Below are positions 1-60,849 of a stretch of DNA of 60,849 nt, piece by piece. Position 1 is the stretch's first letter. Every line of letters begins with the position of its first letter. The notes beneath the pieces were generated by a model. That model worked only from the letters and a program-made list of their open reading frames with translations, was not told where the DNA came from and did no database searches. The translations under genes were made by a program, and so were the position numbers. Source of the stretch: an uncultured Oscillospiraceae bacterium (GTDB lineage Bacteria; Bacillota; Clostridia; Oscillospirales; Oscillospiraceae); NCBI GenBank assembly GCA_947581795.1, contig CANPVS010000014.1, positions 1 to 60,849 of the forward strand, in the 5' to 3' direction.

Positions 1-837
1 GCTCATGAGCATGGCGGGCCAGATGATGGAGTGGAAGCGGACGATCTCCTTGCCCACGAAGTGCACGTCCGCGGGCCAGTATTTGTCATAGTCGTCGTAC
101 TGGTCGTTATCAAAGCCCAGGGCGGTGATGTAGTTGGACAGCGCGTCCACCCACACGTACACCACGTGGCTCGGGTCGAAGTCCACGGGGATGCCCCAGG
201 TAAAGCTGGTGCGGGAGACGCACAGGTCCTCCAGGCCGGGCTTGATGAAGTTATTGACCATCTCGTTGACCCGGCTCCGGGGCTCCAGGAAATCGGTGTT
301 CTCCAAAAGGTCCTGGACCTTTCCGGCATACTTGGACAGCCGGAAGAAGTAGGCCTCCTCCTCGGCGTCCACCACCTCCCGGCCGCAGTCGGGACACTTG
401 CCGTCCACCAGCTGGCTCTCGGTCCAGAAGCTCTCGCAGGGCTTGCAGTACTTGCCCCTGTAGGTGCCCTTATAAATATCGCCGTTGTCGTACATCCGGC
501 GGAAGATGCGCTGGATGGCCTGGACATGGTACTGGTCGGTGGTGCGGATGAAACGGTCGTAGGAGATATTCATCAGCTTCCACAGGTCCTTCACGCCCCG
601 GGGCCCCTCCACGATGTTGTCCACGAACTGCTTGGGGGTGATCCCCGCCTCCCGGGCCTTGTCCTCGATCTTCATGCCGTGCTCATCGGTGCCGGTGAGG
701 AACATCACGTCGCAGCCCTGCAGCCGCTTATAGCGGGCCATAGCGTCGGCGGCCACGGTGCAGTAAGCGTGGCCGATGTGCAGCCGGTCGGACGGGTAAT
801 AGATGGGGGTGGTGATATAAAATCTGCCGTTGGTCAA
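1..837 (-). CDS. metG: Methionyl-tRNA synthetase, N-terminal part (runs off the window)
   Basis: Charges tRNA-Met with methionine in the cytoplasm. The visible 279 codons carry the class I HIGH motif (residues 20-23, context DRLHIGHAY), the GTDEHG segment, and a zinc-binding connective region with two CxxC pairs (CKPC and CPDC, about residues 127-148). The KMSKS loop and anticodon-binding domain lie beyond position 1. I chose a TTG start at 837 because GGAGGAG sits five bases upstream and the protein then begins MTNGRFYITTPIYYP, as expected for the family; no ATG fits. It follows the VanW gene by 41 bp in the same direction, too short a gap for a T-box leader, so it is probably cotranscribed. 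Confidence 0.96.
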   Translation of the reverse strand, partial: MTNGRFYITTPIYYPSDRLHIGHAYCTVAADAMARYKRLQGCDVMFLTGTDEHGMKIEDKAREAGITPKQFVDNIVEGPRGVKDLWKLMNISYDRFIRTTDQYHVQAIQRIFRRMYDNGDIYKGTYRGKYCKPCESFWTESQLVDGKCPDCGREVVDAEEEAYFFRLSKYAGKVQDLLENTDFLEPRSRVNEMVNNFIKPGLEDLCVSRTSFTWGIPVDFDPSHVVYVWVDALSNYITALGFDNDQYDDYDKYWPADVHFVGKEIVRFHSIIWPAMLMS

Positions 838-878
838 TGGTATCTCCTCCGTTCACTTCTTCTTTGTTCTATCCGCTG

Positions 879-2807
879 TTATTCTGTAACGGTATCGCCC
901 CCGCCCGCCTCGGGCTGGGGTTCCGGTTGGGTCTCAGGCTGGGGTTCGGGCTGCGTCTCCGGCTGGGTCTCCGGCGGCATCTCAGGTTGTGTTTCCGGCT
1001 GGGTCTCCGGGGGCGTTTCGGGCTGCGTTTCCGGCGGCGTCTCGGGCTGGGTCTCGGGAGGCGTCACCTGCTCCGGCGGGGTATTAGGCTGCTCCTGCTG
1101 GGGCGGCTGCTCCGCGGGCGGGGCCGGCGGCTGTGTGGGCGCCGGCGCGGCGGGCGGCGGCGTGGCAGAAGTGGTCTCCTCCGAGGAGGTGGTCCCCTCC
1201 TTGTGGTAGCGGCTATAAGCCTCGGCGGCGCTGGAGATCAGGTTCCCGTTTTTGTCGTACACGTTCCGGTAGGTCTGGGCGTAGTAGTACAGGCTGTCCT
1301 CCCAGGTGTCGGAGGTAATCTGCACATAGCTGCCGTCCTCATCCGTGCCGTACAGGCGCACGGTCAGGTATCCGCCGGAGACGTATGCCTCGATCTTGAT
1401 AGGGTAGCTGCGGCTGTTGACGAACTTGAAGTCCGGCCAGCCCCAGCTCACCGTGGCGTCCAGGCCCCGGGGCAGGTAGTACACCGGGAAGTAATGGTCG
1501 TACCGGGCGGTGATCTTCAGGTTGGCGTACAGCGCGCAGTAGTACAGCGTGGAGCTGCCCTGGCAGATACCGCCGCCGATGTTCATCACGTGCTCGCCGC
1601 CGGAATAGGCGCCGGCGGACTGGTAGCCCTTGGCGGCGGTGCGCTCGCCCAGGCACATGTTATAGTTGAACTCCTCCCCCGGCTGGAGCACCACGCCGTT
1701 CATGGCCTTGGCCGCCAGGGTGATGTTGTTGATGCGGGCGGAGGTGGAGCCGGAAAGGCTGGTGCTCTTCTCGCTGAGCACGTCCTGGAACAGCCGCCCG
1801 GTCACGTCCTCGGCCTTCACCGCGGGCTCGTCGAAGATATAGGGGATGACCACCTTGTCGCCGGACTTCGCCTCGTTCCAGAGGCGGGCGGCCTCCTCCT
1901 TGTCGATGTGGACGCCGGGCACGCCCTCCTTCACGGAACCTGCGGTCTCGTCATAGACCGCATCCTGGGGCTCCTTGAACACCGCGTCGTAGAGGGCGTC
2001 CACCAGCTGCTGGGTGTCGATGGTATCGGCGGTCTCCCCCTCTGGCTCCACGGCTTCCGCCAGAATGGGAGTGGTATAATCCTCCTGCTGGAAGGCCGCG
2101 CTCACAGCGGCGCACACCGCCTCCACGTCCACCTGGGCCGTGCCGGCGTTCTTCACTAAAGTAACGGCGTCCTCGCCGTATTCCGCCTGGACCACGTCCA
2201 GCTTCTGGTCCACCTGGGCGGCCACGGGCTCCACCAGGGCCCGCAGGGCCTCCATGTCGGGCTCGTTCGCCTCCCGCTGATAGGTCAGCGCCACCGGCTC
2301 CGCCTCACAGGCCCGGTAGGCCATGTAGTTTTTGAGGAGCGTCCCCTCCCGGCCGTACTCGTAGGCCATTTTGGCGAAGGAGGTGCCGTCCACCTCCTCC
2401 AGGCCCACCTGCCGGGCCGTGACGGTGAGGGTGTCCCCAGTGGGGAAGTTCACGATGACGGCGGCGTTGTCGTACCGCCCGGCGGGGTCGCCCAGGGCGG
2501 CGGCCGCTTCCTGGAGGGTCATGCCCCCCACGGCCACGCCGTTCACGGTCACATTGGGATAGATGGTGTCAAGCTCCGACACCCTTGTGGCGTTGGTGAA
2601 GCCCACAGCCAGGGCCGCGACCCCCGCCAGGAGCACCAGCGCCAGAATGACGAGGGCCCACATGCCCCCTCTGCCCCGCCGCCTTCCGGGAGGCGGCGCG
2701 GGGCGGCGGCCGCTTTGGGGCCGCTCAGCGCGGGGACTTGCGTCCAGTCCGGCCTTGGCGCTCTCCTGCCGGACCATGTCTTCAAAACTCAAACCGTCTT
2801 TCGCCAT
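879..2807 (-). CDS. VanW-domain membrane-anchored cell-wall protein with Pro/Glu/Gln tail
   Basis: 642 aa. A basic, proline-rich cytoplasmic N-terminus (about 1-47) precedes one transmembrane helix (about 48-70). Next comes a long extracellular region resembling the YoaR-type putative peptidoglycan-binding domains that accompany VanW (about 90-330). The VanW domain follows (about 340-500), recognisable by the ARINNI, GEEFNYN and GGGICQ segments. The last 80 residues are a low-complexity tail of PETQPE/PPETQPE units, probably wall-spanning. The ATG start has an AAGGAGGGG site eight bases upstream. The precise function of VanW proteins is unknown; the family occurs in vancomycin-resistance clusters and widely in Firmicutes. 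It lies between hemW and metG on the same strand. Confidence 0.9.
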   Translation of the reverse strand: MAKDGLSFEDMVRQESAKAGLDASPRAERPQSGRRPAPPPGRRRGRGGMWALVILALVLLAGVAALAVGFTNATRVSELDTIYPNVTVNGVAVGGMTLQEAAAALGDPAGRYDNAAVIVNFPTGDTLTVTARQVGLEEVDGTSFAKMAYEYGREGTLLKNYMAYRACEAEPVALTYQREANEPDMEALRALVEPVAAQVDQKLDVVQAEYGEDAVTLVKNAGTAQVDVEAVCAAVSAAFQQEDYTTPILAEAVEPEGETADTIDTQQLVDALYDAVFKEPQDAVYDETAGSVKEGVPGVHIDKEEAARLWNEAKSGDKVVIPYIFDEPAVKAEDVTGRLFQDVLSEKSTSLSGSTSARINNITLAAKAMNGVVLQPGEEFNYNMCLGERTAAKGYQSAGAYSGGEHVMNIGGGICQGSSTLYYCALYANLKITARYDHYFPVYYLPRGLDATVSWGWPDFKFVNSRSYPIKIEAYVSGGYLTVRLYGTDEDGSYVQITSDTWEDSLYYYAQTYRNVYDKNGNLISSAAEAYSRYHKEGTTSSEETTSATPPPAAPAPTQPPAPPAEQPPQQEQPNTPPEQVTPPETQPETPPETQPETPPETQPETQPEMPPETQPETQPEPQPETQPEPQPEAGGGDTVTE

Positions 2808-2857
2808 GCTGGCCCCTCCTTATCCAATGATATCCCGCCGTGTCTGCTTTCTGTCTT

Positions 2858-4096
2858 TTATATGCGCAGTTCCCTGTCCGGGGTCCCGGTGAGCTGGCCC
2901 ACCGTCCCCTCCAGATTCTCCTCGATCCAGGGGTTGCCGCTGATGCGGTGCTGGGCTTGGGCCTCCCACAGGGAGCCGATGAGGATGTTGGAAAGCAAAA
3001 ATCCCTCCGGCGTGAAGCACCAGCGCCCGTCGAATTTCTTCGTCCAGCCGTCTTTCTCGTATTCCAGGAGCAGCGCCTCGATGGGGGCGAAGTCGCTGCG
3101 GTAGACCTTTTTGTACTCCTCCTCGCAGATGCCCCTGCTGCGGCGCATGCCCAGCATCAGGTATTCCGATGCCCGGTCCAGCTCGTCCAGCTTTTCGTAC
3201 TCGTCCAGGATGGCCCCCTCCTGGGTCACGCCTTTGATATAGGCCTGCAGGTCCCGGACAAAGCTGTAGCGGGTATTGCCGATGCAGGAGTGGGCCCCGG
3301 GGCCGAAGCCCAGGTAGTCGTCCATGTCCCAGTACTTCATGTTGTGCCGGGAGGCCTTGCCCCGCCGGGCGAAGTTGGAGACCTCATACTGCTGGTAGCC
3401 GTAGTGGTTCAATGTCTCCACGGTGTACAGGTACATATCCGCCTGCTCGTCGTCGGAGGGGATGACGGGGCTGTCCTTGTACTTGTCGTACATGGGCGTG
3501 CCCTCCTCCAGCTTCAGGCCGTAGCAGGAGAGGTGGTCCGGCTCCAAGTCCAGCACCCTTGCCAGGGTCTCGGCCCAGTCCCCCTTGGTCTGGTTGGGCA
3601 GGCCGTAGATGAGGTCGATGCTGAGATTGTCGTACCCCGCGGCGCGGATATCCTTCACCGCTTTTTTCACCTGGGTGAAGTTGTGCCGCCGGCCGATGAT
3701 CTTCAAAAGATCGTCGCTGGCGCTCTGGACCCCCAGGGAGATGCGGTTCACGCCCTCCCGGCGCATCACGTCCAGATCGCGGCGCTTCACGCTGTCCGGG
3801 TTGCACTCCACAGTGACCTCGGAAGATTTGAGGACCTTCCCGTCCCGCTTCAGAGCGTTGAAGATGGCGGCGATGCGCTTGCCCCCGTAGTAGCTGGGAG
3901 TGCCGCCGCCGAAGTAGACAGTGTCGATATAGTAGGGCGCCATGGTGCTGGCGGCCTCATGGATGTGCTTTAAGAGGGCGTCCTGGTACTTTCCCATGCT
4001 CCTGTCGCAGTTGGCCAGCGAGTAGAAGTCGCAGTAGCCGCACTTGGAGGCGCAAAAGGGGATGTGGATGTATACGCCCAGGTGTTTATCAGCCAT
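2858..4096 (-). CDS. hemW: HemW-type radical SAM protein (coproporphyrinogen III oxidase-like)
   Basis: 412 aa, usual family length. The radical-SAM CxxxCxxC motif is at Cys15, Cys19 and Cys22 (IPFCASKCGYCDFYS), followed by the GGGTPS S-adenosylmethionine-binding segment. The HemW-typical LIYGLPNQT and GPGAHS segments come later. HemW proteins are thought to be haem chaperones rather than true HemN oxidases. The ATG lies three bases after the stop of the AAA gene, so the two are translationally linked. A HemN-type activity cannot be excluded from sequence, but the N-terminus fits HemW better. Confidence 0.93.
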   Translation of the reverse strand: MADKHLGVYIHIPFCASKCGYCDFYSLANCDRSMGKYQDALLKHIHEAASTMAPYYIDTVYFGGGTPSYYGGKRIAAIFNALKRDGKVLKSSEVTVECNPDSVKRRDLDVMRREGVNRISLGVQSASDDLLKIIGRRHNFTQVKKAVKDIRAAGYDNLSIDLIYGLPNQTKGDWAETLARVLDLEPDHLSCYGLKLEEGTPMYDKYKDSPVIPSDDEQADMYLYTVETLNHYGYQQYEVSNFARRGKASRHNMKYWDMDDYLGFGPGAHSCIGNTRYSFVRDLQAYIKGVTQEGAILDEYEKLDELDRASEYLMLGMRRSRGICEEEYKKVYRSDFAPIEALLLEYEKDGWTKKFDGRWCFTPEGFLLSNILIGSLWEAQAQHRISGNPWIEENLEGTVGQLTGTPDRELRI

Positions 4097-4099
4097 AAT

Positions 4100-5602
4100 T
4101 CATACCTTGTCGGCTCCCTCTGACGAGGGAGCTGTCTCCGGCTGCGCCGGAGACTGAGGGAGAGATTCGCCGTCTTCCTCTTCCAAAAAATCTTGTTTCG
4201 TAAACCGCACAAGGTCCTCCTTGGTGGGGGCCTCCATGGCCGCCACCCGGTTGGCCTGGCGCACCACCATGTCCTCGAACCGGTTGCGCACGTCGCGGCC
4301 GTTGCCAAAGTTCTCGTCCCGCTCCTCATAGAGCCGGTCGAAAAACTCCTTGGCGTAGGCCTCCGCCTCCTCGTCCAGCTCGTAGCCGTTCTTCTTGCAC
4401 TGGAGGTGGAAGATGGCGTTCAGCTCCTCGCCGTTGTAGTCCTGGAAGAAGATGTACTTGTTGAACCGGCTCTCCAGGCCGGGGTTGGAGTCCAAAAACT
4501 TCCGCATGGGGCCGGTGTAGCCCGCCACGATCACCACCAGCTCCTCCCGGTGGTCCTCCATGGCCTTCAATATGGTCTCGATGGCCTCCCGGCCGAAGTC
4601 GTTCTCCCCGCCGCTGGAAAGAGAATAGGCTTCGTCTATGAATAGCACCCCGCCCAGGGCGGAGGAAATGACCTCCTGGGTCTTGATGGCCGTCTGGCCC
4701 ACATAGCCCGCCACCAGGCCGGACCTATCCACCTCCACGAGCTGGCCCTTGGTGAGGGCGCCGATGGCGGCGTACAGCCCGCCCACCAGCCGGGCCACCG
4801 TGGTCTTGCCGGTGCCGGGGTTGCCCATGAACACCATGTGCAGGCTGAGGGGCGGCACGGGCAGGTCCGCTTCCTTCCGGAGCTGACGGACCTTCACCAG
4901 GTTCATCATGCTCTTGATGTCCTTTTTGACCTCCTCCAGGCCCACCAAGGCGTCCAGCTCCGCCATGAGCTCATCCAGGTCCGGCTTTTCCGCCTCGGCC
5001 TCCCCGGCAGTCTTGCCGGCGGTTTTGCCCTGGGCGCCGCCGGTCTGGCCCGCCGCGGCGGGCGGGTTCTTATCCAGGAAAGAGGGCTCGGCGCTGGTGA
5101 CGAAGTCCGCCGCCCGCAGGCCGGGCTTGCCCTTTTTGACCCCCGCGCCGTCGCACAGGGCGGACAGCTTGTCCCCGCACTCGGTGATGTACTCCGCCTC
5201 GGCGTAGGTCACGTCGTCGTCCACGGCGGCAAGGCACAGGAGGATGTTGGTGAGCATGCGGATGAATACCCGGGACAGATCCGTGCCCTCCCGGGCGTCC
5301 CGCTCGGTGAGCTGCCAGAAGAAGAGCGGCGGCAGGAATTGCCCCGCCTTGCCCACCTCAGTGGTCAGCGCCCACAGCAGCCACGTGGGCTGGGGCCGGC
5401 CCCTGGAGTACAGGGCGTTCACCGCCGCGGCGTGGTCCTCGGTGAGGCTGGCGCTGCGGGAGAAAAGCTGCAGGGCGCAGCTGACGCAGAAATCGTCCAT
5501 CTGCTCCGCCAGGTCCCGGCCCGCCGCCCGGTAAAAGGCCTCGGTGTTGGCGATATATGTCTTGTGCAGCTCCTCCGGGGAGCGCTTCCACTGGGTAGGC
5601 AC
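4100..5602 (-). CDS. CbxX/SpoVK-type AAA+ ATPase with N-terminal TerB-like region
   Basis: 500 aa. Residues about 1-150 form an alpha-helical domain with a TerB-like segment (AAVDDDVTYAEAEYI). A Gly/Ala/Lys-rich linker follows, then one AAA+ module. This has Walker A GNPGTGKT (about residue 262), Walker B GVLFIDEA, sensor 1 VIVAGY, and the arginine-finger region GLESRFNKYI. It matches the CbxX/CfqX/SpoVK class of hexameric remodelling ATPases; the target is unknown. The start is GTG with GAGAGGA upstream; a promoter lies just before it. The last 22 residues, from ESLPQSPAQPE to DKV, are translated from a half-copy of the intergenic palindromic repeat and are probably not part of the ancestral protein. 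Confidence 0.88.
   Translation of the reverse strand: MPTQWKRSPEELHKTYIANTEAFYRAAGRDLAEQMDDFCVSCALQLFSRSASLTEDHAAAVNALYSRGRPQPTWLLWALTTEVGKAGQFLPPLFFWQLTERDAREGTDLSRVFIRMLTNILLCLAAVDDDVTYAEAEYITECGDKLSALCDGAGVKKGKPGLRAADFVTSAEPSFLDKNPPAAAGQTGGAQGKTAGKTAGEAEAEKPDLDELMAELDALVGLEEVKKDIKSMMNLVKVRQLRKEADLPVPPLSLHMVFMGNPGTGKTTVARLVGGLYAAIGALTKGQLVEVDRSGLVAGYVGQTAIKTQEVISSALGGVLFIDEAYSLSSGGENDFGREAIETILKAMEDHREELVVIVAGYTGPMRKFLDSNPGLESRFNKYIFFQDYNGEELNAIFHLQCKKNGYELDEEAEAYAKEFFDRLYEERDENFGNGRDVRNRFEDMVVRQANRVAAMEAPTKEDLVRFTKQDFLEEEDGESLPQSPAQPETAPSSEGADKV
4112..4165. repeat. Half-copy of the type A palindromic element, inside a coding sequence
   Basis: The left half of the element seen at 5712, 8809, 27240 and 31297: a CTCCCTC/TGAC/GAGGGAG palindrome, CTGTC, a small stem (CTCCGGC/GCCGGAG), then GACTGAGGGAGAGA. 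The right half is missing. It lies in the last 22 codons of the AAA gene and stays in frame. Confidence 0.85.
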
Positions 5603-5620
5603 AGTCTTTTCCTCTCTTCC

Positions 5621-5638
5621 AACGGTTATAAGACCGTT
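5621..5638. promoter_or_regulatory. Inverted repeat in the leader of the AAA gene
   Basis: AACGGT, six bases, ACCGTT: perfect 6-bp arms between the predicted -10 box and the GTG start of the AAA gene. It could be an operator at the transcription start or a short 5' UTR hairpin. The binding partner is unknown. Confidence 0.45.
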
Positions 5639-5645
5639 AGTTTAT

Positions 5646-5673
5646 ATTATATTACAAAAATTACAAAAAACAA
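5646..5673 (-). promoter_or_regulatory. Predicted SigA promoter of the AAA-hemW operon
   Basis: Read on the minus strand: TTGTTT (5668-5673), 16-bp spacer, TATAAT (5646-5651), in AT-rich DNA unlike its surroundings. It lies about 45 bp upstream of the AAA start. Confidence 0.65.
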
Positions 5674-5711
5674 GTGGTATCCTGCGTAATATACAAAAAT
5701 ACCGACAAAAA

Positions 5712-5826
5712 GGCCCCCTCTGACGAGGGGGCTGTCGAGCGGTAGCGAGACTGGGGGAGAGAAGAAATACTATCTCTCCCTCCGCCGCGGCTTGCGCCGC
5801 GCCACCTCCCTCGTCAGAGGGAGGCT
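5712..5826. repeat. Palindromic MITE-like element, type A (full copy)
   Basis: About 115 bp with inverted ends: GGCCCCCTC/TGAC/GAGGGGGC on the left and CCTCCCTC/GTCA/GAGGGAGGC on the right, each itself a small palindrome. Inner stems sit around GAGAGA and TCTCTC. No coding capacity is visible. It fills the gap between the AAA gene promoter and the downstream secreted-protein gene. Confidence 0.88.
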
Positions 5827-5833
5827 TTCAGGC

Positions 5834-6622
5834 TCAACCGGAAATGGTCGCCGCGGTCACCATGGAGGTGATGGGCACGTAGGCCGCCGCCGCGTCCCGG
5901 ACCATGGCCGTCAGGCCCTCCCGGTCGGCCGTATAGGCCCCGCTGTCCCACACATAGACGCCCTTGGCCTCGTAGCCCGCGTCCGGCCCAGCCTGGTATG
6001 CCAGGGAGGCCTGGTCATAGCCCACGTTGTCCGTGCTCTGGCCCGCGACGGTGTAACGCTCCGTCACCACCAGACCGCTGTCCATGTCGAACTCCAGGTA
6101 CCGGTCGCACACGCTCACCGGCGTGAGTACGCCGCCCACGCTGTCGAACCGGACGATCTCGTCCCAGGTCGACTCCATGGTCCCGTTATTGCTGTCCACC
6201 CAGAAGCACCAGCCGTTGTCGCTCTTGCACAGGCGGAAGGCCTCGAAAAATCCCGCGTTCACGCCAACGGAGGACCAGTGGCTGCCGCCGAAGGCGTTCT
6301 GAGCGCTGTCCAGCGCGCTGGACACGCACTCCACCGAGCCGTCTATGATGTCAAAGATATGGGCTCCCATGGACACGGACGCGCCCAAGTCGAACAGGAC
6401 CATCTCCGGCGTGCCGTCCAGGTCCAGGTCTATGAATGCGGCGCCGCCCATCCCGTCGGGCCACAGGGCCGCGAAGATGTCATAATTGCTGTCCAGGAAG
6501 GAGATATAGCTGTCCTGCCAGCCATCCACCGGCGGGGCCAGGACCAGCGCGTTCGGCACGGCCGCGGCCAGACTTACCGCCATGAATACCACCGCCAGGA
6601 TGAGCCCCAGAACGCGCCGCAT
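5834..6622 (-). CDS. Secreted or membrane-anchored protein of unknown function with FG-GAP-like motif
   Basis: 262 aa from the ATG at 6622, chosen because GGAGGT lies seven bases upstream and the product then starts MRRVLGLILAVVFMAVSL, a signal peptide or signal anchor. There is no lipobox cysteine. An FIDLDLDGTPEMVLFD segment near residue 60 resembles the Ca-binding DxDxDG loop of FG-GAP/VCBS or EF-hand-like repeats. I do not recognise the rest; several Trp/Asn/Asp-rich segments suggest an extracellular beta-rich fold. It has its own promoter, diverges from htpG, and is followed by a type A repeat. Confidence 0.75.
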   Translation of the reverse strand: MRRVLGLILAVVFMAVSLAAAVPNALVLAPPVDGWQDSYISFLDSNYDIFAALWPDGMGGAAFIDLDLDGTPEMVLFDLGASVSMGAHIFDIIDGSVECVSSALDSAQNAFGGSHWSSVGVNAGFFEAFRLCKSDNGWCFWVDSNNGTMESTWDEIVRFDSVGGVLTPVSVCDRYLEFDMDSGLVVTERYTVAGQSTDNVGYDQASLAYQAGPDAGYEAKGVYVWDSGAYTADREGLTAMVRDAAAAYVPITSMVTAATISG

Positions 6623-6677
6623 GCGATACACCTCCACCCCATATTCGTCCGTCGATTATGTAAATCTCTACAACTGC

Positions 6678-6707
6678 ATTATAGCCGCTACAATATAAAA
6701 AAGTAAA
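6678..6707 (-). promoter_or_regulatory. Predicted SigA promoter of the secreted-protein gene
   Basis: Minus strand: TTTACT (6702-6707), 18-bp spacer, TATAAT (6678-6683), about 55 bp upstream of the ATG at 6622. Confidence 0.65.
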
Positions 6708-6775
6708 GGCCAAGCTTAAAATTGTAACAAATTGTAAAATATTTGATTTTTTACCCTGTTTCCGCTCCCCTGCTC

Positions 6776-6804
6776 TTGACATAGACGGGGAAATGTGATA
6801 GATT
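6776..6804 (+). promoter_or_regulatory. SigA promoter of htpG
   Basis: TTGACA (6776-6781), 17-bp spacer, TAGATT (6799-6804). The -10 box overlaps the CIRCE operator, so a bound repressor would block RNA polymerase. Confidence 0.8.
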
Positions 6805-6829
6805 AGCACTCAGTAAATAAGAGTGCTAA
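6803..6829. promoter_or_regulatory. CIRCE operator (HrcA site)
   Basis: Perfect TTAGCACTC, nine bases, GAGTGCTAA. CIRCE is the binding site of the heat-shock repressor HrcA, usually found before groESL and dnaK operons. Here it controls htpG, placing this gene in the HrcA regulon. Confidence 0.97.
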
Positions 6830-6855
6830 ATCTTCACAAAAGGAAGCGACCATAT

Positions 6856-8763
6856 ATGGCGAAGAAACAATTCAAGGCCGAGTCCAAACGGCTGCTGGAC
6901 CTGATGATCAACTCCATCTACACCCACAAGGAGATCTTCCTCCGGGAGATCATCTCCAACGCCTCGGACGCTATCGACAAGCTGTGCTACCGGTCCCTGA
7001 CGGATGAGACCGTGGGCATGGCGAGGGAGGACTTCCGCATCCGCCTGGACGCGGACAAGGACGAGCGCACCCTCACGGTCCGGGACAACGGCATCGGCAT
7101 GACCAAGGAGGAACTGGAGGCCAACCTGGGCGTGATAGCGTCCAGCGGCACCCGTCACTTCCGTGACTCCTTGGCGGAGGACGAGGCCGCCGCGGACGTG
7201 GACGTGATCGGCCAGTTCGGCGTGGGCTTCTATTCCGCGTTCATGGTCTCCGATAAGGTGACGGTGATCTCCCGCGCCTTCGGCGAGGACCAGGCCTGGA
7301 AGTGGGAGTCCTCCGGCGCGGACGGCTACACCGTCACCCCCTGCGAAAAGGATTCCGTGGGCACCGACGTTATCATGCACATCAAGGCCGACACCGACGG
7401 CGAGGACTACAGCGAGTACCTGGAAAGCTGGAAGCTGAAGGACCTCATCAAGAAGTACTCCGACTATGTGCGCTGGCCCATCCACATGATGGTGGAGCGC
7501 CGGGAGTGGGACGAAAAGGGCGGCGAGGACGGCAAGGGCGCCTACAACACCATCACCGAGGACCAGGTGGTGAACACCATGGTCCCCATCTGGCAGCGGC
7601 CCAAGAGCGAGGTCTCCGACGACGACTGCAAGGCCTACTACAAGGAGCACTTCCACGACCCCTCCGACCCGGTGGGCGTGATCCGTGTGAACGCCGAGGG
7701 CCTAACCAGCTACAAGGCCATGCTCTTCATCCCCGCCCAGGCCCCCTACGACTACTACACCCGGGACTACCAGCCGGGCCTGCAGCTCTACTCCTCCGGG
7801 GTGATGATCATGGACAAGTGCCCGGACCTGGTGCCGGAGCACTTCCGGTTCGTCCGGGGCGTGGTGGACTCCCCCGACCTGAGCCTGAACATCTCCCGGG
7901 AGCTTTTGCAGCACGACCGGCAGCTGAAGGTCATCGCCGGGAACCTGGAGAAGAAGGTCCAGGCGGAGCTCACCCGCCTCATGGCCGAGGACCGGGACCA
8001 TTACCTCACCTTCTACAAGGCCTTCGCGCCCCAGCTCAAGTACGGCGTGGTGGGCGATTACGGCATGCACAAGGACCAGCTGAAGGACCTGCTCCTCTTT
8101 TACAGCGTGAGCCAGGAAAAGCTGATAAGCCTCAAAGAGTACGTGGACGCCATGCCCGAGAGCCAGAAGAAGATATACTTTGCCTGCGCCGAGACGGAGA
8201 AGCGGGCGTCCGCCCTGCCCCAGGCCGAGACGGTGAAGGCGGCGGGCTACGACATGCTCTGCCTCACCGACAGCGTGGATGAGTTCGTCATGCAGATGCT
8301 GGGCAAGTACGCCGAGAAGGACTTCTGCAACGTCACCAGCGACGATCTGGGCCTGGAGACCGACGAGGAGAAGAAGGACACCGAGGAAAAGGCCGAACAG
8401 AGCAAGGAGCTTCTGGACTTCGTGAAGGAGAGCTTGGGCGGCGCGGTGGAGACGGTGCGCCTTTCTCACAAGCTGAAGAGCCAGCCCGTGTTCCTCACCA
8501 CCGACGGCGAGGTGACGCTGGAGATGGAGAAGTACTTCCAGAACCTCCCCGGCGTGCCCGACGCGGAGCGCATCAAGGCCAAGCGGGTGCTGGAGCTGAA
8601 CGGCGCCCACCCCGCCTTCGCCGCATTGGAGAAGGCCTACGCCGAGGACAAACCCCGGGCCGCGCGCCTTTCCATGGTCCTGCTGGCCCAGGCCCAGCTC
8701 ATCGCGGGCCTGCCCCTGGACGACCCCGCGGCCTACACCGAGCTGGTCTGCGGACTATTTTAA
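6856..8763 (+). CDS. htpG: Hsp90-family molecular chaperone HtpG
   Basis: 635 aa ATP-dependent cytoplasmic chaperone. The GHKL ATPase N-terminal domain shows the ATP-lid and binding segments NASDAIDK, VRDNGIGMT and QFGVGFYSAF. The middle domain carries the catalytic-loop segment SPDLSLNISRELLQ. The charged C-terminal part includes an EEKKDTEEKAEQSKE stretch before the dimerization domain. The start is the ATG at 6856, with AAAAGGAAG nine bases upstream and MAKKQFKAESKRLLDLMI typical of the family. An upstream in-frame TTG lies inside the CIRCE element and is not a plausible start. Heat control by HrcA follows from the operator. Confidence 0.98.
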   Translation: MAKKQFKAESKRLLDLMINSIYTHKEIFLREIISNASDAIDKLCYRSLTDETVGMAREDFRIRLDADKDERTLTVRDNGIGMTKEELEANLGVIASSGTRHFRDSLAEDEAAADVDVIGQFGVGFYSAFMVSDKVTVISRAFGEDQAWKWESSGADGYTVTPCEKDSVGTDVIMHIKADTDGEDYSEYLESWKLKDLIKKYSDYVRWPIHMMVERREWDEKGGEDGKGAYNTITEDQVVNTMVPIWQRPKSEVSDDDCKAYYKEHFHDPSDPVGVIRVNAEGLTSYKAMLFIPAQAPYDYYTRDYQPGLQLYSSGVMIMDKCPDLVPEHFRFVRGVVDSPDLSLNISRELLQHDRQLKVIAGNLEKKVQAELTRLMAEDRDHYLTFYKAFAPQLKYGVVGDYGMHKDQLKDLLLFYSVSQEKLISLKEYVDAMPESQKKIYFACAETEKRASALPQAETVKAAGYDMLCLTDSVDEFVMQMLGKYAEKDFCNVTSDDLGLETDEEKKDTEEKAEQSKELLDFVKESLGGAVETVRLSHKLKSQPVFLTTDGEVTLEMEKYFQNLPGVPDAERIKAKRVLELNGAHPAFAALEKAYAEDKPRAARLSMVLLAQAQLIAGLPLDDPAAYTELVCGLF

Positions 8764-8774
8764 GACACAGCAAC

Positions 8775-8796
8775 GGGCGCGCCTTCCGGCGCGCCC
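8775..8796 (+). terminator. Hairpin after htpG
   Basis: GGGCGCGCC, TTCC, GGCGCGCCC. The following bases (TACCTTGTTG) are only moderately T-rich, so termination may be incomplete. Confidence 0.6.
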
Positions 8797-8808
8797 TACC
8801 TTGTTGAC

Positions 8809-8924
8809 GGCCCCCTCTGACGAGGGGGCTGTCGAGCGAAGCGAGACTGAGGGAGAGATGCAATTCTTTTTCTCTCCCTCCGTCACGGCTGACGCCGTGC
8901 CACCTCCCTCGTCAGAGGGAGGCT
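8809..8924. repeat. Palindromic MITE-like element, type A (full copy)
   Basis: Same architecture as the copy at 5712, with a different inner stem (CACGGC/GCCGTG). It sits between the convergent ends of htpG and the symporter gene. A few bases further on, positions 8946-8964 are identical to 27414-27432. Confidence 0.88.
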
Positions 8925-8952
8925 TTCAAATTGAATAGCAGCCATTACAAAC

Positions 8953-8984
8953 AGCGCCCCGGGACGGAACGGTCCCGGGGCGCT
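8953..8984 (-). terminator. Strong hairpin ending the hexuronide operon
   Basis: AGCGCCCCGGGAC pairs with GTCCCGGGGCGCT (13 bp, six-base loop). On the minus strand it is followed by GTTTGTAA. It lies 30 bp after the symporter stop codon. Confidence 0.7.
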
Positions 8985-9013
8985 TTGGGTCTATGCTATT
9001 CTGATTTGAAACC

Positions 9014-10405
9014 TCAGCCGTTGCGGCGGCTGGCCAGGGTAGCCACGTTGGACTCCACGCGCTTCTTGTTCAGCGGGTAGAGGAAGAACAGCACCACGGC
9101 CAGCAGCGCGTAGCCGATGGCGGGCACCAGGCAGGTGATGTTGTAGATGCCGTTGGTGACCGACGGGTCGAACTGGGTCTCGGCGGTGTAGCCGATCATG
9201 GTCAGCAGCAGGCCGGTGACGCCGGAGGAGGCCGCCTGGCCCAGCTTCCGGGCGAAGGAGTACACGGAGTAGATCTCGCCGTCGGAGCGGGAGCCGGTGC
9301 GCACCTCGGTGTCGTCGATGACGTCGGTGATCATGGCCCAGCAAATCAGGGAGAAGATGGCCAGGCCAATGTAGCTGATGGAGTACAGGCCCAGGAACAC
9401 CCAGGCGTTATGGGTGTGCATGACGAAGGCGATGACGAACACCACGGTGCCCAGGATGGAGGCGTAGATGCCCAGCTCCTTGCGGCCGAACTTGGTGGAC
9501 AGCTTCACCACGAACACGGAGCAGACGAGGGTGATGGCCGTGCCCACGAGACCGGCCATGGACTGCGCCTGGACGTTGCCGAAATAGTTGGGATAGACGT
9601 AGGTCATCATGCCCTGGCTGGTCAGCTGGACCAGCAGCTGGCAGATGGAGGCCACCACGATGCCGATGAGGGCGCGGTTGGTGACGAGGCCCTTCAGCAG
9701 CTTGCCCAGGTTGAACTTCTCGGTCTTCTTCTCCACCTTCACACGCTCGGTGGTCATGTGGAAGCAGAGCAGATAGCACACCACGGCGCCGATGGAGCAG
9801 ATCAGGGAGAAGATGATGACCTTGTTGGGGGCCATGACCTGCTGGCCGGCTTCGTTGGTGTAGTAGATGATGAGGGGCATGATCACGCCGATGCAGGTGC
9901 CGGCCAGGGTGGCGCCGATGGTCCGGAAGGTGGACAGCTCAGCGCGGTCCTTGGGCTCGGCGGAGACGGCGGACGCCATGGAGCCGTAGGGGATGTTGAT
10001 GGAGGTGTAGAACACGCTGCCCCAGAGGAGGTAGGTGAAGAACATCCAGAAGATCTTGAAGCCCATGGCCATGTCCTTGAACCATGTGGCGTACATCAGG
10101 AAGGAAGCCACCGCCACGGGGCCGCACATCCGGCGGAGCCAGGGCTTGAACTTGCCGTCCTTGGTGGGGTTGGACCGGTCCACGATCTGGCCCATGGTCA
10201 CGTCGGTGAACGCGTCCACGAAACGGGCCAGCATCATCATGATGCCGACAAGACCGGCGGAAACGCCCATCACGTCCGTGTAGAACTTCATCAGCAGGGA
10301 CGAGGACAGGATGAAGGTGAAGTCGTTGCCGAAGTCACCGAACATATAGCCCAGCTTATCCCTTATGCCGAAGGGGCGCAGAGTGGGAGAATCGTTTTTT
10401 GCCAT
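9014..10405 (-). CDS. GPH-family sugar:cation symporter (MelB/UidP/YicJ type)
   Basis: 463 aa with about 12 predicted transmembrane helices. The N-terminus RDKLGYMFGDFGNDFTF and the DVTMGQIVDR segment are typical of glycoside-pentoside-hexuronide:cation symporters in the inner membrane. As the last gene of the operon after GH2 and uxuBA, it probably imports a glucuronide or related hexuronide. AAGGAG lies eight bases before the ATG. The exact substrate cannot be read from sequence. Confidence 0.92.
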   Translation of the reverse strand: MAKNDSPTLRPFGIRDKLGYMFGDFGNDFTFILSSSLLMKFYTDVMGVSAGLVGIMMMLARFVDAFTDVTMGQIVDRSNPTKDGKFKPWLRRMCGPVAVASFLMYATWFKDMAMGFKIFWMFFTYLLWGSVFYTSINIPYGSMASAVSAEPKDRAELSTFRTIGATLAGTCIGVIMPLIIYYTNEAGQQVMAPNKVIIFSLICSIGAVVCYLLCFHMTTERVKVEKKTEKFNLGKLLKGLVTNRALIGIVVASICQLLVQLTSQGMMTYVYPNYFGNVQAQSMAGLVGTAITLVCSVFVVKLSTKFGRKELGIYASILGTVVFVIAFVMHTHNAWVFLGLYSISYIGLAIFSLICWAMITDVIDDTEVRTGSRSDGEIYSVYSFARKLGQAASSGVTGLLLTMIGYTAETQFDPSVTNGIYNITCLVPAIGYALLAVVLFFLYPLNKKRVESNVATLASRRNG

Positions 10406-10460
10406 TTTGCATACTCCTTTTCTTGTTTATTTCAGCTCCCCCCGGGAGCAAAAATACGGT

Positions 10461-12725
10461 TTATTTTTTGACCTTGATGAGCTGGGCGTTCAGGCTCTCC
10501 AGGAAGCCCTCCGGCAGCATGCCGCCGCCAAGGCTCATCATGGCCTCGGGGGTCATGCCCTTCATCATGCCCCACATACCCTCGCCGGGGGCCACGTCGA
10601 AGTTGGTGGCCATCTTTACCGCCTTGCGGACGATGGCGCCCACCTCCTCGTTTTTGAAGAGCTCCTCCATGGTGTCCTTCACGCTGTAGCAGCCCTCGGG
10701 GAACTCCATGGGGGCGGAAAGGTCCAGGTCGCCCACCATCTTGAACCAGTTGGCCACGCCCTCGGCCCGCTCGTTGACCTCGGGCAGGACGTAGATGGCC
10801 GGCTCCTTCTCCACCTTCTCCAGGGTGATGGAGTCCTTCACGGGCCCCGCCACGGCGAGGACGGTGTTGAAGCCCTCCTTCAGGGAGACGGTGAACTCAA
10901 AGACCTTGCTGGCGGTCTGCTCGCCCACCTTCTCGCCGTTGAGGAACAGCTCCACGGAAGGCTGGTTGGAGTAGACCTTGATGAGGGTAGTGTCCCCGGC
11001 CCGCTGGGCGTAGCGCCGGCCGCAGACGTGGACCATGGGGTCTTTGGTCCAGTAGGCCTGGTAGACATAATAACTGTCCTTCTTGGTCTTCCGGTCCATG
11101 GTCATGAGGCCCTTGTTGTTCCGGCCGCCTACGCCGCCCTCGTTCCGGGCCGCGCAGCCGAAGTCGAACATGTTCCACACGTGGGTGGACCATATCCAGG
11201 GCCGCTCGTCGAACACCTTGGCCAGGTGCTCATGGTACAGGGCCTGGTATTCCTCGGAGTAGTCCTTGCAGGCGGGGTTGGGGCCGTGGTAGGTGACGAT
11301 GCCCTCGCAGCCGTACTCGCTCATGCCCAGGCAGATGTCCGGGTGGACCTTGTGGAAGTTGTCCATCCAGGGACCGTTCTCCTCCATCTTGCCGCCGTAC
11401 CAGCCGAAGTAGTGGTTGTAGCTCTCCACGTCGGTGATGTGGTGCATGGGGCTCTCCACCGGGGTCATGGACACATGGGCGATGGTGGTGAGGCGGGTGG
11501 GGTCCAGCTTGTGGCAGAGCTCGTTCAGCTCCTTGTGGTTCTCCACCAGCTTTTCGCTGATGCCGCCGATGAGGATCTCGTTGGACACGCCCCAGAAGCA
11601 GATGGAGGGGTGGTTGTAGTTCTGGATGATGAGCTCCGTCATCTGGCTCACGCAGTTTTCATGGGCCGCCGGGTCCTTGTTGAAGACGCTGATGAAGGGG
11701 ATCTCCGCCCAGATGATGAAGCCCAGCTCGTCGCAGGCGTCATAGAAGTCCTGGGAATGCTGGTAGTGGGCCAGGCGGATGGTGTTGGCCCCCAGCTCTT
11801 TGATGAGCCAGGCGTCCTCGTAGTGGTCGTCGGCGGTGAGGGCATTGCCCTTGTAGAGCCGGTCCTGGTGGCGGCTCACGCCCCGGAGGGGGGTCTGGAC
11901 GCCGTTGAGGATAAAGCCCTCGTCAGGGGTGACGGAGAAGCTCCGCACGCCTGCCCGGCACTCGATCTCGTCGTATGCCTCGTTCCGGCGCTGGAGGGTG
12001 GCGGTGACGGTGTAAAGGTAGGGCTCGTCGATGCTCCACAGGTTGGCGTCCGGCACGCTCACGGTGACGGCGGGGCTGTCCGCCGGGCGGCAGGCCGCGG
12101 CCACCTCTTTGCCGTCCTCGTCCAGGACGGACCACAGGACCGTGAAGTTTTCGTCGGCACCCTTCACCCAGGCGTTCAGCGCGAACTCCGCGCCGCCGCA
12201 GGGCATGGGCTTGGGGGTCACGGCCAGACCCGGCCCGCCGTAGTACTCCAGGTCGAAGTGGGCCGCGGGGACGGAGATGATGTTCACGCCCCGGTAGAGG
12301 CCGCCGTAGAAGGTGAAGTCGGCGGACTGTGGATAGACGCTGCTCTTCTCCTCGTTGGAGCAGGCGATCACCAGAAGGTTCTCCTCCCCTTCCTTGCACA
12401 GGTCGGTCACGTCCGCCCGGAAGGTGGAGTAGCCGCCCTCGTGGTAGATGACCTCGGTGCCGTTCACGTACACCGTGGCCTGCTGGCCTGCGGCCAGCAC
12501 CTCCACGAACACCCGGCCCCCCGCCAGGGGCTGCTTGGGCGTCTCAAAGGTACGGGCGTACCAGCATTTGCCCCGGTAGTAGCTGCCGTTGCCGTCGCAG
12601 CCGTCCACCGCGTTCCAGGTGTGGGGCAGGTCCACCTTCTCCCAGTCGGAGGGCAGGGCCGCGGGCAGACCCGCGTCCTTTTTGATGAACCGCCAGCCTT
12701 CGTTGATATTGATGACTTGACGCAT
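10461..12725 (-). CDS. Glycoside hydrolase family 2 (beta-glucuronidase or beta-galactosidase)
   Basis: 754 aa without a signal peptide, so cytoplasmic. Order: sugar-binding beta-sandwich, Ig-like domain, TIM barrel, then extra C-terminal domains. The acid/base Glu is in GVSNE and the nucleophile Glu in GMSEYGCEG. A later NNKGLMTMDRKTKK segment holds an N-x-K pattern at the place where beta-glucuronidases bind the sugar carboxylate, but many GH2 beta-galactosidases have a similar NDKG there. The uxuAB neighbours favour beta-glucuronidase. The final 100 residues (from about NWFKMVG) are an unusual acidic, Met/Gly-rich extension I do not recognise. RBS GGAGGAG precedes the ATG. Confidence 0.88.
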   Translation of the reverse strand: MRQVININEGWRFIKKDAGLPAALPSDWEKVDLPHTWNAVDGCDGNGSYYRGKCWYARTFETPKQPLAGGRVFVEVLAAGQQATVYVNGTEVIYHEGGYSTFRADVTDLCKEGEENLLVIACSNEEKSSVYPQSADFTFYGGLYRGVNIISVPAAHFDLEYYGGPGLAVTPKPMPCGGAEFALNAWVKGADENFTVLWSVLDEDGKEVAAACRPADSPAVTVSVPDANLWSIDEPYLYTVTATLQRRNEAYDEIECRAGVRSFSVTPDEGFILNGVQTPLRGVSRHQDRLYKGNALTADDHYEDAWLIKELGANTIRLAHYQHSQDFYDACDELGFIIWAEIPFISVFNKDPAAHENCVSQMTELIIQNYNHPSICFWGVSNEILIGGISEKLVENHKELNELCHKLDPTRLTTIAHVSMTPVESPMHHITDVESYNHYFGWYGGKMEENGPWMDNFHKVHPDICLGMSEYGCEGIVTYHGPNPACKDYSEEYQALYHEHLAKVFDERPWIWSTHVWNMFDFGCAARNEGGVGGRNNKGLMTMDRKTKKDSYYVYQAYWTKDPMVHVCGRRYAQRAGDTTLIKVYSNQPSVELFLNGEKVGEQTASKVFEFTVSLKEGFNTVLAVAGPVKDSITLEKVEKEPAIYVLPEVNERAEGVANWFKMVGDLDLSAPMEFPEGCYSVKDTMEELFKNEEVGAIVRKAVKMATNFDVAPGEGMWGMMKGMTPEAMMSLGGGMLPEGFLESLNAQLIKVKK

Positions 12726-12796
12726 AGGTCTCCTCCTTTTGGTTTTGTGGGGCGGCGGGAGGCGTCACGGGACGCCCCCGCCGCAGTCATAATGCG

Positions 12797-14395
12797 TTAG
12801 TGGACGTACTTTTTCAGTGTGGCGCGGATGGCGCCGGGGCCGGCGGTGAGCTCTTTGAGGTAGCTCACGACCGCCTCGGCCAAACCGGCCTCGTACAGGT
12901 CCACGTTGAAGATGACCTTGTCGTGCAGGATGGGGGCCACGGCGGCCTCCACGTCCTGGCCCGGCTCCAGCTTCAGGCCCGCCACGTAGGGGGTGACTTC
13001 CGCCAGCATGGGGTCGTCGCTGCGCTCAAAGGGCTTGCCCTCGTCGTCCAGGGCCATGAGGTACCGCAGCCACCCGGCCAGCACCAGCGGGATGAGCTTC
13101 AGGTCATGGACGTCCTTGTCGGCTGCGTCCATATAGGCCTTGATGGTGTTGCCGAAGCGGATGGGTATCTTCTGGGAGGTGTCCAGGGCGATGCGCTGGG
13201 GCGTGTCGGGCATAAAGGGGTTGGGCAGGCGCACCTCAATGACCGTGTCGATGAACTGCTTGGGGTCCAGGATGCCGGGGTCCACCACCACGGGCAGGCC
13301 CTCCTTGTAGCCCACGGTCTTGATGAGACCCACCAGCTCCGGGTCCTCCATCTCATCGCAGATGCGCTGGTAACCCAGCAGGCACCCATAGATGGCGAGG
13401 CAGGTGTGCAGGGGGTTGAGGCAGGTGCAGACCTTCATCTTCTCCACCTTGTCCACCGTCTCCCTATCCGTGAAGATGACGCCCACGGTATCCAGGGGCG
13501 GACGGCCGTTGGGGAACAGGTTCTCTATCACCAGGTACTCCGTCTCTTCGGAGTTGACGTAGGGGGCGATGTAGGTGCCGGTGGGGGTGACGGTCATGTC
13601 CAGGCCCTGGACGCCGTCGGCCTCCAGCATCTTCTGGACGGTGGGGTCCGGCCGGGGGGTGATCTTGTCGATCATGGTCCAGGGGCAGGACACCTTCTCG
13701 GCGATGTAGGCCTTGAAGCCCGCGTCAGCCAGGCCATTCTCCGTCCACTTCTCGGCGAAGGCGGTGACGAAGGCGCGGATCTTATCGCCGTTGTGGGAGC
13801 AGTTGTCCGTGCTCACCAGGGCCAGGGGCGCGGCGCCGGCCTGATAGCGGGCATAGAGCAGCGCGCACACGCGGCCCAGGAAGCTGGTGGCCTTCTCGGG
13901 GCCCGCCTCAAAGTCGGCGGCGATGTCGGCGTGGGTGTTGCCCGCGCCGTCCACCAGGCTGTAGCCCTTCTCGGTGATGGTGAAGGTCACCATCTGCAGG
14001 CTGTCGGCCTGGAAGTGGCCCTTCAGGCCCTCAAAATCCTCGGTGCCGGGGGCGGTGAGCAGATAGTCCTTCACGATGGAGCAGATGACCGTCTTGTCCA
14101 CGGTGCCGTCGGACTTCAGGGTGGCCAGGATGGAGTAGTTGTCGTTGGGCTGGTGCATGCCCTCGCCCTCCCGGTTCACGGCGATGACGCCCCGGTCCAT
14201 GACGCCCTTCTCGATCATCTCCTGGGCCAGACGGGCCTGGAATGCCTTGAAGAGGTTGCCGCCGCCGAACTGTATCCAGTAGGGGTGCTCCAGGGTCTTG
14301 GGCGCGATGTCTGCGCGGTCGAAGGCAGGGATGTGGTAGCCCTTGGCCTCCCAAGCGGCCCGCTCGTTTTTCAGGCTCTCAGCAGTCAGTTTCAT
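12797..14395 (-). CDS. uxuB: Mannitol dehydrogenase-family oxidoreductase, probable D-fructuronate reductase
   Basis: 532 aa. Would reduce D-fructuronate to D-mannonate with NADH, the step before UxuA. The QFGGGNLFKAF segment forms the NAD-binding N-terminus. KVCTCLNPLHTCLAIYGCLLG carries the family signature around the substrate-binding helix. The ATG at 14395 overlaps the uxuA stop as ATGA, implying translational coupling; a longer in-frame start at 14428 would lie inside uxuA and lacks an RBS. A mannitol or altronate specificity is possible in principle, but the pairing with uxuA makes fructuronate the best reading. Confidence 0.9.
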   Translation of the reverse strand: MKLTAESLKNERAAWEAKGYHIPAFDRADIAPKTLEHPYWIQFGGGNLFKAFQARLAQEMIEKGVMDRGVIAVNREGEGMHQPNDNYSILATLKSDGTVDKTVICSIVKDYLLTAPGTEDFEGLKGHFQADSLQMVTFTITEKGYSLVDGAGNTHADIAADFEAGPEKATSFLGRVCALLYARYQAGAAPLALVSTDNCSHNGDKIRAFVTAFAEKWTENGLADAGFKAYIAEKVSCPWTMIDKITPRPDPTVQKMLEADGVQGLDMTVTPTGTYIAPYVNSEETEYLVIENLFPNGRPPLDTVGVIFTDRETVDKVEKMKVCTCLNPLHTCLAIYGCLLGYQRICDEMEDPELVGLIKTVGYKEGLPVVVDPGILDPKQFIDTVIEVRLPNPFMPDTPQRIALDTSQKIPIRFGNTIKAYMDAADKDVHDLKLIPLVLAGWLRYLMALDDEGKPFERSDDPMLAEVTPYVAGLKLEPGQDVEAAVAPILHDKVIFNVDLYEAGLAEAVVSYLKELTAGPGAIRATLKKYVH

Positions 14396-15465
14396 TTGCG
14401 CGTGGCCCCCTTTTCGATGGCCTCCCACAGGCCCTGGATGTAGCAGGCGCCCAGGGCGCGGTCATACAAGCCGTAGCCGGGCATGGCCACCTCGCCCCAG
14501 ATCATGCGGCCGTGGTCGGGACGGATGGGTCCGTCAAAGCCGATCTCGTACAGGGCCTTCACGATCTCGTACATGTCGAAGGTGCCGTCGCTGGACAGGT
14601 GGGCGGCCTCCTCGAAGTTGGTGGGGCTGTGGAACTTCAGGTTCCGCACATGGGCGAAGTGGATGCGGCCCTTCAGGCTGCGTATCATGTGGGGCAGGTC
14701 GTTTTTCAGGTTGGTGCCGTAGGAGCCGGCGCAGAAGGTGACGCCGTTGTGGGGGTCGTCCACCATCTTCATCATCCGCTGGATGTTCTCCTCGTTGATG
14801 ATGATGCGGGGCAGGCCGAACACGCTCCAGGCCGGGTCGTCGGGATGGATGGCCATCTTGATGTCGTACTTGTTGCACACGGGCATGATGGCTTCCAGGA
14901 AGTATTTGAGGTTGGCGAAGAGCTTCTCATCGTCCACGTCCTTGTACATGGCAAACAGCTCCTTGACCCTTGCCATGCGCTCCGGCTCCCAGCCGGGCAT
15001 GACCGTGCCGTTCATGTCGCCGGCGATGGACTCGAACATCTTCTCCGGCACCAGGGCGTCCACGGCCTCCTGGGTGTAGGCCAGCACCGTGGAGCCGTCG
15101 GGACGGACGCGGGCCAGCTCCGTGCGGGTCCAGTCGAACACGGGCATGAAGTTGTAGCACACCATGTGGATGTCTTCCTTGCCCAGGTTCTCCAGGGTCT
15201 TGATGTAGTTGTCTATGTACTCGTCCCGCCGTCCGGCGCCGATCTTGATGTCGTCGTGGATGTTGACGGACTCAATGCCGGCGATGTGCATGCCGGCGGC
15301 GGCCACCTCATCCTTGAGGGCCTTGATGCGCTCCTGTGTCCACAGCTCGCCGGGCTGGGTGTCGTACAGGGTGGTGATCACGCCGGTGACGCCGGGGATC
15401 TGGCGGATCTGCTGCAGGGTGACGGTGTCGAATTTCGAGCCGTACCATCTGAGTGTCATTTCCAT
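14392..15465 (-). CDS. uxuA: D-mannonate dehydratase
   Basis: 357 aa TIM-barrel metalloenzyme of the xylose-isomerase superfamily that converts D-mannonate to 2-keto-3-deoxygluconate. Diagnostic segments: MTLRWYGSKFD at the N-terminus, the metal-ligand region AIHPDDPAW, FCAGSYGTN, the HFAHVRN segment and the C-terminal RPDHGRM. It stands between the GH3 genes and uxuB in the hexuronide operon. No kdgK or kdgA gene is present in the window, so the ketodeoxygluconate must be processed by enzymes encoded elsewhere. Confidence 0.97.
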   Translation of the reverse strand: MEMTLRWYGSKFDTVTLQQIRQIPGVTGVITTLYDTQPGELWTQERIKALKDEVAAAGMHIAGIESVNIHDDIKIGAGRRDEYIDNYIKTLENLGKEDIHMVCYNFMPVFDWTRTELARVRPDGSTVLAYTQEAVDALVPEKMFESIAGDMNGTVMPGWEPERMARVKELFAMYKDVDDEKLFANLKYFLEAIMPVCNKYDIKMAIHPDDPAWSVFGLPRIIINEENIQRMMKMVDDPHNGVTFCAGSYGTNLKNDLPHMIRSLKGRIHFAHVRNLKFHSPTNFEEAAHLSSDGTFDMYEIVKALYEIGFDGPIRPDHGRMIWGEVAMPGYGLYDRALGACYIQGLWEAIEKGATRK

Positions 15466-15519
15466 AGTCGATGCATCTCCTTTTTTGCTTTGTTTGGCTG
15501 TATTTAAAGGGTATTATGC

Positions 15520-17295
15520 TCAGATACGGGTGTCCCACAGGCCGCAGAAGCTGTCGATGGGGTCCTTGCCGTGGAAGGCCTCCGGCCCGGTGACCAGGGC
15601 GTCCACCAGGGCGTCCATGGTATAGCTCTTGGAGTCGTAGGCGTTGATGTAGGTCCGCACGGCGGGGATGTCCGCCAGCATAGTGGGCAGGTTCACGCTG
15701 ATGGCCACCACGGGCACCTCGAACACGTACCAGGGGATCTCGCCGCCGCCCTTGCTCATGCCGAAGGCGGGGTGGCCGTTGGCCACGTCGCACAGGGTGA
15801 TCACCAGGTCCATCTGGGAGACGAAGTCCGCGATGGCGTTCTTCCCGGCGAAATAGAGGTTCAGACTGGGGGCCTCGCCCGCGGCGATCTGCTTTTTGAT
15901 CTTCTCCAGGGGGCTCTCATAGATGAAGGCGTCGAAGCCCTTCTCAATGAGCCGGTCCCGCAGGTCCTCGGCGGGGTTCTTCCGCTTCCCGCCGGCGCCC
16001 ATGGCCATGGCCGCGAGGGCCGCCATGGGGCCGTCCGCGCCCTTGACGTACACGATCATGACCCTCTTTGTCTTCTTGGGGTCCAGGGGCAGCACGCCCT
16101 CGTCCTTGTACTTCACCAGAGTCAGGGCCTCCCGGCTGATGGCCTCGGCGGTCTTTTTGTAATCCGGCGTGGCCAGCACGGCGGGCAGGGCCTCGGCAGC
16201 GGGTGTGAGCTCCTCCTTGGCCTTTTTGTTGAGGCCCATGTGGGCCTTCAGGGCCAGAATGCGGGTCAGGGCCTCGGTCATGCGCTCTTCGGAGACAATG
16301 CCGGTCTTGTAGGCGTCCAGCATGGTCTGGAAGTCCTCGTCCGGGTCGTTGAAGAACAGGAACATGTCGCACCCGGCGTTGATAGCCGCGGGCAGCATAT
16401 CCCGCCGCTTCATCCTATCGGTCATGCCCACCATGTGGCTGGCGTCGGTGACCACCATGCCGTTGAAGCCCAGCTTCTCCCGGAGGAGGCCGGTCATGAT
16501 CTCCGGGCACAGGGTGGCGGGGAGCATCTCGTCGTCGGTGATGCCGGGCCGGACCTGGCGCATGTACCTGGGCAGCATGATGTGCCCGCCCATGATGGCG
16601 TCCAGGCCGCCGTCGATGAGGGTCTTATAGACCTTGCCGTAGGTGTCCATCCACTGGTCCAAGTCGAACTCGTTGATGTTGTTGGCCATATGGGCGTCCC
16701 GGTAATCCTGGCCGTTGCCGGGGAAGTGCTTGGCGGCGCAGGCGAAGCCCTGGATGGTGTGGGCCCCGTCCAGATAGGCCCGGCTCATGGCGGCCACCCG
16801 CTCCGGGTCATTGCCGAAGCCCCGGGAGATGATCTCCTCGTTCTGCCAGTTGTAGTGGATGTCGCACACCGGCGCGAAGGCCATGTTGCAGCCGATGGCC
16901 GCGGCCTGCTCGTTGGCCATGCGGCCCAGGTCGTGGGCGAACTGCACGTTGCCGGTGGCGCCCACCTTGATGCCGGAGCCGATGTTCACGCCGTCGGAGC
17001 AGGCCCCGTCGCCGCCCGCCTCGGTGTTGCAGGCGATGATGAGGGGCACCTTGGCGTATTTCTGCAGAATGCGGTTCTGCTCCAGCACCCGGGCCCCGGG
17101 CATGCCGTTATACCGGCAGCCGCCCAGGTGGTACTTCTCCATGAGTTCTTTGAGATAGCCCTCCTCCTGGCTGGAGGTGAGCTGGAAGAACAGCTGCCCC
17201 ACCTTCTCCTCGTCGGTCATGCCCGCGATGGTCTTCTCCACCCAGGCGACGTCCTCGTCGGAGAGGAAGTAGGGGTTGGCTCTCATATCGACCAT
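15520..17295 (-). CDS. Family 3 glycosidase, NagZ-type (copy A)
   Basis: 591 aa without a signal peptide. An N-terminal TIM barrel has IIACNTEAGGDGA, KHFPGNGQDYRDAH and the nucleophile Asp in MVVTDASHMVG; a C-terminal alpha/beta domain follows. The Asp-x-His pair in RDAH matches the His/Asp general-acid dyad of NagZ-type beta-N-acetylglucosaminidases rather than the Glu of beta-glucosidases; some relatives act as phosphorylases. Its paralogue lies 12 bp upstream. Their position with uxuAB suggests removal of a beta-linked (N-acetyl)hexosamine next to a uronic acid; that is inference. Confidence 0.87.
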   Translation of the reverse strand: MVDMRANPYFLSDEDVAWVEKTIAGMTDEEKVGQLFFQLTSSQEEGYLKELMEKYHLGGCRYNGMPGARVLEQNRILQKYAKVPLIIACNTEAGGDGACSDGVNIGSGIKVGATGNVQFAHDLGRMANEQAAAIGCNMAFAPVCDIHYNWQNEEIISRGFGNDPERVAAMSRAYLDGAHTIQGFACAAKHFPGNGQDYRDAHMANNINEFDLDQWMDTYGKVYKTLIDGGLDAIMGGHIMLPRYMRQVRPGITDDEMLPATLCPEIMTGLLREKLGFNGMVVTDASHMVGMTDRMKRRDMLPAAINAGCDMFLFFNDPDEDFQTMLDAYKTGIVSEERMTEALTRILALKAHMGLNKKAKEELTPAAEALPAVLATPDYKKTAEAISREALTLVKYKDEGVLPLDPKKTKRVMIVYVKGADGPMAALAAMAMGAGGKRKNPAEDLRDRLIEKGFDAFIYESPLEKIKKQIAAGEAPSLNLYFAGKNAIADFVSQMDLVITLCDVANGHPAFGMSKGGGEIPWYVFEVPVVAISVNLPTMLADIPAVRTYINAYDSKSYTMDALVDALVTGPEAFHGKDPIDSFCGLWDTRI

Positions 17296-17307
17296 AGCGT
17301 CTCCTCC

Positions 17308-19083
17308 TCAGATATGGGTGTCCCACAGGCCGCAGTAGGCGTCCACGGGGTCCTGTCCCACGAAGGCCTCCGGGCCGGTCATCAGCTTATCCGCCAGAGC
17401 GTCCAGGGTGGAGTCCAGGCTGTCGTAGGTGTTGATATAGGTCCGCGCCTGGGGGATGTCCGCCAGGACGAAGGGCTGCTGGGTACCCACCACGATCACG
17501 GGCACCTCGTGGACGTACCAGGGGATCTCGCCGCCGCCCTTGGTCATGCCGAAGGCGGGCCGGGCCACCGGCTGGAAGCCGCCGGCGATGTCCACCATGG
17601 TGATGATCAGGTCCTGCCCCGCCACGAAGTCCTTGATGGCGGACTTTCCGGCGAAGTAGACGTTCAGGTCAGCCTTCTCCCCCCGCTGGATCTTCTGCAG
17701 CAGCTTCTGGATGGGGCTCTCGTACACGAAGGCGTCGAAGCCCCGGGCGATGAGCTTGTCTCTCAGCTTGTCGGCGGGAGAGGCGGCGTTCTGGTTAAAG
17801 AGCGCCCCCAGGCCAGGGGCCTCCAGGCCCTTCACGTACACGATCATAATGCGCTTATACCGCTCCGGGATCATGGGCAGCACGTCCGCGTCCTTGTACT
17901 TTACGAGGGTGATGGCCTTGTCGGCTATCTCCTTCTGGGCGGCCTTATGCTCCGCGCAGCCCACGATCTGGTGAACCTGCTCCTTGGGGGGCATGATCTC
18001 GGTTTTCGCCTTCTTATGAAGGCCCATGTGTGCTTTGAGGGCCAGGATGCGGTGCAGCGCGTCGCTGAGCCGCTCCTCGGTGATGCGGCCGTCCAGCACG
18101 CCGTCCTTCATGGCCTGGAAGTCCTCCTCCATGTCGTTGAAGAACAGGAACATGTCCACGCCGGCGGCGATGGCGGCGGGCATCAGGTCCTTCCGCTTCA
18201 TCCGGCAGGTCAGGCCCACCATGTGGCTGGCGTCGGTGAGGACCATGCCGTTGAAGCCCAGCTTGCCCCGCAGCAGGCCGGTGATGAGCTCCGGGGACAG
18301 GGTGGCGGGCATGATGTCCTCGTCGGCGATGCCGGGGTTGAAGTGCTTGGTGTAGGCCGGCTGCATGATGTGCCCGGCCATGATGGCCTCCAGTCCCGCG
18401 TCGATCAGGGTCTCATAGACCTTGCCGAAGGTGGCGTCCCACTCCTCGCAGGAGTAGCTGTTCACGGAGTTGGCCACGTGCTGGTCCCGGAAGTCCAGGC
18501 CGTCGCCGGGGAAGTGCTTGGCGGCGCAGGCGAAGCCGGGGTTCTCGTGGGCGCCCTCCAGATAGGCCTTGGCCATGGCCGCCACCTGGTCGGTGTCGTT
18601 GCCGTAGGTGCGCAGGCCGATGACCGGGTTCTCCCAGTTGAGGAAGATATCGCTCACCGGGGCGAAGGACAGGTTGCAGCCGATGGCCGCCGCCTCCTTA
18701 TTGGACATATAGCCCAGGTCGTGGGCGTATTTCACGTTGCCCGTGGCGCCGATCTTCGTCTGGCAGCCGATGGGCGTGCCGTCCACGCAGGCCCCGTTGC
18801 CGCCGTTTTCCGTGTTGCAGGCGATGATGAGGGGTATTTTGCTGTTCTCCTGGAGGATGCGGTTCTGCTCATAGATCTCGTCGGCCTTGCCGGGATTGTA
18901 CCGGATGCCGCCGATGTGGTACTTGCCCACCGTCATCTTCAGGTATTCCTCGTCCCGGCTGTCGCCCATGTTGAAGAAGAGCTGACCGACCTTCTCGTCC
19001 AGGGTCATACCGGCGATGGTGTCCTCCACCCACTTGCAGTCCTCATCCGACAGGAAAAAGGGCTTCGCTTTCATGTCTACCAT
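17308..19083 (-). CDS. Family 3 glycosidase, NagZ-type (copy B)
   Basis: 591 aa, exactly the length of copy A and collinear with it from MVDMKAKPFFLSDED to the final CGLWDTHI, so the pair arose by tandem duplication. It retains KHFPGDGLDFRDQH (Asp/His dyad) and the nucleophile in MVLTDASHMVG. Differences cluster around the first barrel loops (PIGCQTKIG against VNIGSGIKVG) and in the C-terminal domain, suggesting divided substrate preference. Cytoplasmic, with RBS GAGGAGG before the ATG. Confidence 0.87.
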   Translation of the reverse strand: MVDMKAKPFFLSDEDCKWVEDTIAGMTLDEKVGQLFFNMGDSRDEEYLKMTVGKYHIGGIRYNPGKADEIYEQNRILQENSKIPLIIACNTENGGNGACVDGTPIGCQTKIGATGNVKYAHDLGYMSNKEAAAIGCNLSFAPVSDIFLNWENPVIGLRTYGNDTDQVAAMAKAYLEGAHENPGFACAAKHFPGDGLDFRDQHVANSVNSYSCEEWDATFGKVYETLIDAGLEAIMAGHIMQPAYTKHFNPGIADEDIMPATLSPELITGLLRGKLGFNGMVLTDASHMVGLTCRMKRKDLMPAAIAAGVDMFLFFNDMEEDFQAMKDGVLDGRITEERLSDALHRILALKAHMGLHKKAKTEIMPPKEQVHQIVGCAEHKAAQKEIADKAITLVKYKDADVLPMIPERYKRIMIVYVKGLEAPGLGALFNQNAASPADKLRDKLIARGFDAFVYESPIQKLLQKIQRGEKADLNVYFAGKSAIKDFVAGQDLIITMVDIAGGFQPVARPAFGMTKGGGEIPWYVHEVPVIVVGTQQPFVLADIPQARTYINTYDSLDSTLDALADKLMTGPEAFVGQDPVDAYCGLWDTHI

Positions 19084-19117
19084 GGTTATCTCCTCCTCTT
19101 GTATTGATGTATGGCGT

Positions 19118-19960
19118 TCAGCCGCCCAGGTTTTTCAAAAACGCGTCGATCTTCGCCTGTTGATAGGCCCCGGCATAGGTGCCGTTCAGCAGATGGCCGA
19201 AGCCCTCCGCCACGAACTCCTCCCAGCACGCCTTCTCCTGCCGGACCCGGATGGGGTAATAGAACACGCCGTTCTGTGTGGCCGCGTCCATATCCCCCAG
19301 CGCGTCGCCGCACATGAGCACGTGGTCGGCAGCGTAGCCCTGCTTTAAAAGCTCCGCGATGCAGTAGGCCTTGCTCCCCACGTCCTGGGCGCAGACAACG
19401 TCGGTGTGGGGCAGCAGGCCGTACTTGTCCCACTCCTCCAGCACCGCGTCCGGGTTGGCGCTGGACACGATGGCGATGTCCGCCTTCTCGTGGGCGAAAG
19501 CCAGGGCCTCCTTCACCCCGGGGTAGGGCAGCTTCACGCTGTCCGGCAGGGCGGTGATGGCCTTATTGACGGCCTTGGACCAGCTCAGGGCCTTTTTGAG
19601 GATGGGGCTGCCCGTCTCGTCGATGGCCTTCTGCAAAGCGTCGTTGCTGGGGGCCGCCCCGGAGTTGACCCATGCGGTCAGGTCCGCCAGGTGGTCGATG
19701 GGCGTGTACTGCGCGTCCACCTCTGTGAGCATCATATTGAGGCCCTTGAACCGGTTGATGCCCCGGGTCATGGTGTAGAGGTTGATGTCGTTCCAGCGGG
19801 CCAGGATGGCGTCCTTCCACGGATCAAGCGCCCATTCCTCCACCAGGCACGGGCCGAAGCAGTGGATGTGCTTGCAGTCCATGGTGTCCATGGCGCAGCC
19901 GTCCGAGTCCACGCACACCAGATAGTCCTTTTTCCTCTTGAACTTTTGAATCGTGCTCAA
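19118..19960 (-). CDS. HAD-superfamily hydrolase
   Basis: 280 aa cytoplasmic phosphatase-like protein. Motif I is VCVDSDGCAMD (nucleophile Asp), motif II SSANPD, motif III the Lys of VGSKAYC, motif IV GDALGDMDAA. A large helical cap lies between motifs I and II. I chose the TTG start at 19960 because GGAGGG is five bases upstream; the ATG at 20017 has no RBS. It is the first gene of the hexuronide operon. A phosphosugar substrate is likely but unproven. Confidence 0.85.
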   Translation of the reverse strand: MSTIQKFKRKKDYLVCVDSDGCAMDTMDCKHIHCFGPCLVEEWALDPWKDAILARWNDINLYTMTRGINRFKGLNMMLTEVDAQYTPIDHLADLTAWVNSGAAPSNDALQKAIDETGSPILKKALSWSKAVNKAITALPDSVKLPYPGVKEALAFAHEKADIAIVSSANPDAVLEEWDKYGLLPHTDVVCAQDVGSKAYCIAELLKQGYAADHVLMCGDALGDMDAATQNGVFYYPIRVRQEKACWEEFVAEGFGHLLNGTYAGAYQQAKIDAFLKNLGG

Positions 19961-20118
19961 CGGGGTCCCTCCTTTTCCTCTATGGGGGAATTTGTATAAA
20001 ACTCCTCCAGTATTCATTTATTATAATTGTTATTTTGCCAAAAAAGAAATATCTTTTTCTACATGTTATATATACAAAATGGAATAAGTATGCTATATTG
20101 GGGTATGGAGGACGTGCC
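19961..20118. promoter_or_regulatory. Divergent promoter region of the hexuronide operon and its LysR regulator
   Basis: 158 bp of AT-rich DNA between divergent starts. On the minus strand a TATAAT box occupies 20020-20025 with no good -35, as expected for an activator-dependent promoter. A near-palindrome TGTTATATATACA lies at 20064-20076 and may be a LysR-type site of the T-N11-A kind. An AT-rich -10-like sequence (GCTATATT, near 20091) precedes the LysR gene. Confidence 0.55.
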
Positions 20119-21009
20119 ATGAACATATCTCTGAACGTGATACGGTACTTTGTGGAGGCGGCCAAGCAGGAGAATTTCTCCCGGGCGGCCAACCGGCTCT
20201 ATACGGCCCAGCCCAATCTGAGCAAGAAGATCGCCGAGCTGGAGAAGACCATCGGCGTGAGCCTTTTTCAGCGCACGGGCCGCCAGGTGCACCTGACCCC
20301 CGCCGGGCGGTATCTCTCCGGGGAGTGGGCCGCCGCCCTGGAGCAGATCGAGCGGTCCATCCGCCGGGCGCGGATGATGGAGCAGGAGCAGCGCGACACC
20401 GTGACATTGGGCATCCTGGAGGGCATGAGCATCGCTCCCGACTCCGCCCGCTGGCTGGAGATCCTCCACGAGCGGTACCCGGACGTGCAGCTGCACATGG
20501 AGCGCAGCGGCATGCACCAGCTGTTCCAGGACTTCGACGCGGGCAAGTACGACATCGTGGTGGCATCCGAGTTCCGGGGCGCACAGCCCCCGGTGCGCTC
20601 CCAGTGCGGCCGTCGGGTCTGGGAGACCTGCAGCGGAGTCATCGCCATCAATACCCGCGATCCCATGTCCGGGCACAGCTCCCTTACCCTGCCCATGCTG
20701 AGCGGGGAGAACTTCATCTCCCTCAGCCGGGACGAGGCGCCGGAGGGCTACCTGCAGTTCCAGGAGATCTGCCGCCGCCACGGCTTCGAGCCCCATATCA
20801 TCCGGGAGACCAGCTCCATCGAGACGCTGCTGCTGTACGTGGAGACCGGCGTGGGCGTGGCGCTTTTGAGCGGCAACACCCGGCTCACGTCCAACCCCAG
20901 CATCCGGCTCATTCCCTTGGAGGACCTGCTGTTCGACACGGTGGTGTACTGGCACGCCGACCCGGTCCGCCCGGCGGTCCAGGCCATGATCGACGCCACG
21001 GTGAAATAA
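20119..21009 (+). CDS. LysR-family transcriptional regulator
   Basis: 296 aa. N-terminal winged HTH (MNISLNVIRYFVEAAKQENFSRAANRLYTAQPNLSKKIAELE) and a C-terminal periplasmic-binding-protein-like effector domain (about 90-296). The ATG at 20119 has GGAGG seven bases upstream; the longer upstream frame lacks an RBS. Divergence from the hexuronide operon suggests that it controls that operon, with a pathway intermediate such as a hexuronate as inducer. A GC-rich hairpin follows the stop. Confidence 0.93.
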   Translation: MNISLNVIRYFVEAAKQENFSRAANRLYTAQPNLSKKIAELEKTIGVSLFQRTGRQVHLTPAGRYLSGEWAAALEQIERSIRRARMMEQEQRDTVTLGILEGMSIAPDSARWLEILHERYPDVQLHMERSGMHQLFQDFDAGKYDIVVASEFRGAQPPVRSQCGRRVWETCSGVIAINTRDPMSGHSSLTLPMLSGENFISLSRDEAPEGYLQFQEICRRHGFEPHIIRETSSIETLLLYVETGVGVALLSGNTRLTSNPSIRLIPLEDLLFDTVVYWHADPVRPAVQAMIDATVK

Positions 21010-21013
21010 ATAA

Positions 21014-21033
21014 GGGCGCGCCTTCGCGCGCCC
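21014..21033 (+). terminator. Hairpin after the LysR gene
   Basis: GGGCGCG, short loop, CGCGCCC; no clear T-tract follows. A type B repeat begins 12 bp downstream. Confidence 0.5.
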
Positions 21034-21044
21034 AACATCATGGA

Positions 21045-21152
21045 GGCCCCCTTGTGTAAAGGGGGCTGTCATGCGCAGCATGACTGAGGGATTGTCATTT
21101 ACAACCCCTCCGCCTCGCTTCGCTCGGCACCTCCCCTTACACAGGGGAGGCT
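21045..21152. repeat. Palindromic MITE-like element, type B (full copy)
   Basis: Left end GGCCCCCTTGTGTAAAGGGGGC, CTGTC, inner stem ATGCGCAGCAT, GACTGAGGGATTG; right end CCTCCCCTTACACAGGGGAGGC. Same plan as type A but with TTGTGTAA in place of CTGACGAG at each end. Confidence 0.85.
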
Positions 21153-21172
21153 TTATAAGGTAGGAGCGCTGC

Positions 21173-22021
21173 TCATATGGCAGCGCTCCAGCCTACTGTC
21201 AATTGTTCCTCTTCCAATTGCCTCTCCAAAGCCTGCTCCACCAGCAGGGCCACATTGTCCTCTATGGCCTTCCGGCCGGCCAGGTACAGCCGCCGCAGGC
21301 ACCGGGGGTTTCCCTTCTCCACGGGGACGCTGGCCACGGCGCAGAGGTCCCGGATAGAGCTGGTGACGTAGGTCCTGTCCATGGGGGTCCCCTCCTTCGT
21401 GAGGAACAGGGGGCCGGTGTAGAGCCCGTTCCGGTCCGCATAGGCCAGAAGCTCGTCGCACAGGCACCGGGGCAGATGGATATTTCTCCGGTTTTTTCCC
21501 TCGCCGATGGTCACATACCCCGCCTTCGCGGCCTCCACCGTCACCTTCTCCAGCTCCTGCACCGGCAGGTCCGCACCCGCGAACACCTTCACCAGCAGGT
21601 AGACCTTCTCCCGGCCCAGCAGCTTCGCGACTTGCAGCAGATGCCGATACTCGCCCCGGTTCATCTCCGGCTGGGGCTTCTCCTCCGCCCGGAGGGTGTC
21701 CCGGAACTGGTATTCCCGGTGGCCCATGTAGGCAACATAGTTGTTGGCCACGGAGATATAGAGGTTCGCCGTCCTCGGCGCGCAGCCGTTGGCAAGCAGC
21801 GCCTCCCGGCACTGTTCCAGCGTGTCCCGACGGATCATGCCGTCCTCGGGCAGGACCTCGGCCAGCCGCTCCAGGCTCCGGCGGTACCGCTCCACGGTCT
21901 CCGGGGCCCGGCCTTTCACCAAAAGGCTTCCCAAAAAGCCCTCTATGTCTCCCGCCGTCATGGAGACGCCTGTATCATGTTGTCCCAGCCTCCCGGCCGG
22001 TCTGACGTTTATCGCATCCAT
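21173..22021 (-). CDS. Tyrosine-recombinase-like protein with degenerate active site
   Basis: 282 aa, intact frame with RBS AGAGGAG. An N-terminal SAM-like core-binding domain (about 20-105) and a catalytic-domain fold (about 118-280) align with the intact recombinase at 26365. The catalytic set is lost: the first Arg (TGVRVSE in the intact protein) is Pro153 in DLPVQE; the HxxRH box reads RCLRR (240-244), keeping only the second Arg; the GHSS box and the nucleophile Tyr are absent. The C-terminus ends instead in a Glu/Leu-rich helix and EEQLTVGW. The gene is full length, so it may serve as a DNA-binding accessory rather than being debris. Confidence 0.8.
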   Translation of the reverse strand: MDAINVRPAGRLGQHDTGVSMTAGDIEGFLGSLLVKGRAPETVERYRRSLERLAEVLPEDGMIRRDTLEQCREALLANGCAPRTANLYISVANNYVAYMGHREYQFRDTLRAEEKPQPEMNRGEYRHLLQVAKLLGREKVYLLVKVFAGADLPVQELEKVTVEAAKAGYVTIGEGKNRRNIHLPRCLCDELLAYADRNGLYTGPLFLTKEGTPMDRTYVTSSIRDLCAVASVPVEKGNPRCLRRLYLAGRKAIEDNVALLVEQALERQLEEEQLTVGWSAAI

Positions 22022-22055
22022 AGTCGTCTCCTCTTAGAAGGCTCCAGCACAACCT

Positions 22056-22312
22056 AACCCCCCTGTGTAAAGGGAGGGGGCAAGTGAATCGCCCACCCCC
22101 AAGCCTCCCCTGTGTAAGGGGGAGGTGCTGAGCGAAGCATCCACCTTATAAGCCCCCCTTGTTAAAGGAGGACGGGCAAATTGCCCCCTCTAAAGCCCCC
22201 CTTGTTAAAGGGGGGTGGCCCGAAGGGCCGGGGGGATTGCAAACCACAATCCCTCAGACTCCGGCTGGCGCCGGAGCCAGCTCCCTTTACACAAGGGAGC
22301 CTTCCATAATGT
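22056..22312. repeat. Composite of type B and related palindromic fragments
   Basis: The space between the degenerate recombinase and the surface-gene terminator is filled by at least four fragments: a CCCTGTGTAAAGGGAGG end, a CCTCCCCTGTGTAAGGGGGAGG end, two GCCCCCCTTGTTAAAGG variants, and a right half with the inner stem CTCCGGC/GCCGGAG ending in CTCCCTTTACACAAGGGAGC. It looks like nested or repeatedly rearranged copies. I see no gene here. Confidence 0.75.
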
Positions 22313-22324
22313 CGATTTTGCAAA

Positions 22325-22351
22325 GGGAGCAGGGCCAGAGACCCTGCTCCC
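22325..22351 (-). terminator. Terminator of the surface-protein gene
   Basis: GGGAGCAGGG, seven-base loop, CCCTGCTCCC: a perfect 10-bp stem followed on the minus strand by TTTGCAAAAT, 40 bp after the surface-gene stop codon. Confidence 0.75.
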
Positions 22352-22389
22352 CTCATTAGGTTGCTATGTTCGGTTTACTCGCTTTTGCC

Positions 22390-25300
22390 TCAGGCAGCGG
22401 GATCGCCCTTGGTGAAGTGGCCGTTGACGAAGTCGCCATAGGCCGCGGTCCAGGTGATCTCACCGAAGTGGCCGCTGTTGCGGTCGGTACGGGCGTAGGC
22501 GTCGCCGGGGATAGCGGGATCATTGATCCAGCCGTTCTTGCTGGTCACCAGCTTGCCCTGCGTACCGCCCTCAGTGCCGGTCTGCAGCATGAACCAAGCG
22601 TTGCCGATCTTGCGGAAGCCGGTCCACATCGCGCCGTCGGGCCCGACGTAGTACCACAGGCCGCCCTTGCCGTAGATCCACTTGCTCTTCTGCAGGACCT
22701 TATCCTTGTAGTAATACCAAGTGCCGTCAGTAGCCTTCACCCAGCCGGTGCCGGAAGCGGGAGCGGCGGGGATGGTGGGCTTGGGGTCGTCGGGCGTGGT
22801 CGCGGGCTTCTTCTCCAGGGCCTTCTCGGCGGCTTCGAGAGCCTTCTGAGCGGCCTCGACGTCAGCCTTGGTGGCGCTGTCGCCCAGAGCCTTCGCGTTG
22901 TCCAGAGCGTCCTTGAAGGTCTTCCAGCTCTCCGCGGTGTAATCGGCTTCCTTGTACTCCTCGGCAGCCTTCACAGCGGCGGCCAGAGCTTCCTTCGCGG
23001 CGGCCAGCTCCTTGGCGGCCTTCGCCTCGTCGGTCATGACCAGCTTGTTGTAAGCCGCGGTCAGCAGCTCAGCGGCGTTCTTCATCTGAGCCTGGGTGGC
23101 CTTCGGGTCAGCCAGGACCTTCTTGGCATTCGCCAGAGCGGTCTCGAAGGGACGCCAGGTGGCCACGGTGTAGTCGGCCTCCTTGCAGGCCTCGGCGGCC
23201 TTGATGGAAGCTTCCAGCTCGGTCTTGTCGATCTCGTCGATGGGGGCCAGAGCCTTGATATCAGCGTCCAGAGTGTCAATGATCTTCTTGATCTCAGACA
23301 GGAACGCGTTCTCGGCGCCCTTCTTATAGATCGCCTCGGCCTCCTTCATGGTGGCCTTCAGCTTGCCGTAGGTGTTGAAGGTGTAGACTGGCGTGCCCTC
23401 GTCCTGGGTCTGGCTGGTCTTGCCAACCAGCTTCTCGGCCTCGGCGATCTTCTCAGCCAGAGGCTTCAGATCCGCGGTCTTCTTCTTCAGGTAGCTGCAG
23501 ACCTTGATGATATCGCCGATGCTGTTGACGACGTCGTTGTCGGCCTGGCAGATATTGTTGTGGTTGGCCACGGTGCTGCCGGCGGTCTTGTCGTTCAGCA
23601 GGGTGGTCATGGCGGAGATGGCATCATCGATCAGGTCGAACGCGCCGGCGATCTTCTCCTCCTCGGTGTCGCCTTCCAGGTACTTACCACAGCCGGACCT
23701 GATCTCATAGTCCATGGGATCCAGGGCCTTGGCGGCCTTCAGGATGGACAGGGCGTTCTTGATATAAGTGCCATCGCCTTCCACGGTCGAGCTGGACGCA
23801 TATGTCTCACCGCTGCTCCACTTGCTCAGAGCAAGGATCTTGACGGGGGCCTTGGAGTTTTCCAGGGTCACCCAGTCACCGTCGGGCTCACCGTTGACCA
23901 GGTCGCTGTACTGGAGCACCGCGTAATAGGTGCCGACCTTCAGGGCCGCGTCCTCCGCGGCGGTCAGCTGCCAAGACGCAGTTTTTGACAGGTCAGCAGT
24001 CATTGCACTGACGAGCTTACCGTCTCCATCCACCAGCGCGGCACGGAGTACACGTCCATCCTTCGTCGCATCGGCAAATTTGATAGCAGTCGAAGACGCG
24101 ACATGCAGGTAAATACTAGGCAGAGCCTCTTTGCTGCCGCTCAGCGGGTTAAAGCCGACCAAGGTGTTGGGTGTACGCGTCGTCGGGTACGGGTCGATAG
24201 TCCAGCTCTTCGTCACGACGTAATTAGCGCTAGAGAACTTGCCGTAATTCAGAGACTTCTCCGGCTCTCTCTCGCCGATCGTGAAGGTGATCGAATCGAT
24301 CTCTTCCCACTTTTCGGCGTTGGCGACCGCCGCAGCCTTCCCGGAAGTTATAGCAGAGGGCTGGATGTCCTTGTTGTAATAGTAGTGGATGGTGACCTCG
24401 TCGCCAGCCTGGAACGCAGTGCCAAGGCTGTTCTTAACCGGGAGCGTGAGCTCAGCGATCCACTGCTTCTGGGTGGCAAGGCCATCAGCCTGCCACGCGC
24501 TGCAGTTGAGGGAGATGTTAGTGTCGCCGATCAGGAAGATGTAGGCCGCTGCGGGAGGATCCTCATTCTCCTTGTAGTCATCGGTGCCGGGAGGATTCAT
24601 CACCCACTTATCCGTCGTACCGCGCTTCACATGGTAGGCGATGGCGTACTGATAGCCGTCCACGATCTGGTCGGCGGCGACGCTGCCGGGGAAATAGTCC
24701 ACGGCAAACTCCACTGTCACATTACCCGAATCGGCGGTCTTGGACCAGGTGTCGCTGCCGTCCACGAACTCGATGGTGGGTTCGCCTGCGACCTTGGTGT
24801 ACTGTGCCAGCGTATCAAGGGCATTGTTCACTTCCCACAGGGTCGTGTCAGCCACAAACTTCACGGTGGTGGTGGTCTTGTCGGACAGGAGGGCCTTCAC
24901 CGCGCCGAGATAGCCAGGGACAGTCTTGCTGGTGAACGTATTCCAAGGCTGTTTGGTCGTGTTGTTGATATCCAGGACGAACCGGGTCGTGTTGTAGATA
25001 TTCTCGTCCTGAGGCGCGGCGGCAATGGCAGCCTGGACCTTGGTCAGCTCAGCGTCGCCGGGCTTCCAGGCCGTGGTCTCCAGGACCAGGGCGTCCATAG
25101 CGGCCTTGGTGGCGGCTACGTAGTCGGCGTAGCTGGGCACGGTGGCATCCAGCTTCTCATAGGCCTCCAGCGCATCCTCCAGGGCCTCCAGGTAATTCAT
25201 CTGATAGGCCTTCGTCCAGGCGGTGGTAACGGTCGGATCCTTGGTATCGCTGTTGATCGCCGTAATGGTGCAGCAACTGGCGGCGATCTTCGCGTCGTCA

Positions 25301-26022
25301 TAATGCTTGTGCCAGTTGGCGGTGATCAGGTTCCTCAGGTCCTCTTTCTTGATCACTTCCTTGAGCTCATCCTTGTCAAGGATGTGGTCCACCAGCTCGG
25401 CCTTGCCGTCGGGCAGGAAGGCCTCCAGCTTTTCAGCAATGGCTTCCACGCTGCCGGTATCCACATCACCGACCTTGGAGGCCACGTCGACACCGTCGAT
25501 GCCGTCCAGATAGTACTCGGCGTCAGCCAGCACGCTCAGGAAGTCTTCCTCCTTCGCCTTGTTGCCGGTGGCGTTCACAAAGGGGTCATAGGACTTGGGG
25601 TCCTTGATGTAGTTGGCCAGAGCGTCGCTGAGGGACTTCGGGGTCACCGTGAAGTTCACAGAGCGCAGCTCGCCGGCCTCCACGCCGGCCTTATAGGTGT
25701 TGGCGACCTCGACGTCGTTGTACAGGCGGTAGTGGGCCTCCTTGGTCACGGCGCCCAGCTTCACCAGCAGAGGAACATCATTCTCCTCTTCCTCGACGAC
25801 CAGAGCCGCGGCCGCCTCGGGGGCCTCCACGGCCTCCTCTTCGACTGCGGGCTCCTCAACGACCTCGGCCTCGGGAGCCTCGGGCTCCACAGGGGCCTCG
25901 GGTGCCTGCTCCACGACTTCGGTCACGGTCTCTGCTTCGAACTCGTCAGCCGCAAGGGCCGGGACGCACAGAGACAGAGTCATGACCAGCGCCAGAAGCA
26001 GGCTGAGCATACGTTTTGTCAT
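22390..26022 (-). CDS. Large secreted surface protein with C-terminal cell-wall-binding repeats
   Basis: 1210 aa. Signal peptide MTKRMLSLLLALVMTLSLCVPALAA, then a Glu/Ala/Pro/Val-rich acidic linker (about 26-95). A long region of unknown domains follows (about 100-850). Helical FIVAR-like repeats come next (about 850-1090), with the recurrent pattern CKEADYTVATWRPFETALANA and EYKEADYTAESWKTFKDALDNA. The C-terminus carries choline/glucan-binding-type repeats (WVKATDGTWYYYKD, WIYGKGGLWYYVGPDG, WTGFRKIGNAWF). It is probably a non-covalently wall-bound adhesin or S-layer-like protein. RBS TTAGGAGG. I see no sigma-A promoter facing the gene in the 340 bp upstream; the only strong promoter there faces away inside an apparent invertible segment, so the gene may be off in this assembly. 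Confidence 0.88.
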   Translation of the reverse strand: MTKRMLSLLLALVMTLSLCVPALAADEFEAETVTEVVEQAPEAPVEPEAPEAEVVEEPAVEEEAVEAPEAAAALVVEEEENDVPLLVKLGAVTKEAHYRLYNDVEVANTYKAGVEAGELRSVNFTVTPKSLSDALANYIKDPKSYDPFVNATGNKAKEEDFLSVLADAEYYLDGIDGVDVASKVGDVDTGSVEAIAEKLEAFLPDGKAELVDHILDKDELKEVIKKEDLRNLITANWHKHYDDAKIAASCCTITAINSDTKDPTVTTAWTKAYQMNYLEALEDALEAYEKLDATVPSYADYVAATKAAMDALVLETTAWKPGDAELTKVQAAIAAAPQDENIYNTTRFVLDINNTTKQPWNTFTSKTVPGYLGAVKALLSDKTTTTVKFVADTTLWEVNNALDTLAQYTKVAGEPTIEFVDGSDTWSKTADSGNVTVEFAVDYFPGSVAADQIVDGYQYAIAYHVKRGTTDKWVMNPPGTDDYKENEDPPAAAYIFLIGDTNISLNCSAWQADGLATQKQWIAELTLPVKNSLGTAFQAGDEVTIHYYYNKDIQPSAITSGKAAAVANAEKWEEIDSITFTIGEREPEKSLNYGKFSSANYVVTKSWTIDPYPTTRTPNTLVGFNPLSGSKEALPSIYLHVASSTAIKFADATKDGRVLRAALVDGDGKLVSAMTADLSKTASWQLTAAEDAALKVGTYYAVLQYSDLVNGEPDGDWVTLENSKAPVKILALSKWSSGETYASSSTVEGDGTYIKNALSILKAAKALDPMDYEIRSGCGKYLEGDTEEEKIAGAFDLIDDAISAMTTLLNDKTAGSTVANHNNICQADNDVVNSIGDIIKVCSYLKKKTADLKPLAEKIAEAEKLVGKTSQTQDEGTPVYTFNTYGKLKATMKEAEAIYKKGAENAFLSEIKKIIDTLDADIKALAPIDEIDKTELEASIKAAEACKEADYTVATWRPFETALANAKKVLADPKATQAQMKNAAELLTAAYNKLVMTDEAKAAKELAAAKEALAAAVKAAEEYKEADYTAESWKTFKDALDNAKALGDSATKADVEAAQKALEAAEKALEKKPATTPDDPKPTIPAAPASGTGWVKATDGTWYYYKDKVLQKSKWIYGKGGLWYYVGPDGAMWTGFRKIGNAWFMLQTGTEGGTQGKLVTSKNGWINDPAIPGDAYARTDRNSGHFGEITWTAAYGDFVNGHFTKGDPAA

Positions 26023-26070
26023 TGTCTCTTATCCTCCTAAGATAATTATTTTCGAGCCCCTTTACCCCAC

Positions 26071-26094
26071 ACCACAGACTTCACATTCTGGAGA
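26071..26094. repeat. Left recombination core site (IR-L)
   Basis: Arm ACCACAGAC, 6-bp core TTCACA (26080-26085), arm TTCTGGAGA. Positions 26071-26090 match the reverse complement of 26338-26357 at 19 of 20 bases. The arm-core-arm layout resembles tyrosine-recombinase crossover sites. Confidence 0.75.
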
Positions 26095-26260
26095 ACGCGC
26101 AAGTCCCGAAACAACGGAAAATAAGGCTCCTCACCCAAAGCTTTGAGGGAAAGCGGCCTTTTAGCTGCCAAAAAGAGCGCGCTCACGCCGCCTGTTGCCC
26201 ATATCTCGGGCCACAGGCTGCTGCGCTATGTAAAAAAATCAAGATTTTTTGAAAATCCTC

Positions 26261-26289
26261 TTGCTTTTTTCGGTGTGGGAGGCTATAAT
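26261..26289 (+). promoter_or_regulatory. Strong sigma-A promoter inside the invertible segment
   Basis: TTGCTT (26261-26266), 17-bp spacer, TATAAT (26284-26289). An A/T-tract palindrome just upstream (26232-26250) could act as an UP element. CGGTGT (26271-26276) and ACACCG flank the -10 box and may form an operator. No plus-strand gene lies downstream before the terminator at 26334. Confidence 0.8.
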
Positions 26290-26295
26290 CAACAC

Positions 26296-26363
26296 CGTAA
26301 AGTTGGGCTCAAAGGAAGTTTTTCCTTGCCCGTACCACAGAATGTGAATTCTGTGGTTTTTCT
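26296..26363 (+). ncRNA. Short terminated transcript expected from the rightward promoter
   Basis: About 65 nt. The first hairpin is GGGC (26305-26308) and AAGGAA (26312-26317) pairing with TTCCTT and GCCC (26322-26331). The second is the terminator formed by the right core site, followed by TTTTTCTTTT. It has no open frame worth calling. It may be a by-product of the OFF orientation; after inversion the first hairpin would become part of the surface-gene 5' UTR. Confidence 0.5.
26334..26357. repeat. Right recombination core site (IR-R), doubling as a rightward terminator
   Basis: Arm ACCACAGAA, core TGTGAA (26343-26348, reverse complement of the left core), arm TTCTGTGGT. The two arms pair perfectly and are followed by TTTTTCTTTT on the plus strand, giving a good intrinsic terminator for the promoter at 26261. 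On the minus strand no T-tract follows, so it does not serve the recombinase gene. Confidence 0.75.
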
Positions 26364-26364
26364 T

Positions 26365-27201
26365 TTATAATAGTAAGGGAAGGTGCTCCATCTGGGCCCG
26401 CTGTTCGGAGAAGCTGCGGATCGTGTAGATGCGGGTGGTCTCGATGCTGCTGTGGCCCAGGATGTCGGCCAGGCGCAGGAGGTCTTTATACATTTTATAA
26501 TAGGTACGCGCGAACAAATGGCGGAGATTATGAGGAAATACCTTGGATAACGCCACCCCGGCGCGGGCGGCGAGCTTCTTCATGCTCTTCCAGATGTTGC
26601 TGCGGTCCAGGGGACGGCCCGTTTTGCTCAAAAACACCGGTCCGGACGCGATATTCGTAGTTTTGCAGTATTTGAGCAAGGTTTTGCATAGTTTTCCAGG
26701 CAAAACAATGGTTCTCCGCTTTCCTTTGCATATTATTTCAGCCCTCCCGGCCCGCAGAGATTCGGCGGTTATGGCCTGCACCTCGCTCACACGAACGCCT
26801 GTAGCGGCCATAGTCTCCAGGAGAAGCGCCAGCCGCACATCGCCCTCTTTTCGCGCGGTATTCACCAGTCTTTCATACTCGCTCTTCTTCAGTTCCCGGC
26901 CGGGATCGGCGAAATTCCGGCGCTGGACGCGCAGGAACTTCAATCGCCATTCACGGTATCCACAAAAATCCAGAAACGTATTCACCGCCGCCAGGGCCCC
27001 GTTCACGGTCCCGGCGGCCTTCTTTTGCGCCACCAAACTTTCCTTGAACGCCACCAGCGTGGCCTTCTCCGTGACCTCGCCCCCGGCGAAGGTGAGCAAT
27101 CCGTCTATTGCTTTGGCATACTTCCCCACCGTCGCCGGGCTGTACTCCCGCTCCTTCATCTCTGCCTGAAATAGCCTTTCCGCTTCTCTGTCGATCTTCA
27201 T
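26365..27201 (-). CDS. Tyrosine recombinase (XerC/D-like, probable DNA invertase)
   Basis: 278 aa. N-terminal core-binding domain (about 5-95) and a catalytic domain with the complete active site: Arg137 (TGVRVSE), the beta-hairpin Lys in CKGKRR (159-161), His224 and Arg227 (HNLRH), His250 (LGHSS) and nucleophile Tyr259 (TRIYT). RBS TTAGGAGG. It ends eight bases from the right core site of the invertible segment, so those sites are its most likely substrate. It is related in sequence and length to the degenerate protein at 21173. No phage or conjugation genes accompany it. Confidence 0.92.
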   Translation of the reverse strand: MKIDREAERLFQAEMKEREYSPATVGKYAKAIDGLLTFAGGEVTEKATLVAFKESLVAQKKAAGTVNGALAAVNTFLDFCGYREWRLKFLRVQRRNFADPGRELKKSEYERLVNTARKEGDVRLALLLETMAATGVRVSEVQAITAESLRAGRAEIICKGKRRTIVLPGKLCKTLLKYCKTTNIASGPVFLSKTGRPLDRSNIWKSMKKLAARAGVALSKVFPHNLRHLFARTYYKMYKDLLRLADILGHSSIETTRIYTIRSFSEQRAQMEHLPLLL

Positions 27202-27239
27202 TTGTACTATCCCTCCTAAGAATTATTGGGACACTAGTC

Positions 27240-27352
27240 GGCCCCCTCTGACGAGGGGGCTGTCGGCGCAGCCGACTGGGGGAGAGAAATCGTCTGTCTC
27301 TCCCTCCGTCTCCGGCTCACGCCGGAGCCACCTCCCTCGTCAGAGGGAGGCT
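27240..27352. repeat. Palindromic MITE-like element, type A (full copy)
   Basis: Same ends as the copies at 5712 and 8809, inner stems GGCGCAGCC and CTCCGGC/GCCGGAG. It directly precedes the recombinase gene (start 27201); any recombinase promoter must lie inside it or within the 38 bp between. Confidence 0.88.
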
Positions 27353-27419
27353 TTTCGCCTTCCTCAATGTTGCTGGTCTCCCAATTTACATTTTCCAATA
27401 TTATCGGAGATAATACAAA

Positions 27420-27564
27420 CAGCGCCCCGGGAATAGGGTTCCCACGAAAGCCCAGCGAAGCGGGTTTCGTGGGAAAAAGGAAAAAGGCCCCTGACCGACG
27501 AATGGGGACCCGCTTGTGGGTCCCCATCGTCTTCAGGAGCCTTTTGACGCGCCCCGAGGCGCTG
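27420..27564. repeat. Nested palindromic element next to the broken HEPN/MNT module
   Basis: Outer inverted repeat CAGCGCCCCGGG / CCCCGAGGCGCTG. Inside are two hairpins: 27439-27475 with 11-bp arms TTCCCACGAAA and TTTCGTGGGAA, and 27482-27545 with AAAAGGC...TGA pairing to TCAGGAGCCTTTT and an inner GGGGACCC/GGGTCCCC stem. The first hairpin recurs near 55040 and the left edge recurs at 8946. No coding frame is seen; the 67 bp between this element and the type A repeat shows nothing recognisable. Confidence 0.7.
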
Positions 27565-27592
27565 TTGGTCTCGACTATTCAGTTATCAGCGC

Positions 27593-27676
27593 TCATTTTC
27601 CGCCAACAGAATCGATCTGACCGCAATAGGTCAGGATATGCTCCAAAATATGCAGATCACGCTCTTGCACGTTCAT
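27593..27676 (-). pseudogene. Truncated HEPN-domain toxin (N-terminal 27 residues only)
   Basis: The frame MNVQERDLHILEHILTYC resembles the start of HEPN-domain (DUF86-type) proteins, the toxin partner of MNT nucleotidyltransferases. It overlaps the MNT stop by 20 bp, the usual layout of the pair. It stops after 27 residues, whereas the family has about 110-140, so the RNase active site (RxxxxH) is gone. The nested palindromic element begins about 30 bp beyond the stop. Confidence 0.7.
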
Positions 27677-27956
27677 AGAGCAGCACCTCATCCGGACGGA
27701 TCGTCTCAAGAAACCTCTTATCCATGCCTGACGTGGGGATGAGATCAACAGGCACTTTGAGCGCGTCCTCCAGATCACCGAGCAAATACGCAAATTGCAG
27801 GCCATGGATAGAGCCCTTGTCGATACGCAGGTCAATATCGCTGTCGCTGCGCATATCGCCCCGGGCATAAGAGCCAAACAAGTACACGCGGTCCGCGCCG
27901 TAGCGCCGTGCCAGAGGACTGACTATGGCGCGCAGTTCAGAGATCGTATATGGCAT
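27657..27956 (-). CDS. MNT-type minimal nucleotidyltransferase (antitoxin of a HEPN/MNT module)
   Basis: 99 aa from the ATG at 27956 (RBS AGGAGG; a GTG at 27974 is too far upstream). The nucleotidyltransferase signature GSYARGDMRSDSDIDL gives the GSxxRG motif and the DxD metal ligands. In intact modules MNT proteins neutralise the HEPN RNase, in several cases by adding AMP groups. Here the partner is reduced to a stub, so the protein is an orphan. Its own promoter is predicted at 27989-28016. Confidence 0.85.
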   Translation of the reverse strand: MPYTISELRAIVSPLARRYGADRVYLFGSYARGDMRSDSDIDLRIDKGSIHGLQFAYLLGDLEDALKVPVDLIPTSGMDKRFLETIRPDEVLLYERARA

Positions 27957-27988
27957 AGCAGAACCTCCTATCACGAATTTCTACTTGC

Positions 27989-28016
27989 AGTATATCATAC
28001 ATTCGCAAGATGTAAA
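27989..28016 (-). promoter_or_regulatory. Predicted promoter of the MNT gene
   Basis: Minus strand: TTTACA (28011-28016), 16-bp spacer, TATACT (27989-27994), about 30 bp before the ATG. Confidence 0.65.
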
Positions 28017-28059
28017 AGGGCGTTTTATTTTCCCCTATCACTTTTATACCAGCTTTCTG

Positions 28060-28089
28060 TTGACACCGCCTGCTCTATTACTTTATAAT
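28060..28089 (+). promoter_or_regulatory. Consensus promoter of the cytoplasmic mannan operon
   Basis: TTGACA (28060-28065), 18-bp spacer, TATAAT (28084-28089): full consensus in both boxes, 45 bp before the GH26 ATG. A promoter this strong would need a repressor, and an operator-like palindrome follows it. Confidence 0.88.
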
Positions 28090-28093
28090 AAGC

Positions 28094-28109
28094 TTAAGCG
28101 TTAGCTTAA
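28094..28109. promoter_or_regulatory. Probable LacI-family operator
   Basis: TTAAGC, GTTA, GCTTAA: a perfect 6-bp-arm palindrome covering the expected transcription start. The LacI-type gene is second in this operon, so autoregulation is likely. Its right part (TTAGCTTA) recurs at 51552-51559 on the other strand, upstream of the secreted GH26. Confidence 0.65.
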
Positions 28110-28133
28110 TTTAAGTTATAAGGAGGAGCCGCC

Positions 28134-29090
28134 ATGCAGACGCCCGTGGACCCAAAGGCCACCCCCCACGCGAGAGCGCTTTTGAACTACCTCTCCGACG
28201 TGGCGGGCAGGGCCATCATCACCGGCCAGCACACCCAGACCGTACCCATGGAGGAGCTGGCCTACATCCGTCAGGTCACCGGCCGGGAGCCCCTGCTCCG
28301 GGGCTTTGAGCTTCTGGCCTATTCCCCCAACATCAACTATGACGACATGGGCGAGGCCTGCCTCACGGAGATACAGGAGGACCGGAACACCCTGGAGCTG
28401 GCCCTGGACTGGGGCCGCCAGCGGAAAGGCATCGTGACTTTCACCTACCACTGGTACTCCCCCATCGGCGGCCGGGACAAGGCCTTCTACACCGAGAACA
28501 CGGACTTCGACGCCCGGCGGGTGCTGGTGGAGGGCACGCCGGAGCGGACGGCCTTTTTCCACGACATGGACGATATGGCGGCGCTTTTGCGGCCCTTCCT
28601 GGAGGAGGACATCCCCGTGCTGTGGCGGCCCTTCCACGAGTCGGACGGCGCCTGGTTCTGGTGGGGCGCCAAGGGCCCCGCCGTGGCGAAGGAGCTCTAT
28701 AAGCTCATGTTCACCCACTTCACTCAGGTCCACGGACTGCATAACCTCCTGTGGGTGTGGAACTGCCGCCTGGCCGAGGGCTGGCCGGGGGAGGAATACG
28801 TGGACGTGGTGTCCCTGGACGAGTACCTCCCCGCCTACGCCCCCACCGATTACCGGGAGCAGTACGAGGCCCTGGTGGCCGCCACCACCCGGAACAAGGT
28901 GGCCGCCCTGGCGGAGATCGGCTATCTGCCGGACATGGCCCTGCTGGAAAAAAGCCGCATCCCCTGGGCCTACTTCATGACCTGGTCCAAGGAGTTCTGC
29001 GTCGGCGAGAGCCGCAACACCAACGAGGCGCTGAAAGCGGTCTACGCCAGCTCCTACGCCATCTCCCTGCCGGAGGAACGCCATGGATAA
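28134..29090 (+). CDS. GH26 beta-mannanase, cytoplasmic
   Basis: 318 aa without a signal peptide. GH26 landmarks: GQHTQT near the N-terminus, acid/base Glu169 in RPFHESDGAWFWWG, WVWN, and nucleophile Glu261 in LAEIG. It should cut imported manno-oligosaccharides. In Roseburia-type mannan loci an intracellular GH113 does this job; here a GH26 seems to replace it. RBS AAGGAGGAG; its last eight bases overlap the LacI gene. Compare the secreted paralogue at 49877. Confidence 0.9.
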   Translation: MQTPVDPKATPHARALLNYLSDVAGRAIITGQHTQTVPMEELAYIRQVTGREPLLRGFELLAYSPNINYDDMGEACLTEIQEDRNTLELALDWGRQRKGIVTFTYHWYSPIGGRDKAFYTENTDFDARRVLVEGTPERTAFFHDMDDMAALLRPFLEEDIPVLWRPFHESDGAWFWWGAKGPAVAKELYKLMFTHFTQVHGLHNLLWVWNCRLAEGWPGEEYVDVVSLDEYLPAYAPTDYREQYEALVAATTRNKVAALAEIGYLPDMALLEKSRIPWAYFMTWSKEFCVGESRNTNEALKAVYASSYAISLPEERHG

Positions 29091-30090
29091 TAAGAAGATA
29101 CGCATGGCGGATATCGCCGCCCGGCTGGGCGTGAGCGTGGTGAGCGTGTCCAAGGCCCTGTCCGGCAAGGACGGCGTCAGCGAGGAGACACGGGCTAAAA
29201 TCGTGGAACTGGCCCAGGAGATGGGCTACACCCCCCTGCGGACCCGGGAGCACCACCCGGTGCAGGCCAGCTCCGGCAACATCGGCGTGCTGGTGGCGGA
29301 TCAGTTCTTCGCCGACAACACCTTTTACTCCAACCTGTACCGCCGCATCGTGAAGCGGTGCGGCGAGTGCGGCTACTCCGCCCTGCTGGAGCTGGTGACC
29401 CCGGAGGCGGAGAGCCGCCGCTCCATGCCCGTCATGGTCCAGCGGCGGAAGGTGGACGGCCTCATCTTCCTGGGGGAGATCGACCGGGCGTATCTGCACA
29501 GCGTGAACGCCTGCGGCCTGCCCTACGTGCTGCTGGATTTCTACGACGAGGACCTGGAGGTCTGCAGCGTCACCAGCGACAACATCACCGGCGGTTACCG
29601 CCTCACCAGGCACCTTTTGGACACCGGCCGGGACCGGATCGGCTTCGTGGGCAGCGCGCTGTCCACCAGCTCCATCATGGACCGGTACCTGGGCTACTGC
29701 AAAGCCCTCTGCCGGGCGGAGATCCCCCTGCGGGAGGACTGGGTGATAGAGGACCGCCAGGGGCGTACCACCTATATCCCCCTGACCCTGCCGGAGGACA
29801 TGCCCCAGGCCTTCGTGTGCAACTGCGACGAGACGGCCCTGCTGCTCATCGACGCCCTGACCCGGGCCGGGTACCGGGTGCCGGAGGACATCGCCGTCGC
29901 CGGGTACGACGACTACCACCAGGACCGGCCCGGCCTCCCGCCCCTGACCACCTACCGGGTCAACACCGGGAAGATGGGGCGCATCGCCGTGGACCAGCTC
30001 ATAAGCCAGATCAGCGGCGAGGAGCCCGTAGCGGAAAATATCGTGGTGGGCGGCCGGGTCATCCAGCGCCGCTCCACCGCCCTGGAATAA
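29083..30090 (+). CDS. LacI-family transcriptional regulator of the mannan locus
   Basis: 335 aa. N-terminal HTH and hinge helix (MADIAARLGVSVVSVSKALSGKDGVSEETRAKI), then a periplasmic-binding-protein-like sugar domain ending with AVAGYDDYHQDRPGLPPLTTYRVN. It sits between GH26 and the epimerase in one operon and probably represses this operon, and perhaps the minus-strand mannan operon, until a manno-oligosaccharide binds. GGAGGAACGCC precedes the ATG. Confidence 0.93.
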   Translation: MDNKKIRMADIAARLGVSVVSVSKALSGKDGVSEETRAKIVELAQEMGYTPLRTREHHPVQASSGNIGVLVADQFFADNTFYSNLYRRIVKRCGECGYSALLELVTPEAESRRSMPVMVQRRKVDGLIFLGEIDRAYLHSVNACGLPYVLLDFYDEDLEVCSVTSDNITGGYRLTRHLLDTGRDRIGFVGSALSTSSIMDRYLGYCKALCRAEIPLREDWVIEDRQGRTTYIPLTLPEDMPQAFVCNCDETALLLIDALTRAGYRVPEDIAVAGYDDYHQDRPGLPPLTTYRVNTGKMGRIAVDQLISQISGEEPVAENIVVGGRVIQRRSTALE

Positions 30091-30102
30091 GGAGGTATCA
30101 CC

Positions 30103-31287
30103 ATGGAAAGGATCGCTGCCGCGGCTAAGCGGCACCTGGAGCAGGTCATCCTGCCCTTCTGGACCGCTCTCAAAGACGACGCCTTCGGCGGGTATTACGG
30201 CTACATGGGCCAGGATCTGGTCCTTGATAAGAAGGCGGAGAAGGGCTGCATCCTCAACAGCCGCATCCTATGGTTCTTCTCCCGGGCGGCCATGGACCTG
30301 GGCCGGGCGGACCTGCGCCCCTACGCCGATCACGCCTACCGCTTTATGGCGGACCGGTGCGTCGACCGGGCGCACGGGGGCATCTTCTGGAGCATGACCT
30401 ACGACGGCAAGCCCCTGGACACCACTAAGCACACCTACAACCAGGCCTTCGCCATCTATGCCCTGGCCGCCTACTACCGGCTCACCGGGGACGAGCAGGT
30501 CCGCGCCCTGGCCATGGACCTGTTCCACGTTATCGAGGAGCACTGCACCGACGAGGTGGGCTATCTGGAGGCGTTCACCGCCGACTGGGGCCCGGAGTCC
30601 AACGAGAAGCTCAGCGAGAACGGCGTCATGGCCGCCAAGACCATGAACACCCTCCTGCACGTGTTCGAGGGCTACTCCGGCCTGTATGAGGCCACCCATG
30701 ACCCTCAGGTGGGGAAGGCCATGGAGCGGATCCTGGACATCTATGAGAACAAGATATACGCCCCCGCCCTGCGGCGGCAGCTGGTGTTCTTCGACGAGAA
30801 CTACAACTCCATCATCGACCTGTACAGCTACGGCCACGACATCGAGTCCAGCTGGCTCATGGACTGGGGCTGCGCCCTGCTGGGGGACAGCGAGCGCACC
30901 GCCCGCATCGCCGCCCTGGACAAGGACATGGCCCAAGCGGTATTCGACGCCGCCTACAGCCACGACTCCCTGGCCAACGAGTGCGACCGGGGCGTGGTGA
31001 ACGAGACCCGCGTCTGGTGGGTCCAGGCGGAGACGGTGGTGGGCCTGGTGAACCTGTGGCAGAAACTGCCCAACGAGACGAAATACCGGGACGCGGCGGC
31101 CGCCACCTTCCGGTTCATCGAGGAAAAGCAGGTGGACCACCGGCCCGGCAGCGAGTGGTTCCACTCCGTGGACAAGTTCGGCGCGCCGCTGCCGGGGTAT
31201 CCCATCCTGGAGCCCTGGAAGTGCCCGTACCACAACGGCCGGATGTGCATGGAGCTCATGCGCCGGGACCCGGAAATTTATGTGTGA
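30103..31287 (+). CDS. Cellobiose/mannobiose 2-epimerase (AGE family)
   Basis: 394 aa (alpha/alpha)6-barrel protein without a signal peptide. Segments GGYYGYMGQD, KGCILNSRILWFFS, the catalytic-His regions SYGHDIESSWL and ECDRGVVNETRVWWVQAE, and the C-terminal CPYHNGRMCMEL match cellobiose 2-epimerases. In mannan pathways it converts beta-1,4-mannobiose to mannosyl-glucose, which a GH130 phosphorylase then splits. No GH130 gene lies in the window. RBS AAGGAGG. Confidence 0.92.
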   Translation: MERIAAAAKRHLEQVILPFWTALKDDAFGGYYGYMGQDLVLDKKAEKGCILNSRILWFFSRAAMDLGRADLRPYADHAYRFMADRCVDRAHGGIFWSMTYDGKPLDTTKHTYNQAFAIYALAAYYRLTGDEQVRALAMDLFHVIEEHCTDEVGYLEAFTADWGPESNEKLSENGVMAAKTMNTLLHVFEGYSGLYEATHDPQVGKAMERILDIYENKIYAPALRRQLVFFDENYNSIIDLYSYGHDIESSWLMDWGCALLGDSERTARIAALDKDMAQAVFDAAYSHDSLANECDRGVVNETRVWWVQAETVVGLVNLWQKLPNETKYRDAAAATFRFIEEKQVDHRPGSEWFHSVDKFGAPLPGYPILEPWKCPYHNGRMCMELMRRDPEIYV

Positions 31288-31296
31288 GCAACAAAA

Positions 31297-31410
31297 GGCC
31301 CCCTCTGACGAGGGGGCTGTCAGCGCCAAAGCGCTGACTGGGGGAGAGAAATAAGTCCATCTCTCCCTCCGTCCGCCTTTGGCGGCCACCTCCCTCGTCA
31401 GAGGGAGGCT
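31297..31410. repeat. Palindromic MITE-like element, type A (full copy)
   Basis: Same ends as the other type A copies, inner stems CAGCGC/GCGCTG and CCGCC/GGCGG. It lies between the convergent mannan operons, just before their shared terminator. Confidence 0.88.
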
Positions 31411-31419
31411 CCAATATGT

Positions 31420-31447
31420 AAAGGGCGCGTTGCAGTCGCGCCCTTTT
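31420..31447. terminator. Bidirectional terminator between the convergent mannan operons
   Basis: AAAGGGCGCG, seven-base loop, CGCGCCCTTTT, followed by CTCATTTTT on the plus strand. It also forms a stem followed by CCCTTTACAT on the minus strand, so it can end both the epimerase operon and the long transport operon. Confidence 0.8.
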
Positions 31448-31459
31448 CTCATTTTTCGC

Positions 31460-32563
31460 CTACCGCGACGCAATAATTGAAACCAGATAAAACGGTACGG
31501 CGTCGTTCTCATGGGTCTCGGTGAGGGTGATGTCCACCGTGTGGGGCCCGTCCGGGCCGCGGACCAGCAAGTCCTGCAGGTACAGGCAGTCCCCCCAGTC
31601 CTCGTCGAAGTTGGCGTCCAGGAGCACCGCCCGGCTCTCGTCCCCGTCCACCACCGCCTTGGCGATGGGGGCGGGCTTTTTTACGCTTTTCCGGTACTGC
31701 ACCGCGAGGCAGGTCCCCTCCACGGTGAAACGGATGGCGTCTCCGGTATGGCTCGCCGTATACCCCCGGCGGAACATCTGGGTGATGTGTTCCTGGGGCG
31801 TGTGATCAGGCACGAAACCGTCGAGTTCCGGCTCCCCGTTGTCGTTTCGCCAGCGGACGCTGTTCTCATAGGCGTTTTCGGTCAGCGGCGCGGGCAGGGG
31901 CTTCTCCCGGACCTCCGGCGCGCCCGTCTCCGCTTCCGTCTTCACCTCATCCAGCAGTGCTGTGACCGCGGCGGCCACGATGGCGTGGCCCCTGTCGTTG
32001 GGGTGCAAGTCATCCGGGGTCACCTCCCGGGCTGGGACGCGTCCTGCCTCCACCTCGGGCCACAGCACCGCCCGGAGGCTCACGGAGGGCAGGTCGTAAT
32101 GCGCCCCCACCTCCCGGTGGACGTCCTCGGCGCTGGACCCGTCGTCATAGCGCACGTTGTGCAGCAGCACCACCGCCGCGCCGGTCTTATACACCCGGCG
32201 CACCAGGCCCTCGTAGGTCTCCCGGAAATGGGCCGTGTTCTCATCGTTCACGGAGAACTCGATGAACACCGCGTCCGGGCCAAAGCGCAGAAGGTCCTCC
32301 TCCGCCCTGGCCGCGCCGAACTGGGAGGTGGTGCCGCCGATGCCGGCGTTCACGTCCCGGATGGCCACAGCGGGAAAGTTTTGCCGCCACCAGTCCGCCA
32401 CCAGGCTTGCGTAGCACAAAGATAGTTCCGAGGCCAGCGAGCCCTGGGTGATGGACCCGCCCAGAAAGCCCACGCATATGCTCTCTCCCCGGGCCGCCCG
32501 GGCCATAACGGCGGCGAGACGCCCGGTATCGCCCCGGCGGACGACGGCTTTTTTCATGTCCAT
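31460..32563 (-). CDS. SGNH-type carbohydrate acetylesterase, CE17-like
   Basis: 367 aa, no signal peptide. N-terminal SGNH hydrolase: Ser37 in block I (FLGGSIT), block II NAGIGGT, block III FSVNDENT, and Asp/His in block V (TPDDLHPND, about residue 190). A C-terminal beta-sandwich (about 225-367) resembles the CBM35-like module of CE17 mannan acetylesterases described in Roseburia intestinalis. The pairing with a CE2 gene is the same as there, so a role in removing 2-O-acetyl from imported mannan oligomers is likely. The ATG at 32563 was chosen by the GGGAGG site eight bases upstream; it lies 2 bp after the CE2 stop. Confidence 0.83.
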   Translation of the reverse strand: MDMKKAVVRRGDTGRLAAVMARAARGESICVGFLGGSITQGSLASELSLCYASLVADWWRQNFPAVAIRDVNAGIGGTTSQFGAARAEEDLLRFGPDAVFIEFSVNDENTAHFRETYEGLVRRVYKTGAAVVLLHNVRYDDGSSAEDVHREVGAHYDLPSVSLRAVLWPEVEAGRVPAREVTPDDLHPNDRGHAIVAAAVTALLDEVKTEAETGAPEVREKPLPAPLTENAYENSVRWRNDNGEPELDGFVPDHTPQEHITQMFRRGYTASHTGDAIRFTVEGTCLAVQYRKSVKKPAPIAKAVVDGDESRAVLLDANFDEDWGDCLYLQDLLVRGPDGPHTVDITLTETHENDAVPFYLVSIIASR

Positions 32564-32565
32564 GG

Positions 32566-33627
32566 TCAGTCCTCCCATACGCCCGCGCCCAGCGAATTTA
32601 TGAACCCGCTCAGCTCCCGGCCCATCTGCTCCGCCTCGGGGGCGCGGATATGGCCCGGCGTTCCCCGGCCGTTCTGGCTGTAGAGGAAGTGGTAGACCTT
32701 CTCGTCCCCCAGCTCCCGGCAGACCCGGTCAATGGACGCGTCCCAGTTTTCATGGTGCATGAGGATGGTGGTGGACAGGATGATGACCGCTTTGGGATAG
32801 ACCGCCCGCAGCTTTTTCACGAAGGCGGCGTAGTGCTCCCGCCAGGCCACCGCTTGGGGGCACTCCATGTCCCTGGCCATGTAGTCGTCCGGATAGCTGT
32901 CGTTCTGGCCCACGGCCACCACCACCACGTGGGGCGTCCACCGGGAGAAGTCCCACGGTTTGGGCTTATCGATGTCCGGATTATATTCGATCTTGTCGTA
33001 CATGTACTCCATGCCCCGGTAGTTGGGGGCGGCGAAGTAACCGGTGCCGTCCATGAGGGCGATGCCCCCCTGGGCGATGTCGTGGAGCTGGGCGTTCAGC
33101 ATCCGGGCAGTGTACCAGGGGAAGGAATAGTAGCTGTTGTGATACTCCCCGCTGTGAGGTGGGTCCACCTGGCCGCAGAAGGCCACCGCCTCCGCCACCT
33201 CGCCGGCGGACACGCTGTCGCCATAGACCTCGATCCGCCGCTCCGGCAGAGGGTCCGGGGCGGACAGCACCGCGTCCGCGGCCACGATAAGGCCGTGAAA
33301 GCGCAGCTGGTGACAGGAGTCCTGCCGCTTAAAAAGCGTCAGCTCATGGGTCCCCGGCCCCAAATTCTCCCCCAATGTCAGCTCCTGGCGGCCCGCCGGG
33401 GCCAGGGGGATGGTGAACTGGACGCCATCCAGCAGCACGCCCAGGTAGTTGTCCCAGCAGCCCCGCATATTGGTCACCACGGCCCGGATGAAGCTCCCCG
33501 TGAAGCGCACCTTTACAAAGGTGGCCGGGAACACCCACACCGGCTCCTTCGGGTCGTCGAAGTCGATGCGGCCCATATATTGCAGCGCGGCGTGGTCCGC
33601 CGCGATCCATTTCTCATTGTCGTTCAT
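32566..33627 (-). CDS. CE2-type acetylesterase
   Basis: 353 aa, no signal peptide. An N-terminal jelly-roll (about 1-115) leads into an SGNH domain with nucleophile Ser138 (VYGDSVSAG), QGGIAL, VAVGQND and the C-terminal His in PGHIRAPEAEQM. This two-domain order is that of CE2 esterases, which in mannan loci remove 3-, 4- and 6-O-acetyl groups. The ATG at 33627 has GAGGAGG six bases upstream; it overlaps the end of the DUF624 gene by 14 bp. Confidence 0.86.
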   Translation of the reverse strand: MNDNEKWIAADHAALQYMGRIDFDDPKEPVWVFPATFVKVRFTGSFIRAVVTNMRGCWDNYLGVLLDGVQFTIPLAPAGRQELTLGENLGPGTHELTLFKRQDSCHQLRFHGLIVAADAVLSAPDPLPERRIEVYGDSVSAGEVAEAVAFCGQVDPPHSGEYHNSYYSFPWYTARMLNAQLHDIAQGGIALMDGTGYFAAPNYRGMEYMYDKIEYNPDIDKPKPWDFSRWTPHVVVVAVGQNDSYPDDYMARDMECPQAVAWREHYAAFVKKLRAVYPKAVIILSTTILMHHENWDASIDRVCRELGDEKVYHFLYSQNGRGTPGHIRAPEAEQMGRELSGFINSLGAGVWED

Positions 33628-34300
33628 TTGCATCCTCCTCGTCGGCGGATACGTGGTAATACCACTTTTTCGCCTCCGGGCTGCCCTCCTCCGGTTTGGG
33701 CGAACAGCGCAGAAGCACCCGCTCCATCAAAAACGTCTGCCCGTAAATGGCCAGCCCCGGAAACAGGGGCAGCCCCCAGGGCATGAGCCATATCCCCGCC
33801 AGCAGGGCCGCGAGGCCCAGCAGAAAGGCCAGGGTATAGTGCAGATACCGGAACATGAGCAGCACGCCCATGCGCAATATGGCCAGATTCCCCATCTCAA
33901 ACCGGGAAAGGCACGGCCACACATACATCCACAGCGCCGCTAAAAGCAGCGCCATCAGGTAAAACACATACAAAAACCACAGTGGCACGCTCGCGTCGCT
34001 GTAAAGATACATGGCCTCCACCACCACCAGCGCCAGGGCCAGCGTGAGGCCGATGCTGAGGGGCAGGGACTGCCGGAGATTGGATTTAAAGCTGTGGAAA
34101 AATTCCGCCGCCGTGGTGGTCCCGGCGTGAAAGCGCACCGTCTTGACCATGGTGTAATAGGCCGCGGCGGACGCCGCCCCGGCCGTGACGATGGGCAGAC
34201 AGCACACCAGCCACAGCGCGCTGGTGAGGATGAGCCCCCACAGCAGGTTCATGAACCGGGCGAAACGCCCCTCCTGAGAAAAAAAGCCGCCGGACGACAC
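33614..34300 (-). CDS. DUF624 (YesL-like) membrane protein, copy 1
   Basis: 228 aa from a GTG at 34300 (RBS GGGAGGAGGG). Five or so transmembrane helices with the family N-terminus FMNLLWGLILTSALWLVCCLPIVTAGAASAAAYY. YesL-like proteins accompany carbohydrate ABC transporters and two-component systems in Firmicutes; their role is unproven. A related gene at 49239 accompanies the other solute-binding protein. Confidence 0.85.
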   Translation of the reverse strand: MSSGGFFSQEGRFARFMNLLWGLILTSALWLVCCLPIVTAGAASAAAYYTMVKTVRFHAGTTTAAEFFHSFKSNLRQSLPLSIGLTLALALVVVEAMYLYSDASVPLWFLYVFYLMALLLAALWMYVWPCLSRFEMGNLAILRMGVLLMFRYLHYTLAFLLGLAALLAGIWLMPWGLPLFPGLAIYGQTFLMERVLLRCSPKPEEGSPEAKKWYYHVSADEEDANERQ

Positions 34301-34322
34301 AGCGTCCCTCCTCCCGGTCAAT

Positions 34323-34350
34323 GGGCCCGCACCTGGAAAGGCGCGGGCCC
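34323..34350 (-). promoter_or_regulatory. Intercistronic GC-rich hairpin after the solute-binding-protein gene
   Basis: GGGCCCGC and GCGGGCCC (8-bp perfect arms, 12-base loop) without a T-tract, between the binding-protein gene and the DUF624 gene. Such hairpins often protect the upstream mRNA or reduce read-through, giving more binding protein than membrane subunits. Confidence 0.5.
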
Positions 34351-34386
34351 ACCGAACTTATGTCTTGCTAAAAGTACGCAGGCAAA

Positions 34387-35772
34387 TCAGCCGAAGTAGG
34401 AGTCGATGGCCGCCTGGAACTGCTGGCGGTAGGTCTCCTGATACTGGGCCGCGGTCATGGTGCCGAAGATGAGCTGCTCCAGATCCCAGCCGTCCACCTG
34501 GGCCTCCAGGCTCTGGTAGACGTCGAACTGCTCCCGGGAGCCCAGATCGAACATCACGTCGTAGTTCTCCACCTGCAGGTCGGGGTCGCTGGCCGTAGTG
34601 GCGTACCACCACCACATGGTCTCCACGTCGTCGCGGATGGAGACGTCGTCGTTGTACCAGTTGGACAGAGCCTCAAACACGTTGTAGACCAGCTCCGGGT
34701 CCTCCACGCCGTTGGGGATGAACCAGAACGCGCCGGCGGTCAGCTTGGCCTTATTGGTCTCCTGGTCGCCGCTGGGGCCCACAGGCCACTGGACGAACAC
34801 GGTGTCGAACTCCAGGGTAGAGCCCACGGAGCCGTCCCAGTCATAGTCGGCGTTGGTGGAGGCGATCCACGCGGCGCTGGGCCAGAAGCCGATGTTGCCG
34901 TTGCGGTAGGTGAAACGCATCACGTCGCCGTTGTCCTGCTCCACATAGGGCTCGCAGACGTTGTAGGTGTTGTACAGGTCATAGTAGAACTGCAGGGCCT
35001 CGCCGGTGGCGGCGGAGCTCAGACCCTCCTCCGTGCCGGAGGCGATGGTGGCGCCGTTGCTCATGAGGAGGTTGCTCAGCACGTCCTCCTTGAACCCGGT
35101 GAAGCCGTACTGGTCGGTGACGCCGTCGCCGTCCGTATCCTGGGTCAGGGTCTGGCAGTACTCCACGAACTTATCCCAGGTCCACTCGCCCCGGGCGTAC
35201 AGGTCACGGGGATCCTCCAGGTTGTTGTCCTCCAGCATCTGCTTGTTGAAGGCCAGGGGGGAGGTGGCCTCCACCACGTTCTGGCCCAGGACCTGCTTCA
35301 TGAGGCATACCTTGCCGTCGCCCAGGTCCAGATAGTTGAGAACAGTCTGATCGCTGAGGATGTCGGCGTCCTCGGGCAGGACCGTCTTCAGGTCCAGGGC
35401 CAGGCCGTTCACGGCCGCCGGGATACCCATGGTCAGGTCGCACAGATAGATGTCGCACTCGGGGGTGCCCGCCAGGATGGAGGTGTTGATGGACTCGGTG
35501 ATGCCCGTGTAGGTCAGGTTGACGTACTGGAACTTCACGTTGAACTTCTCCTCCACAGCCTTGACCACGTCAAAGCGCATCTGGTCGGAGACGCTGCCGG
35601 TGTAGGAGGGGTCGTCCTCCAGGGCGGTGTGGGTGGAATCGTAGAAGATGTCCCACCAGGTGCCGATGGTGATGGTGCGGGGCTCGTCCGCCGCAAGGGC
35701 TCCCACGCCGAGGCAGGAGAGCATGACGGCGACCACGAGGACCGCGGCGAATATCTTGGAAATACGCTTCAT
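34387..35772 (-). CDS. Extracellular solute-binding protein of a sugar ABC transporter (SBP2)
   Basis: 461 aa. Signal peptide MKRISKIFAAVLVVAVMLSCLGVGALAA; the Cys at 20 (MLSC) is a poor lipobox, so membrane anchoring is uncertain. The mature part has the MalE-like fold with DIYLCDLTMG, a GEWTWDKFVEYCQTL hinge and WYATTASDP. It probably feeds oligosaccharides to the permease pair at 37694-39620. RBS AGGAGG before the ATG. Confidence 0.9.
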   Translation of the reverse strand: MKRISKIFAAVLVVAVMLSCLGVGALAADEPRTITIGTWWDIFYDSTHTALEDDPSYTGSVSDQMRFDVVKAVEEKFNVKFQYVNLTYTGITESINTSILAGTPECDIYLCDLTMGIPAAVNGLALDLKTVLPEDADILSDQTVLNYLDLGDGKVCLMKQVLGQNVVEATSPLAFNKQMLEDNNLEDPRDLYARGEWTWDKFVEYCQTLTQDTDGDGVTDQYGFTGFKEDVLSNLLMSNGATIASGTEEGLSSAATGEALQFYYDLYNTYNVCEPYVEQDNGDVMRFTYRNGNIGFWPSAAWIASTNADYDWDGSVGSTLEFDTVFVQWPVGPSGDQETNKAKLTAGAFWFIPNGVEDPELVYNVFEALSNWYNDDVSIRDDVETMWWWYATTASDPDLQVENYDVMFDLGSREQFDVYQSLEAQVDGWDLEQLIFGTMTAAQYQETYRQQFQAAIDSYFG

Positions 35773-35810
35773 TCGTTTATCCTCCTATTATAGATTGGAT
35801 GGTCGCCGGT

Positions 35811-37580
35811 TCAGGCGGCGGTGCCGATGTTGACGCTGAAGACCTCCCATGCGCCGCTGGACTCGCACTGCAGGCGGGTGCCCCAGGTAGACACGTCGTC
35901 GCCGCATACGGCCGCGATCTGCTCATAGGTGACCTGGGCCATGGACCCGTCGCAAAGCGGGGCCTCATTGCCCACGCGGCTCCAGCCGGTGCTGGCGTCG
36001 GGCATCACGATCCACATGTCGCCGGTGTCGGAGGCATACTGGATGGTGATGACGGAGCCGGGCACCAGCAGGGCCAGCTGGTCGGCGGTGAGCTCTACGC
36101 CGTCCTGAGCCCAGGCGTCTGCGGCCTTGCCGGCCATCTCGGGAATCTCCACGTTGCCCTTCACGTTCTGGAACGCGCCGGAGCAGATGGACACGCCGTA
36201 GACCTCCCAGGCGCCGCTGGACTCGCACTGGATGCGGGTGCCCCAGGTGGTGGGATCGTCGCCGCAGACTTCCGCGATCTGCTCATAGGTGACCTGGGCC
36301 ACGGAGCCGTCGAAGGCGTGGGACTGGCCGTCATTGGGGTTGCCCACGCGGCTCCAGCCCGCAGCGGCGTCGGGCATCACGATCCACATATCGCCGGTCT
36401 CGGAGGCATAGCTGATCTCGATGACGGAGCCGGGCACCAGAAGGGCCAGCTGCTCCTCAGTGAGCTCCACGCCGTCCTGGGTCCAGGCGCCGGCGGCCTT
36501 ACCGGCCATCTCGGGGATCTCCACCTTGCCGGCCAGGTTCTTCAGACCGGTGGGCTGACCCACCTTCACGCCGTAGACCTCCCAGGCACCGCTGGCCTCG
36601 CACTGCAGACGGGCGCCCCAAGTGGTGGGGTCGTCGCCGCACACGGCCGCGATCTGCTCATAGGTGATCTGGCAGATGTTCTTGGACAGGTTGGTAGCGG
36701 CGGTCTGCTGCTCCACGCGGCTCCAGCCCACGGCGGCGTCGGGCATCACAATCCACATGTCGCCGGTGTCGCTGCTGTACTCGATCTCAATGACGGAGCC
36801 GGGCACCAGGGCCGCCAGGAACTCCTCGGTCATCTCCACGCCGTCCTGAGCCCAGGCGTCGGCGGCCTTGCCGGCCATGCCTTCCAGCTCCACGGCGTCA
36901 GCGCCCAGATACTGCAGGTTGCTCATGTCCTTGCTGCCGCCGAAGCCCTCGGGGGCGGTGAAGGCGGCGGAGGTATCGGCCTCAATCACGTTGCCGTCGG
37001 CGTCCTTGAAGGCGATGTCGTCGATGTAGAGGACCGCGTTGGCCGCGCCGGCGGTAGCGCCGTTATCCACCTCCAGGGTGACGATCATGAGGGGCTGCTC
37101 CGCGCTGAACACCTCGCCCTTGTCGGGGTTCAGGGCCGTGGGGGCATTCTTGGGGTTCTTGGTCTCCAGATACACGGACCAGCCGTGCTTCTCGGAGCTG
37201 AGGCCGCCGTCCATCCACAGCATCACGTTGCCGGAGCAGGCGTAGAACTCGCCGTCCGGGTTTACGATGCCCATGGTCATGTCGATGGAGGCCACGTCGC
37301 CGGCCTTGTCGCCCAGCAGGCTGGCCACGTCGAAGGCCACATAGGGCACCTTGCCGCTGCCGTTGGTGATCTGCAGGGCCTTGCTGCCGTTGTAGTCCAC
37401 GATCTCCAGCGCGCAGGCGTCAGAGTTGGCCATGCCGTCGTATACGGACACGAAGCCCATGTTTCCGTCTTCAAAGTCCACGCTCACGGGGGCCTCTTCC
37501 GCCCACGCGGACGCGCCGCCAAAGACGCCCACGCACATGAGCGTCACCATCAGCAGCGCCAGGATCCTTTTTGCTTTCAA
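35811..37580 (-). CDS. Secreted protein with an N-terminal CBM-like domain and three 123-residue repeats
   Basis: 589 aa from a TTG at 37580 (RBS AAGGAGG eight bases upstream); the in-frame start further up lacks an RBS. Signal peptide about 1-27. Residues about 30-215 look like a CBM4/9-type beta-sandwich. Three tandem repeats follow, each with MAGKAA.AW.QDGVE, LVPGSVI.I.Y, GDMWIVMPDA..GWSRV, TYEQIA.VCGDD and GAWEV. At DNA level the repeats are spaced 372 and 369 bp. I do not recognise the repeat family; exposed Trp/Tyr and the locus point to glycan binding. It lies between the permeases and SBP2 and may capture mannan at the surface. Confidence 0.8.
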   Translation of the reverse strand: MKAKRILALLMVTLMCVGVFGGASAWAEEAPVSVDFEDGNMGFVSVYDGMANSDACALEIVDYNGSKALQITNGSGKVPYVAFDVASLLGDKAGDVASIDMTMGIVNPDGEFYACSGNVMLWMDGGLSSEKHGWSVYLETKNPKNAPTALNPDKGEVFSAEQPLMIVTLEVDNGATAGAANAVLYIDDIAFKDADGNVIEADTSAAFTAPEGFGGSKDMSNLQYLGADAVELEGMAGKAADAWAQDGVEMTEEFLAALVPGSVIEIEYSSDTGDMWIVMPDAAVGWSRVEQQTAATNLSKNICQITYEQIAAVCGDDPTTWGARLQCEASGAWEVYGVKVGQPTGLKNLAGKVEIPEMAGKAAGAWTQDGVELTEEQLALLVPGSVIEISYASETGDMWIVMPDAAAGWSRVGNPNDGQSHAFDGSVAQVTYEQIAEVCGDDPTTWGTRIQCESSGAWEVYGVSICSGAFQNVKGNVEIPEMAGKAADAWAQDGVELTADQLALLVPGSVITIQYASDTGDMWIVMPDASTGWSRVGNEAPLCDGSMAQVTYEQIAAVCGDDVSTWGTRLQCESSGAWEVFSVNIGTAA

Positions 37581-37693
37581 GTGAATATCCTCCTTTAAAA
37601 ATAGTACTGACATGTTTGGATGCGTCCAGGTACCGGCTCTCGCCCTCCTTCCCCCCGACACGGGGATGATATCGTCTATCTCACATTTTCACA

Positions 37694-38692
37694 TTAACCG
37701 ACGATGCCGCTTCTCTCCACGCCCTCGATGAAGTACTTCTGGAGGAACATGTAGATGATGATGACGGGAAGCATCATAAGCACGATGCCCGCGTCCAGAT
37801 ACAGGTTCTGGATGGTCTTGTCCATGATCTGGTACTGGTTGGCGATATTGGCCACCAGCGAGGAGATCCGGATGCCGATGGACTGGCTCTGGGGGATAAG
37901 GAAGAGCTTTGCGTAGAACGTGTCGTTATACTGCCACACCATGGAGAACACCGCCACGGTGATGACCGCCGGGGTGGCGTTGGGGAGCATGATGCGGAAG
38001 TAGGTGTACCAGGTGCCCGCCCCGTCCACGAAGGCCGCCTCCTCGATCTCCTTGGGCAGGCCCCGGAAGAACTGGTTGAAGATATAGATGTAAAGCCCTG
38101 ACCGCAGGCCGCAGCCGAACAGCGTCAGGATGTACATGGGGGTGGTGGTGCCCATGAAGGACAGCGGGTGACCGAAGAGCGCCGTACAGATCCCGAAGGG
38201 GTCGAAAAGCCGGAAGGTCATGTACAGCGGCAGCATGATGGTGTGGGTGGGTATCACGATGGTGATGACCACGCATGCGAACAGCATGCTCTTCAGGGGG
38301 AATTTGAACCGGGCGAAGCCGTAGCCCACCATGGAACATATCACGATCTGCAGGAGCATCAAAAGCAGGGAGTACAGCAGGGAGTTCAGCATCGTGGGCA
38401 CGTAGTTCAGGATGCTGATGGCCATCTGGTACCGCTCCAGCGTGGGCTCCTGGGGGATGAGGTACACCATGGGGTTATAGGCGTCCTTATTGGAGAAGAA
38501 AGAGTTGGCGATAATGCCGAACACCGGGGCCAGAATGGTATAGCAGATGCCGATGATGACCAGCGCCCGGAACAGGCCGGACAGGAAGTGCTTGATGCCC
38601 TTGGTGATGATGTACCGCTCGTTGAGAGAGGTGGTCTCGTCCTGCAGGGCAGCCAGGTGCTTGTGGAAGAAACCCTTTACCGTGTCTAACAT
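37694..38692 (-). CDS. Carbohydrate ABC transporter permease, MalG type (pair 2)
   Basis: 332 aa with six main transmembrane helices. The EAA loop EIEEAAFVDGAGTWYTYFRIMLPNA contacts the ATPase. Starts 16 bp after its MalF-type partner (RBS GGGGAGGGG). A 113-bp gap to the next gene shows no promoter I can support. No ATPase gene is nearby. Confidence 0.93.
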   Translation of the reverse strand: MLDTVKGFFHKHLAALQDETTSLNERYIITKGIKHFLSGLFRALVIIGICYTILAPVFGIIANSFFSNKDAYNPMVYLIPQEPTLERYQMAISILNYVPTMLNSLLYSLLLMLLQIVICSMVGYGFARFKFPLKSMLFACVVITIVIPTHTIMLPLYMTFRLFDPFGICTALFGHPLSFMGTTTPMYILTLFGCGLRSGLYIYIFNQFFRGLPKEIEEAAFVDGAGTWYTYFRIMLPNATPAVITVAVFSMVWQYNDTFYAKLFLIPQSQSIGIRISSLVANIANQYQIMDKTIQNLYLDAGIVLMMLPVIIIYMFLQKYFIEGVERSGIVG

Positions 38693-38708
38693 GTTATCCC
38701 CTCCCCTC

Positions 38709-39620
38709 TCAGTTATAGTAGCTGGACTTCTTCGTGATCACGCCGCAGATGAGAAGAAGTATCCCGCATGTGACCAGCGTACTGACCAGACTGAACACGG
38801 CGCTCAATCCGTAGTTGTAGTTTGTAAAGGCCTCGTTGTAGGCCAGGGTCACCACGTCGCTGGACACGAAGCTGTCCACCACCGTATAGACGATGTTTGT
38901 GATGATGTGTGGCGTTATCATGGGCAGCGTCACCTTCCAGAAGGTCTCGTAGGCCGTGGCGCCCTCCATCTTGGCCACCTCGTAGAGGTTGCCGGGGATG
39001 GACTGGAGCGCGGCGATGAAGATGACGATCTGCACGCCGGAGGCGGATATGATGGAGGTGATGCGGTCCGTGGCGCCCACGATGTAATCCAAAAGCCACC
39101 GGGGCAGCATCAGGCTTCCGAACAGGTCGATGTAGTAGGCCATGCCGATGCCCGCGGTCTCCGCGGCCATCTCCTGGCTGGAGGCGCTGACGCCCGTGGC
39201 CACCATGGCAGTGGCGGACTCGATGGCGTCCAGAATGGCCTCGGCGTTCAGGATGACCGGCAGGAAGAAGATGGCCCGGACCAGGGTCCTGCCCTTGAAC
39301 TTCCGGTTGAGGAGCAGGGCCATGAACAAACTGAAGAAGATGATGAGCGGGATGTCCACCACCATGTTCAGGGTGGAGCTGGTCAAAATCTGCTTGAAGC
39401 TGCCGTGGGCGGTGAAGGCGTAGATGTAATTTTTAAGCCCCACCCACGTCAGGTTGTAGCCGCCGTTGACCACGTCCATCGTCAGATCCGACAGGGAGAA
39501 CTCTACGGTCATGAAGAGGCTGCGCACGTAGAACACCAGGAAGCCCACCAGCCAGGGGAGGATGAACAGATACCCGTTGACCTTGCGCTTTGTCTCCAGA
39601 CTCAATCTGCGCTTTTTCAT
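38709..39620 (-). CDS. Carbohydrate ABC transporter permease, MalF type (pair 2)
   Basis: 303 aa, transmembrane helices throughout, start MKKRRLSLETKRKVNGYLFILPWLVGFLVFY. The EAA loop is LYEVAKMEGATAYETFWKVTLPMI. A Ser/Ala/Glu-rich periplasm-side insertion (about 145-160) is larger than usual. It begins 13 bp after the DUF5696 gene and forms a heterodimer with the gene at 37694. Confidence 0.93.
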   Translation of the reverse strand: MKKRRLSLETKRKVNGYLFILPWLVGFLVFYVRSLFMTVEFSLSDLTMDVVNGGYNLTWVGLKNYIYAFTAHGSFKQILTSSTLNMVVDIPLIIFFSLFMALLLNRKFKGRTLVRAIFFLPVILNAEAILDAIESATAMVATGVSASSQEMAAETAGIGMAYYIDLFGSLMLPRWLLDYIVGATDRITSIISASGVQIVIFIAALQSIPGNLYEVAKMEGATAYETFWKVTLPMITPHIITNIVYTVVDSFVSSDVVTLAYNEAFTNYNYGLSAVFSLVSTLVTCGILLLICGVITKKSSYYN

Positions 39621-39632
39621 ATCCCCACCCCC

Positions 39633-42230
39633 TTACTGCACGGCGTATCCCATGGCTGGGATACGGAGGCCGTCCACATCGGCCGGCTCGTCGCCGTAAT
39701 TCACGTAGATGGCGGTGCCGCCGCTGTAGAGCGTCTTGCGCACCCCGTCGGGCAGTATCTCGTGCCCCACCATCCGCTGATCTGTCACCTGGCTCAGTAC
39801 GCTGTCCAGTTCGCCGTAGACCTCCGCCGCTTTGTCCTTCCAGGTGTCAAAGCAGGTGGTGTAGAACCGGCTCACGCCGGAGTACTTCATCTCCGAGGTC
39901 TCCTGCCAGGTGAACAGGAAGTGAGGCGCCGCGCCGTACTCTATCATGGTGAGCAGCTGCCGCTGGGCGTCGGCGGTATCTGCCAGGTTGTAGACCCCGC
40001 CGCAGTAGTCGATGCAGCCGTGAACGATCATCTCGTACAGGGGGATGTCCTCGTCCACGATCACATACTCGTTGTCGCTGAGGGGCAGATTCGTGATGTC
40101 CTCCGCCGCGGCCCAGGCGTAGTCGTTGGCCTGGTCCACAAGGATATTCTTTTCCGTGCCGTCCAGCAGGGCCAGCTGGCCCTTCACCACGTCCAGCGCC
40201 TGCTCCCGGTCGATCATATTGCTGCGCTTCTTGTCGGAGTGGACGTCACTTCCCAGGTCACGGAGGGCCACGCCGTCCACGTCTATCCCGTCGAACTTGT
40301 CGGCGAATTCGTCCACATACCGGACCAGGTATTTGGGCGAGATGAGATAATATGTCGTCTCCGGATAGCCCAGGCTGGAGGTCTGGCGCAGGGTGGCGGG
40401 GTTGAGCTGGCCGAAGTCGGCCACATAGCCGCTGCCGTAGTACTTGGCGGTCTCCGCGCCGTAGTTGTAGCGCTTGCTGATCTGGGTCACCTGCTGGAAG
40501 GCCACGTCGGCGTACAGGCTGCCGCCGTTGTTGGTGACCTGGTCGTTCAGCGCCTCCAGGCCGCTCTTGCCGCCCAGCTTCCGGGGCACCCGGATGCGGT
40601 CGGCCACGTCGTGGTAATACCCGCCGTTGAACCAGCCCTGCAGGTTCATGACCTGGTTGCCCACCCCGGCCCGGGCCAGGGCGTCGGACATCTGGGCGGC
40701 CTGGTCGAAGGTGGTCATGGCCGTGAGGCCCATGTACTGCTTGCCCAGGAAGAACTCCGTCATCTTCACCCCGGAGAGCACGTCGTAATAGAACTTCAGG
40801 GGCTCGGACTGGGTCTTCTCCGTGAGCACGCCCTCGGCGATGAGCCTATCCCGGTAGTAGTTGGCCATGCCGGCATAGCCCTGATGGTCCTCATCCAGGA
40901 AGGTGTAGCGCACCGTCAGGTTTCTGTCGTAGGGGTTGGGCTCCACAATAGGCAGCGCGGCCTCGTTGCCGGTGCTGCCGAACATCTCCAGCGTCTCGCT
41001 GCCCCGGACCACGAAGGTCACGTAGGCGTTGTTGTAGCTGTTCACGCGCCCGGCCACGCCGGCGTTGATGGAGGCCAGGGAGGCGCCGTCCTCGATGGTG
41101 GCCAGGATGGTCCCATCCTCCTTACACAGGCCAAACAGCGCCATCCGGGCGTTGTTGGAGGTCTCCATCACGGTGTAGTCCGCCGCCAGCATGTCGATGC
41201 CGTAGACGAACTGGGAGTAGGTGCCCGCGCCGGTCTTGCCGTTATTGAAGTTGATGATGGAGCCGTCCCCGTTGGGCACCACGATATAGCCCGTCTCGTC
41301 GGTCCCGGCCGCGCCGAAGCCGTAGAGGACCTGGATGCGGTAGACGGACGCGCCGCCGTTCTCCTCCAGGGCGCAGACGGGCACGGACACGTCGATGTGG
41401 TCCCCCTCCAGCCGGTACTCCAGGGCCACCTTGAAGGAGATGGGCACGGACACCTGGGTCCCCGCGAGAGCCATCTGCTCCACGTAGTCCTCCTCGGTGA
41501 AGCCCACGCTCTCCAGCATGGTCTGGATGCGGCCCAGAGCGATGCGGTTGTTCCGGGCGGTCTTCAATATCTGGCGCATGCCGTCCACGTCGGAGGTGGT
41601 GGAGTAGTATCGGCCGAATGCGGCAGCGTCCTCCTCGGACAGCTGCTCCACGATCTCGGCGTACTTCTCCTCCGACATGTACTGGGGCACGATACCCGCG
41701 GAGTTGGAGAAGTCGCCCATCTCATAGATGACCCGCACGCCGTTTTCGATGGACTCGAACTCGAACTGCTCCTTCTCCACGGACATGGAATAGGAGTCGT
41801 ACACGCCCGTGGTGCGGGAGGCGTTATAGTAGTTGAGGATGATGTGGGAGCGGAGGTATTCCTTGTTCACCTTGTTGGCCAGGGGGTCGTCCTCCGCCTC
41901 CGGGGGCACGGCGTAGGTGACATGCCCGGTCCGTTTGTCCAGGATGGCCACGTCCGTGGTGTCCTCATTGAGGTACATGGCAAGCTCATCGCTTTCGCAG
42001 ACGAGCTCGTATTTTTTGTTCTCCTCCAGCTTTTCGCCCTGGAGCTTCAATTCGCCGCCCTGCTCGTACTCATAGGAGGTGAGGTAGTTCTCATATTCCC
42101 GGTAGAAGGTGTAGTGGACCAGGTAGTAGGCAAGATAGCACAGCCCGCACACCGCGGCCACCGTCACCAGGGCGTATACCAGCTTCCTTCCCAGGGAGAG
42201 AGGCGCTTTTTCCTTCTTTTTCTTCTTCAT
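39633..42230 (-). CDS. DUF5696-type membrane-anchored protein, possible glycosidase fold
   Basis: 865 aa from the ATG at 42230 (GAGGGG just upstream; a GTG at 42242 overlaps the YIP1 stop). A basic tail and one transmembrane helix (about 14-36) anchor a very large extracellular part. An N-terminal beta-rich region (about 50-500) precedes a segment with TIM-barrel-like strand ends: LQGWFNGGYYHD, YADVAFQQV, ADFGQLNP, GIDVDGVALRDLGSD, ILVDQANDYAW. These resemble retaining-glycosidase barrels and include Asp-rich strand ends (DVDG, DLGSD). I recall this architecture as DUF5696; its activity is not known to me. It lies with NHL and YIP1 genes between the two permease pairs. Confidence 0.72.
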   Translation of the reverse strand: MKKKKKEKAPLSLGRKLVYALVTVAAVCGLCYLAYYLVHYTFYREYENYLTSYEYEQGGELKLQGEKLEENKKYELVCESDELAMYLNEDTTDVAILDKRTGHVTYAVPPEAEDDPLANKVNKEYLRSHIILNYYNASRTTGVYDSYSMSVEKEQFEFESIENGVRVIYEMGDFSNSAGIVPQYMSEEKYAEIVEQLSEEDAAAFGRYYSTTSDVDGMRQILKTARNNRIALGRIQTMLESVGFTEEDYVEQMALAGTQVSVPISFKVALEYRLEGDHIDVSVPVCALEENGGASVYRIQVLYGFGAAGTDETGYIVVPNGDGSIINFNNGKTGAGTYSQFVYGIDMLAADYTVMETSNNARMALFGLCKEDGTILATIEDGASLASINAGVAGRVNSYNNAYVTFVVRGSETLEMFGSTGNEAALPIVEPNPYDRNLTVRYTFLDEDHQGYAGMANYYRDRLIAEGVLTEKTQSEPLKFYYDVLSGVKMTEFFLGKQYMGLTAMTTFDQAAQMSDALARAGVGNQVMNLQGWFNGGYYHDVADRIRVPRKLGGKSGLEALNDQVTNNGGSLYADVAFQQVTQISKRYNYGAETAKYYGSGYVADFGQLNPATLRQTSSLGYPETTYYLISPKYLVRYVDEFADKFDGIDVDGVALRDLGSDVHSDKKRSNMIDREQALDVVKGQLALLDGTEKNILVDQANDYAWAAAEDITNLPLSDNEYVIVDEDIPLYEMIVHGCIDYCGGVYNLADTADAQRQLLTMIEYGAAPHFLFTWQETSEMKYSGVSRFYTTCFDTWKDKAAEVYGELDSVLSQVTDQRMVGHEILPDGVRKTLYSGGTAIYVNYGDEPADVDGLRIPAMGYAVQ

Positions 42231-42238
42231 GGCGCCCC

Positions 42239-42871
42239 TCACATTCTGAACACGAGCTCGGTATAGATCGACCGGAAGAAGTTATACACCTGTCCGATCA
42301 GGTCTATGAGCAGAAGGCTTACAAAGAGGATGAACAGGATGGCCACGAAGGTCAGAAACAGGGTGACCAGCGTCTTGCCCATGGTGTAGTCGTGGACCTG
42401 CCGGATGCCCAGCAGCATCACGATCACCGCGTAGGCCACGCCCAGGCCGATGATGAGGTAGTAGAACGCCCCCTCCTCCACGGTGATGAACTGGCTGAAC
42501 ACCGTGGCGATAAGCAGCGCCGGGATCATGGGCGCGCAGCCGTAGCCGATGGCGATGGCGATGTCCTTCATCCGGCCGCTGCCGTTCATGAGGCAGGTGA
42601 TGGACCAGTTGCCCACGCACAGCAGCACGTACAGAAGCAGCACGCCGGAAAGCTCCTGCAGGCTGTCCACCGAGGCCGGCTCCACGTCGTTGACGATGAA
42701 GTTGGCGCTGATGCGGTTGATGGAGAAGCACAGGGAGAAGCAGATCACCAGCAGCACCGCGAGAGGCACGCTGCCCCGGTCCTGGTGGCGGATCCAGTAA
42801 AAGCCGTCCACGGGGTGGGTCATGGTGTAGAGCAGATACCGCCATTTTTCCTTTCCGAACGCCGCTCTCAT
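42239..42871 (-). CDS. YIP1-family integral membrane protein
   Basis: 210 aa with five predicted transmembrane helices. The MTHPVDGFYWIRHQDRGSV start, MNGSGRMKDIAIAIGYGCAPMIP and LGIRQVHDYTMGKTL segments are typical of bacterial YIP1-domain proteins. Function unknown. The ATG overlaps the NHL gene stop by four bases, so the two are coupled. Confidence 0.83.
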   Translation of the reverse strand: MRAAFGKEKWRYLLYTMTHPVDGFYWIRHQDRGSVPLAVLLVICFSLCFSINRISANFIVNDVEPASVDSLQELSGVLLLYVLLCVGNWSITCLMNGSGRMKDIAIAIGYGCAPMIPALLIATVFSQFITVEEGAFYYLIIGLGVAYAVIVMLLGIRQVHDYTMGKTLVTLFLTFVAILFILFVSLLLIDLIGQVYNFFRSIYTELVFRM

Positions 42872-44355
42872 CCGCTCACCCCTCCTTTCTCCTTCTTGCC
42901 TCTGCCCTTGGCCTTGAACCGGTCACGAAGCTTCGTCACCGCCACCGCGGCGACGATGACCACGCCCAAAACGGTGAGCGCCTGGCCCAGGTGGGCCCGG
43001 AGGATCTCGCTTCGGTAGCGCTTGAAGGCCACGGAGTAGTAATCCCGGTTCATGCCCAGCTTCAGGTACTTCATGGCCGCCTTGTTGTCACCGGCGGACA
43101 GATAGGCCTTGCCGATGCCGGAGCAGGCCAGCTCGTTGTTCTCGTCCAGCTCCAGCACCCGCTCCCACAGCGGCACGGCCAGGGCCTCGTCCCCGTCGTA
43201 GCGCAGGGCCACCGCCTGGTTGATGAGGCTGCCGTATTCCGTGGGCGAGAAGCGGTATATCTCGGCCCGGGTGGCGTCCAGCACCAGCAGCTCCCCGTTC
43301 CACTGCTCGATGGCCACGGGGGTGGTGAAGGTGCCCTCCTGGGTGCCCAGACCGCCGAAGATGTAAAGGAGATTGCCCTCGTGGTCATAGGTGAATACAC
43401 GGCCCCGCTTCCGGTCCAGCAGGGAGAAGATGCCCTCCCCCCGGTAGACCACGTCGGTGATCTGGCTGGGGCCGGCGTAGGCGCCGGAGCCGTTGATCCA
43501 CAGGTCGCCGCCCACGTTCTCGTTGCGGCCCTTCTTGATCACGTCCTCGCCCCGGGGATTCAGGCGGCGCACGCCCTGCAGGCCGTTTTCATCGATGTTG
43601 GTGGCATAGACGAAGCCGCTCTCGTCGATGTCCATGCCGGTGAATTCGGTGGCGATGTAGAGGGTCTGGTTCTGCCGCTCCTCCTTGGTGGCCACCTTTT
43701 TCCAGAACTTCTCCCACAGGGTGAGCTGGACGTTGATGGTGCCGAAGAAGCCGGAGAACTGGCCGTCGGTCTCGAATACCAGGATGCCCTGGAACATATT
43801 CTGGGCGATGCAGTAGATACGGTCGGCGTAGTCCACCGAGATCTTCAGGGGCTTGAACACGAACCCAGCGGGCAGCACGTCAGACTGGGGGTCCCGGACG
43901 ATGTGGTCCAGCGTGCCGTCCAGCTCCAGCACCACGATGCGCTGGTTCTCCCGGTCGGCCACATAGAGCCGCTCGTTCTCCGACACGCACACACCGGTGG
44001 GGGCGTTGAAGGTGTCGGTCTCCCCCTCGTTTTCAAAGGAGTCGATGATCCGCTCCACTTTGCGGCCGGTGCCGTCCACCACCACGATCCGGTTGTGGCC
44101 GGTATCGGCGATGTACAGGTCGCCGTTGGGGGCCACGCAGATGTCCTGGGGACTGGCGAAGGTGCCGCAGTTCAGGCTCACGCCGGAGATGGCCCCATCG
44201 GGCACATAGGGCGCGGGGATCTGGACGATCTCCTCCCAGTAGTCGTAGTTGTACGTCTGGTAGGGCACGTCGTCCGCCAATGCCTGCACCGGCAGGCAGG
44301 CGGCCAGCATAAGCGCCGCCAGCAGCAGCGAGGAGAGCTTTTTCAAAAATTTCAT
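42868..44355 (-). CDS. Membrane-anchored NHL-repeat beta-propeller protein with TPR-like segment
   Basis: 495 aa. Signal peptide about 1-27 (MKFLKKLSSLLLAALMLAACLPVQALA), then about six NHL repeats, e.g. SPQDICVAPNGDLYIADTGHNRIVVVD and APTGVCVSENERLYVADRENQRIVVLE, to about residue 380. A TPR-like helical part (AVALRYDGDEALAVPLWERVLEL... GIGKAYLSAGDNKAAMKYLKLGMNRDYY) follows, and a C-terminal transmembrane helix (about 463-480) with a basic tail. It faces outward and could scaffold the neighbouring membrane proteins. Operon position: after MalG, overlapping YIP1. Confidence 0.85.
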   Translation of the reverse strand: MKFLKKLSSLLLAALMLAACLPVQALADDVPYQTYNYDYWEEIVQIPAPYVPDGAISGVSLNCGTFASPQDICVAPNGDLYIADTGHNRIVVVDGTGRKVERIIDSFENEGETDTFNAPTGVCVSENERLYVADRENQRIVVLELDGTLDHIVRDPQSDVLPAGFVFKPLKISVDYADRIYCIAQNMFQGILVFETDGQFSGFFGTINVQLTLWEKFWKKVATKEERQNQTLYIATEFTGMDIDESGFVYATNIDENGLQGVRRLNPRGEDVIKKGRNENVGGDLWINGSGAYAGPSQITDVVYRGEGIFSLLDRKRGRVFTYDHEGNLLYIFGGLGTQEGTFTTPVAIEQWNGELLVLDATRAEIYRFSPTEYGSLINQAVALRYDGDEALAVPLWERVLELDENNELACSGIGKAYLSAGDNKAAMKYLKLGMNRDYYSVAFKRYRSEILRAHLGQALTVLGVVIVAAVAVTKLRDRFKAKGRGKKEKGGVSG

Positions 44356-44368
44356 CTTGCCGCCCCCC

Positions 44369-45247
44369 TTATTCCTTCATGCCGGAGGTGGTCATGGTCT
44401 CCAGCACGTTGCTCTGGCAGATGAGGAAGAATATGATGGGGATCGCCGCGATGATGAAGGTCACCGCCGCGCTGGCGCCGGCACGGGCCGTGCCGCCGGC
44501 TGCGATCTGCTGCAGGGAGTACTGCAGGGGCTTGAGTTCCTCGTCCCGGAGGAACATATAGCCCGTATTGCCCCACATCTGCTGGAACTGGAAGATGGCC
44601 AGCGTCAGCCACGCGGGCTTGACGTTGGGCATCACGATGCGGAAGAACACCCGAAACTCCCCGGCGCCGTCCAGCCGGGCGGACTCCATGAGCGCGTTGG
44701 GGAGCTGGTCCATGAACTGCTTCATGAGGTAAAGGCCCATGCCGAAGGAGCAGGCGGGCAGGATCAGGGCCCAGTAGGTGTTGTTGATGTGCAGCCAGGA
44801 GATGATCATGTAGTTGGGGATCTGCGTGACCGTCCAGGAGAACATCATGGACAGCACCACCATGCTGAACAGCAGGTTCTTCCCCTTGAAATCGTGCTTG
44901 GACAGGGGATACGCGGCCAGGGACGCCAGCAGCACGTGGCCCACCGTGCCGCCCACGGTGATGATGACCGTGTTGAGCACGTACCGGGAGAAGGGCACCC
45001 AGGAGGAGTTCATGGCCACGAACAGGTCCACGAAGTTGTTCAGGGTGGGGTTTCGCACGAACAGCTTGGGCGGGTACTGGAACAGCTCGTCCAGAGGCTT
45101 CAGGGCGTTGTTGACGATCATCACCAGGGGCACGGCCATGAGGACGCCGAATATGCCCATGAGGAAAAACAGCAGGGCGTTTCCCGCGGGAGAGCGGTTC
45201 AGCTTCTTGTTTTTCCGGTGGCGGAAGAGTTGGCGAAGTTTCTTCAT
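44369..45247 (-). CDS. Carbohydrate ABC transporter permease, MalG type (pair 1)
   Basis: 292 aa, six transmembrane helices. EAA loop MESARLDGAGEFRVFFRIVMPNVKP. The ATG follows the MalF stop by one base (TGATATG). It works with the gene at 45249 and the CBM-fused binding protein at 46196. Confidence 0.94.
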   Translation of the reverse strand: MKKLRQLFRHRKNKKLNRSPAGNALLFFLMGIFGVLMAVPLVMIVNNALKPLDELFQYPPKLFVRNPTLNNFVDLFVAMNSSWVPFSRYVLNTVIITVGGTVGHVLLASLAAYPLSKHDFKGKNLLFSMVVLSMMFSWTVTQIPNYMIISWLHINNTYWALILPACSFGMGLYLMKQFMDQLPNALMESARLDGAGEFRVFFRIVMPNVKPAWLTLAIFQFQQMWGNTGYMFLRDEELKPLQYSLQQIAAGGTARAGASAAVTFIIAAIPIIFFLICQSNVLETMTTSGMKE

Positions 45248-45248
45248 A

Positions 45249-46199
45249 TCACTCGCCCACCCTTCTGAGCAGCCGCTGCACCAGTTTGTTGGTGCCCACC
45301 ATCAACAGGAACAGGATCGTCGCGATGGCGGAGGCGTAGCCCATCTCAAATCGGACCGTACCGTAATCCAACAGGTGTGTGACCACGGTGGAGCCGGCGT
45401 AGTTCACCGACGGGTTGCCCGCCAGCTGGATGGATATATCCGCGATGGCGAAGGACTGGGTGATCTGCATCACCGCGCCGAACATGAGCTGTGGCTTCAT
45501 GGCCGGCAGGGTGATGTACCACAGCTCCTGCCAGCGGTTTTTGATGCCGTCCAGGGCGCCGGCCTCGTAGAGGCTCTTGTCCACAGTCTGCAGGCCGGCG
45601 ATGAAAGAGAGGAAGCCGGTGCCGAGGCTGAGCCACAGCTGCACCACGATGAGCAGCGGCAACACGTACTTCTCCGTCTTCATCCAGATGATGGCCTCGT
45701 TGATGATGTCCCATTTCAGCAGCAGGCCGTTCAGGTAGCCGTAGCGGTCGCCGGTGAGGATGATCTGCCAGATCATGTAGGCGTTGCCGCAGATGGACGG
45801 CGCGTAGAAGATAAGGGTGAGGAACGCCCGGAGCTTACCCTTGAACTCGTTGATGACCCAGGCGAACAGCAGGCACATGAGGTAGCTGATGGGGCCGGTG
45901 ATCACGGCGAAGAGCAGGGTGTTCTTCAGGGCCACGATGAACAGGTCGTCGTTCACCAGCAGCCGGATATAGTTGGTCCAGCCCACGAAGTGGGGCCACT
46001 CCAGCATGTTGAAGTCCGTGAAGCTGAGCACGATGGAGGCCAGCACCGGCAAAACGGTGAACAGGGTGAACAGGATGAAATAGGGCGCCAGCATCACGTA
46101 GGAGATGGTGTGGCTGCTCAGGCGGTTCTCCCGGTGGAAGAGGCCCTTCTTCTCCCGGACGGGCTTTGCCTTTCCGGCGGTCTTCTCCATTTCATTCAT
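45249..46199 (-). CDS. Carbohydrate ABC transporter permease, MalF type (pair 1)
   Basis: 316 aa, six or seven transmembrane helices after a basic N-terminal tail. EAA loop LYEAGALDGIKNRWQELWYITLPAMKP. The start overlaps the binding-protein stop by four bases, showing that it belongs to that transporter. Confidence 0.94.
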   Translation of the reverse strand: MNEMEKTAGKAKPVREKKGLFHRENRLSSHTISYVMLAPYFILFTLFTVLPVLASIVLSFTDFNMLEWPHFVGWTNYIRLLVNDDLFIVALKNTLLFAVITGPISYLMCLLFAWVINEFKGKLRAFLTLIFYAPSICGNAYMIWQIILTGDRYGYLNGLLLKWDIINEAIIWMKTEKYVLPLLIVVQLWLSLGTGFLSFIAGLQTVDKSLYEAGALDGIKNRWQELWYITLPAMKPQLMFGAVMQITQSFAIADISIQLAGNPSVNYAGSTVVTHLLDYGTVRFEMGYASAIATILFLLMVGTNKLVQRLLRRVGE

Positions 46200-49100
46200 T
46201 GCTGTTCACCTCCTCCCTGCTGACTTACCAGTCCGAACTCTTCCCATTTGTACTTGAGCTCCGTGTCTATGAGCACCACCTTGTCCATCAGCTCCTCCCG
46301 GGGCGAGGCAAAGTCCGTGTCCGTAGTCACGGTATAGAAGGCGTTGTTCACGTTACGCCAGGAGTAGTACCCACCGGGCACCTGAGGGATGCCCCGCACC
46401 CACTGGTACTGCTCCAGCAGGGCCTCCATGTCCGAGGCCTTCCAGGCGATGTTCCCGAAGGCCTCCAGGTTGGCCGTGGGCACACGCCCGGCCTCGCCCT
46501 GCAAACTCTCCATCTCATAGCCGAAGTCGGTCTGTGTCTCGGCGGAGGTCCACCACTTCAAAAACTCCCAGCAGGCCTCCGGCTCCTGGGTGGCCGACAT
46601 GATGAGGCTGGTAAGCCCCGTGGAGCCCACGGAGCGGTCGATGGACCCGTCCGCCATGCGCCTGCCCGGCACCGGGGCAATGCCCCACATGCCGTCGATA
46701 TCCGGGGCGGATACCTGCAGGTTATTGTACAGCGTGTAGTCGCTTATGATGATGGGGCACTCGCCCGTGCGGAAGCGCTGCTCCACGCTGGTCTCCTTGT
46801 CCAGCTTGTAGTCCGTGTAGTACTCGCAGTACTGCTTGAAGGTGTTGACGGCCTCCTCCGAGTCCAGTGCGGAGAGGCTGCCCTCCTCGTTATAGTAGGC
46901 GCCGCCGTTCTGATAGAGGAGCATGGCGAAGATCTGCTCCGAGGGGAGCATGCCGAACTCCATCTGGTTCTTGCTCAGCACCGTCATGGCCACCTTCACG
47001 TCGTCCCAGGTCTGGGGCACCTCCATGCCCAGCTCCGCCAGAATGTCCTTCCGGTAGAACATCATGGGGAAGGTCTGGGTCTCCGGCAGGCCGTAGGTCT
47101 TGCCGTAGAACTCCAGCTGCACCATGGCGCTGGGGGAGAACCGGGCCGCCACCTCGTCGTAGTCGTCGAACTGCCGCAGGTTCAGCACGGCGTTTCGGAT
47201 GCCGTAGTTCACGGCGGTGTCGTTGCCCGTGGTCAGCACCGCGCCGGCGATGCCGTTGGTGTTGGGCACCTGGATGGCCACGTCCGGTCCCTCCCCGGCC
47301 AGGGTGGCCCGCAGGAGGGTGTTCATGTCCACCAGTTGCACGTTCACGTTGATGTTAGATTCAGGGGTGAACGTGGAGTCGATGAGGGCCTTGATGATGT
47401 TGGCCTGGTCGCGTCCGGTGCCGATCCAGAGGGTGATGGCGGTGGCGTCGCCGCTGCTCACGTCGCCGATCTGGTTATAGTCGATGATGAAGGAGTAAAA
47501 GAGCCTCTTCAGCTCATGCCACAGGGAGGGGAAAAACCCGGTGTTCTCCGTCTTCACCTGCTGGTCGGGAGAATAGACGTAGATGCGGTCCAGCTGCAAA
47601 GGCTGCTCCAGGACCTGGGTGATCCAGGTGGCCGTGGCGCGCATGTTCACCTTGTAGGCGCTGATGACCTCGGTGAACCGCTCCTGGTCAAAGATGAGCT
47701 CGCCCAGCTGGTCGCTCATGGTGATGAGCACGCTCTCCTTGTCGCTGTTCTCGCCGATGAGGGCCCGCAGGCGGGCGATGGCGTCGTCCAGTTCGTCCTT
47801 CACCGCCACCAGCTCCCCTTCCAGCTCGGGCAGGGACTGCTCGATCTCATAGTCCCTGTACCGGTCCGGGGATACGCCGGTGATGCGTATCACGCTGCGG
47901 TAGATGGCGTTCAGCTGGGTCACGCAGTCCTGCACAGAGCTTATCACGTCCGCGAACTTACCCAGGACCACCTCCATGCGCAGGGTGTGCTCCCCCGCCT
48001 CCAGGTAGAAAGCATAGGGCTGGCCCTCGCTGTCGCTGAGCACGTCCTGCCGCCAGCCGGAGCCGTATGTAAAGCCGTAGTCCTCCATCTCCTCAAAGGG
48101 GACGGCCCCGTCGATGGAGATGCGCCGGGAGACGTAGATGCCCTTGACGAAGTTCTGCCGGTCAAAGAGGGCGATATTATAGTACCCGCTCTGCTCCACG
48201 GTGAAGTCCCACTCCATCCACTGGCCGTTCAGCTTCCAGCCGTTGCCGCCGATGGTGTTGTTCAGAAGCTCCTTGGGGCTGGAGGGATATACGGCGGGCG
48301 AGCTCTGGTCCTGCAGGGCGTAGAGCATGGGCGAGGAGGTCTTGGCCGTATTCTCCGCCTCGATGCGCACCATCTGGCCGGCGGCGTCCGCACAGCCCTT
48401 GGCGTCGTTGGCGGCCTTCACCTCCGCGTAGGGCAGCGCGGAAGTCCTATTGGACAGCTCCACCTTCCTGAGGAGCATGGGCTCCCGCAGGCCCGTGAGA
48501 GTGAGGGTGTGCTCCCCGGGGGTGAGGTACAGCGCCAGGGGCGTAGTCACATAGCCCTGGCTGTCGTAGACGTAGCTCTCCACCCACTCGGGGGCCTCCG
48601 TCATGCCGGGCTTCAAGTCGTTGCCCTGGTTGTCCTTGGACCAGGAAAGCATCTCGATACCGTTTTCATCGGTGTAGGTGTCCTTCACGTCGCAGGTCCA
48701 GACCCGCTGGAATTCCACCAGGGACAGCTCCGAGTAGGGCAGCTCCCCGTCCAGAAAGACGCTGCGCTGGATGGCGGAGTTCTTCCCCGCCACCGGGTAG
48801 TACACCAGGGACAGGTCGTAATACCCCGCCTCGTCCACAGTGAAATCGAACTCGATGAGGGAGTCCTCCGTCGTGAGGACGCTGCCGCCCTCCATGCCCT
48901 CGTAATCGGAGCGCACCTCCGGCTGGGCCGCGGCGTCGTCCTCCTCATAGCGGACGAAGCTTTCCGCGTCCAGCTCAATGGCCGTCTCCGGCCGCTGCTG
49001 TTCATTGTGCTGGAGGACATACTCCTTGTAGCCCAGCTTGCCGGCGGACACGGCATACTCGCTGACCAGTTCCTCGAACTGGCTGCCGGTCAGCGCGGCG

Positions 49101-49225
49101 TCCTCCGCCGGGGCCGGCTCCTCCTGGGCAAAGGCCCCCAAGGGCAGCGCCAGCGTCAGCGCCAGCATGCCCGCCATGGCGCCGGCTATCCGGCTCGCTG
49201 TCTTCTTCCTGATCGTCTTCGTCAC
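46196..49225 (-). CDS. Solute-binding protein fused to two N-terminal carbohydrate-binding-like domains (SBP1)
   Basis: 1009 aa, more than twice the usual 400-460. Signal peptide about 1-34 without a lipobox Cys. Two beta-sandwich domains follow (about 75-270 and 290-430), each with the CBM35-like pattern of FDFTVDEAGYYDLSLVYYP and WDFTVEQSGYYNIALFDR plus GEHTL. A helical linker (about 440-570) leads to a MalE-type binding domain (about 590-1000; SGDATAITLWIGTG, YGLPETQTFPMMFYRKD, ECWEFLKWWTSAE-like end). The protein could hold the polymer through its CBMs while passing oligomers to the permeases. The GTG start at 49225 has only a closely placed AAAGGGG, so the exact start is uncertain. Confidence 0.87.
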   Translation of the reverse strand: MTKTIRKKTASRIAGAMAGMLALTLALPLGAFAQEEPAPAEDAALTGSQFEELVSEYAVSAGKLGYKEYVLQHNEQQRPETAIELDAESFVRYEEDDAAAQPEVRSDYEGMEGGSVLTTEDSLIEFDFTVDEAGYYDLSLVYYPVAGKNSAIQRSVFLDGELPYSELSLVEFQRVWTCDVKDTYTDENGIEMLSWSKDNQGNDLKPGMTEAPEWVESYVYDSQGYVTTPLALYLTPGEHTLTLTGLREPMLLRKVELSNRTSALPYAEVKAANDAKGCADAAGQMVRIEAENTAKTSSPMLYALQDQSSPAVYPSSPKELLNNTIGGNGWKLNGQWMEWDFTVEQSGYYNIALFDRQNFVKGIYVSRRISIDGAVPFEEMEDYGFTYGSGWRQDVLSDSEGQPYAFYLEAGEHTLRMEVVLGKFADVISSVQDCVTQLNAIYRSVIRITGVSPDRYRDYEIEQSLPELEGELVAVKDELDDAIARLRALIGENSDKESVLITMSDQLGELIFDQERFTEVISAYKVNMRATATWITQVLEQPLQLDRIYVYSPDQQVKTENTGFFPSLWHELKRLFYSFIIDYNQIGDVSSGDATAITLWIGTGRDQANIIKALIDSTFTPESNINVNVQLVDMNTLLRATLAGEGPDVAIQVPNTNGIAGAVLTTGNDTAVNYGIRNAVLNLRQFDDYDEVAARFSPSAMVQLEFYGKTYGLPETQTFPMMFYRKDILAELGMEVPQTWDDVKVAMTVLSKNQMEFGMLPSEQIFAMLLYQNGGAYYNEEGSLSALDSEEAVNTFKQYCEYYTDYKLDKETSVEQRFRTGECPIIISDYTLYNNLQVSAPDIDGMWGIAPVPGRRMADGSIDRSVGSTGLTSLIMSATQEPEACWEFLKWWTSAETQTDFGYEMESLQGEAGRVPTANLEAFGNIAWKASDMEALLEQYQWVRGIPQVPGGYYSWRNVNNAFYTVTTDTDFASPREELMDKVVLIDTELKYKWEEFGLVSQQGGGEQQ

Positions 49226-49238
49226 GCCCCTTTACTTC

Positions 49239-49877
49239 TCAACTGTCGTAATACCACGCGTCGTCGCCCTCCTCCTTGGGGGGCATATAACAGCGCAGCG
49301 CTTTTTCTATGGGAAACGTCGCGGCCAGGCATCCCGCGCCGGGGAGGATGGCCGCCGTGGGCCACGGCAGCACGTAAAACTGCAGCGTCCCCACCAGCCC
49401 TGCCAGCACCAGGATCGCGGCGGTCCAGTACCAGAACCGCACCGCCATCACGAAGGCCAGCCGCCACACCTGGGTCACCTTCACGGAAAAGCGGGACAGC
49501 ACCGGCCCCACATACACCGCGAGAGCCGCCAGCAGCGCCGCCAGGACGATCACCGCCCCCGTGTGCAGCGGCCGCTCCTGGCTTCGCAGGATAACTATAT
49601 CGAATCCCAGCAGGGCCCCCACCGCCAGCAGCGGCAGCCCCGCCAAGACGCTCCGGCCCAGGTCCTCCCGGTACCGCCGCCAGAACTCGCTCACAGCCCT
49701 GCCCCGGCCCCGGCGCACCGCCTTCATCACGGCGTAGTAGAGCGCCGCCGTGGACGTGCCCACGGTCACCACCGGAAGACACCCCAGTATCCACAGCACG
49801 CTCAGCTCGATGAGCTGCCCGGTCTTTTCCAGAAAGCCCATCACCGAGCCTTCCACGTCCAGCCACTTTTTCAGCAT
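49239..49877 (-). CDS. DUF624 (YesL-like) membrane protein, copy 2
   Basis: 212 aa with about five transmembrane helices; LSVLWILGCLPVVTVGTSTAALYYAVMK is the family N-terminal pattern. The ATG overlaps the GH26 stop by one base (TGATG). Together with copy 1 it gives each binding-protein gene a DUF624 neighbour, suggesting that these proteins serve transporter assembly or signalling. Confidence 0.85.
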   Translation of the reverse strand: MLKKWLDVEGSVMGFLEKTGQLIELSVLWILGCLPVVTVGTSTAALYYAVMKAVRRGRGRAVSEFWRRYREDLGRSVLAGLPLLAVGALLGFDIVILRSQERPLHTGAVIVLAALLAALAVYVGPVLSRFSVKVTQVWRLAFVMAVRFWYWTAAILVLAGLVGTLQFYVLPWPTAAILPGAGCLAATFPIEKALRCYMPPKEEGDDAWYYDS

Positions 49878-51349
49878 CAGCCGCCGTCCTTTATGGGATA
49901 CGTCTTCAGGTCCGGCAGCTCGTCCCGGGTGATGACGGCGTCGCTGTTATAGACCTTCGTGAGCATATCCGCGTCGGTGTACCGCTCGGAATAGGTCTTG
50001 CGGACCCCGTCCTCCAGGACGAATTCCCCGTTCCAGGTGCAGAAAAAGCCCCACATAGCCCGGTCCCGCACCGCCAGGTCCGGGTCGATCATGGTACCGT
50101 TCTCGCTGAGCACTACCATCTTGTTGGTGGGAGCATAGCTGTGGTTCAGCATAAACTGGTCGATCTGGGAGGTATAGACCCGCTCCCCGGCGTAGATGTC
50201 CATGCCGATGATGTCCACGTACTCGTCCCCGGGGTACCAGTCCCCGCTCTGGCCGTTCCAGACCCAGATCAGGTTGTGCAGGCCGTACTCGTTGGTGAGC
50301 ATATCGTAGAGCATGATATAGAGTTTCTTATATGTATCGGGCCCTTCCGCGCCCCACCAGAACCAGCCGCCGGAGGCCTCGTGCAGGGGCCGCCACAGGA
50401 TGGGGATGCCCGCGTCCTGCATGAGTTTGAGCTGGGCGGCCGCGTTGGCGATGTCCTTCTTCAAAAGGGCCATGCCTTCCTCGTCCTCGCCGTTCATGAT
50501 GGCGGTCAGGTCCATTTTGCACTCCTCGGGCCGAAACGCGCTGTACCAGTTGCCGGAGACGTACTTCTCCGGGGCCAGCCAGTGCCAGCACAGCGTGACG
50601 ATGCCGCCCTTTTCCCAGTAGGCCAGGGCCTGCTCCGTGGTATGGCTCTGGGCGCCGTGGTCCATGGCGGTCTGGGAGTAGTTCATCAGGTCCAGGCCCA
50701 GGATGGCGGGGTACTTGCCCCCGTTGGTCTCGGCGATCTTCATGTTCTCCCAGCCGTTGGCCCCCGTGTCGCAGTACTGGCCGGAAATGATGTGTTTTCC
50801 GTACTCATCGCACAGGTAGCTGAAAAGCCGCCGGGCCTCCTCCGTGGCCTCCGGGTCCACAAGCTTGGGAGACACGTCAAAAATGCTCTCGTCAAAGGGC
50901 GCCGAGGCCACCACGTCCAGCCGCAGCCAGTCGATGTAGCCCCAGTACTTGGTCACGGCTATCGTATGTTCGCCCTGCTCCAGATACACCCGGCGCACGG
51001 CGGACTGCTCCTCCTTGTCCGAGTGGGCCACCAGCGTGCCCGCCTGGGCTCCGTCCGCCCAGACGTAGTTCTCCTTGTAGCCGCCCTGGCCCTTCACCGT
51101 GAACACCAGGTCAAAAAAGCCCGTCTCGGGGATGTCCACCGTGACCGCGCAGGCGTCGCGGTCCTTCCTGAAGCCGGTGACGGACCCGTCCTTCCGGGCC
51201 TTCACGGCCCCCGTCAGCTCGCCCTCCCCGGGCAGGTAGGTACCGATCACTTCCTGCGTCTCCCCCTCCTGGGCCATGACGGTCCCGCCGCCCGCCGCGA
51301 GAAGGGCGGACACCGCCAGAACGATGCTCATGAGCCGTTTGAAAACCAA
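49877..51349 (-). CDS. Secreted GH26 beta-mannanase with N-terminal CBM35-like domain
   Basis: 490 aa from a TTG at 51349 (GGGGGAGAG upstream). Signal peptide about 1-26. A beta-sandwich (about 35-150; ETGFFDLVFTVKGQGGYK, GEHTIAV, WLRLDVV) is CBM35-like. The GH26 barrel follows, with GQYCDTG, acid/base Glu324 (RPLHEASGGWFWWG), WVWN and nucleophile Glu416 (VLSENGT). It should start extracellular mannan cutting. No sorting signal or lipobox, so it is released or held by its CBM. It heads the transport operon after a 223-bp AT-rich regulatory gap. Confidence 0.93.
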   Translation of the reverse strand: MVFKRLMSIVLAVSALLAAGGGTVMAQEGETQEVIGTYLPGEGELTGAVKARKDGSVTGFRKDRDACAVTVDIPETGFFDLVFTVKGQGGYKENYVWADGAQAGTLVAHSDKEEQSAVRRVYLEQGEHTIAVTKYWGYIDWLRLDVVASAPFDESIFDVSPKLVDPEATEEARRLFSYLCDEYGKHIISGQYCDTGANGWENMKIAETNGGKYPAILGLDLMNYSQTAMDHGAQSHTTEQALAYWEKGGIVTLCWHWLAPEKYVSGNWYSAFRPEECKMDLTAIMNGEDEEGMALLKKDIANAAAQLKLMQDAGIPILWRPLHEASGGWFWWGAEGPDTYKKLYIMLYDMLTNEYGLHNLIWVWNGQSGDWYPGDEYVDIIGMDIYAGERVYTSQIDQFMLNHSYAPTNKMVVLSENGTMIDPDLAVRDRAMWGFFCTWNGEFVLEDGVRKTYSERYTDADMLTKVYNSDAVITRDELPDLKTYPIKDGG

Positions 51350-51572
51350 GTTCTCTCTCCCCCGCGCCGGGCTGCCGGCCGATTAGGTTTATTTAGTCTG
51401 ATTTAGCTAAAAAGAAAAGGATGTCAAATTATAATCTTATCATTATAATTTAACACCCTAATGAACTTTTTGTAAATATGCCTAAATTAATAAAATTATG
51501 CCCCCCCCTTTTAGCAGTTTGACAGTTACCAAATTTTGGATTAGGTAATAGTAAGCTAAATCTAGAATTAAA
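51350..51572 (-). promoter_or_regulatory. AT-rich promoter region of the secreted GH26/transport operon
   Basis: 223 bp, far more AT-rich than its surroundings. Best minus-strand promoter: TTTACA (about 51469-51474), 17-bp spacer, TTAAAT running into TATAAT; moderate only. Operator-like sites are TTTAGCTAAA at 51402-51411 and TTTAGCTTA at 51552-51560 (minus strand), sharing TTAGCTTA with the palindrome at 28094. A CCAAATTTTGG near-palindrome lies at 51530-51540. No gene is seen here. Confidence 0.55.
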
Positions 51573-53771
51573 TTATTTTTCCATTAGCAAAACGATTACT
51601 TTGGACCGATAGTCCCCCGCCATGGGTTCCAGGAGCAGGCCGCCGTACATCAGCGTGTCCCCGCCGCAGACCTTGTCCGTGCCCTCCATCCGGTACCGGG
51701 CGGCATCGTCCAGGCCCTGCAGGCACACCCGCCGGGAGTGGCGGTTGGCCCCGGCCAGCACCTGCACATACGTCACCAGCGCGGTCTGTTTATCCTTGCT
51801 CACCACCTGCCAGCAGTCATAGGCGTGATTTTCCCGCCAGGAGGCCAGCCGGTAGTAGTCCCCCCGCCGGATGAGGTCGTTGAACCGGTGGTACAGCGCC
51901 GCCTGGCCAGGGATGAGAGCCCGCTCCTCCTCCGTCAGGGCGGTGGGGTCCAGCTCGTAGCCGAAGGTGCCCGCCAAGGCCACGTGGCCCCGGGTCTCGA
52001 AGGGGGTGGTCCGGCCCACGGTGTGGTTGGGGCAGGCGGACACATGGGCGCCCATGGTGCTCAGGGGATAGATGAGGGCGGTGCCCTCCTGGATGGCCAG
52101 CCGCTCGATGGCGTCCGTGTCGTCGGAGCACCAGATCTGCGGGCTGTAGTAGAGCATACCCGGGTCGTACCGGGCCCCGCCGCCGGAGCAGTTCTCCAGC
52201 AGGATATGGGGGAACCGCTGGCACAGCCGCTCCTGCAGTTCGTACACCGCCAGCACGTACCGATAATAGAGCTCCCCCTGCTGGTTGCTGTCCAGTCCGA
52301 AGCTGCCCATGTCGGAAAGCTGCCGGTTCATGTCCCACTTCACATACTCAATGTTGGCGCTGGTCAATATGGCCTCGATGCGGCCCCACACGTATTCCAG
52401 CACCTCCCGGCGACTCAGGTCCAGCACGTACTGGTTCCGGCACAGGCCCGCCCTCCGGCCGGGGACCTGGATGGCCCAGTCCGGGTGGGCCCGGTACAGG
52501 TCGGAGTCCGGGGACACCATCTCCGGCTCCATCCACAGGCCCAGCTTCATCCCCATGGCGTTCAGCTCATCCGCCAACCGCTTCAGGCCGCCGGGCAGCT
52601 TCTTCTCGTTGACGAACCAGTCCCCCAGGGCCCGGTTGTCGTCGAACCGGTCGCCGAACCAGCCGTCGTCCACCACCAGCATCTCCATGCCCAGTTCCGC
52701 CCCGGCCCGGGCCATGTCCAGGAGCCGGTCGGTGTCGAAGTCGAAGTAGGCCCCTTCCCAGCTGTTCAGGAGGATGGGCCGCTTTTTGTCCCGCCAGGGA
52801 CCCCGGATGAGGTGGTCCCGATAGAGATTGTGGAAGGTGCGGGTCATGGCCCCCAGGCCCTCCCGGGAGTAGACCATCACCACTTCCGGGGCCTGGAAGG
52901 TCTCCCCGGCGGCCAGCTTCCAGCAGAACTGGTAGTCGCCGAGACCCATCACCGCCCGCACCTGGTCAAACTGGTCCACCCCGGCCTGGGCCTCGAAGTT
53001 GCCGGACCACACCAGGTGCATGGCGTATACCTCGCCCCCGGTCTGGGTGGCGTCGGGGCTTAAAAGCGCCAGGAAGGGGTGCTCCTGGTGGCTGGTCTCC
53101 CCCCGGGAAGAGAGCACCCCCTGCATCCCCTTGCCCAGGGGGCGGCGCTGGATGATCCGCTCCCGGGCCCAGGAGCCGTGGAGGGTGAGCATATCGAACC
53201 CCCGGCAGTCCATGTCAAGGCACGCGGACAGCACCTTCGTAAGGTAGATGACCGGTTCTTTGGTCCCCAGGTTGCGTACCTTTACGCTTCTTGTGATGGC
53301 GTCCAGGTCCTCAAAGACGGTGTACTCCAATTCTATCTCCAGACCCAGCACGTCGTCCGCCAGCACCACCGTGAGGGCCGTGCAGTCCCCCTCTCCGCCG
53401 AAGGTAGCGGGCAGGCCCGGCAGGGGCTTTTTGCCCTTTTGAATGCTGTGGCGGCGGTAGCCCGCCTCCACGGCGCCGTGGCCCGCGGGGGTGCGCAGTT
53501 CCAGGCAGTGCTCCCGGAAATCCCCCACGCCCCCGGTGGGGTACTCGAAGGGCGCGCTGTCCAGAAAGCTCAGCTTGTCCCTTGCGTTCCGCTCCGGCGT
53601 ATAGGGCGGCTCGGCCGTCCGGGTGAGATAAGCCGCGTCCGCGCTGTGCAGGCGGGGGCCGTAATAGCAGTGCAGGAGATAGCCGAATTCGTCCTCCACA
53701 CGCATGATATAGCTGGTGTGGGGGGTGTCCAGCTTGAAGACCCTCTGTTTTTCGTCGTAGATGATGCCCAT
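51573..53771 (-). CDS. GH36 alpha-galactosidase
   Basis: 732 aa from the ATG at 53771 (GAGGAG eight bases upstream), no signal peptide. An N-terminal beta-supersandwich (about 1-310) precedes the barrel with LLNSWEGAYFDFD, VVDDGWFG, WMEPEMV, nucleophile Asp480 (YVKWDMNR) and acid/base Asp550 (CSDDTDA), then a C-terminal beta domain. It would remove alpha-1,6-galactosyl branches from imported galactomannan oligomers. It begins 5 bp after the GH5 stop, so they share a promoter. Confidence 0.95.
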   Translation of the reverse strand: MGIIYDEKQRVFKLDTPHTSYIMRVEDEFGYLLHCYYGPRLHSADAAYLTRTAEPPYTPERNARDKLSFLDSAPFEYPTGGVGDFREHCLELRTPAGHGAVEAGYRRHSIQKGKKPLPGLPATFGGEGDCTALTVVLADDVLGLEIELEYTVFEDLDAITRSVKVRNLGTKEPVIYLTKVLSACLDMDCRGFDMLTLHGSWARERIIQRRPLGKGMQGVLSSRGETSHQEHPFLALLSPDATQTGGEVYAMHLVWSGNFEAQAGVDQFDQVRAVMGLGDYQFCWKLAAGETFQAPEVVMVYSREGLGAMTRTFHNLYRDHLIRGPWRDKKRPILLNSWEGAYFDFDTDRLLDMARAGAELGMEMLVVDDGWFGDRFDDNRALGDWFVNEKKLPGGLKRLADELNAMGMKLGLWMEPEMVSPDSDLYRAHPDWAIQVPGRRAGLCRNQYVLDLSRREVLEYVWGRIEAILTSANIEYVKWDMNRQLSDMGSFGLDSNQQGELYYRYVLAVYELQERLCQRFPHILLENCSGGGARYDPGMLYYSPQIWCSDDTDAIERLAIQEGTALIYPLSTMGAHVSACPNHTVGRTTPFETRGHVALAGTFGYELDPTALTEEERALIPGQAALYHRFNDLIRRGDYYRLASWRENHAYDCWQVVSKDKQTALVTYVQVLAGANRHSRRVCLQGLDDAARYRMEGTDKVCGGDTLMYGGLLLEPMAGDYRSKVIVLLMEK

Positions 53772-53776
53772 CCTGT

Positions 53777-54907
53777 TCACTCCTCGCCGCTCAGGCCGTC
53801 CATCAGCCCCTGATAGACGCTCTCGCTCTCCTCGTACACCGCCAGCGCCCGCCGGTCGATGAGGCCGAAATTCTCCCCGTTCGTGTGGATGGCGCCGTTG
53901 TCCCACCACACGCAGGGCATGCCGTACCCCGCCGCGGCGGACACATAGTATTTTGCCCAGTCGTACCGGGCGTCGGCGTCGTCCTTGTCGATGCAGCCCA
54001 TCTCATCGATGATCACCGGCACGCCCTTCTGGACAAACATGTAGTCCAGGCTCTCCAGCATCTTTTCGATCTGGCTCCGGCCGTCTTTATTGAAAGTATC
54101 CGCCGGGGACCGGGTGTCCAAGCACAGGTCGTAGGGCGTGTAGGCATGGATGGACAGCAGCAGCCGTCCCTGCGCACTGTCCTCCGGCAGCCGGAAGCGG
54201 CTGAGAAGCGCCCCGCCGGGAGACCCGGCGTAGGGGCAGACCAGCACGAACCGGTCCGCGTTATAGCCGCCCCCGGCCCGGATGGCGTCAAGGGCCGTCT
54301 GGTTCAGCTCGTTCACCACGTCCACCGCCGCCATGCAGTCGGCGTTGCCCGCGTCCACATTCCACTCGTAGCTGGTGCCCTCCACCCGGGGCTCGTTCAT
54401 GGTCTGGAAGATGAGCCGGTGGTCTGTGTCCGCGAACCGGGCCGCGATCTGGCCCCACACCGCCGCGAGGTATTCCTCCGCCCGCTTGGCGTTGGCCGGC
54501 GCGGGGTTATAGAGGCCGTTGTCGTGGTGGGCGTTCACGATGACATAGAGCCCCGCGTCCAGCGCCTGGTCCACCACCGTCTCCACCCGGTCCATCCAGG
54601 CATCGTCGATGGTATACTCCGGCGCGGCGGAGGTGTGGCCGCTCCAGGACACAGGGATGCGCATGGTGTGGAAACCCAGCTCCCTCACCGTGTCGAACAG
54701 CTCCGCCGTTGTGACGGGGTTTCCCCAGGCCGTCTCGCCGGGGGCGTCGAAGGTATTGCCCAGATTCCAGCCGATCTCCATCTGCTCCGTCAGCTCCTTC
54801 CCCGTTTCCGGCGCAGGCTCGCTCTCCGCCCACGCCGCCGGTCCCATGACCGCCGCCAGCACTGCCAGCAGCCCGCACAGTATCCGCCTCGCCCCGCGCG
54901 TCTTCAT
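53777..54907 (-). CDS. Secreted GH5 endo-beta-glucanase or glucomannanase (subfamily 4-like)
   Basis: 376 aa. Signal peptide about 1-27 (MKTRGARRILCGLLAVLAAVMGPAAWA). Catalytic barrel with EIGWNLGNTFDAPGETAWGNP, RIPVSW, NAHHDN, acid/base Glu172 (MNEPR), IHAYTPYD, nucleophile Glu302 (VIIDEMG) and VWWDNG. The WNLGNT start is typical of GH5_4 endoglucanases and xyloglucanases; inside a mannan locus, glucomannan is the likely substrate. No CBM is attached. A near-consensus promoter lies 34 bp upstream. Confidence 0.92.
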   Translation of the reverse strand: MKTRGARRILCGLLAVLAAVMGPAAWAESEPAPETGKELTEQMEIGWNLGNTFDAPGETAWGNPVTTAELFDTVRELGFHTMRIPVSWSGHTSAAPEYTIDDAWMDRVETVVDQALDAGLYVIVNAHHDNGLYNPAPANAKRAEEYLAAVWGQIAARFADTDHRLIFQTMNEPRVEGTSYEWNVDAGNADCMAAVDVVNELNQTALDAIRAGGGYNADRFVLVCPYAGSPGGALLSRFRLPEDSAQGRLLLSIHAYTPYDLCLDTRSPADTFNKDGRSQIEKMLESLDYMFVQKGVPVIIDEMGCIDKDDADARYDWAKYYVSAAAGYGMPCVWWDNGAIHTNGENFGLIDRRALAVYEESESVYQGLMDGLSGEE

Positions 54908-54940
54908 CTCCCGGTCCTCCGTTTCCTGCTTATTGAATCC

Positions 54941-54970
54941 ACTATAATTCCCCGCCCGCCCCTTTGTCAA
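54941..54970 (-). promoter_or_regulatory. Promoter of the GH5-GH36 operon
   Basis: Minus strand: TTGACA (54965-54970), 18-bp G-rich spacer, TATAGT (54941-54946). The spacer (AAGGGGCGGGCGGGGAAT) is unusually GC-rich. Confidence 0.78.
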
Positions 54971-55039
54971 CAATGAAGAAGAGCCTTGAACGATAAGTGG
55001 GTCTGACTTGCCAAGACCACGAATCTTCAAGGCCGATCA

Positions 55040-55082
55040 TAGGGCTCCCACGAGAGCCCAACGAAGTGGGTCCCGCGGGAAA
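55040..55082. repeat. Short palindromic repeat shared with 27434-27475
   Basis: Reads TAGGGCTCCCACGAGAGCCC, then a core ACGAAGT, then GGGTCCCGCGGGAA. It differs from the copy near 27434 by a few transitions, several of them compensatory in the stem, suggesting selection on the hairpin or a shared mobile origin. Confidence 0.65.
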
Positions 55083-55188
55083 TGTGTAACCACGATCATG
55101 CCCACACACTGCCAGCTACATAGTGTTTCCTCACACTGAACCGAGCATATGACAAGCGGATTTCGCCCGGCGAACACGCCGGAACCAC

Positions 55189-55217
55189 AAAAGACACACC
55201 GTGGAGGTGTGTCTTTT
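55189..55217. terminator. Terminator-like hairpin at the edge of the mobile-element scar
   Basis: AAAAGACACACC, five-base loop, GGTGTGTCTTTT: perfect 12-bp stem with A and T runs on both sides, able to work on either strand. Between it and the GH5 promoter (54971-55188) I see only the short palindrome. Confidence 0.7.
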
Positions 55218-55253
55218 GCTACTGTTGTTATGTGAAGTAGTTTACCGCCCCGG

Positions 55254-55425
55254 AGGTCCCAGCTCCATATACGACGACATCCTGCGGGAACTGTCCGCCA
55301 TCGGCAACAACGTCAACCAGATCGCCCGCTGGACCAACGCCAAAAAGGGCGTCACCGACCCGGAAATGGAGACTGCCGCCGCCCTCGTCTGCCAGGCGTG
55401 GCGGCTGGTGAAGGGGGTGCGGTGA
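55254..55425 (+). pseudogene. Remnant of a MobC-like mobilization protein (C-terminal part)
   Basis: The frame ending at 55425 carries IYDDILRELSAIGNNVNQIARWTNAKKG, which resembles the RxIGNNxNQIA core of MobC-family relaxosome proteins. Its N-terminal half is absent: the upstream sequence in this frame (LLLLLCEVVY) is unrelated and comes from the terminator hairpin. The stop overlaps the next ATG as TGATG, as in real mobC-relaxase pairs. Confidence 0.6.
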
Positions 55426-55667
55426 TGGCATACGACAAAATCTATACCATGTCGTGCGGTTCCGGCGCAAGCCGGGAGCACGACCGGTATCTTTCTGGTA
55501 TAACAGCGTGCAGCGTCTGTTATACCATCCGCGCCCGGCTCTATGACCGCATCTGCATGTCCGGGATCAGGTGGAGGAATACACAAAATCGCAGAAAACC
55601 GCCAAGAGCATGGAAAAAGGCAAATCAAAGGAACGGGAGGGGCGGCCCTTTTCCCGCGCATAGGTAA
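55425..55667 (+). pseudogene. Broken downstream mobilization or relaxase gene
   Basis: Starts MAYDKIYTM straight after the MobC-like stop, the place of a relaxase gene. The relaxase His triad does not appear. A second frame near the end reads QVEEYTKSQKTAKSMEKGKS and ends at 55664, so an internal deletion with frameshift joined an N-terminus to an unrelated C-terminus. Identification as a relaxase rests mainly on position. Confidence 0.4.
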
Positions 55668-55694
55668 GTAGGCTATTATCCCCCGCGGGGAGTG

Positions 55695-55802
55695 TGATCC
55701 GGCGTCCGGCACCCGTCAAGGCTGGCGTCTGCTTCGCAGCCGCTCACGAGCCGGCCAGTCTGCGGACTGGCCGGGCCTTGACAGAAACCGGGCGCCGGAT
55801 CA
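55695..55802. other. Long stem-loop element of unknown nature
   Basis: Outer arms TGATCCGGCGTCCGG (55695-55709) and CCGGGCGCCGGATCA (55788-55802) pair at 14 of 15 positions. Inner arms GTCAAGGC and GCCTTGAC pair perfectly, and the centre holds a perfect 10-bp hairpin CCGGCCAGTC/TGCG/GACTGGCCGG. It could be the end of an excised mobile element, an oriT-like structure or a structured RNA. Confidence 0.55.
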
Positions 55803-55832
55803 TTTGTCGGTAAGGGGATAACAGCGGCAAAA

Positions 55833-55847
55833 CCCGCGTTTCGCGGG
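55833..55847 (-). terminator. Terminator of the isc-mnmA-rrf2 operon
   Basis: CCCGCG, TTT, CGCGGG. On the minus strand it is followed by TTTTG, 34 bp after the rrf2 stop. Confidence 0.7.
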
Positions 55848-55880
55848 CTTTGGGCATGGCGGGCTTTTTGCACGTTTTTG

Positions 55881-56318
55881 TCAGATCATATAGTCGTTGC
55901 CGGCGTTGGCGTCGGCCCGGCGGACCACGTCCTCCAGGGTGATGTTCCCCAGATAGTCCGTGACCACCTTATAGAGGCCTGTCCACATGTCGATAGTGGC
56001 GCAGGAGGAGCACCTATCACATTGGTTGGTATCCGCCTCCAGGCACTCCACGGGAGCCAGGCTCCCCTCCACCAGCTCCAGTATCTCCGCCACGGTGTAG
56101 TCCTTGGGGGCCCGGGCCAGCTTGTAGCCCCCCTGAGGGCCTCGAGTGCCCTTGACGAGCCCCGCCTTGCTCAGCTGGGTCACGATCTGCTCCAGGTACT
56201 TCTGGCTCAGGTCCTGCCTGGCGGCCACGTCTTTCAGCGTCACCAGCCCCTCGCCGCTGTGCTGGGCCAGGTCCACCATGGTCCGCAGGGCGTATCTGCC
56301 TCTGGTCGATATCTTCAT
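55881..56318 (-). CDS. Rrf2-family (IscR-like) transcriptional regulator
   Basis: 145 aa. Winged HTH start MKISTRGRYALRTMVDLAQHSGEG, recognition part QDLSQKYLEQIVTQLSKAGLVKGTRGPQGGYKLA, and a cysteine-containing loop with ECLEADTNQCDRCSSC near residues 93-108. These Cys are placed to bind a [2Fe-2S] cluster, as in IscR. It is the last gene of the iscS-iscU-mnmA operon and may sense Fe-S status and regulate its own operon. A CymR-type, cluster-free role is the alternative; the three Cys argue against it. Confidence 0.92.
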   Translation of the reverse strand: MKISTRGRYALRTMVDLAQHSGEGLVTLKDVAARQDLSQKYLEQIVTQLSKAGLVKGTRGPQGGYKLARAPKDYTVAEILELVEGSLAPVECLEADTNQCDRCSSCATIDMWTGLYKVVTDYLGNITLEDVVRRADANAGNDYMI

Positions 56319-56353
56319 ATCGTCACCTTCTCAAGGATTTTTGGTCTGTCCGC

Positions 56354-56929
56354 TCAGAGCTTTTCCACTGCGGCCTGGACATCCGCCTCGCAGGAGCGCA
56401 TGGCCAGGATGGTCTTCTCCATCAGCTCCTCCAGGGGCCAGCCCAGCATGTCGGCGCCCTTCTGGATGACCTCCCGGGAGCAGCCGGCGGCGAAGCCGGT
56501 GGACTTGAACTTCTTTTTGAGGCTCTTGACCTCCATGTCCTGCACGCTCTTGGAAGGCCGCATGAGGGCCGCCGCCCCGATGAGGCCGGTGAGCTCGTCG
56601 GCGGCAAACAGGACCTTCTCCATCTGGTGGGTGGGCTCCATGTCCACACCGGTCAGGCCCCAGCCGTGGCAGCACGTGGCGTGGATGGTGGCCTCGTCCA
56701 CCCCCGCGTCCCACATGAGCTCCTGCTGCTTTACGCAGTGCTCTTCCGGCCACATCTCAAAGTCCAGGTCGTGCAAAAGTCCTACCGTGGCCCAGAAGTC
56801 CGCCTCATCACCGTAGCCTAAGTCGTTGGCGTACCAGCGCATGACCCCCTCCACCGTCAGGGCGTGCTGCAGGTGGAAGTGGTCTTTATTATATTTCGTG
56901 AGCAGGGCCCACGCCTCGTCTCTCGTCAT
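56354..56929 (-). CDS. HD-domain phosphohydrolase
   Basis: 191 aa. The HD motif is in GLLHDLDFE (about residues 50-58), preceded by the metal-ligand His in HFHLQHALTVEGVM and followed by CCHGWG and a conserved AADELTGL. This pattern is that of small HD proteins acting on phosphorylated metabolites or nucleotides; the substrate is unknown. The ATG lies one base after the mnmA stop. Confidence 0.87.
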   Translation of the reverse strand: MTRDEAWALLTKYNKDHFHLQHALTVEGVMRWYANDLGYGDEADFWATVGLLHDLDFEMWPEEHCVKQQELMWDAGVDEATIHATCCHGWGLTGVDMEPTHQMEKVLFAADELTGLIGAAALMRPSKSVQDMEVKSLKKKFKSTGFAAGCSREVIQKGADMLGWPLEELMEKTILAMRSCEADVQAAVEKL

Positions 56930-56930
56930 G

Positions 56931-58034
56931 TCAGATGTCCTCCGTGTCGCATATGGTACCGCCTCCCAGAACCAAGTCCCCGTCGTACAGGACCACAGCC
57001 TGGCCGGTGGTGATGGCCCGCTGGGGCTCGTCGAAAATGACCTCCAGCTCGTCCGGCCCCGTCTGGGTCACCGTGGCAGGCTGTTCGGCGTGCTTGTACC
57101 GTATCCGGGCCCTGCACCGGATGGGGCCGTCCAGCTTGTCCCAGGGGATGAGGTTGACGTCTCGCGCCGCCAGCCTTCTGGTAAAGAGCTTTTCGTTGTC
57201 CCCCAAAAGGACGGTGTTGGCATCCTTATCCTTGCCGCAGACATAGAGCCGCTTTCCCCCGGACACGCCCAGGCCCCGCCGCTGGCCGATGGTATAGGCG
57301 ATCTGCCCCTCGTGCCGGCCCAGCACACAGCCTGCCTCGTCCACGAAGTCCCCGGCGGGATAGTCCCTGCCGGTATACCGGCGGATGAAGGCGGCGTAGT
57401 CCCCGTCGGGGACGAAGCAGATGTCCTGGCTGTCCCGCTTGCGGGCGTTGACAAACCCGTTCTCCCCCGCCAGGGCCCGCACGGCCTCCTTCGTCATGTC
57501 CCCTAGGGGGAACCGGACGTGGGCCAGCTGCTCCTGGGTGAGCATGTACAGCACATAGCTCTGGTCCTTGTGGGGATCAGCAGCCTTTTTCAAAAGCCAC
57601 CGGCCGCCGGAGTCCCGCTCCACCCGGGCATAGTGGCCCGTAGCCAGGTATTCGCAGCCAAGCATCCGGGCCTTTTCCAGGAGCTTATCAAACTTCATGT
57701 GTCGGTTGCACTGGATGCAGGGATTGGGGGTGTCCCCCGCCTCGTAGGCGGCCACGAACCGGCCGATGACCTCCCGGTCAAAGTCAGCGCACATGTTGAA
57801 CACGTAAAAGGGCATCCCCAGCCGTGTTGCTACAGCCCGGGCGTCCGCCGCGTCGTCGGCGGTGCAGCAGGTCTTGTCCCCCGTCTCGCCCTCGTAGAGC
57901 TTCATGGTCACGCCGAGACACTCGCAGCCCGCCCGCTGCATCAGCAGGGCCGCCACGCTGGAGTCCACGCCGCCGGACATGGCGATGAGCGCCCTGCCCG
58001 GCCGGATATCACTCCTCAGCGGGCCCGTGGTCAT
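56931..58034 (-). CDS. mnmA: tRNA-specific 2-thiouridylase MnmA
   Basis: 367 aa. It thiolates U34 of tRNA Lys, Glu and Gln. ATP-binding loop SGGVDSS, catalytic Cys in NPCIQCNRHMKFD and partner Cys in SQDICFVPDGDY, with TGHYAR between. The start at 58034 overlaps iscU by 26 bp and gives an N-terminus about ten residues longer than usual; no better start codon lies downstream. Its sulfur comes from the cysteine desulfurase encoded two genes upstream. Confidence 0.97.
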   Translation of the reverse strand: MTTGPLRSDIRPGRALIAMSGGVDSSVAALLMQRAGCECLGVTMKLYEGETGDKTCCTADDAADARAVATRLGMPFYVFNMCADFDREVIGRFVAAYEAGDTPNPCIQCNRHMKFDKLLEKARMLGCEYLATGHYARVERDSGGRWLLKKAADPHKDQSYVLYMLTQEQLAHVRFPLGDMTKEAVRALAGENGFVNARKRDSQDICFVPDGDYAAFIRRYTGRDYPAGDFVDEAGCVLGRHEGQIAYTIGQRRGLGVSGGKRLYVCGKDKDANTVLLGDNEKLFTRRLAARDVNLIPWDKLDGPIRCRARIRYKHAEQPATVTQTGPDELEVIFDEPQRAITTGQAVVLYDGDLVLGGGTICDTEDI

Positions 58035-58458
58035 GCTCGTGGGCGCAGGCCATGTCGCAGCCGAACACCGCGGGGTCGTAGCTGATGTTGTTCTTGTCGT
58101 AATAGTCCTTCACCGCGGCCCGGACCGCCTCCTCCGCCAGGACGGAGCAATGCAGTTTATGGGCGGGCAGGCCGTCCAGGGCCTCCGCCACGGCCTTGTT
58201 GGACAGATCCAGGGCCTCCTCGATAGGCTTGCCCTTGATCATCTCTGTGGCCATGGAGGAACTGGCAATGGCGCTGCCGCAGCCGAAGGTCTTGAACTTC
58301 ACATCAGTGATGACGCCGTCCTTCACCTTGATATACATGCGCATGATGTCGCCGCACACGGCGTTGCCCACCTCGCCGATCCCGTCGGCGTCGGGCATCT
58401 CGCCCACATTGCGGGGATGCTGGAAATGGTCCATCACAGTCTCGGAATAAAGTGCCAT
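58009..58458 (-). CDS. iscU: Iron-sulfur cluster scaffold protein (IscU/NifU type)
   Basis: 149 aa. The three cluster ligands are present: Cys35 (AVCGD), Cys59 (FGCGSA) and Cys103 (LHCSVLAEEA). The C-terminal tail is His/Glu-rich (CDMACAHEHDHG) and might bind metal. RBS AGGAGG. It assembles Fe-S clusters with sulfur from the desulfurase gene 15 bp upstream. Confidence 0.96.
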   Translation of the reverse strand: MALYSETVMDHFQHPRNVGEMPDADGIGEVGNAVCGDIMRMYIKVKDGVITDVKFKTFGCGSAIASSSMATEMIKGKPIEEALDLSNKAVAEALDGLPAHKLHCSVLAEEAVRAAVKDYYDKNNISYDPAVFGCDMACAHEHDHGPAEE

Positions 58459-58473
58459 AGTAGTTGCCTCCTG

Positions 58474-59661
58474 TCAGATAAGGTGGGGCGTCAGGCCCCT
58501 CTCCAGTTCGTCCCACACCGGGGACATATTCCGAAGATAGTCCACCACCTCAGGCACGGCCTGGATGATGTGGTCTATCTCTTCTTCCGTGTTGTGCGCG
58601 TCTATGCTGAGGCGCAGGCTGCCGTGGGCCACCTCGTGGGGCAGGCCCAGGGCCAGCAGCACATGGCTGGGGTCCAGGGACCCGGAGGTGCAGGCGCTTC
58701 CCGAGGAGGCCGCCACGCCCTTCTGGTCCAGCCACAGCAGAAGGCCCTCTCCCTCGATGCCCTCGAAACAGAAGTTCACCGTGCCGGGATTGCGCTTTTC
58801 CCTGTCGCCGTTGAGGCGGCTGTGGGGGATCTTTGAAAGCGCCGTGATGAGCTTTTCCCGCAGGCCGGTGACGTAGGCCATGTCCTGGTCCAGGTTCTCC
58901 ACGGATTCCTTCAGCGCCGCGGCCATGCCCACGATGCCGGGGATGTTCTCGGTGCCGCCCCGCTTGCCACGCTCCTGCTGGCCGCCCTCAATGACGTTCA
59001 CCAGGGGCACGCCCTTCCGGGCGTACAGGGCGCCCACGCCCTTGGGGCCGTGGAACTTGTGGGCCGCCATGGAGAGCATATCCACGTTCAGGGCCTTCAC
59101 GTCCACGGGGATGTGGCCCACGGCCTGGACCGCGTCGGTGTGGAACAGTACGCCCTTTTCCCTGCACACCGCGCCGATCTCGGCGATAGGCTGGACAGTG
59201 CCTATCTCGTTGTTGACCATCATGATGGTCACGAGAGCCGTGTCCTCCCGGATGGCGGCGGCCACGTCATCGGCCGTCACCACGCCGTTTTCGTGCACCG
59301 GCAGCAGGGTGATCTCAAAGCCTTCCTTTTTCAGCTTATCCAGGGTGTGGAGCACCGCGTGGTGCTCGAAGGCGGTGGAGATGATGTGCTTCTTCCCCTT
59401 CCGGGCGCCCATATACGCGCCGGAGAGGATGGCCTGGTTGTCGGCCTCGCTGCCGCCGCCGGTAAAGTATATCTCCTTGAAGTCCGCGTTGATGGCCGCC
59501 GCCACGGTCTGCCTGGCCCGCATCATGGCCTCGGCGGCCCGCTGGCCGGGGGTGTGGAGGCTGGAGGCGTTGCCGTACTCCTCCGTGAAATAGGGCAGCA
59601 TGGCCTCCAGGGCCTTGGGGCTCAGGGAGGTAGTGGCCGCGTTGTCCGCATATACATACAT
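58474..59661 (-). CDS. iscS: Cysteine desulfurase (NifS/IscS type)
   Basis: 395 aa PLP enzyme. Start MYVYADNAATT at 59661 fits the family; an in-frame TTG at 59682 is less likely. Landmarks: FTGGGSEADN, VNNEIGTVQPI, TDAVQAVG, the PLP Lys in SMAAHKFHGPKG, and the catalytic Cys in ASSGSACTSG. It supplies sulfur to IscU and MnmA in the same operon, which starts from a consensus promoter 42 bp upstream. Confidence 0.96.
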   Translation of the reverse strand: MYVYADNAATTSLSPKALEAMLPYFTEEYGNASSLHTPGQRAAEAMMRARQTVAAAINADFKEIYFTGGGSEADNQAILSGAYMGARKGKKHIISTAFEHHAVLHTLDKLKKEGFEITLLPVHENGVVTADDVAAAIREDTALVTIMMVNNEIGTVQPIAEIGAVCREKGVLFHTDAVQAVGHIPVDVKALNVDMLSMAAHKFHGPKGVGALYARKGVPLVNVIEGGQQERGKRGGTENIPGIVGMAAALKESVENLDQDMAYVTGLREKLITALSKIPHSRLNGDREKRNPGTVNFCFEGIEGEGLLLWLDQKGVAASSGSACTSGSLDPSHVLLALGLPHEVAHGSLRLSIDAHNTEEEIDHIIQAVPEVVDYLRNMSPVWDELERGLTPHLI

Positions 59662-59703
59662 GATATCTACTCGCCTTTCCAAGCAGCTTTTTATCCATGG
59701 AGA

Positions 59704-59732
59704 AGTATAGACCCTATTTCCTAGTGTGTCAA
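59704..59732 (-). promoter_or_regulatory. Promoter of the iscS-iscU-mnmA-HD-rrf2 operon
   Basis: Minus strand: TTGACA (59727-59732), 17-bp spacer, TATACT (59704-59709). Nearly full consensus. Confidence 0.88.
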
Positions 59733-59736
59733 CAGG

Positions 59737-59765
59737 TTTTAGGAATTTTCCTACCTAAAATTAGG
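59737..59765. promoter_or_regulatory. Overlapping palindromes upstream of the isc promoter, possible Rrf2 sites
   Basis: TTTTAGG (59737-59743), ten bases, CCTAAAA (59754-59760). Overlapping it is CCTAAAATTAGG (59754-59765), and inside it AGGAATTTTCCT. They lie just upstream of the -35 box, a place suited to activation or to upstream repressor binding. Confidence 0.55.
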
Positions 59766-59774
59766 GAAAATGAA

Positions 59775-59797
59775 ACGCGGCCCTTTCCGGGCCGCGT
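59775..59797 (-). terminator. Terminator of tspO
   Basis: ACGCGGCCC, five-base loop, GGGCCGCGT. On the minus strand it is followed by TTTCATTTT, 23 bp after the tspO stop. Confidence 0.8.
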
Positions 59798-59819
59798 CTC
59801 TATGCTATTCTCCGTCCTC

Positions 59820-60284
59820 TCAGCGGTTCAGAAGCCACACCCCGGCGTTGAGATAGCCCGCGAAGGCGACCCAGAGAAGATACGGTAACATCAGCTTCCC
59901 CGCTGCGGCGTTTTCCTTCCAAAACCGCAGCACCGTGGCCAGAATGAGCGCCCACAGGAGGACCAGCCAGCCCAGGGCAAAGCCGTACCGGCCCAGGTTG
60001 AAGAAGATGATGGTCCACAGGAAATTGGCCCCCAGCTGCGCCCCATAGAGGGTGAGGGCGCTCTTCCGCCCCGGGCCGTCATGCTCCCACACCAGCCAGG
60101 CCGCTATGCCCATCAGCACGAACAGCACCGTCCACACCACCGGGAACACCCATCCCGGCGGCGCCAGGGGCGGCTGGTCCAAAAAGGCGTACTTCTCCAT
60201 GGACGACCGGGTCAGCAGCGCGGACAGTCCGCCCACGCCCATACTCACCGCCAGACTTATGATCAGGGGCTTCTTGCTTTTCAT
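59820..60284 (-). CDS. tspO: TspO/MBR-family membrane protein
   Basis: 154 aa with five transmembrane helices. Signature segments are QPPLAPPGWVFPVVWTVLF, ANFLWTIIFFNL and the C-terminal LPYLLWVAFAGYLNAGVWLLN. TspO proteins bind porphyrins and are linked to stress responses. It is monocistronic, with a TATACT-like -10 about 45 bp upstream but no clear -35. Confidence 0.95.
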   Translation of the reverse strand: MKSKKPLIISLAVSMGVGGLSALLTRSSMEKYAFLDQPPLAPPGWVFPVVWTVLFVLMGIAAWLVWEHDGPGRKSALTLYGAQLGANFLWTIIFFNLGRYGFALGWLVLLWALILATVLRFWKENAAAGKLMLPYLLWVAFAGYLNAGVWLLNR

Positions 60285-60374
60285 CGTACCCGTCCTTTCG
60301 TTGCTCTTCCGTAAAGTATATGTCTTTTCCGGGAGAACATGCGCGGCGGGCGGCGCAGAAAAATTGCAGCAAAA

Positions 60375-60490
60375 GGCCCCCTTGTGTAAAGGGGGCTGTC
60401 AGCGAAGCTGACTGGGGGATTGTTTTACCCAGGTGTAACAACCCCTCCGCCTCGCTGCCGCTCGGCACCTCCCCTTGCACAGGGGAGGCT
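60375..60490. repeat. Palindromic MITE-like element, type B (full copy)
   Basis: Same ends as the copy at 21045 (GGCCCCCTTGTGTAAAGGGGGC and CCTCCCCTTGCACAGGGGAGGC), inner stem CAGCGAAGCTG. Its upstream side marks the boundary between GC-rich DNA and the AT-rich gene that follows. Confidence 0.87.
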
Positions 60491-60519
60491 TTCAGCAGTG
60501 AATGCCAAACGGGAATTTT

Positions 60520-60849
60520 TCAACCTTCGTATTCCCACAAGCCCAATTTACCCTTTGCCAAAACTGGGGCTATTTTTTCTACATTTTCAATCTTAAATCC
60601 GTATCCATACCAGTTATTATTTTCTGTTGTACTTTCGTAAATTGCAAAATTTTTCTTTCTGAGAACTTCCTTCATCTCATCGTTCATCTCAACACAGTCC
60701 GTTATGGCGGCTTTTGCAACAAAACAACCTAAAGGATAATCGAGATTAAGGTGTGCAAATCTTTTCATAGCGGCTTTATCGACACCTTTTCCTGCATGAA
60801 TCAATATATCTCCACGATATTTTGTTTTCCATGTTCGGAATTCATATTC
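60520..60849 (-). CDS. ASCH-domain protein, partial (starts beyond the window)
   Basis: 109 residues visible, open to the window end. EYEFRTWKTKYRGDILIHAGKG matches the RNA-binding-like ASCH/PUA-type fold, where ERRTW and ILIHAS motifs are typical, and the C-terminus FKIENVEKI is also usual. ASCH proteins are thought to act on RNA or modified nucleosides; the function here is unknown. The DNA is markedly AT-rich compared with all neighbours, suggesting recent acquisition. Confidence 0.72.
   Translation of the reverse strand, partial: EYEFRTWKTKYRGDILIHAGKGVDKAAMKRFAHLNLDYPLGCFVAKAAITDCVEMNDEMKEVLRKKNFAIYESTTENNNWYGYGFKIENVEKIAPVLAKGKLGLWEYEG

Follow-up and report, generated by a model that had tools for sequence, protein, structure and literature searches.

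A candidate phase-variation cassette with an active-type and a predicted catalytically dead tyrosine recombinase in an uncultured Oscillospiraceae bacterium

Genes and sites at the locus

The window analysed in this study is the whole 60,849-nt stretch of contig CANPVS010000014.1 (GCA_947581795.1), from an uncultured Oscillospiraceae bacterium. The assembly that contains the window consists of 62 contigs with a total of 2.29 Mb, and is 84% complete. We refer to this genome as G000 and to the window's cassette as C14. Two proteins of the cassette are designated by letters: A is the active-type recombinase, and B is the recombinase-like protein encoded behind the surface gene.

The surface protein gene (22390..26022, minus strand) encodes a product of 1210 aa, with a signal peptide recognised by eye, a FIVAR domain and weak C-terminal choline-binding-type repeats. 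In an initial annotation this product was called a wall-binding protein. The label is plausible but draws on sub-threshold matches, as the choline-binding-type repeats of the surface proteins fall below the Pfam cut-off. FIVAR scores above the Pfam cut-off in two of the four surface proteins of the window's genome. These four proteins range from 1130 to 1393 aa and share an overall identity of 38–51%. By alignment column, identity is 98% over the first 50 columns, 20–47% over columns 101–1000 and 52–71% toward the end.

Gene A (26365..27201, minus strand) encodes an active-type tyrosine recombinase of 278 aa that is XerC/D/XerA-like, and lies 7 bp past the nearer recombination site. Its match to the Pfam profile Phage_integrase (8.5e-28) places it in the tyrosine recombinase family. 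Among the NCBIfam profiles XerA-like was the best match (1e-38), yet the scores stay under every curated cut-off listed, with 133.4 of 220 bits for XerA, 111.6 of 335.15 for XerC and 110.8 of 329.6 for XerD, so that A is not assigned to any of these equivalogs. The closest solved sequences are those of XerD, an archaeal Xer-like enzyme and XerA. Residues R137, K159, H224, R227, H250 and Y259, which we take to be the catalytic residues, are invariant in all 16 aligned relatives. This agrees with the initial annotation, which had seen an adjacent recombinase with a full active site. The dN/dS ratios of pairs of A range from 0.09 to 0.34.

Between the surface gene and gene A lies a putatively invertible segment of 287 bp, both sites included (26071..26357), which was captured in the OFF orientation; its invertibility is suggested by OFF and ON cassettes with swapped half-sites, described below. 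The gene-side recombination site (26071..26094) reads ACCACAGAC-TTCACA-TTCTGGAGA and has imperfect arms, of which 5 of 9 positions pair. The recombinase-side site (26334..26357) reads, as its reverse complement, ACCACAGAA-TTCACA-TTCTGTGGT, and its 9-bp arms are perfect. The two inverted sites agree at 19 of the first 20 bases and at 20 of 24 overall, and share the 6-bp core TTCACA. Their positions, core and 19-of-20 match had been given correctly in the initial annotation, but the perfect 9-bp arms that it ascribed to both sites are found only on the recombinase side.

Pairing of such sites is rare by chance, whereas the lone site pattern is not. When one site had to be palindromic at 8 or more of 9 arm positions, with an inverted partner that agreed at 19 or more of 24 bases within at most 1 kb, the window yielded three pairs (26071/26334, 8808/8901 and 27239/27329) and 60 Markov-1 copies of the window yielded none. 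The single-site pattern with three mismatches gave three matches, against a shuffle mean of 1.35, and three or more matches occurred in 14 of 100 shuffles. The layout of sites, promoter and recombinase was found again in paralogues and relatives. In all 17 complete cassettes the core is the same in both sites of a pair, and it varies between many cassettes.

A promoter within the segment, TTGCTT-N17-TATAAT (26261..26289, plus strand), points away from the surface gene and toward the recombinase. Its -10 hexamer is perfect, and its -35 hexamer matches the consensus TTGACA at only 3 of 6 positions. The promoter scan needs 4 of 6 matches per hexamer, and therefore leaves this promoter unlisted. 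The sequence and place of the promoter were as initially annotated; the adjective 'strong', however, does not suit such a -35. Its score of 9 out of 12 consensus positions is equalled by two overlapping plus-strand matches that start at 26342 and 26344. The promoter gains its weight from relatives, which conserve it in either orientation: all 17 complete segments hold a promoter with a TTGCTT -35 and a perfect or near-perfect -10. Upstream of the -35 lies an A/T-rich block (26230..26257, plus strand), which is also found next to the promoter in related segments and may represent an UP element.

The scan of 25800–27700 gave no promoter-like site facing the surface gene. This is in line with the earlier observation that the gene has no visible promoter of its own. 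Relaxed minus-strand matches in 26023–26700 reached a score of 8 out of 12 at best. No promoter was seen for A, and read-through from A could reach the surface gene in the OFF orientation, as only 7 of 12 OFF segments contain a predicted terminator toward the gene (1 of 5 ON).

Together with a T-run, the recombinase-side site forms an intrinsic-terminator-like structure that faces the recombinase gene (26334..26366, plus strand), with a 10-bp stem and a 4-nt loop. Site and T-run are a predicted terminator in this direction in 15 of 17 cassettes (11 of 12 OFF and 4 of 5 ON), the exceptions being L048 and L047. Counted across the entire window region, terminator-like sites are not enriched over shuffled sequence (3 versus a shuffle mean of 2.3). 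At the gene-side site, which the ON transcript would cross, no terminator was predicted.

Smaller repeats were also seen at the locus. An imperfect palindrome within the segment (26190-26221, GCCTG...CAGGC) is flipped between the window and L053 (G014), with the whole segments oriented alike. G+C-rich hairpin-type repeats at 22022-22330, in the gap between the surface gene and B, and at 27220-27360, upstream of the recombinase, resemble small dispersed repeats.

Orientation of the segment in related cassettes

Across the window's own genome the exact site pattern matched the window only, because arms and cores vary among cassettes. A protein search then gave the paralogues, three more recombinases that are 91% identical to A. 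Each of these sister cassettes has a promoter segment, a B gene and a surface gene that starts with nearly the same signal peptide. Three cassettes of the genome, C14, C1 and C41, are in the OFF orientation, and C28 is ON.

Twenty cassettes with A were oriented across eight genomes of the genus, and the reversed segment is present among these paralogues and relatives. Thirteen are OFF (the window, L046, L048, L053, L055, L056, L059, L060, L061, L062, L073, L074 and L083) and seven are ON (L047, L057, L063, L067, L071, L081 and L158). Among the 20, gene A is broken in L067, and the contig holds only the 3' end of A in L071 and L073. Outside this set are two partial OFF cassettes, L084 and L180 (G018), and two ON loci without A, L163 and L165. 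L073, L084 and L180 were oriented by eye. The cassettes in G014:C44, G014:C102 and G008:C62 lie at contig ends and were not oriented.

Viral contigs contained no relatives of A and no exact matches to the site pattern, and no opposite-orientation copy of the locus came from there. Five further matches to the site pattern were inspected (L180 to L184), with G031:C12:3519 left out. L181, L182, L183 and L184 were rejected as chance matches, with no cassette there.

Strand exchange in the core predicts that the outer arms are kept and the inner arms are swapped. Within the window's genome, the inner half-sites of the OFF cassette C1 and the ON cassette C28 are indeed exactly swapped around the same core (TACGCA). 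The same holds for C11 and C4 within G021, which also share a core, and exact swaps of inner half-sites are found between genomes as well (L060 versus L063, and L083 versus L158). These swaps locate the crossover inside the six shared bases or at their edge. No swap is visible between L055 (OFF) and L057 (ON), because their cores differ by one base and the inner arms of L057 are alike. In the broken cassette L067 the two cores are no longer identical.

Comparison of cassettes, rather than one cassette caught switching, thus supports inversion of the segment. The initial annotation had proposed an invertible promoter, captured OFF, with an adjacent tyrosine recombinase and a surface gene under its control. 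ON and OFF paralogues and orthologues with swapped half-sites speak for this proposal. It had overlooked that the genome holds three sister cassettes, that a predicted dead recombinase is encoded behind the surface gene, and that the site also serves as a predicted terminator.

Contig breaks at the sites point indirectly in the same direction. Contig G022:C23 stops exactly at the last base of the core, and its final 77 nt are the first 77 of G022:C5, which starts exactly 77 nt before the end of the core and runs on in the OFF form. G021:C4 also starts exactly 77 nt before the core end, and runs on in the ON form. The 77-mer of G022 was not found again at the three other cassettes of that genome. 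We assume that the NODE_..._length contig names of these assemblies are in the style of SPAdes, and k=77 was deduced from the contig overlap. Since a 24-bp repeat is too short for a graph branch at k=77, the breaks would indicate another continuation in the reads. We read the contig breaks as a graph branch that arose because the sample contained both orientations; the presence of a second strain could give the same graph branch.

The recombinase-like protein B

Gene B (21173..22021, minus strand) lies behind the surface gene and encodes a tyrosine-recombinase homologue of 282 aa. Comparison with domain profiles gave weak matches to N-terminal recombinase domains. In alignments evaluated by eye, all 27 B homologues lack a tyrosine in the column of A-Y259 and a histidine in the columns of H224 and H250. 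The arginine of the R137 column occurs only in L086 and L173, and that of R227 is retained in 25 of the 27. When B is aligned with A, about 16 residues are missing ahead of the second-histidine region. From these alignments B is predicted to be catalytically dead.

The structural model of B (pLDDT 88, pTM 0.59) consists of a core-binding domain followed by a catalytic-type domain, and closes with a long helix (239-276). Comparison of the model with the PDB gave 32 matches at E<=0.001, every one a tyrosine recombinase, and TM-scores to the query ranged from 0.38 to 0.63. Among the matches are XerA, XerD, lambda Int, Tn1549 Int, IntI4, XerH and Brujita Int. According to this model, B keeps the two-domain fold of the tyrosine recombinases. 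In the phylogenetic tree, the B proteins form one clade with 100/100 support, on long branches and apart from all A. Their dN/dS ratios range from 0.10 to 0.40 in seven pairs, close to the range of A, which marks B as a constrained clade.

Every one of the 17 complete cassettes with ACCACAGA-type sites has a B gene. Of these cassettes, L074, L081 and L083 were fetched via B, L158 was fetched after searches with A and with B, and the remaining 13 are the window or cassettes from a DNA search with segment and recombinase. No B was found in the 14 loci with ACATAA-type sites, where contigs or fetched stretches are short for several: less than 1.5 kb follows the recombinase in L051, L147 and L152, and the controlled gene fills most of L050. 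Genome-wide, G000 has four B genes, all in its four cassettes.

Within the genus, B was found in 12 of 35 genomes (E<=1e-45). Among the named genomes with relatives of B, 21 of 23 loci are in metagenome-assembled genomes of uncultured Oscillospiraceae with the sample prefix Lapin, which probably points to a rabbit gut origin; the remaining two are in one Lawsonibacter sp. and one Angelakisella sp.

Outside the genus, but within the family, a different class of A is directly followed by B. No inverted site pair was detected at nine such loci (L161, L162, L164, L168, L169, L171, L172, L176 and L177) by a test that required each of the two sites to pair at 7 of 9 arm positions, and that would miss the window's pair too. 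At L161, L162, L176 and L177 (G001, G027, G031), B-like dead recombinase domains are repeated in tandem directly behind an active-type recombinase, and three of these arrays lie in ORFs of ~520-730 aa.

The stop of the surface gene and the start of B are 63-106 nt apart in 12 of 15 cassettes; in the other three the gap is 217, 251 and, in the window, 368 nt. A strong G+C hairpin was seen by eye in all 15 gaps. In the window, this conserved G+C-rich hairpin lies at 22323..22352 (minus strand) and may serve as a partial terminator or as an mRNA-stabilising element; the terminator scan did not place it among the terminators. In most gaps, ~20-30 nt including a Shine-Dalgarno-like stretch separate the hairpin from the start of B. 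The window's gap, the one gap that was scanned for promoters, contained none. Given the short gaps and the lack of a promoter in the window's gap, the simplest view is that transcription from the inverted promoter continues past a leaky hairpin into B. From its placement, synthesis of B is probably confined to the ON state. Alternatively, B could have a weak, unseen promoter of its own, for which the gaps of 217, 251 and 368 nt could offer room.

Natural variants and other putative switches in the genus

Two species, represented by L163 (G026) and L165 (G030), form a natural loss-of-switch experiment. A and recognisable sites are absent at their locus, the promoter is fixed in the ON orientation, and B still follows the surface gene. 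Between these loci, dN and dS are 0.126 and 0.357 for B, and 0.414 and 0.688 for the surface gene. The retention of B without A, under some though weaker constraint, suggests that B may not act on the inversion. It argues for a role of B beyond inversion in these species, or for an action in trans.

A second type of cassette occurs at L058, L064, L065, L146, L156 and L159. Its recombinase is related, its promoter lies outside the sites, and the sites have the form ACAACGGAATGTNNATTCTGTTGT. An automatic search for a second site at these six loci returned no pair or low-scoring, spurious ones. Inverted ACAACGGAATGTNNATTCTGTTGT sites were nevertheless found ~6.8 kb apart in L146 (G022:C2:37008-43830) and ~7.0 kb apart in L058 (G027:C3:117979-125003). 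In both, two convergent surface genes with identical N-termini lie between the sites, with one promoter and the recombinase outside. Inversion would here swap which surface gene follows the promoter. The six gene-swap recombinases, several of them close to contig ends, had no visible B next to them. Contig ends near the gene-swap sites look like graph branch points: G001:C13 stops 77 nt after the site start, G021:C25 starts 77 nt away, and G031:C60 stops 76 nt from the site.

The window's genome has four more recombinase-linked inverted-site pairs with promoters, L049 (G000:C6), L050 (G000:C2), L051 (G000:C10) and L052 (G000:C32). The genes behind them, as judged by eye, encode a helicase-like protein (C6, with a near copy in C10), a secreted-type protein of 1925 aa and a STAS-like protein. 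All four promoters face the recombinase.

Discussion

Proposed mechanism

The sites, the promoter, the occurrence of both orientations among cassettes and the swap of half-sites can be read off the compared sequences. Taken together, they make it very probable that the locus is a phase-variation cassette, in which A inverts a 287-bp promoter segment that controls the surface gene and B. A would be the inverting enzyme: it would pair both inverted sites, exchange strands in the 6-bp core and flip the segment. In the OFF orientation the promoter would fire toward the recombinase gene, and its transcript would end at the terminator-like recombinase-side site, which would prevent the transcript from running antisense through A. 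The surface gene would then be silent. In the ON orientation the promoter would transcribe across the imperfect gene-side site into the surface gene and onward into gene B, so that B would be made in this state only.

B would then be a dead recombinase that probably still binds DNA. It might occupy the sites, or join A in the synapse, and thereby feed back on the switch. We infer such a feedback from the sequences, in either direction: B could hold the switch ON or drive its return to OFF. In our judgement, the chances are evenly balanced that B acts on the inversion or on the promoter. A more tentative proposal, to which we give somewhat less than an even chance, is that B belongs to a new class of regulators of site-specific inversion, a pseudo-recombinase tied to the ON state that sets dwell time or direction, and possibly silences sister cassettes.

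An alternative explanation is that B does not act on the switch, but serves as an accessory in transcription or replication, persists as a selfish remnant or has another target. This is a serious possibility, although we consider it rather less than an even one. It would account for the persistence of B in L163 and L165, which have lost both A and clear sites, and for the B genes behind a different class of A in other genera, where no inverted sites lie nearby according to the strict test that misses the window's pair. It sits less well with the distribution of B over the cassettes, since B occurs in every complete cassette and in none of the ACATAA-type loci (several of them short), and since the four B genes of G000 are those of its four cassettes. 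The retention of a two-domain recombinase fold likewise argues against it.

The cassettes might also be coordinated, such that one surface protein is expressed at a time and B is a cross-talk factor, but we consider this unlikely. At most one cassette is ON per genome among the 20 oriented cassettes of the eight genomes, for which the exact chance is 0.031 in a post hoc test, devised with the data already seen. The chance becomes 0.086 if two single-cassette genomes are added and 0.029 if the two locked-ON species are added as well, and it is 0.15 for multi-cassette genomes only. Moreover, the promoters of gene-swap cassettes also face a surface gene in six of these genomes. With a chance of 0.029-0.15, depending on the genomes counted, strict one-at-a-time expression is not established.

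In cwpV, the inverted region does not include the promoter, and expression is switched by a terminator (PMC2784873). A similar mechanism at our locus, where a terminator in the OFF orientation would block read-through from a recombinase promoter and the internal promoter would be secondary, is very improbable. Predicted terminators inside the segment that face the gene are found in 7 of 12 OFF and 1 of 5 ON segments, and the -35 of the internal promoter is weak, both of which would fit such a mechanism. However, all 17 complete segments have the promoter inside, and the two A-less species retain the promoter before the gene. There is equally little to recommend a fixed arrangement, in which the recombinase moves or once moved the region, the sites are a relic, the promoter makes a short terminated RNA and the surface gene is read through from the recombinase gene. 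In its favour, the right-hand site is terminator-like for the promoter, and the surface gene and A share one strand. Against it, paralogues and relatives carry the segment in either orientation, with an exchange of half-sites around the core; moreover, 17 of 17 pairs have one and the same core in both sites, though it varies between many cassettes, and the catalytic residues of A are intact.

Comparison with known switches

The initial annotation had compared the inverting promoter with Mpi as a tyrosine recombinase, but we take Mpi to be a serine recombinase. Its other comparison, with CwpV and RecV of Clostridioides difficile, is apt for recombinase-driven inversion at a surface-protein gene but not for promoter inversion, as the cwpV promoter is outside the segment (PMC2784873). 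The two systems share a XerC/D-type recombinase, a surface protein, ON/OFF inversion of a short segment and a site-linked terminator, as far as the available text on cwpV describes them (PMC2784873). In contrast to the window, where the recombinase is adjacent and the promoter inverts, recV is at a separate locus (CD1167 versus CD0514) (PMC2784873).

Tyrosine recombinase-linked inversions in gut Clostridia, with flipping seen in reads, have already been described at survey level (PMC11892184). As a kind, therefore, the switch is not the unreported one that it was initially taken to be. Inverton group 139, with 'invertase group 35', includes Intestinimonas butyriciproducens DSM 26588 and, compared by description, resembles the window in its short inverted repeats, nearby tyrosine-type recombinase and occurrence in Clostridia (PMC11892184). 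The repeats of this group are ~205-230 bp apart in two examples with coordinates, and the available part of its description mentions no dead recombinase partner, whereas the window's cassette has B (PMC11892184).

Two active recombinases, as in the fim switch of E. coli, were not found in the cassette, where B is without catalytic residues. FimB and FimE are neighbours, each of them active, whereas the second protein of the window's cassette is predicted to be dead and sits behind the controlled gene. The available text on fim describes a promoter between inverted repeats and two recombinase-family proteins in the locus, as in the window, and one recombinase that is more expressed in the ON state (PMC2784873). 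In literature titles and abstracts, among the matches listed, we found no catalytically inactive recombinase in an inversion switch, which is not proof of absence, and no match on inversion systems of Oscillospiraceae. To our knowledge, active recombinases drive the invertible promoters described so far, and little is known of what sets the switch bias in systems other than fim.

Gene-swap antigenic switches occur in Mycoplasma (vsa/vpma) and Campylobacter (sap). They are comparable to the cassettes at G022:C2 and G027:C3, and differ from the window's cassette, in which the promoter rather than the genes would invert.

Implications

Recombinase-linked inversion itself is known. The new parts would be the repeated single-gene cassettes with a phase-coupled, apparently dead recombinase, and the gene-swap sister system. 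Twenty natural versions, in both orientations and most of them with an active-type and a dead recombinase, are available together with A-less and gene-swap forms, which would make bias control and coordination directly testable. Our results suggest heavy variation of large surface proteins in uncultured Oscillospiraceae of what is probably the rabbit gut, and this would bear on their interactions with phages and with the immune system.
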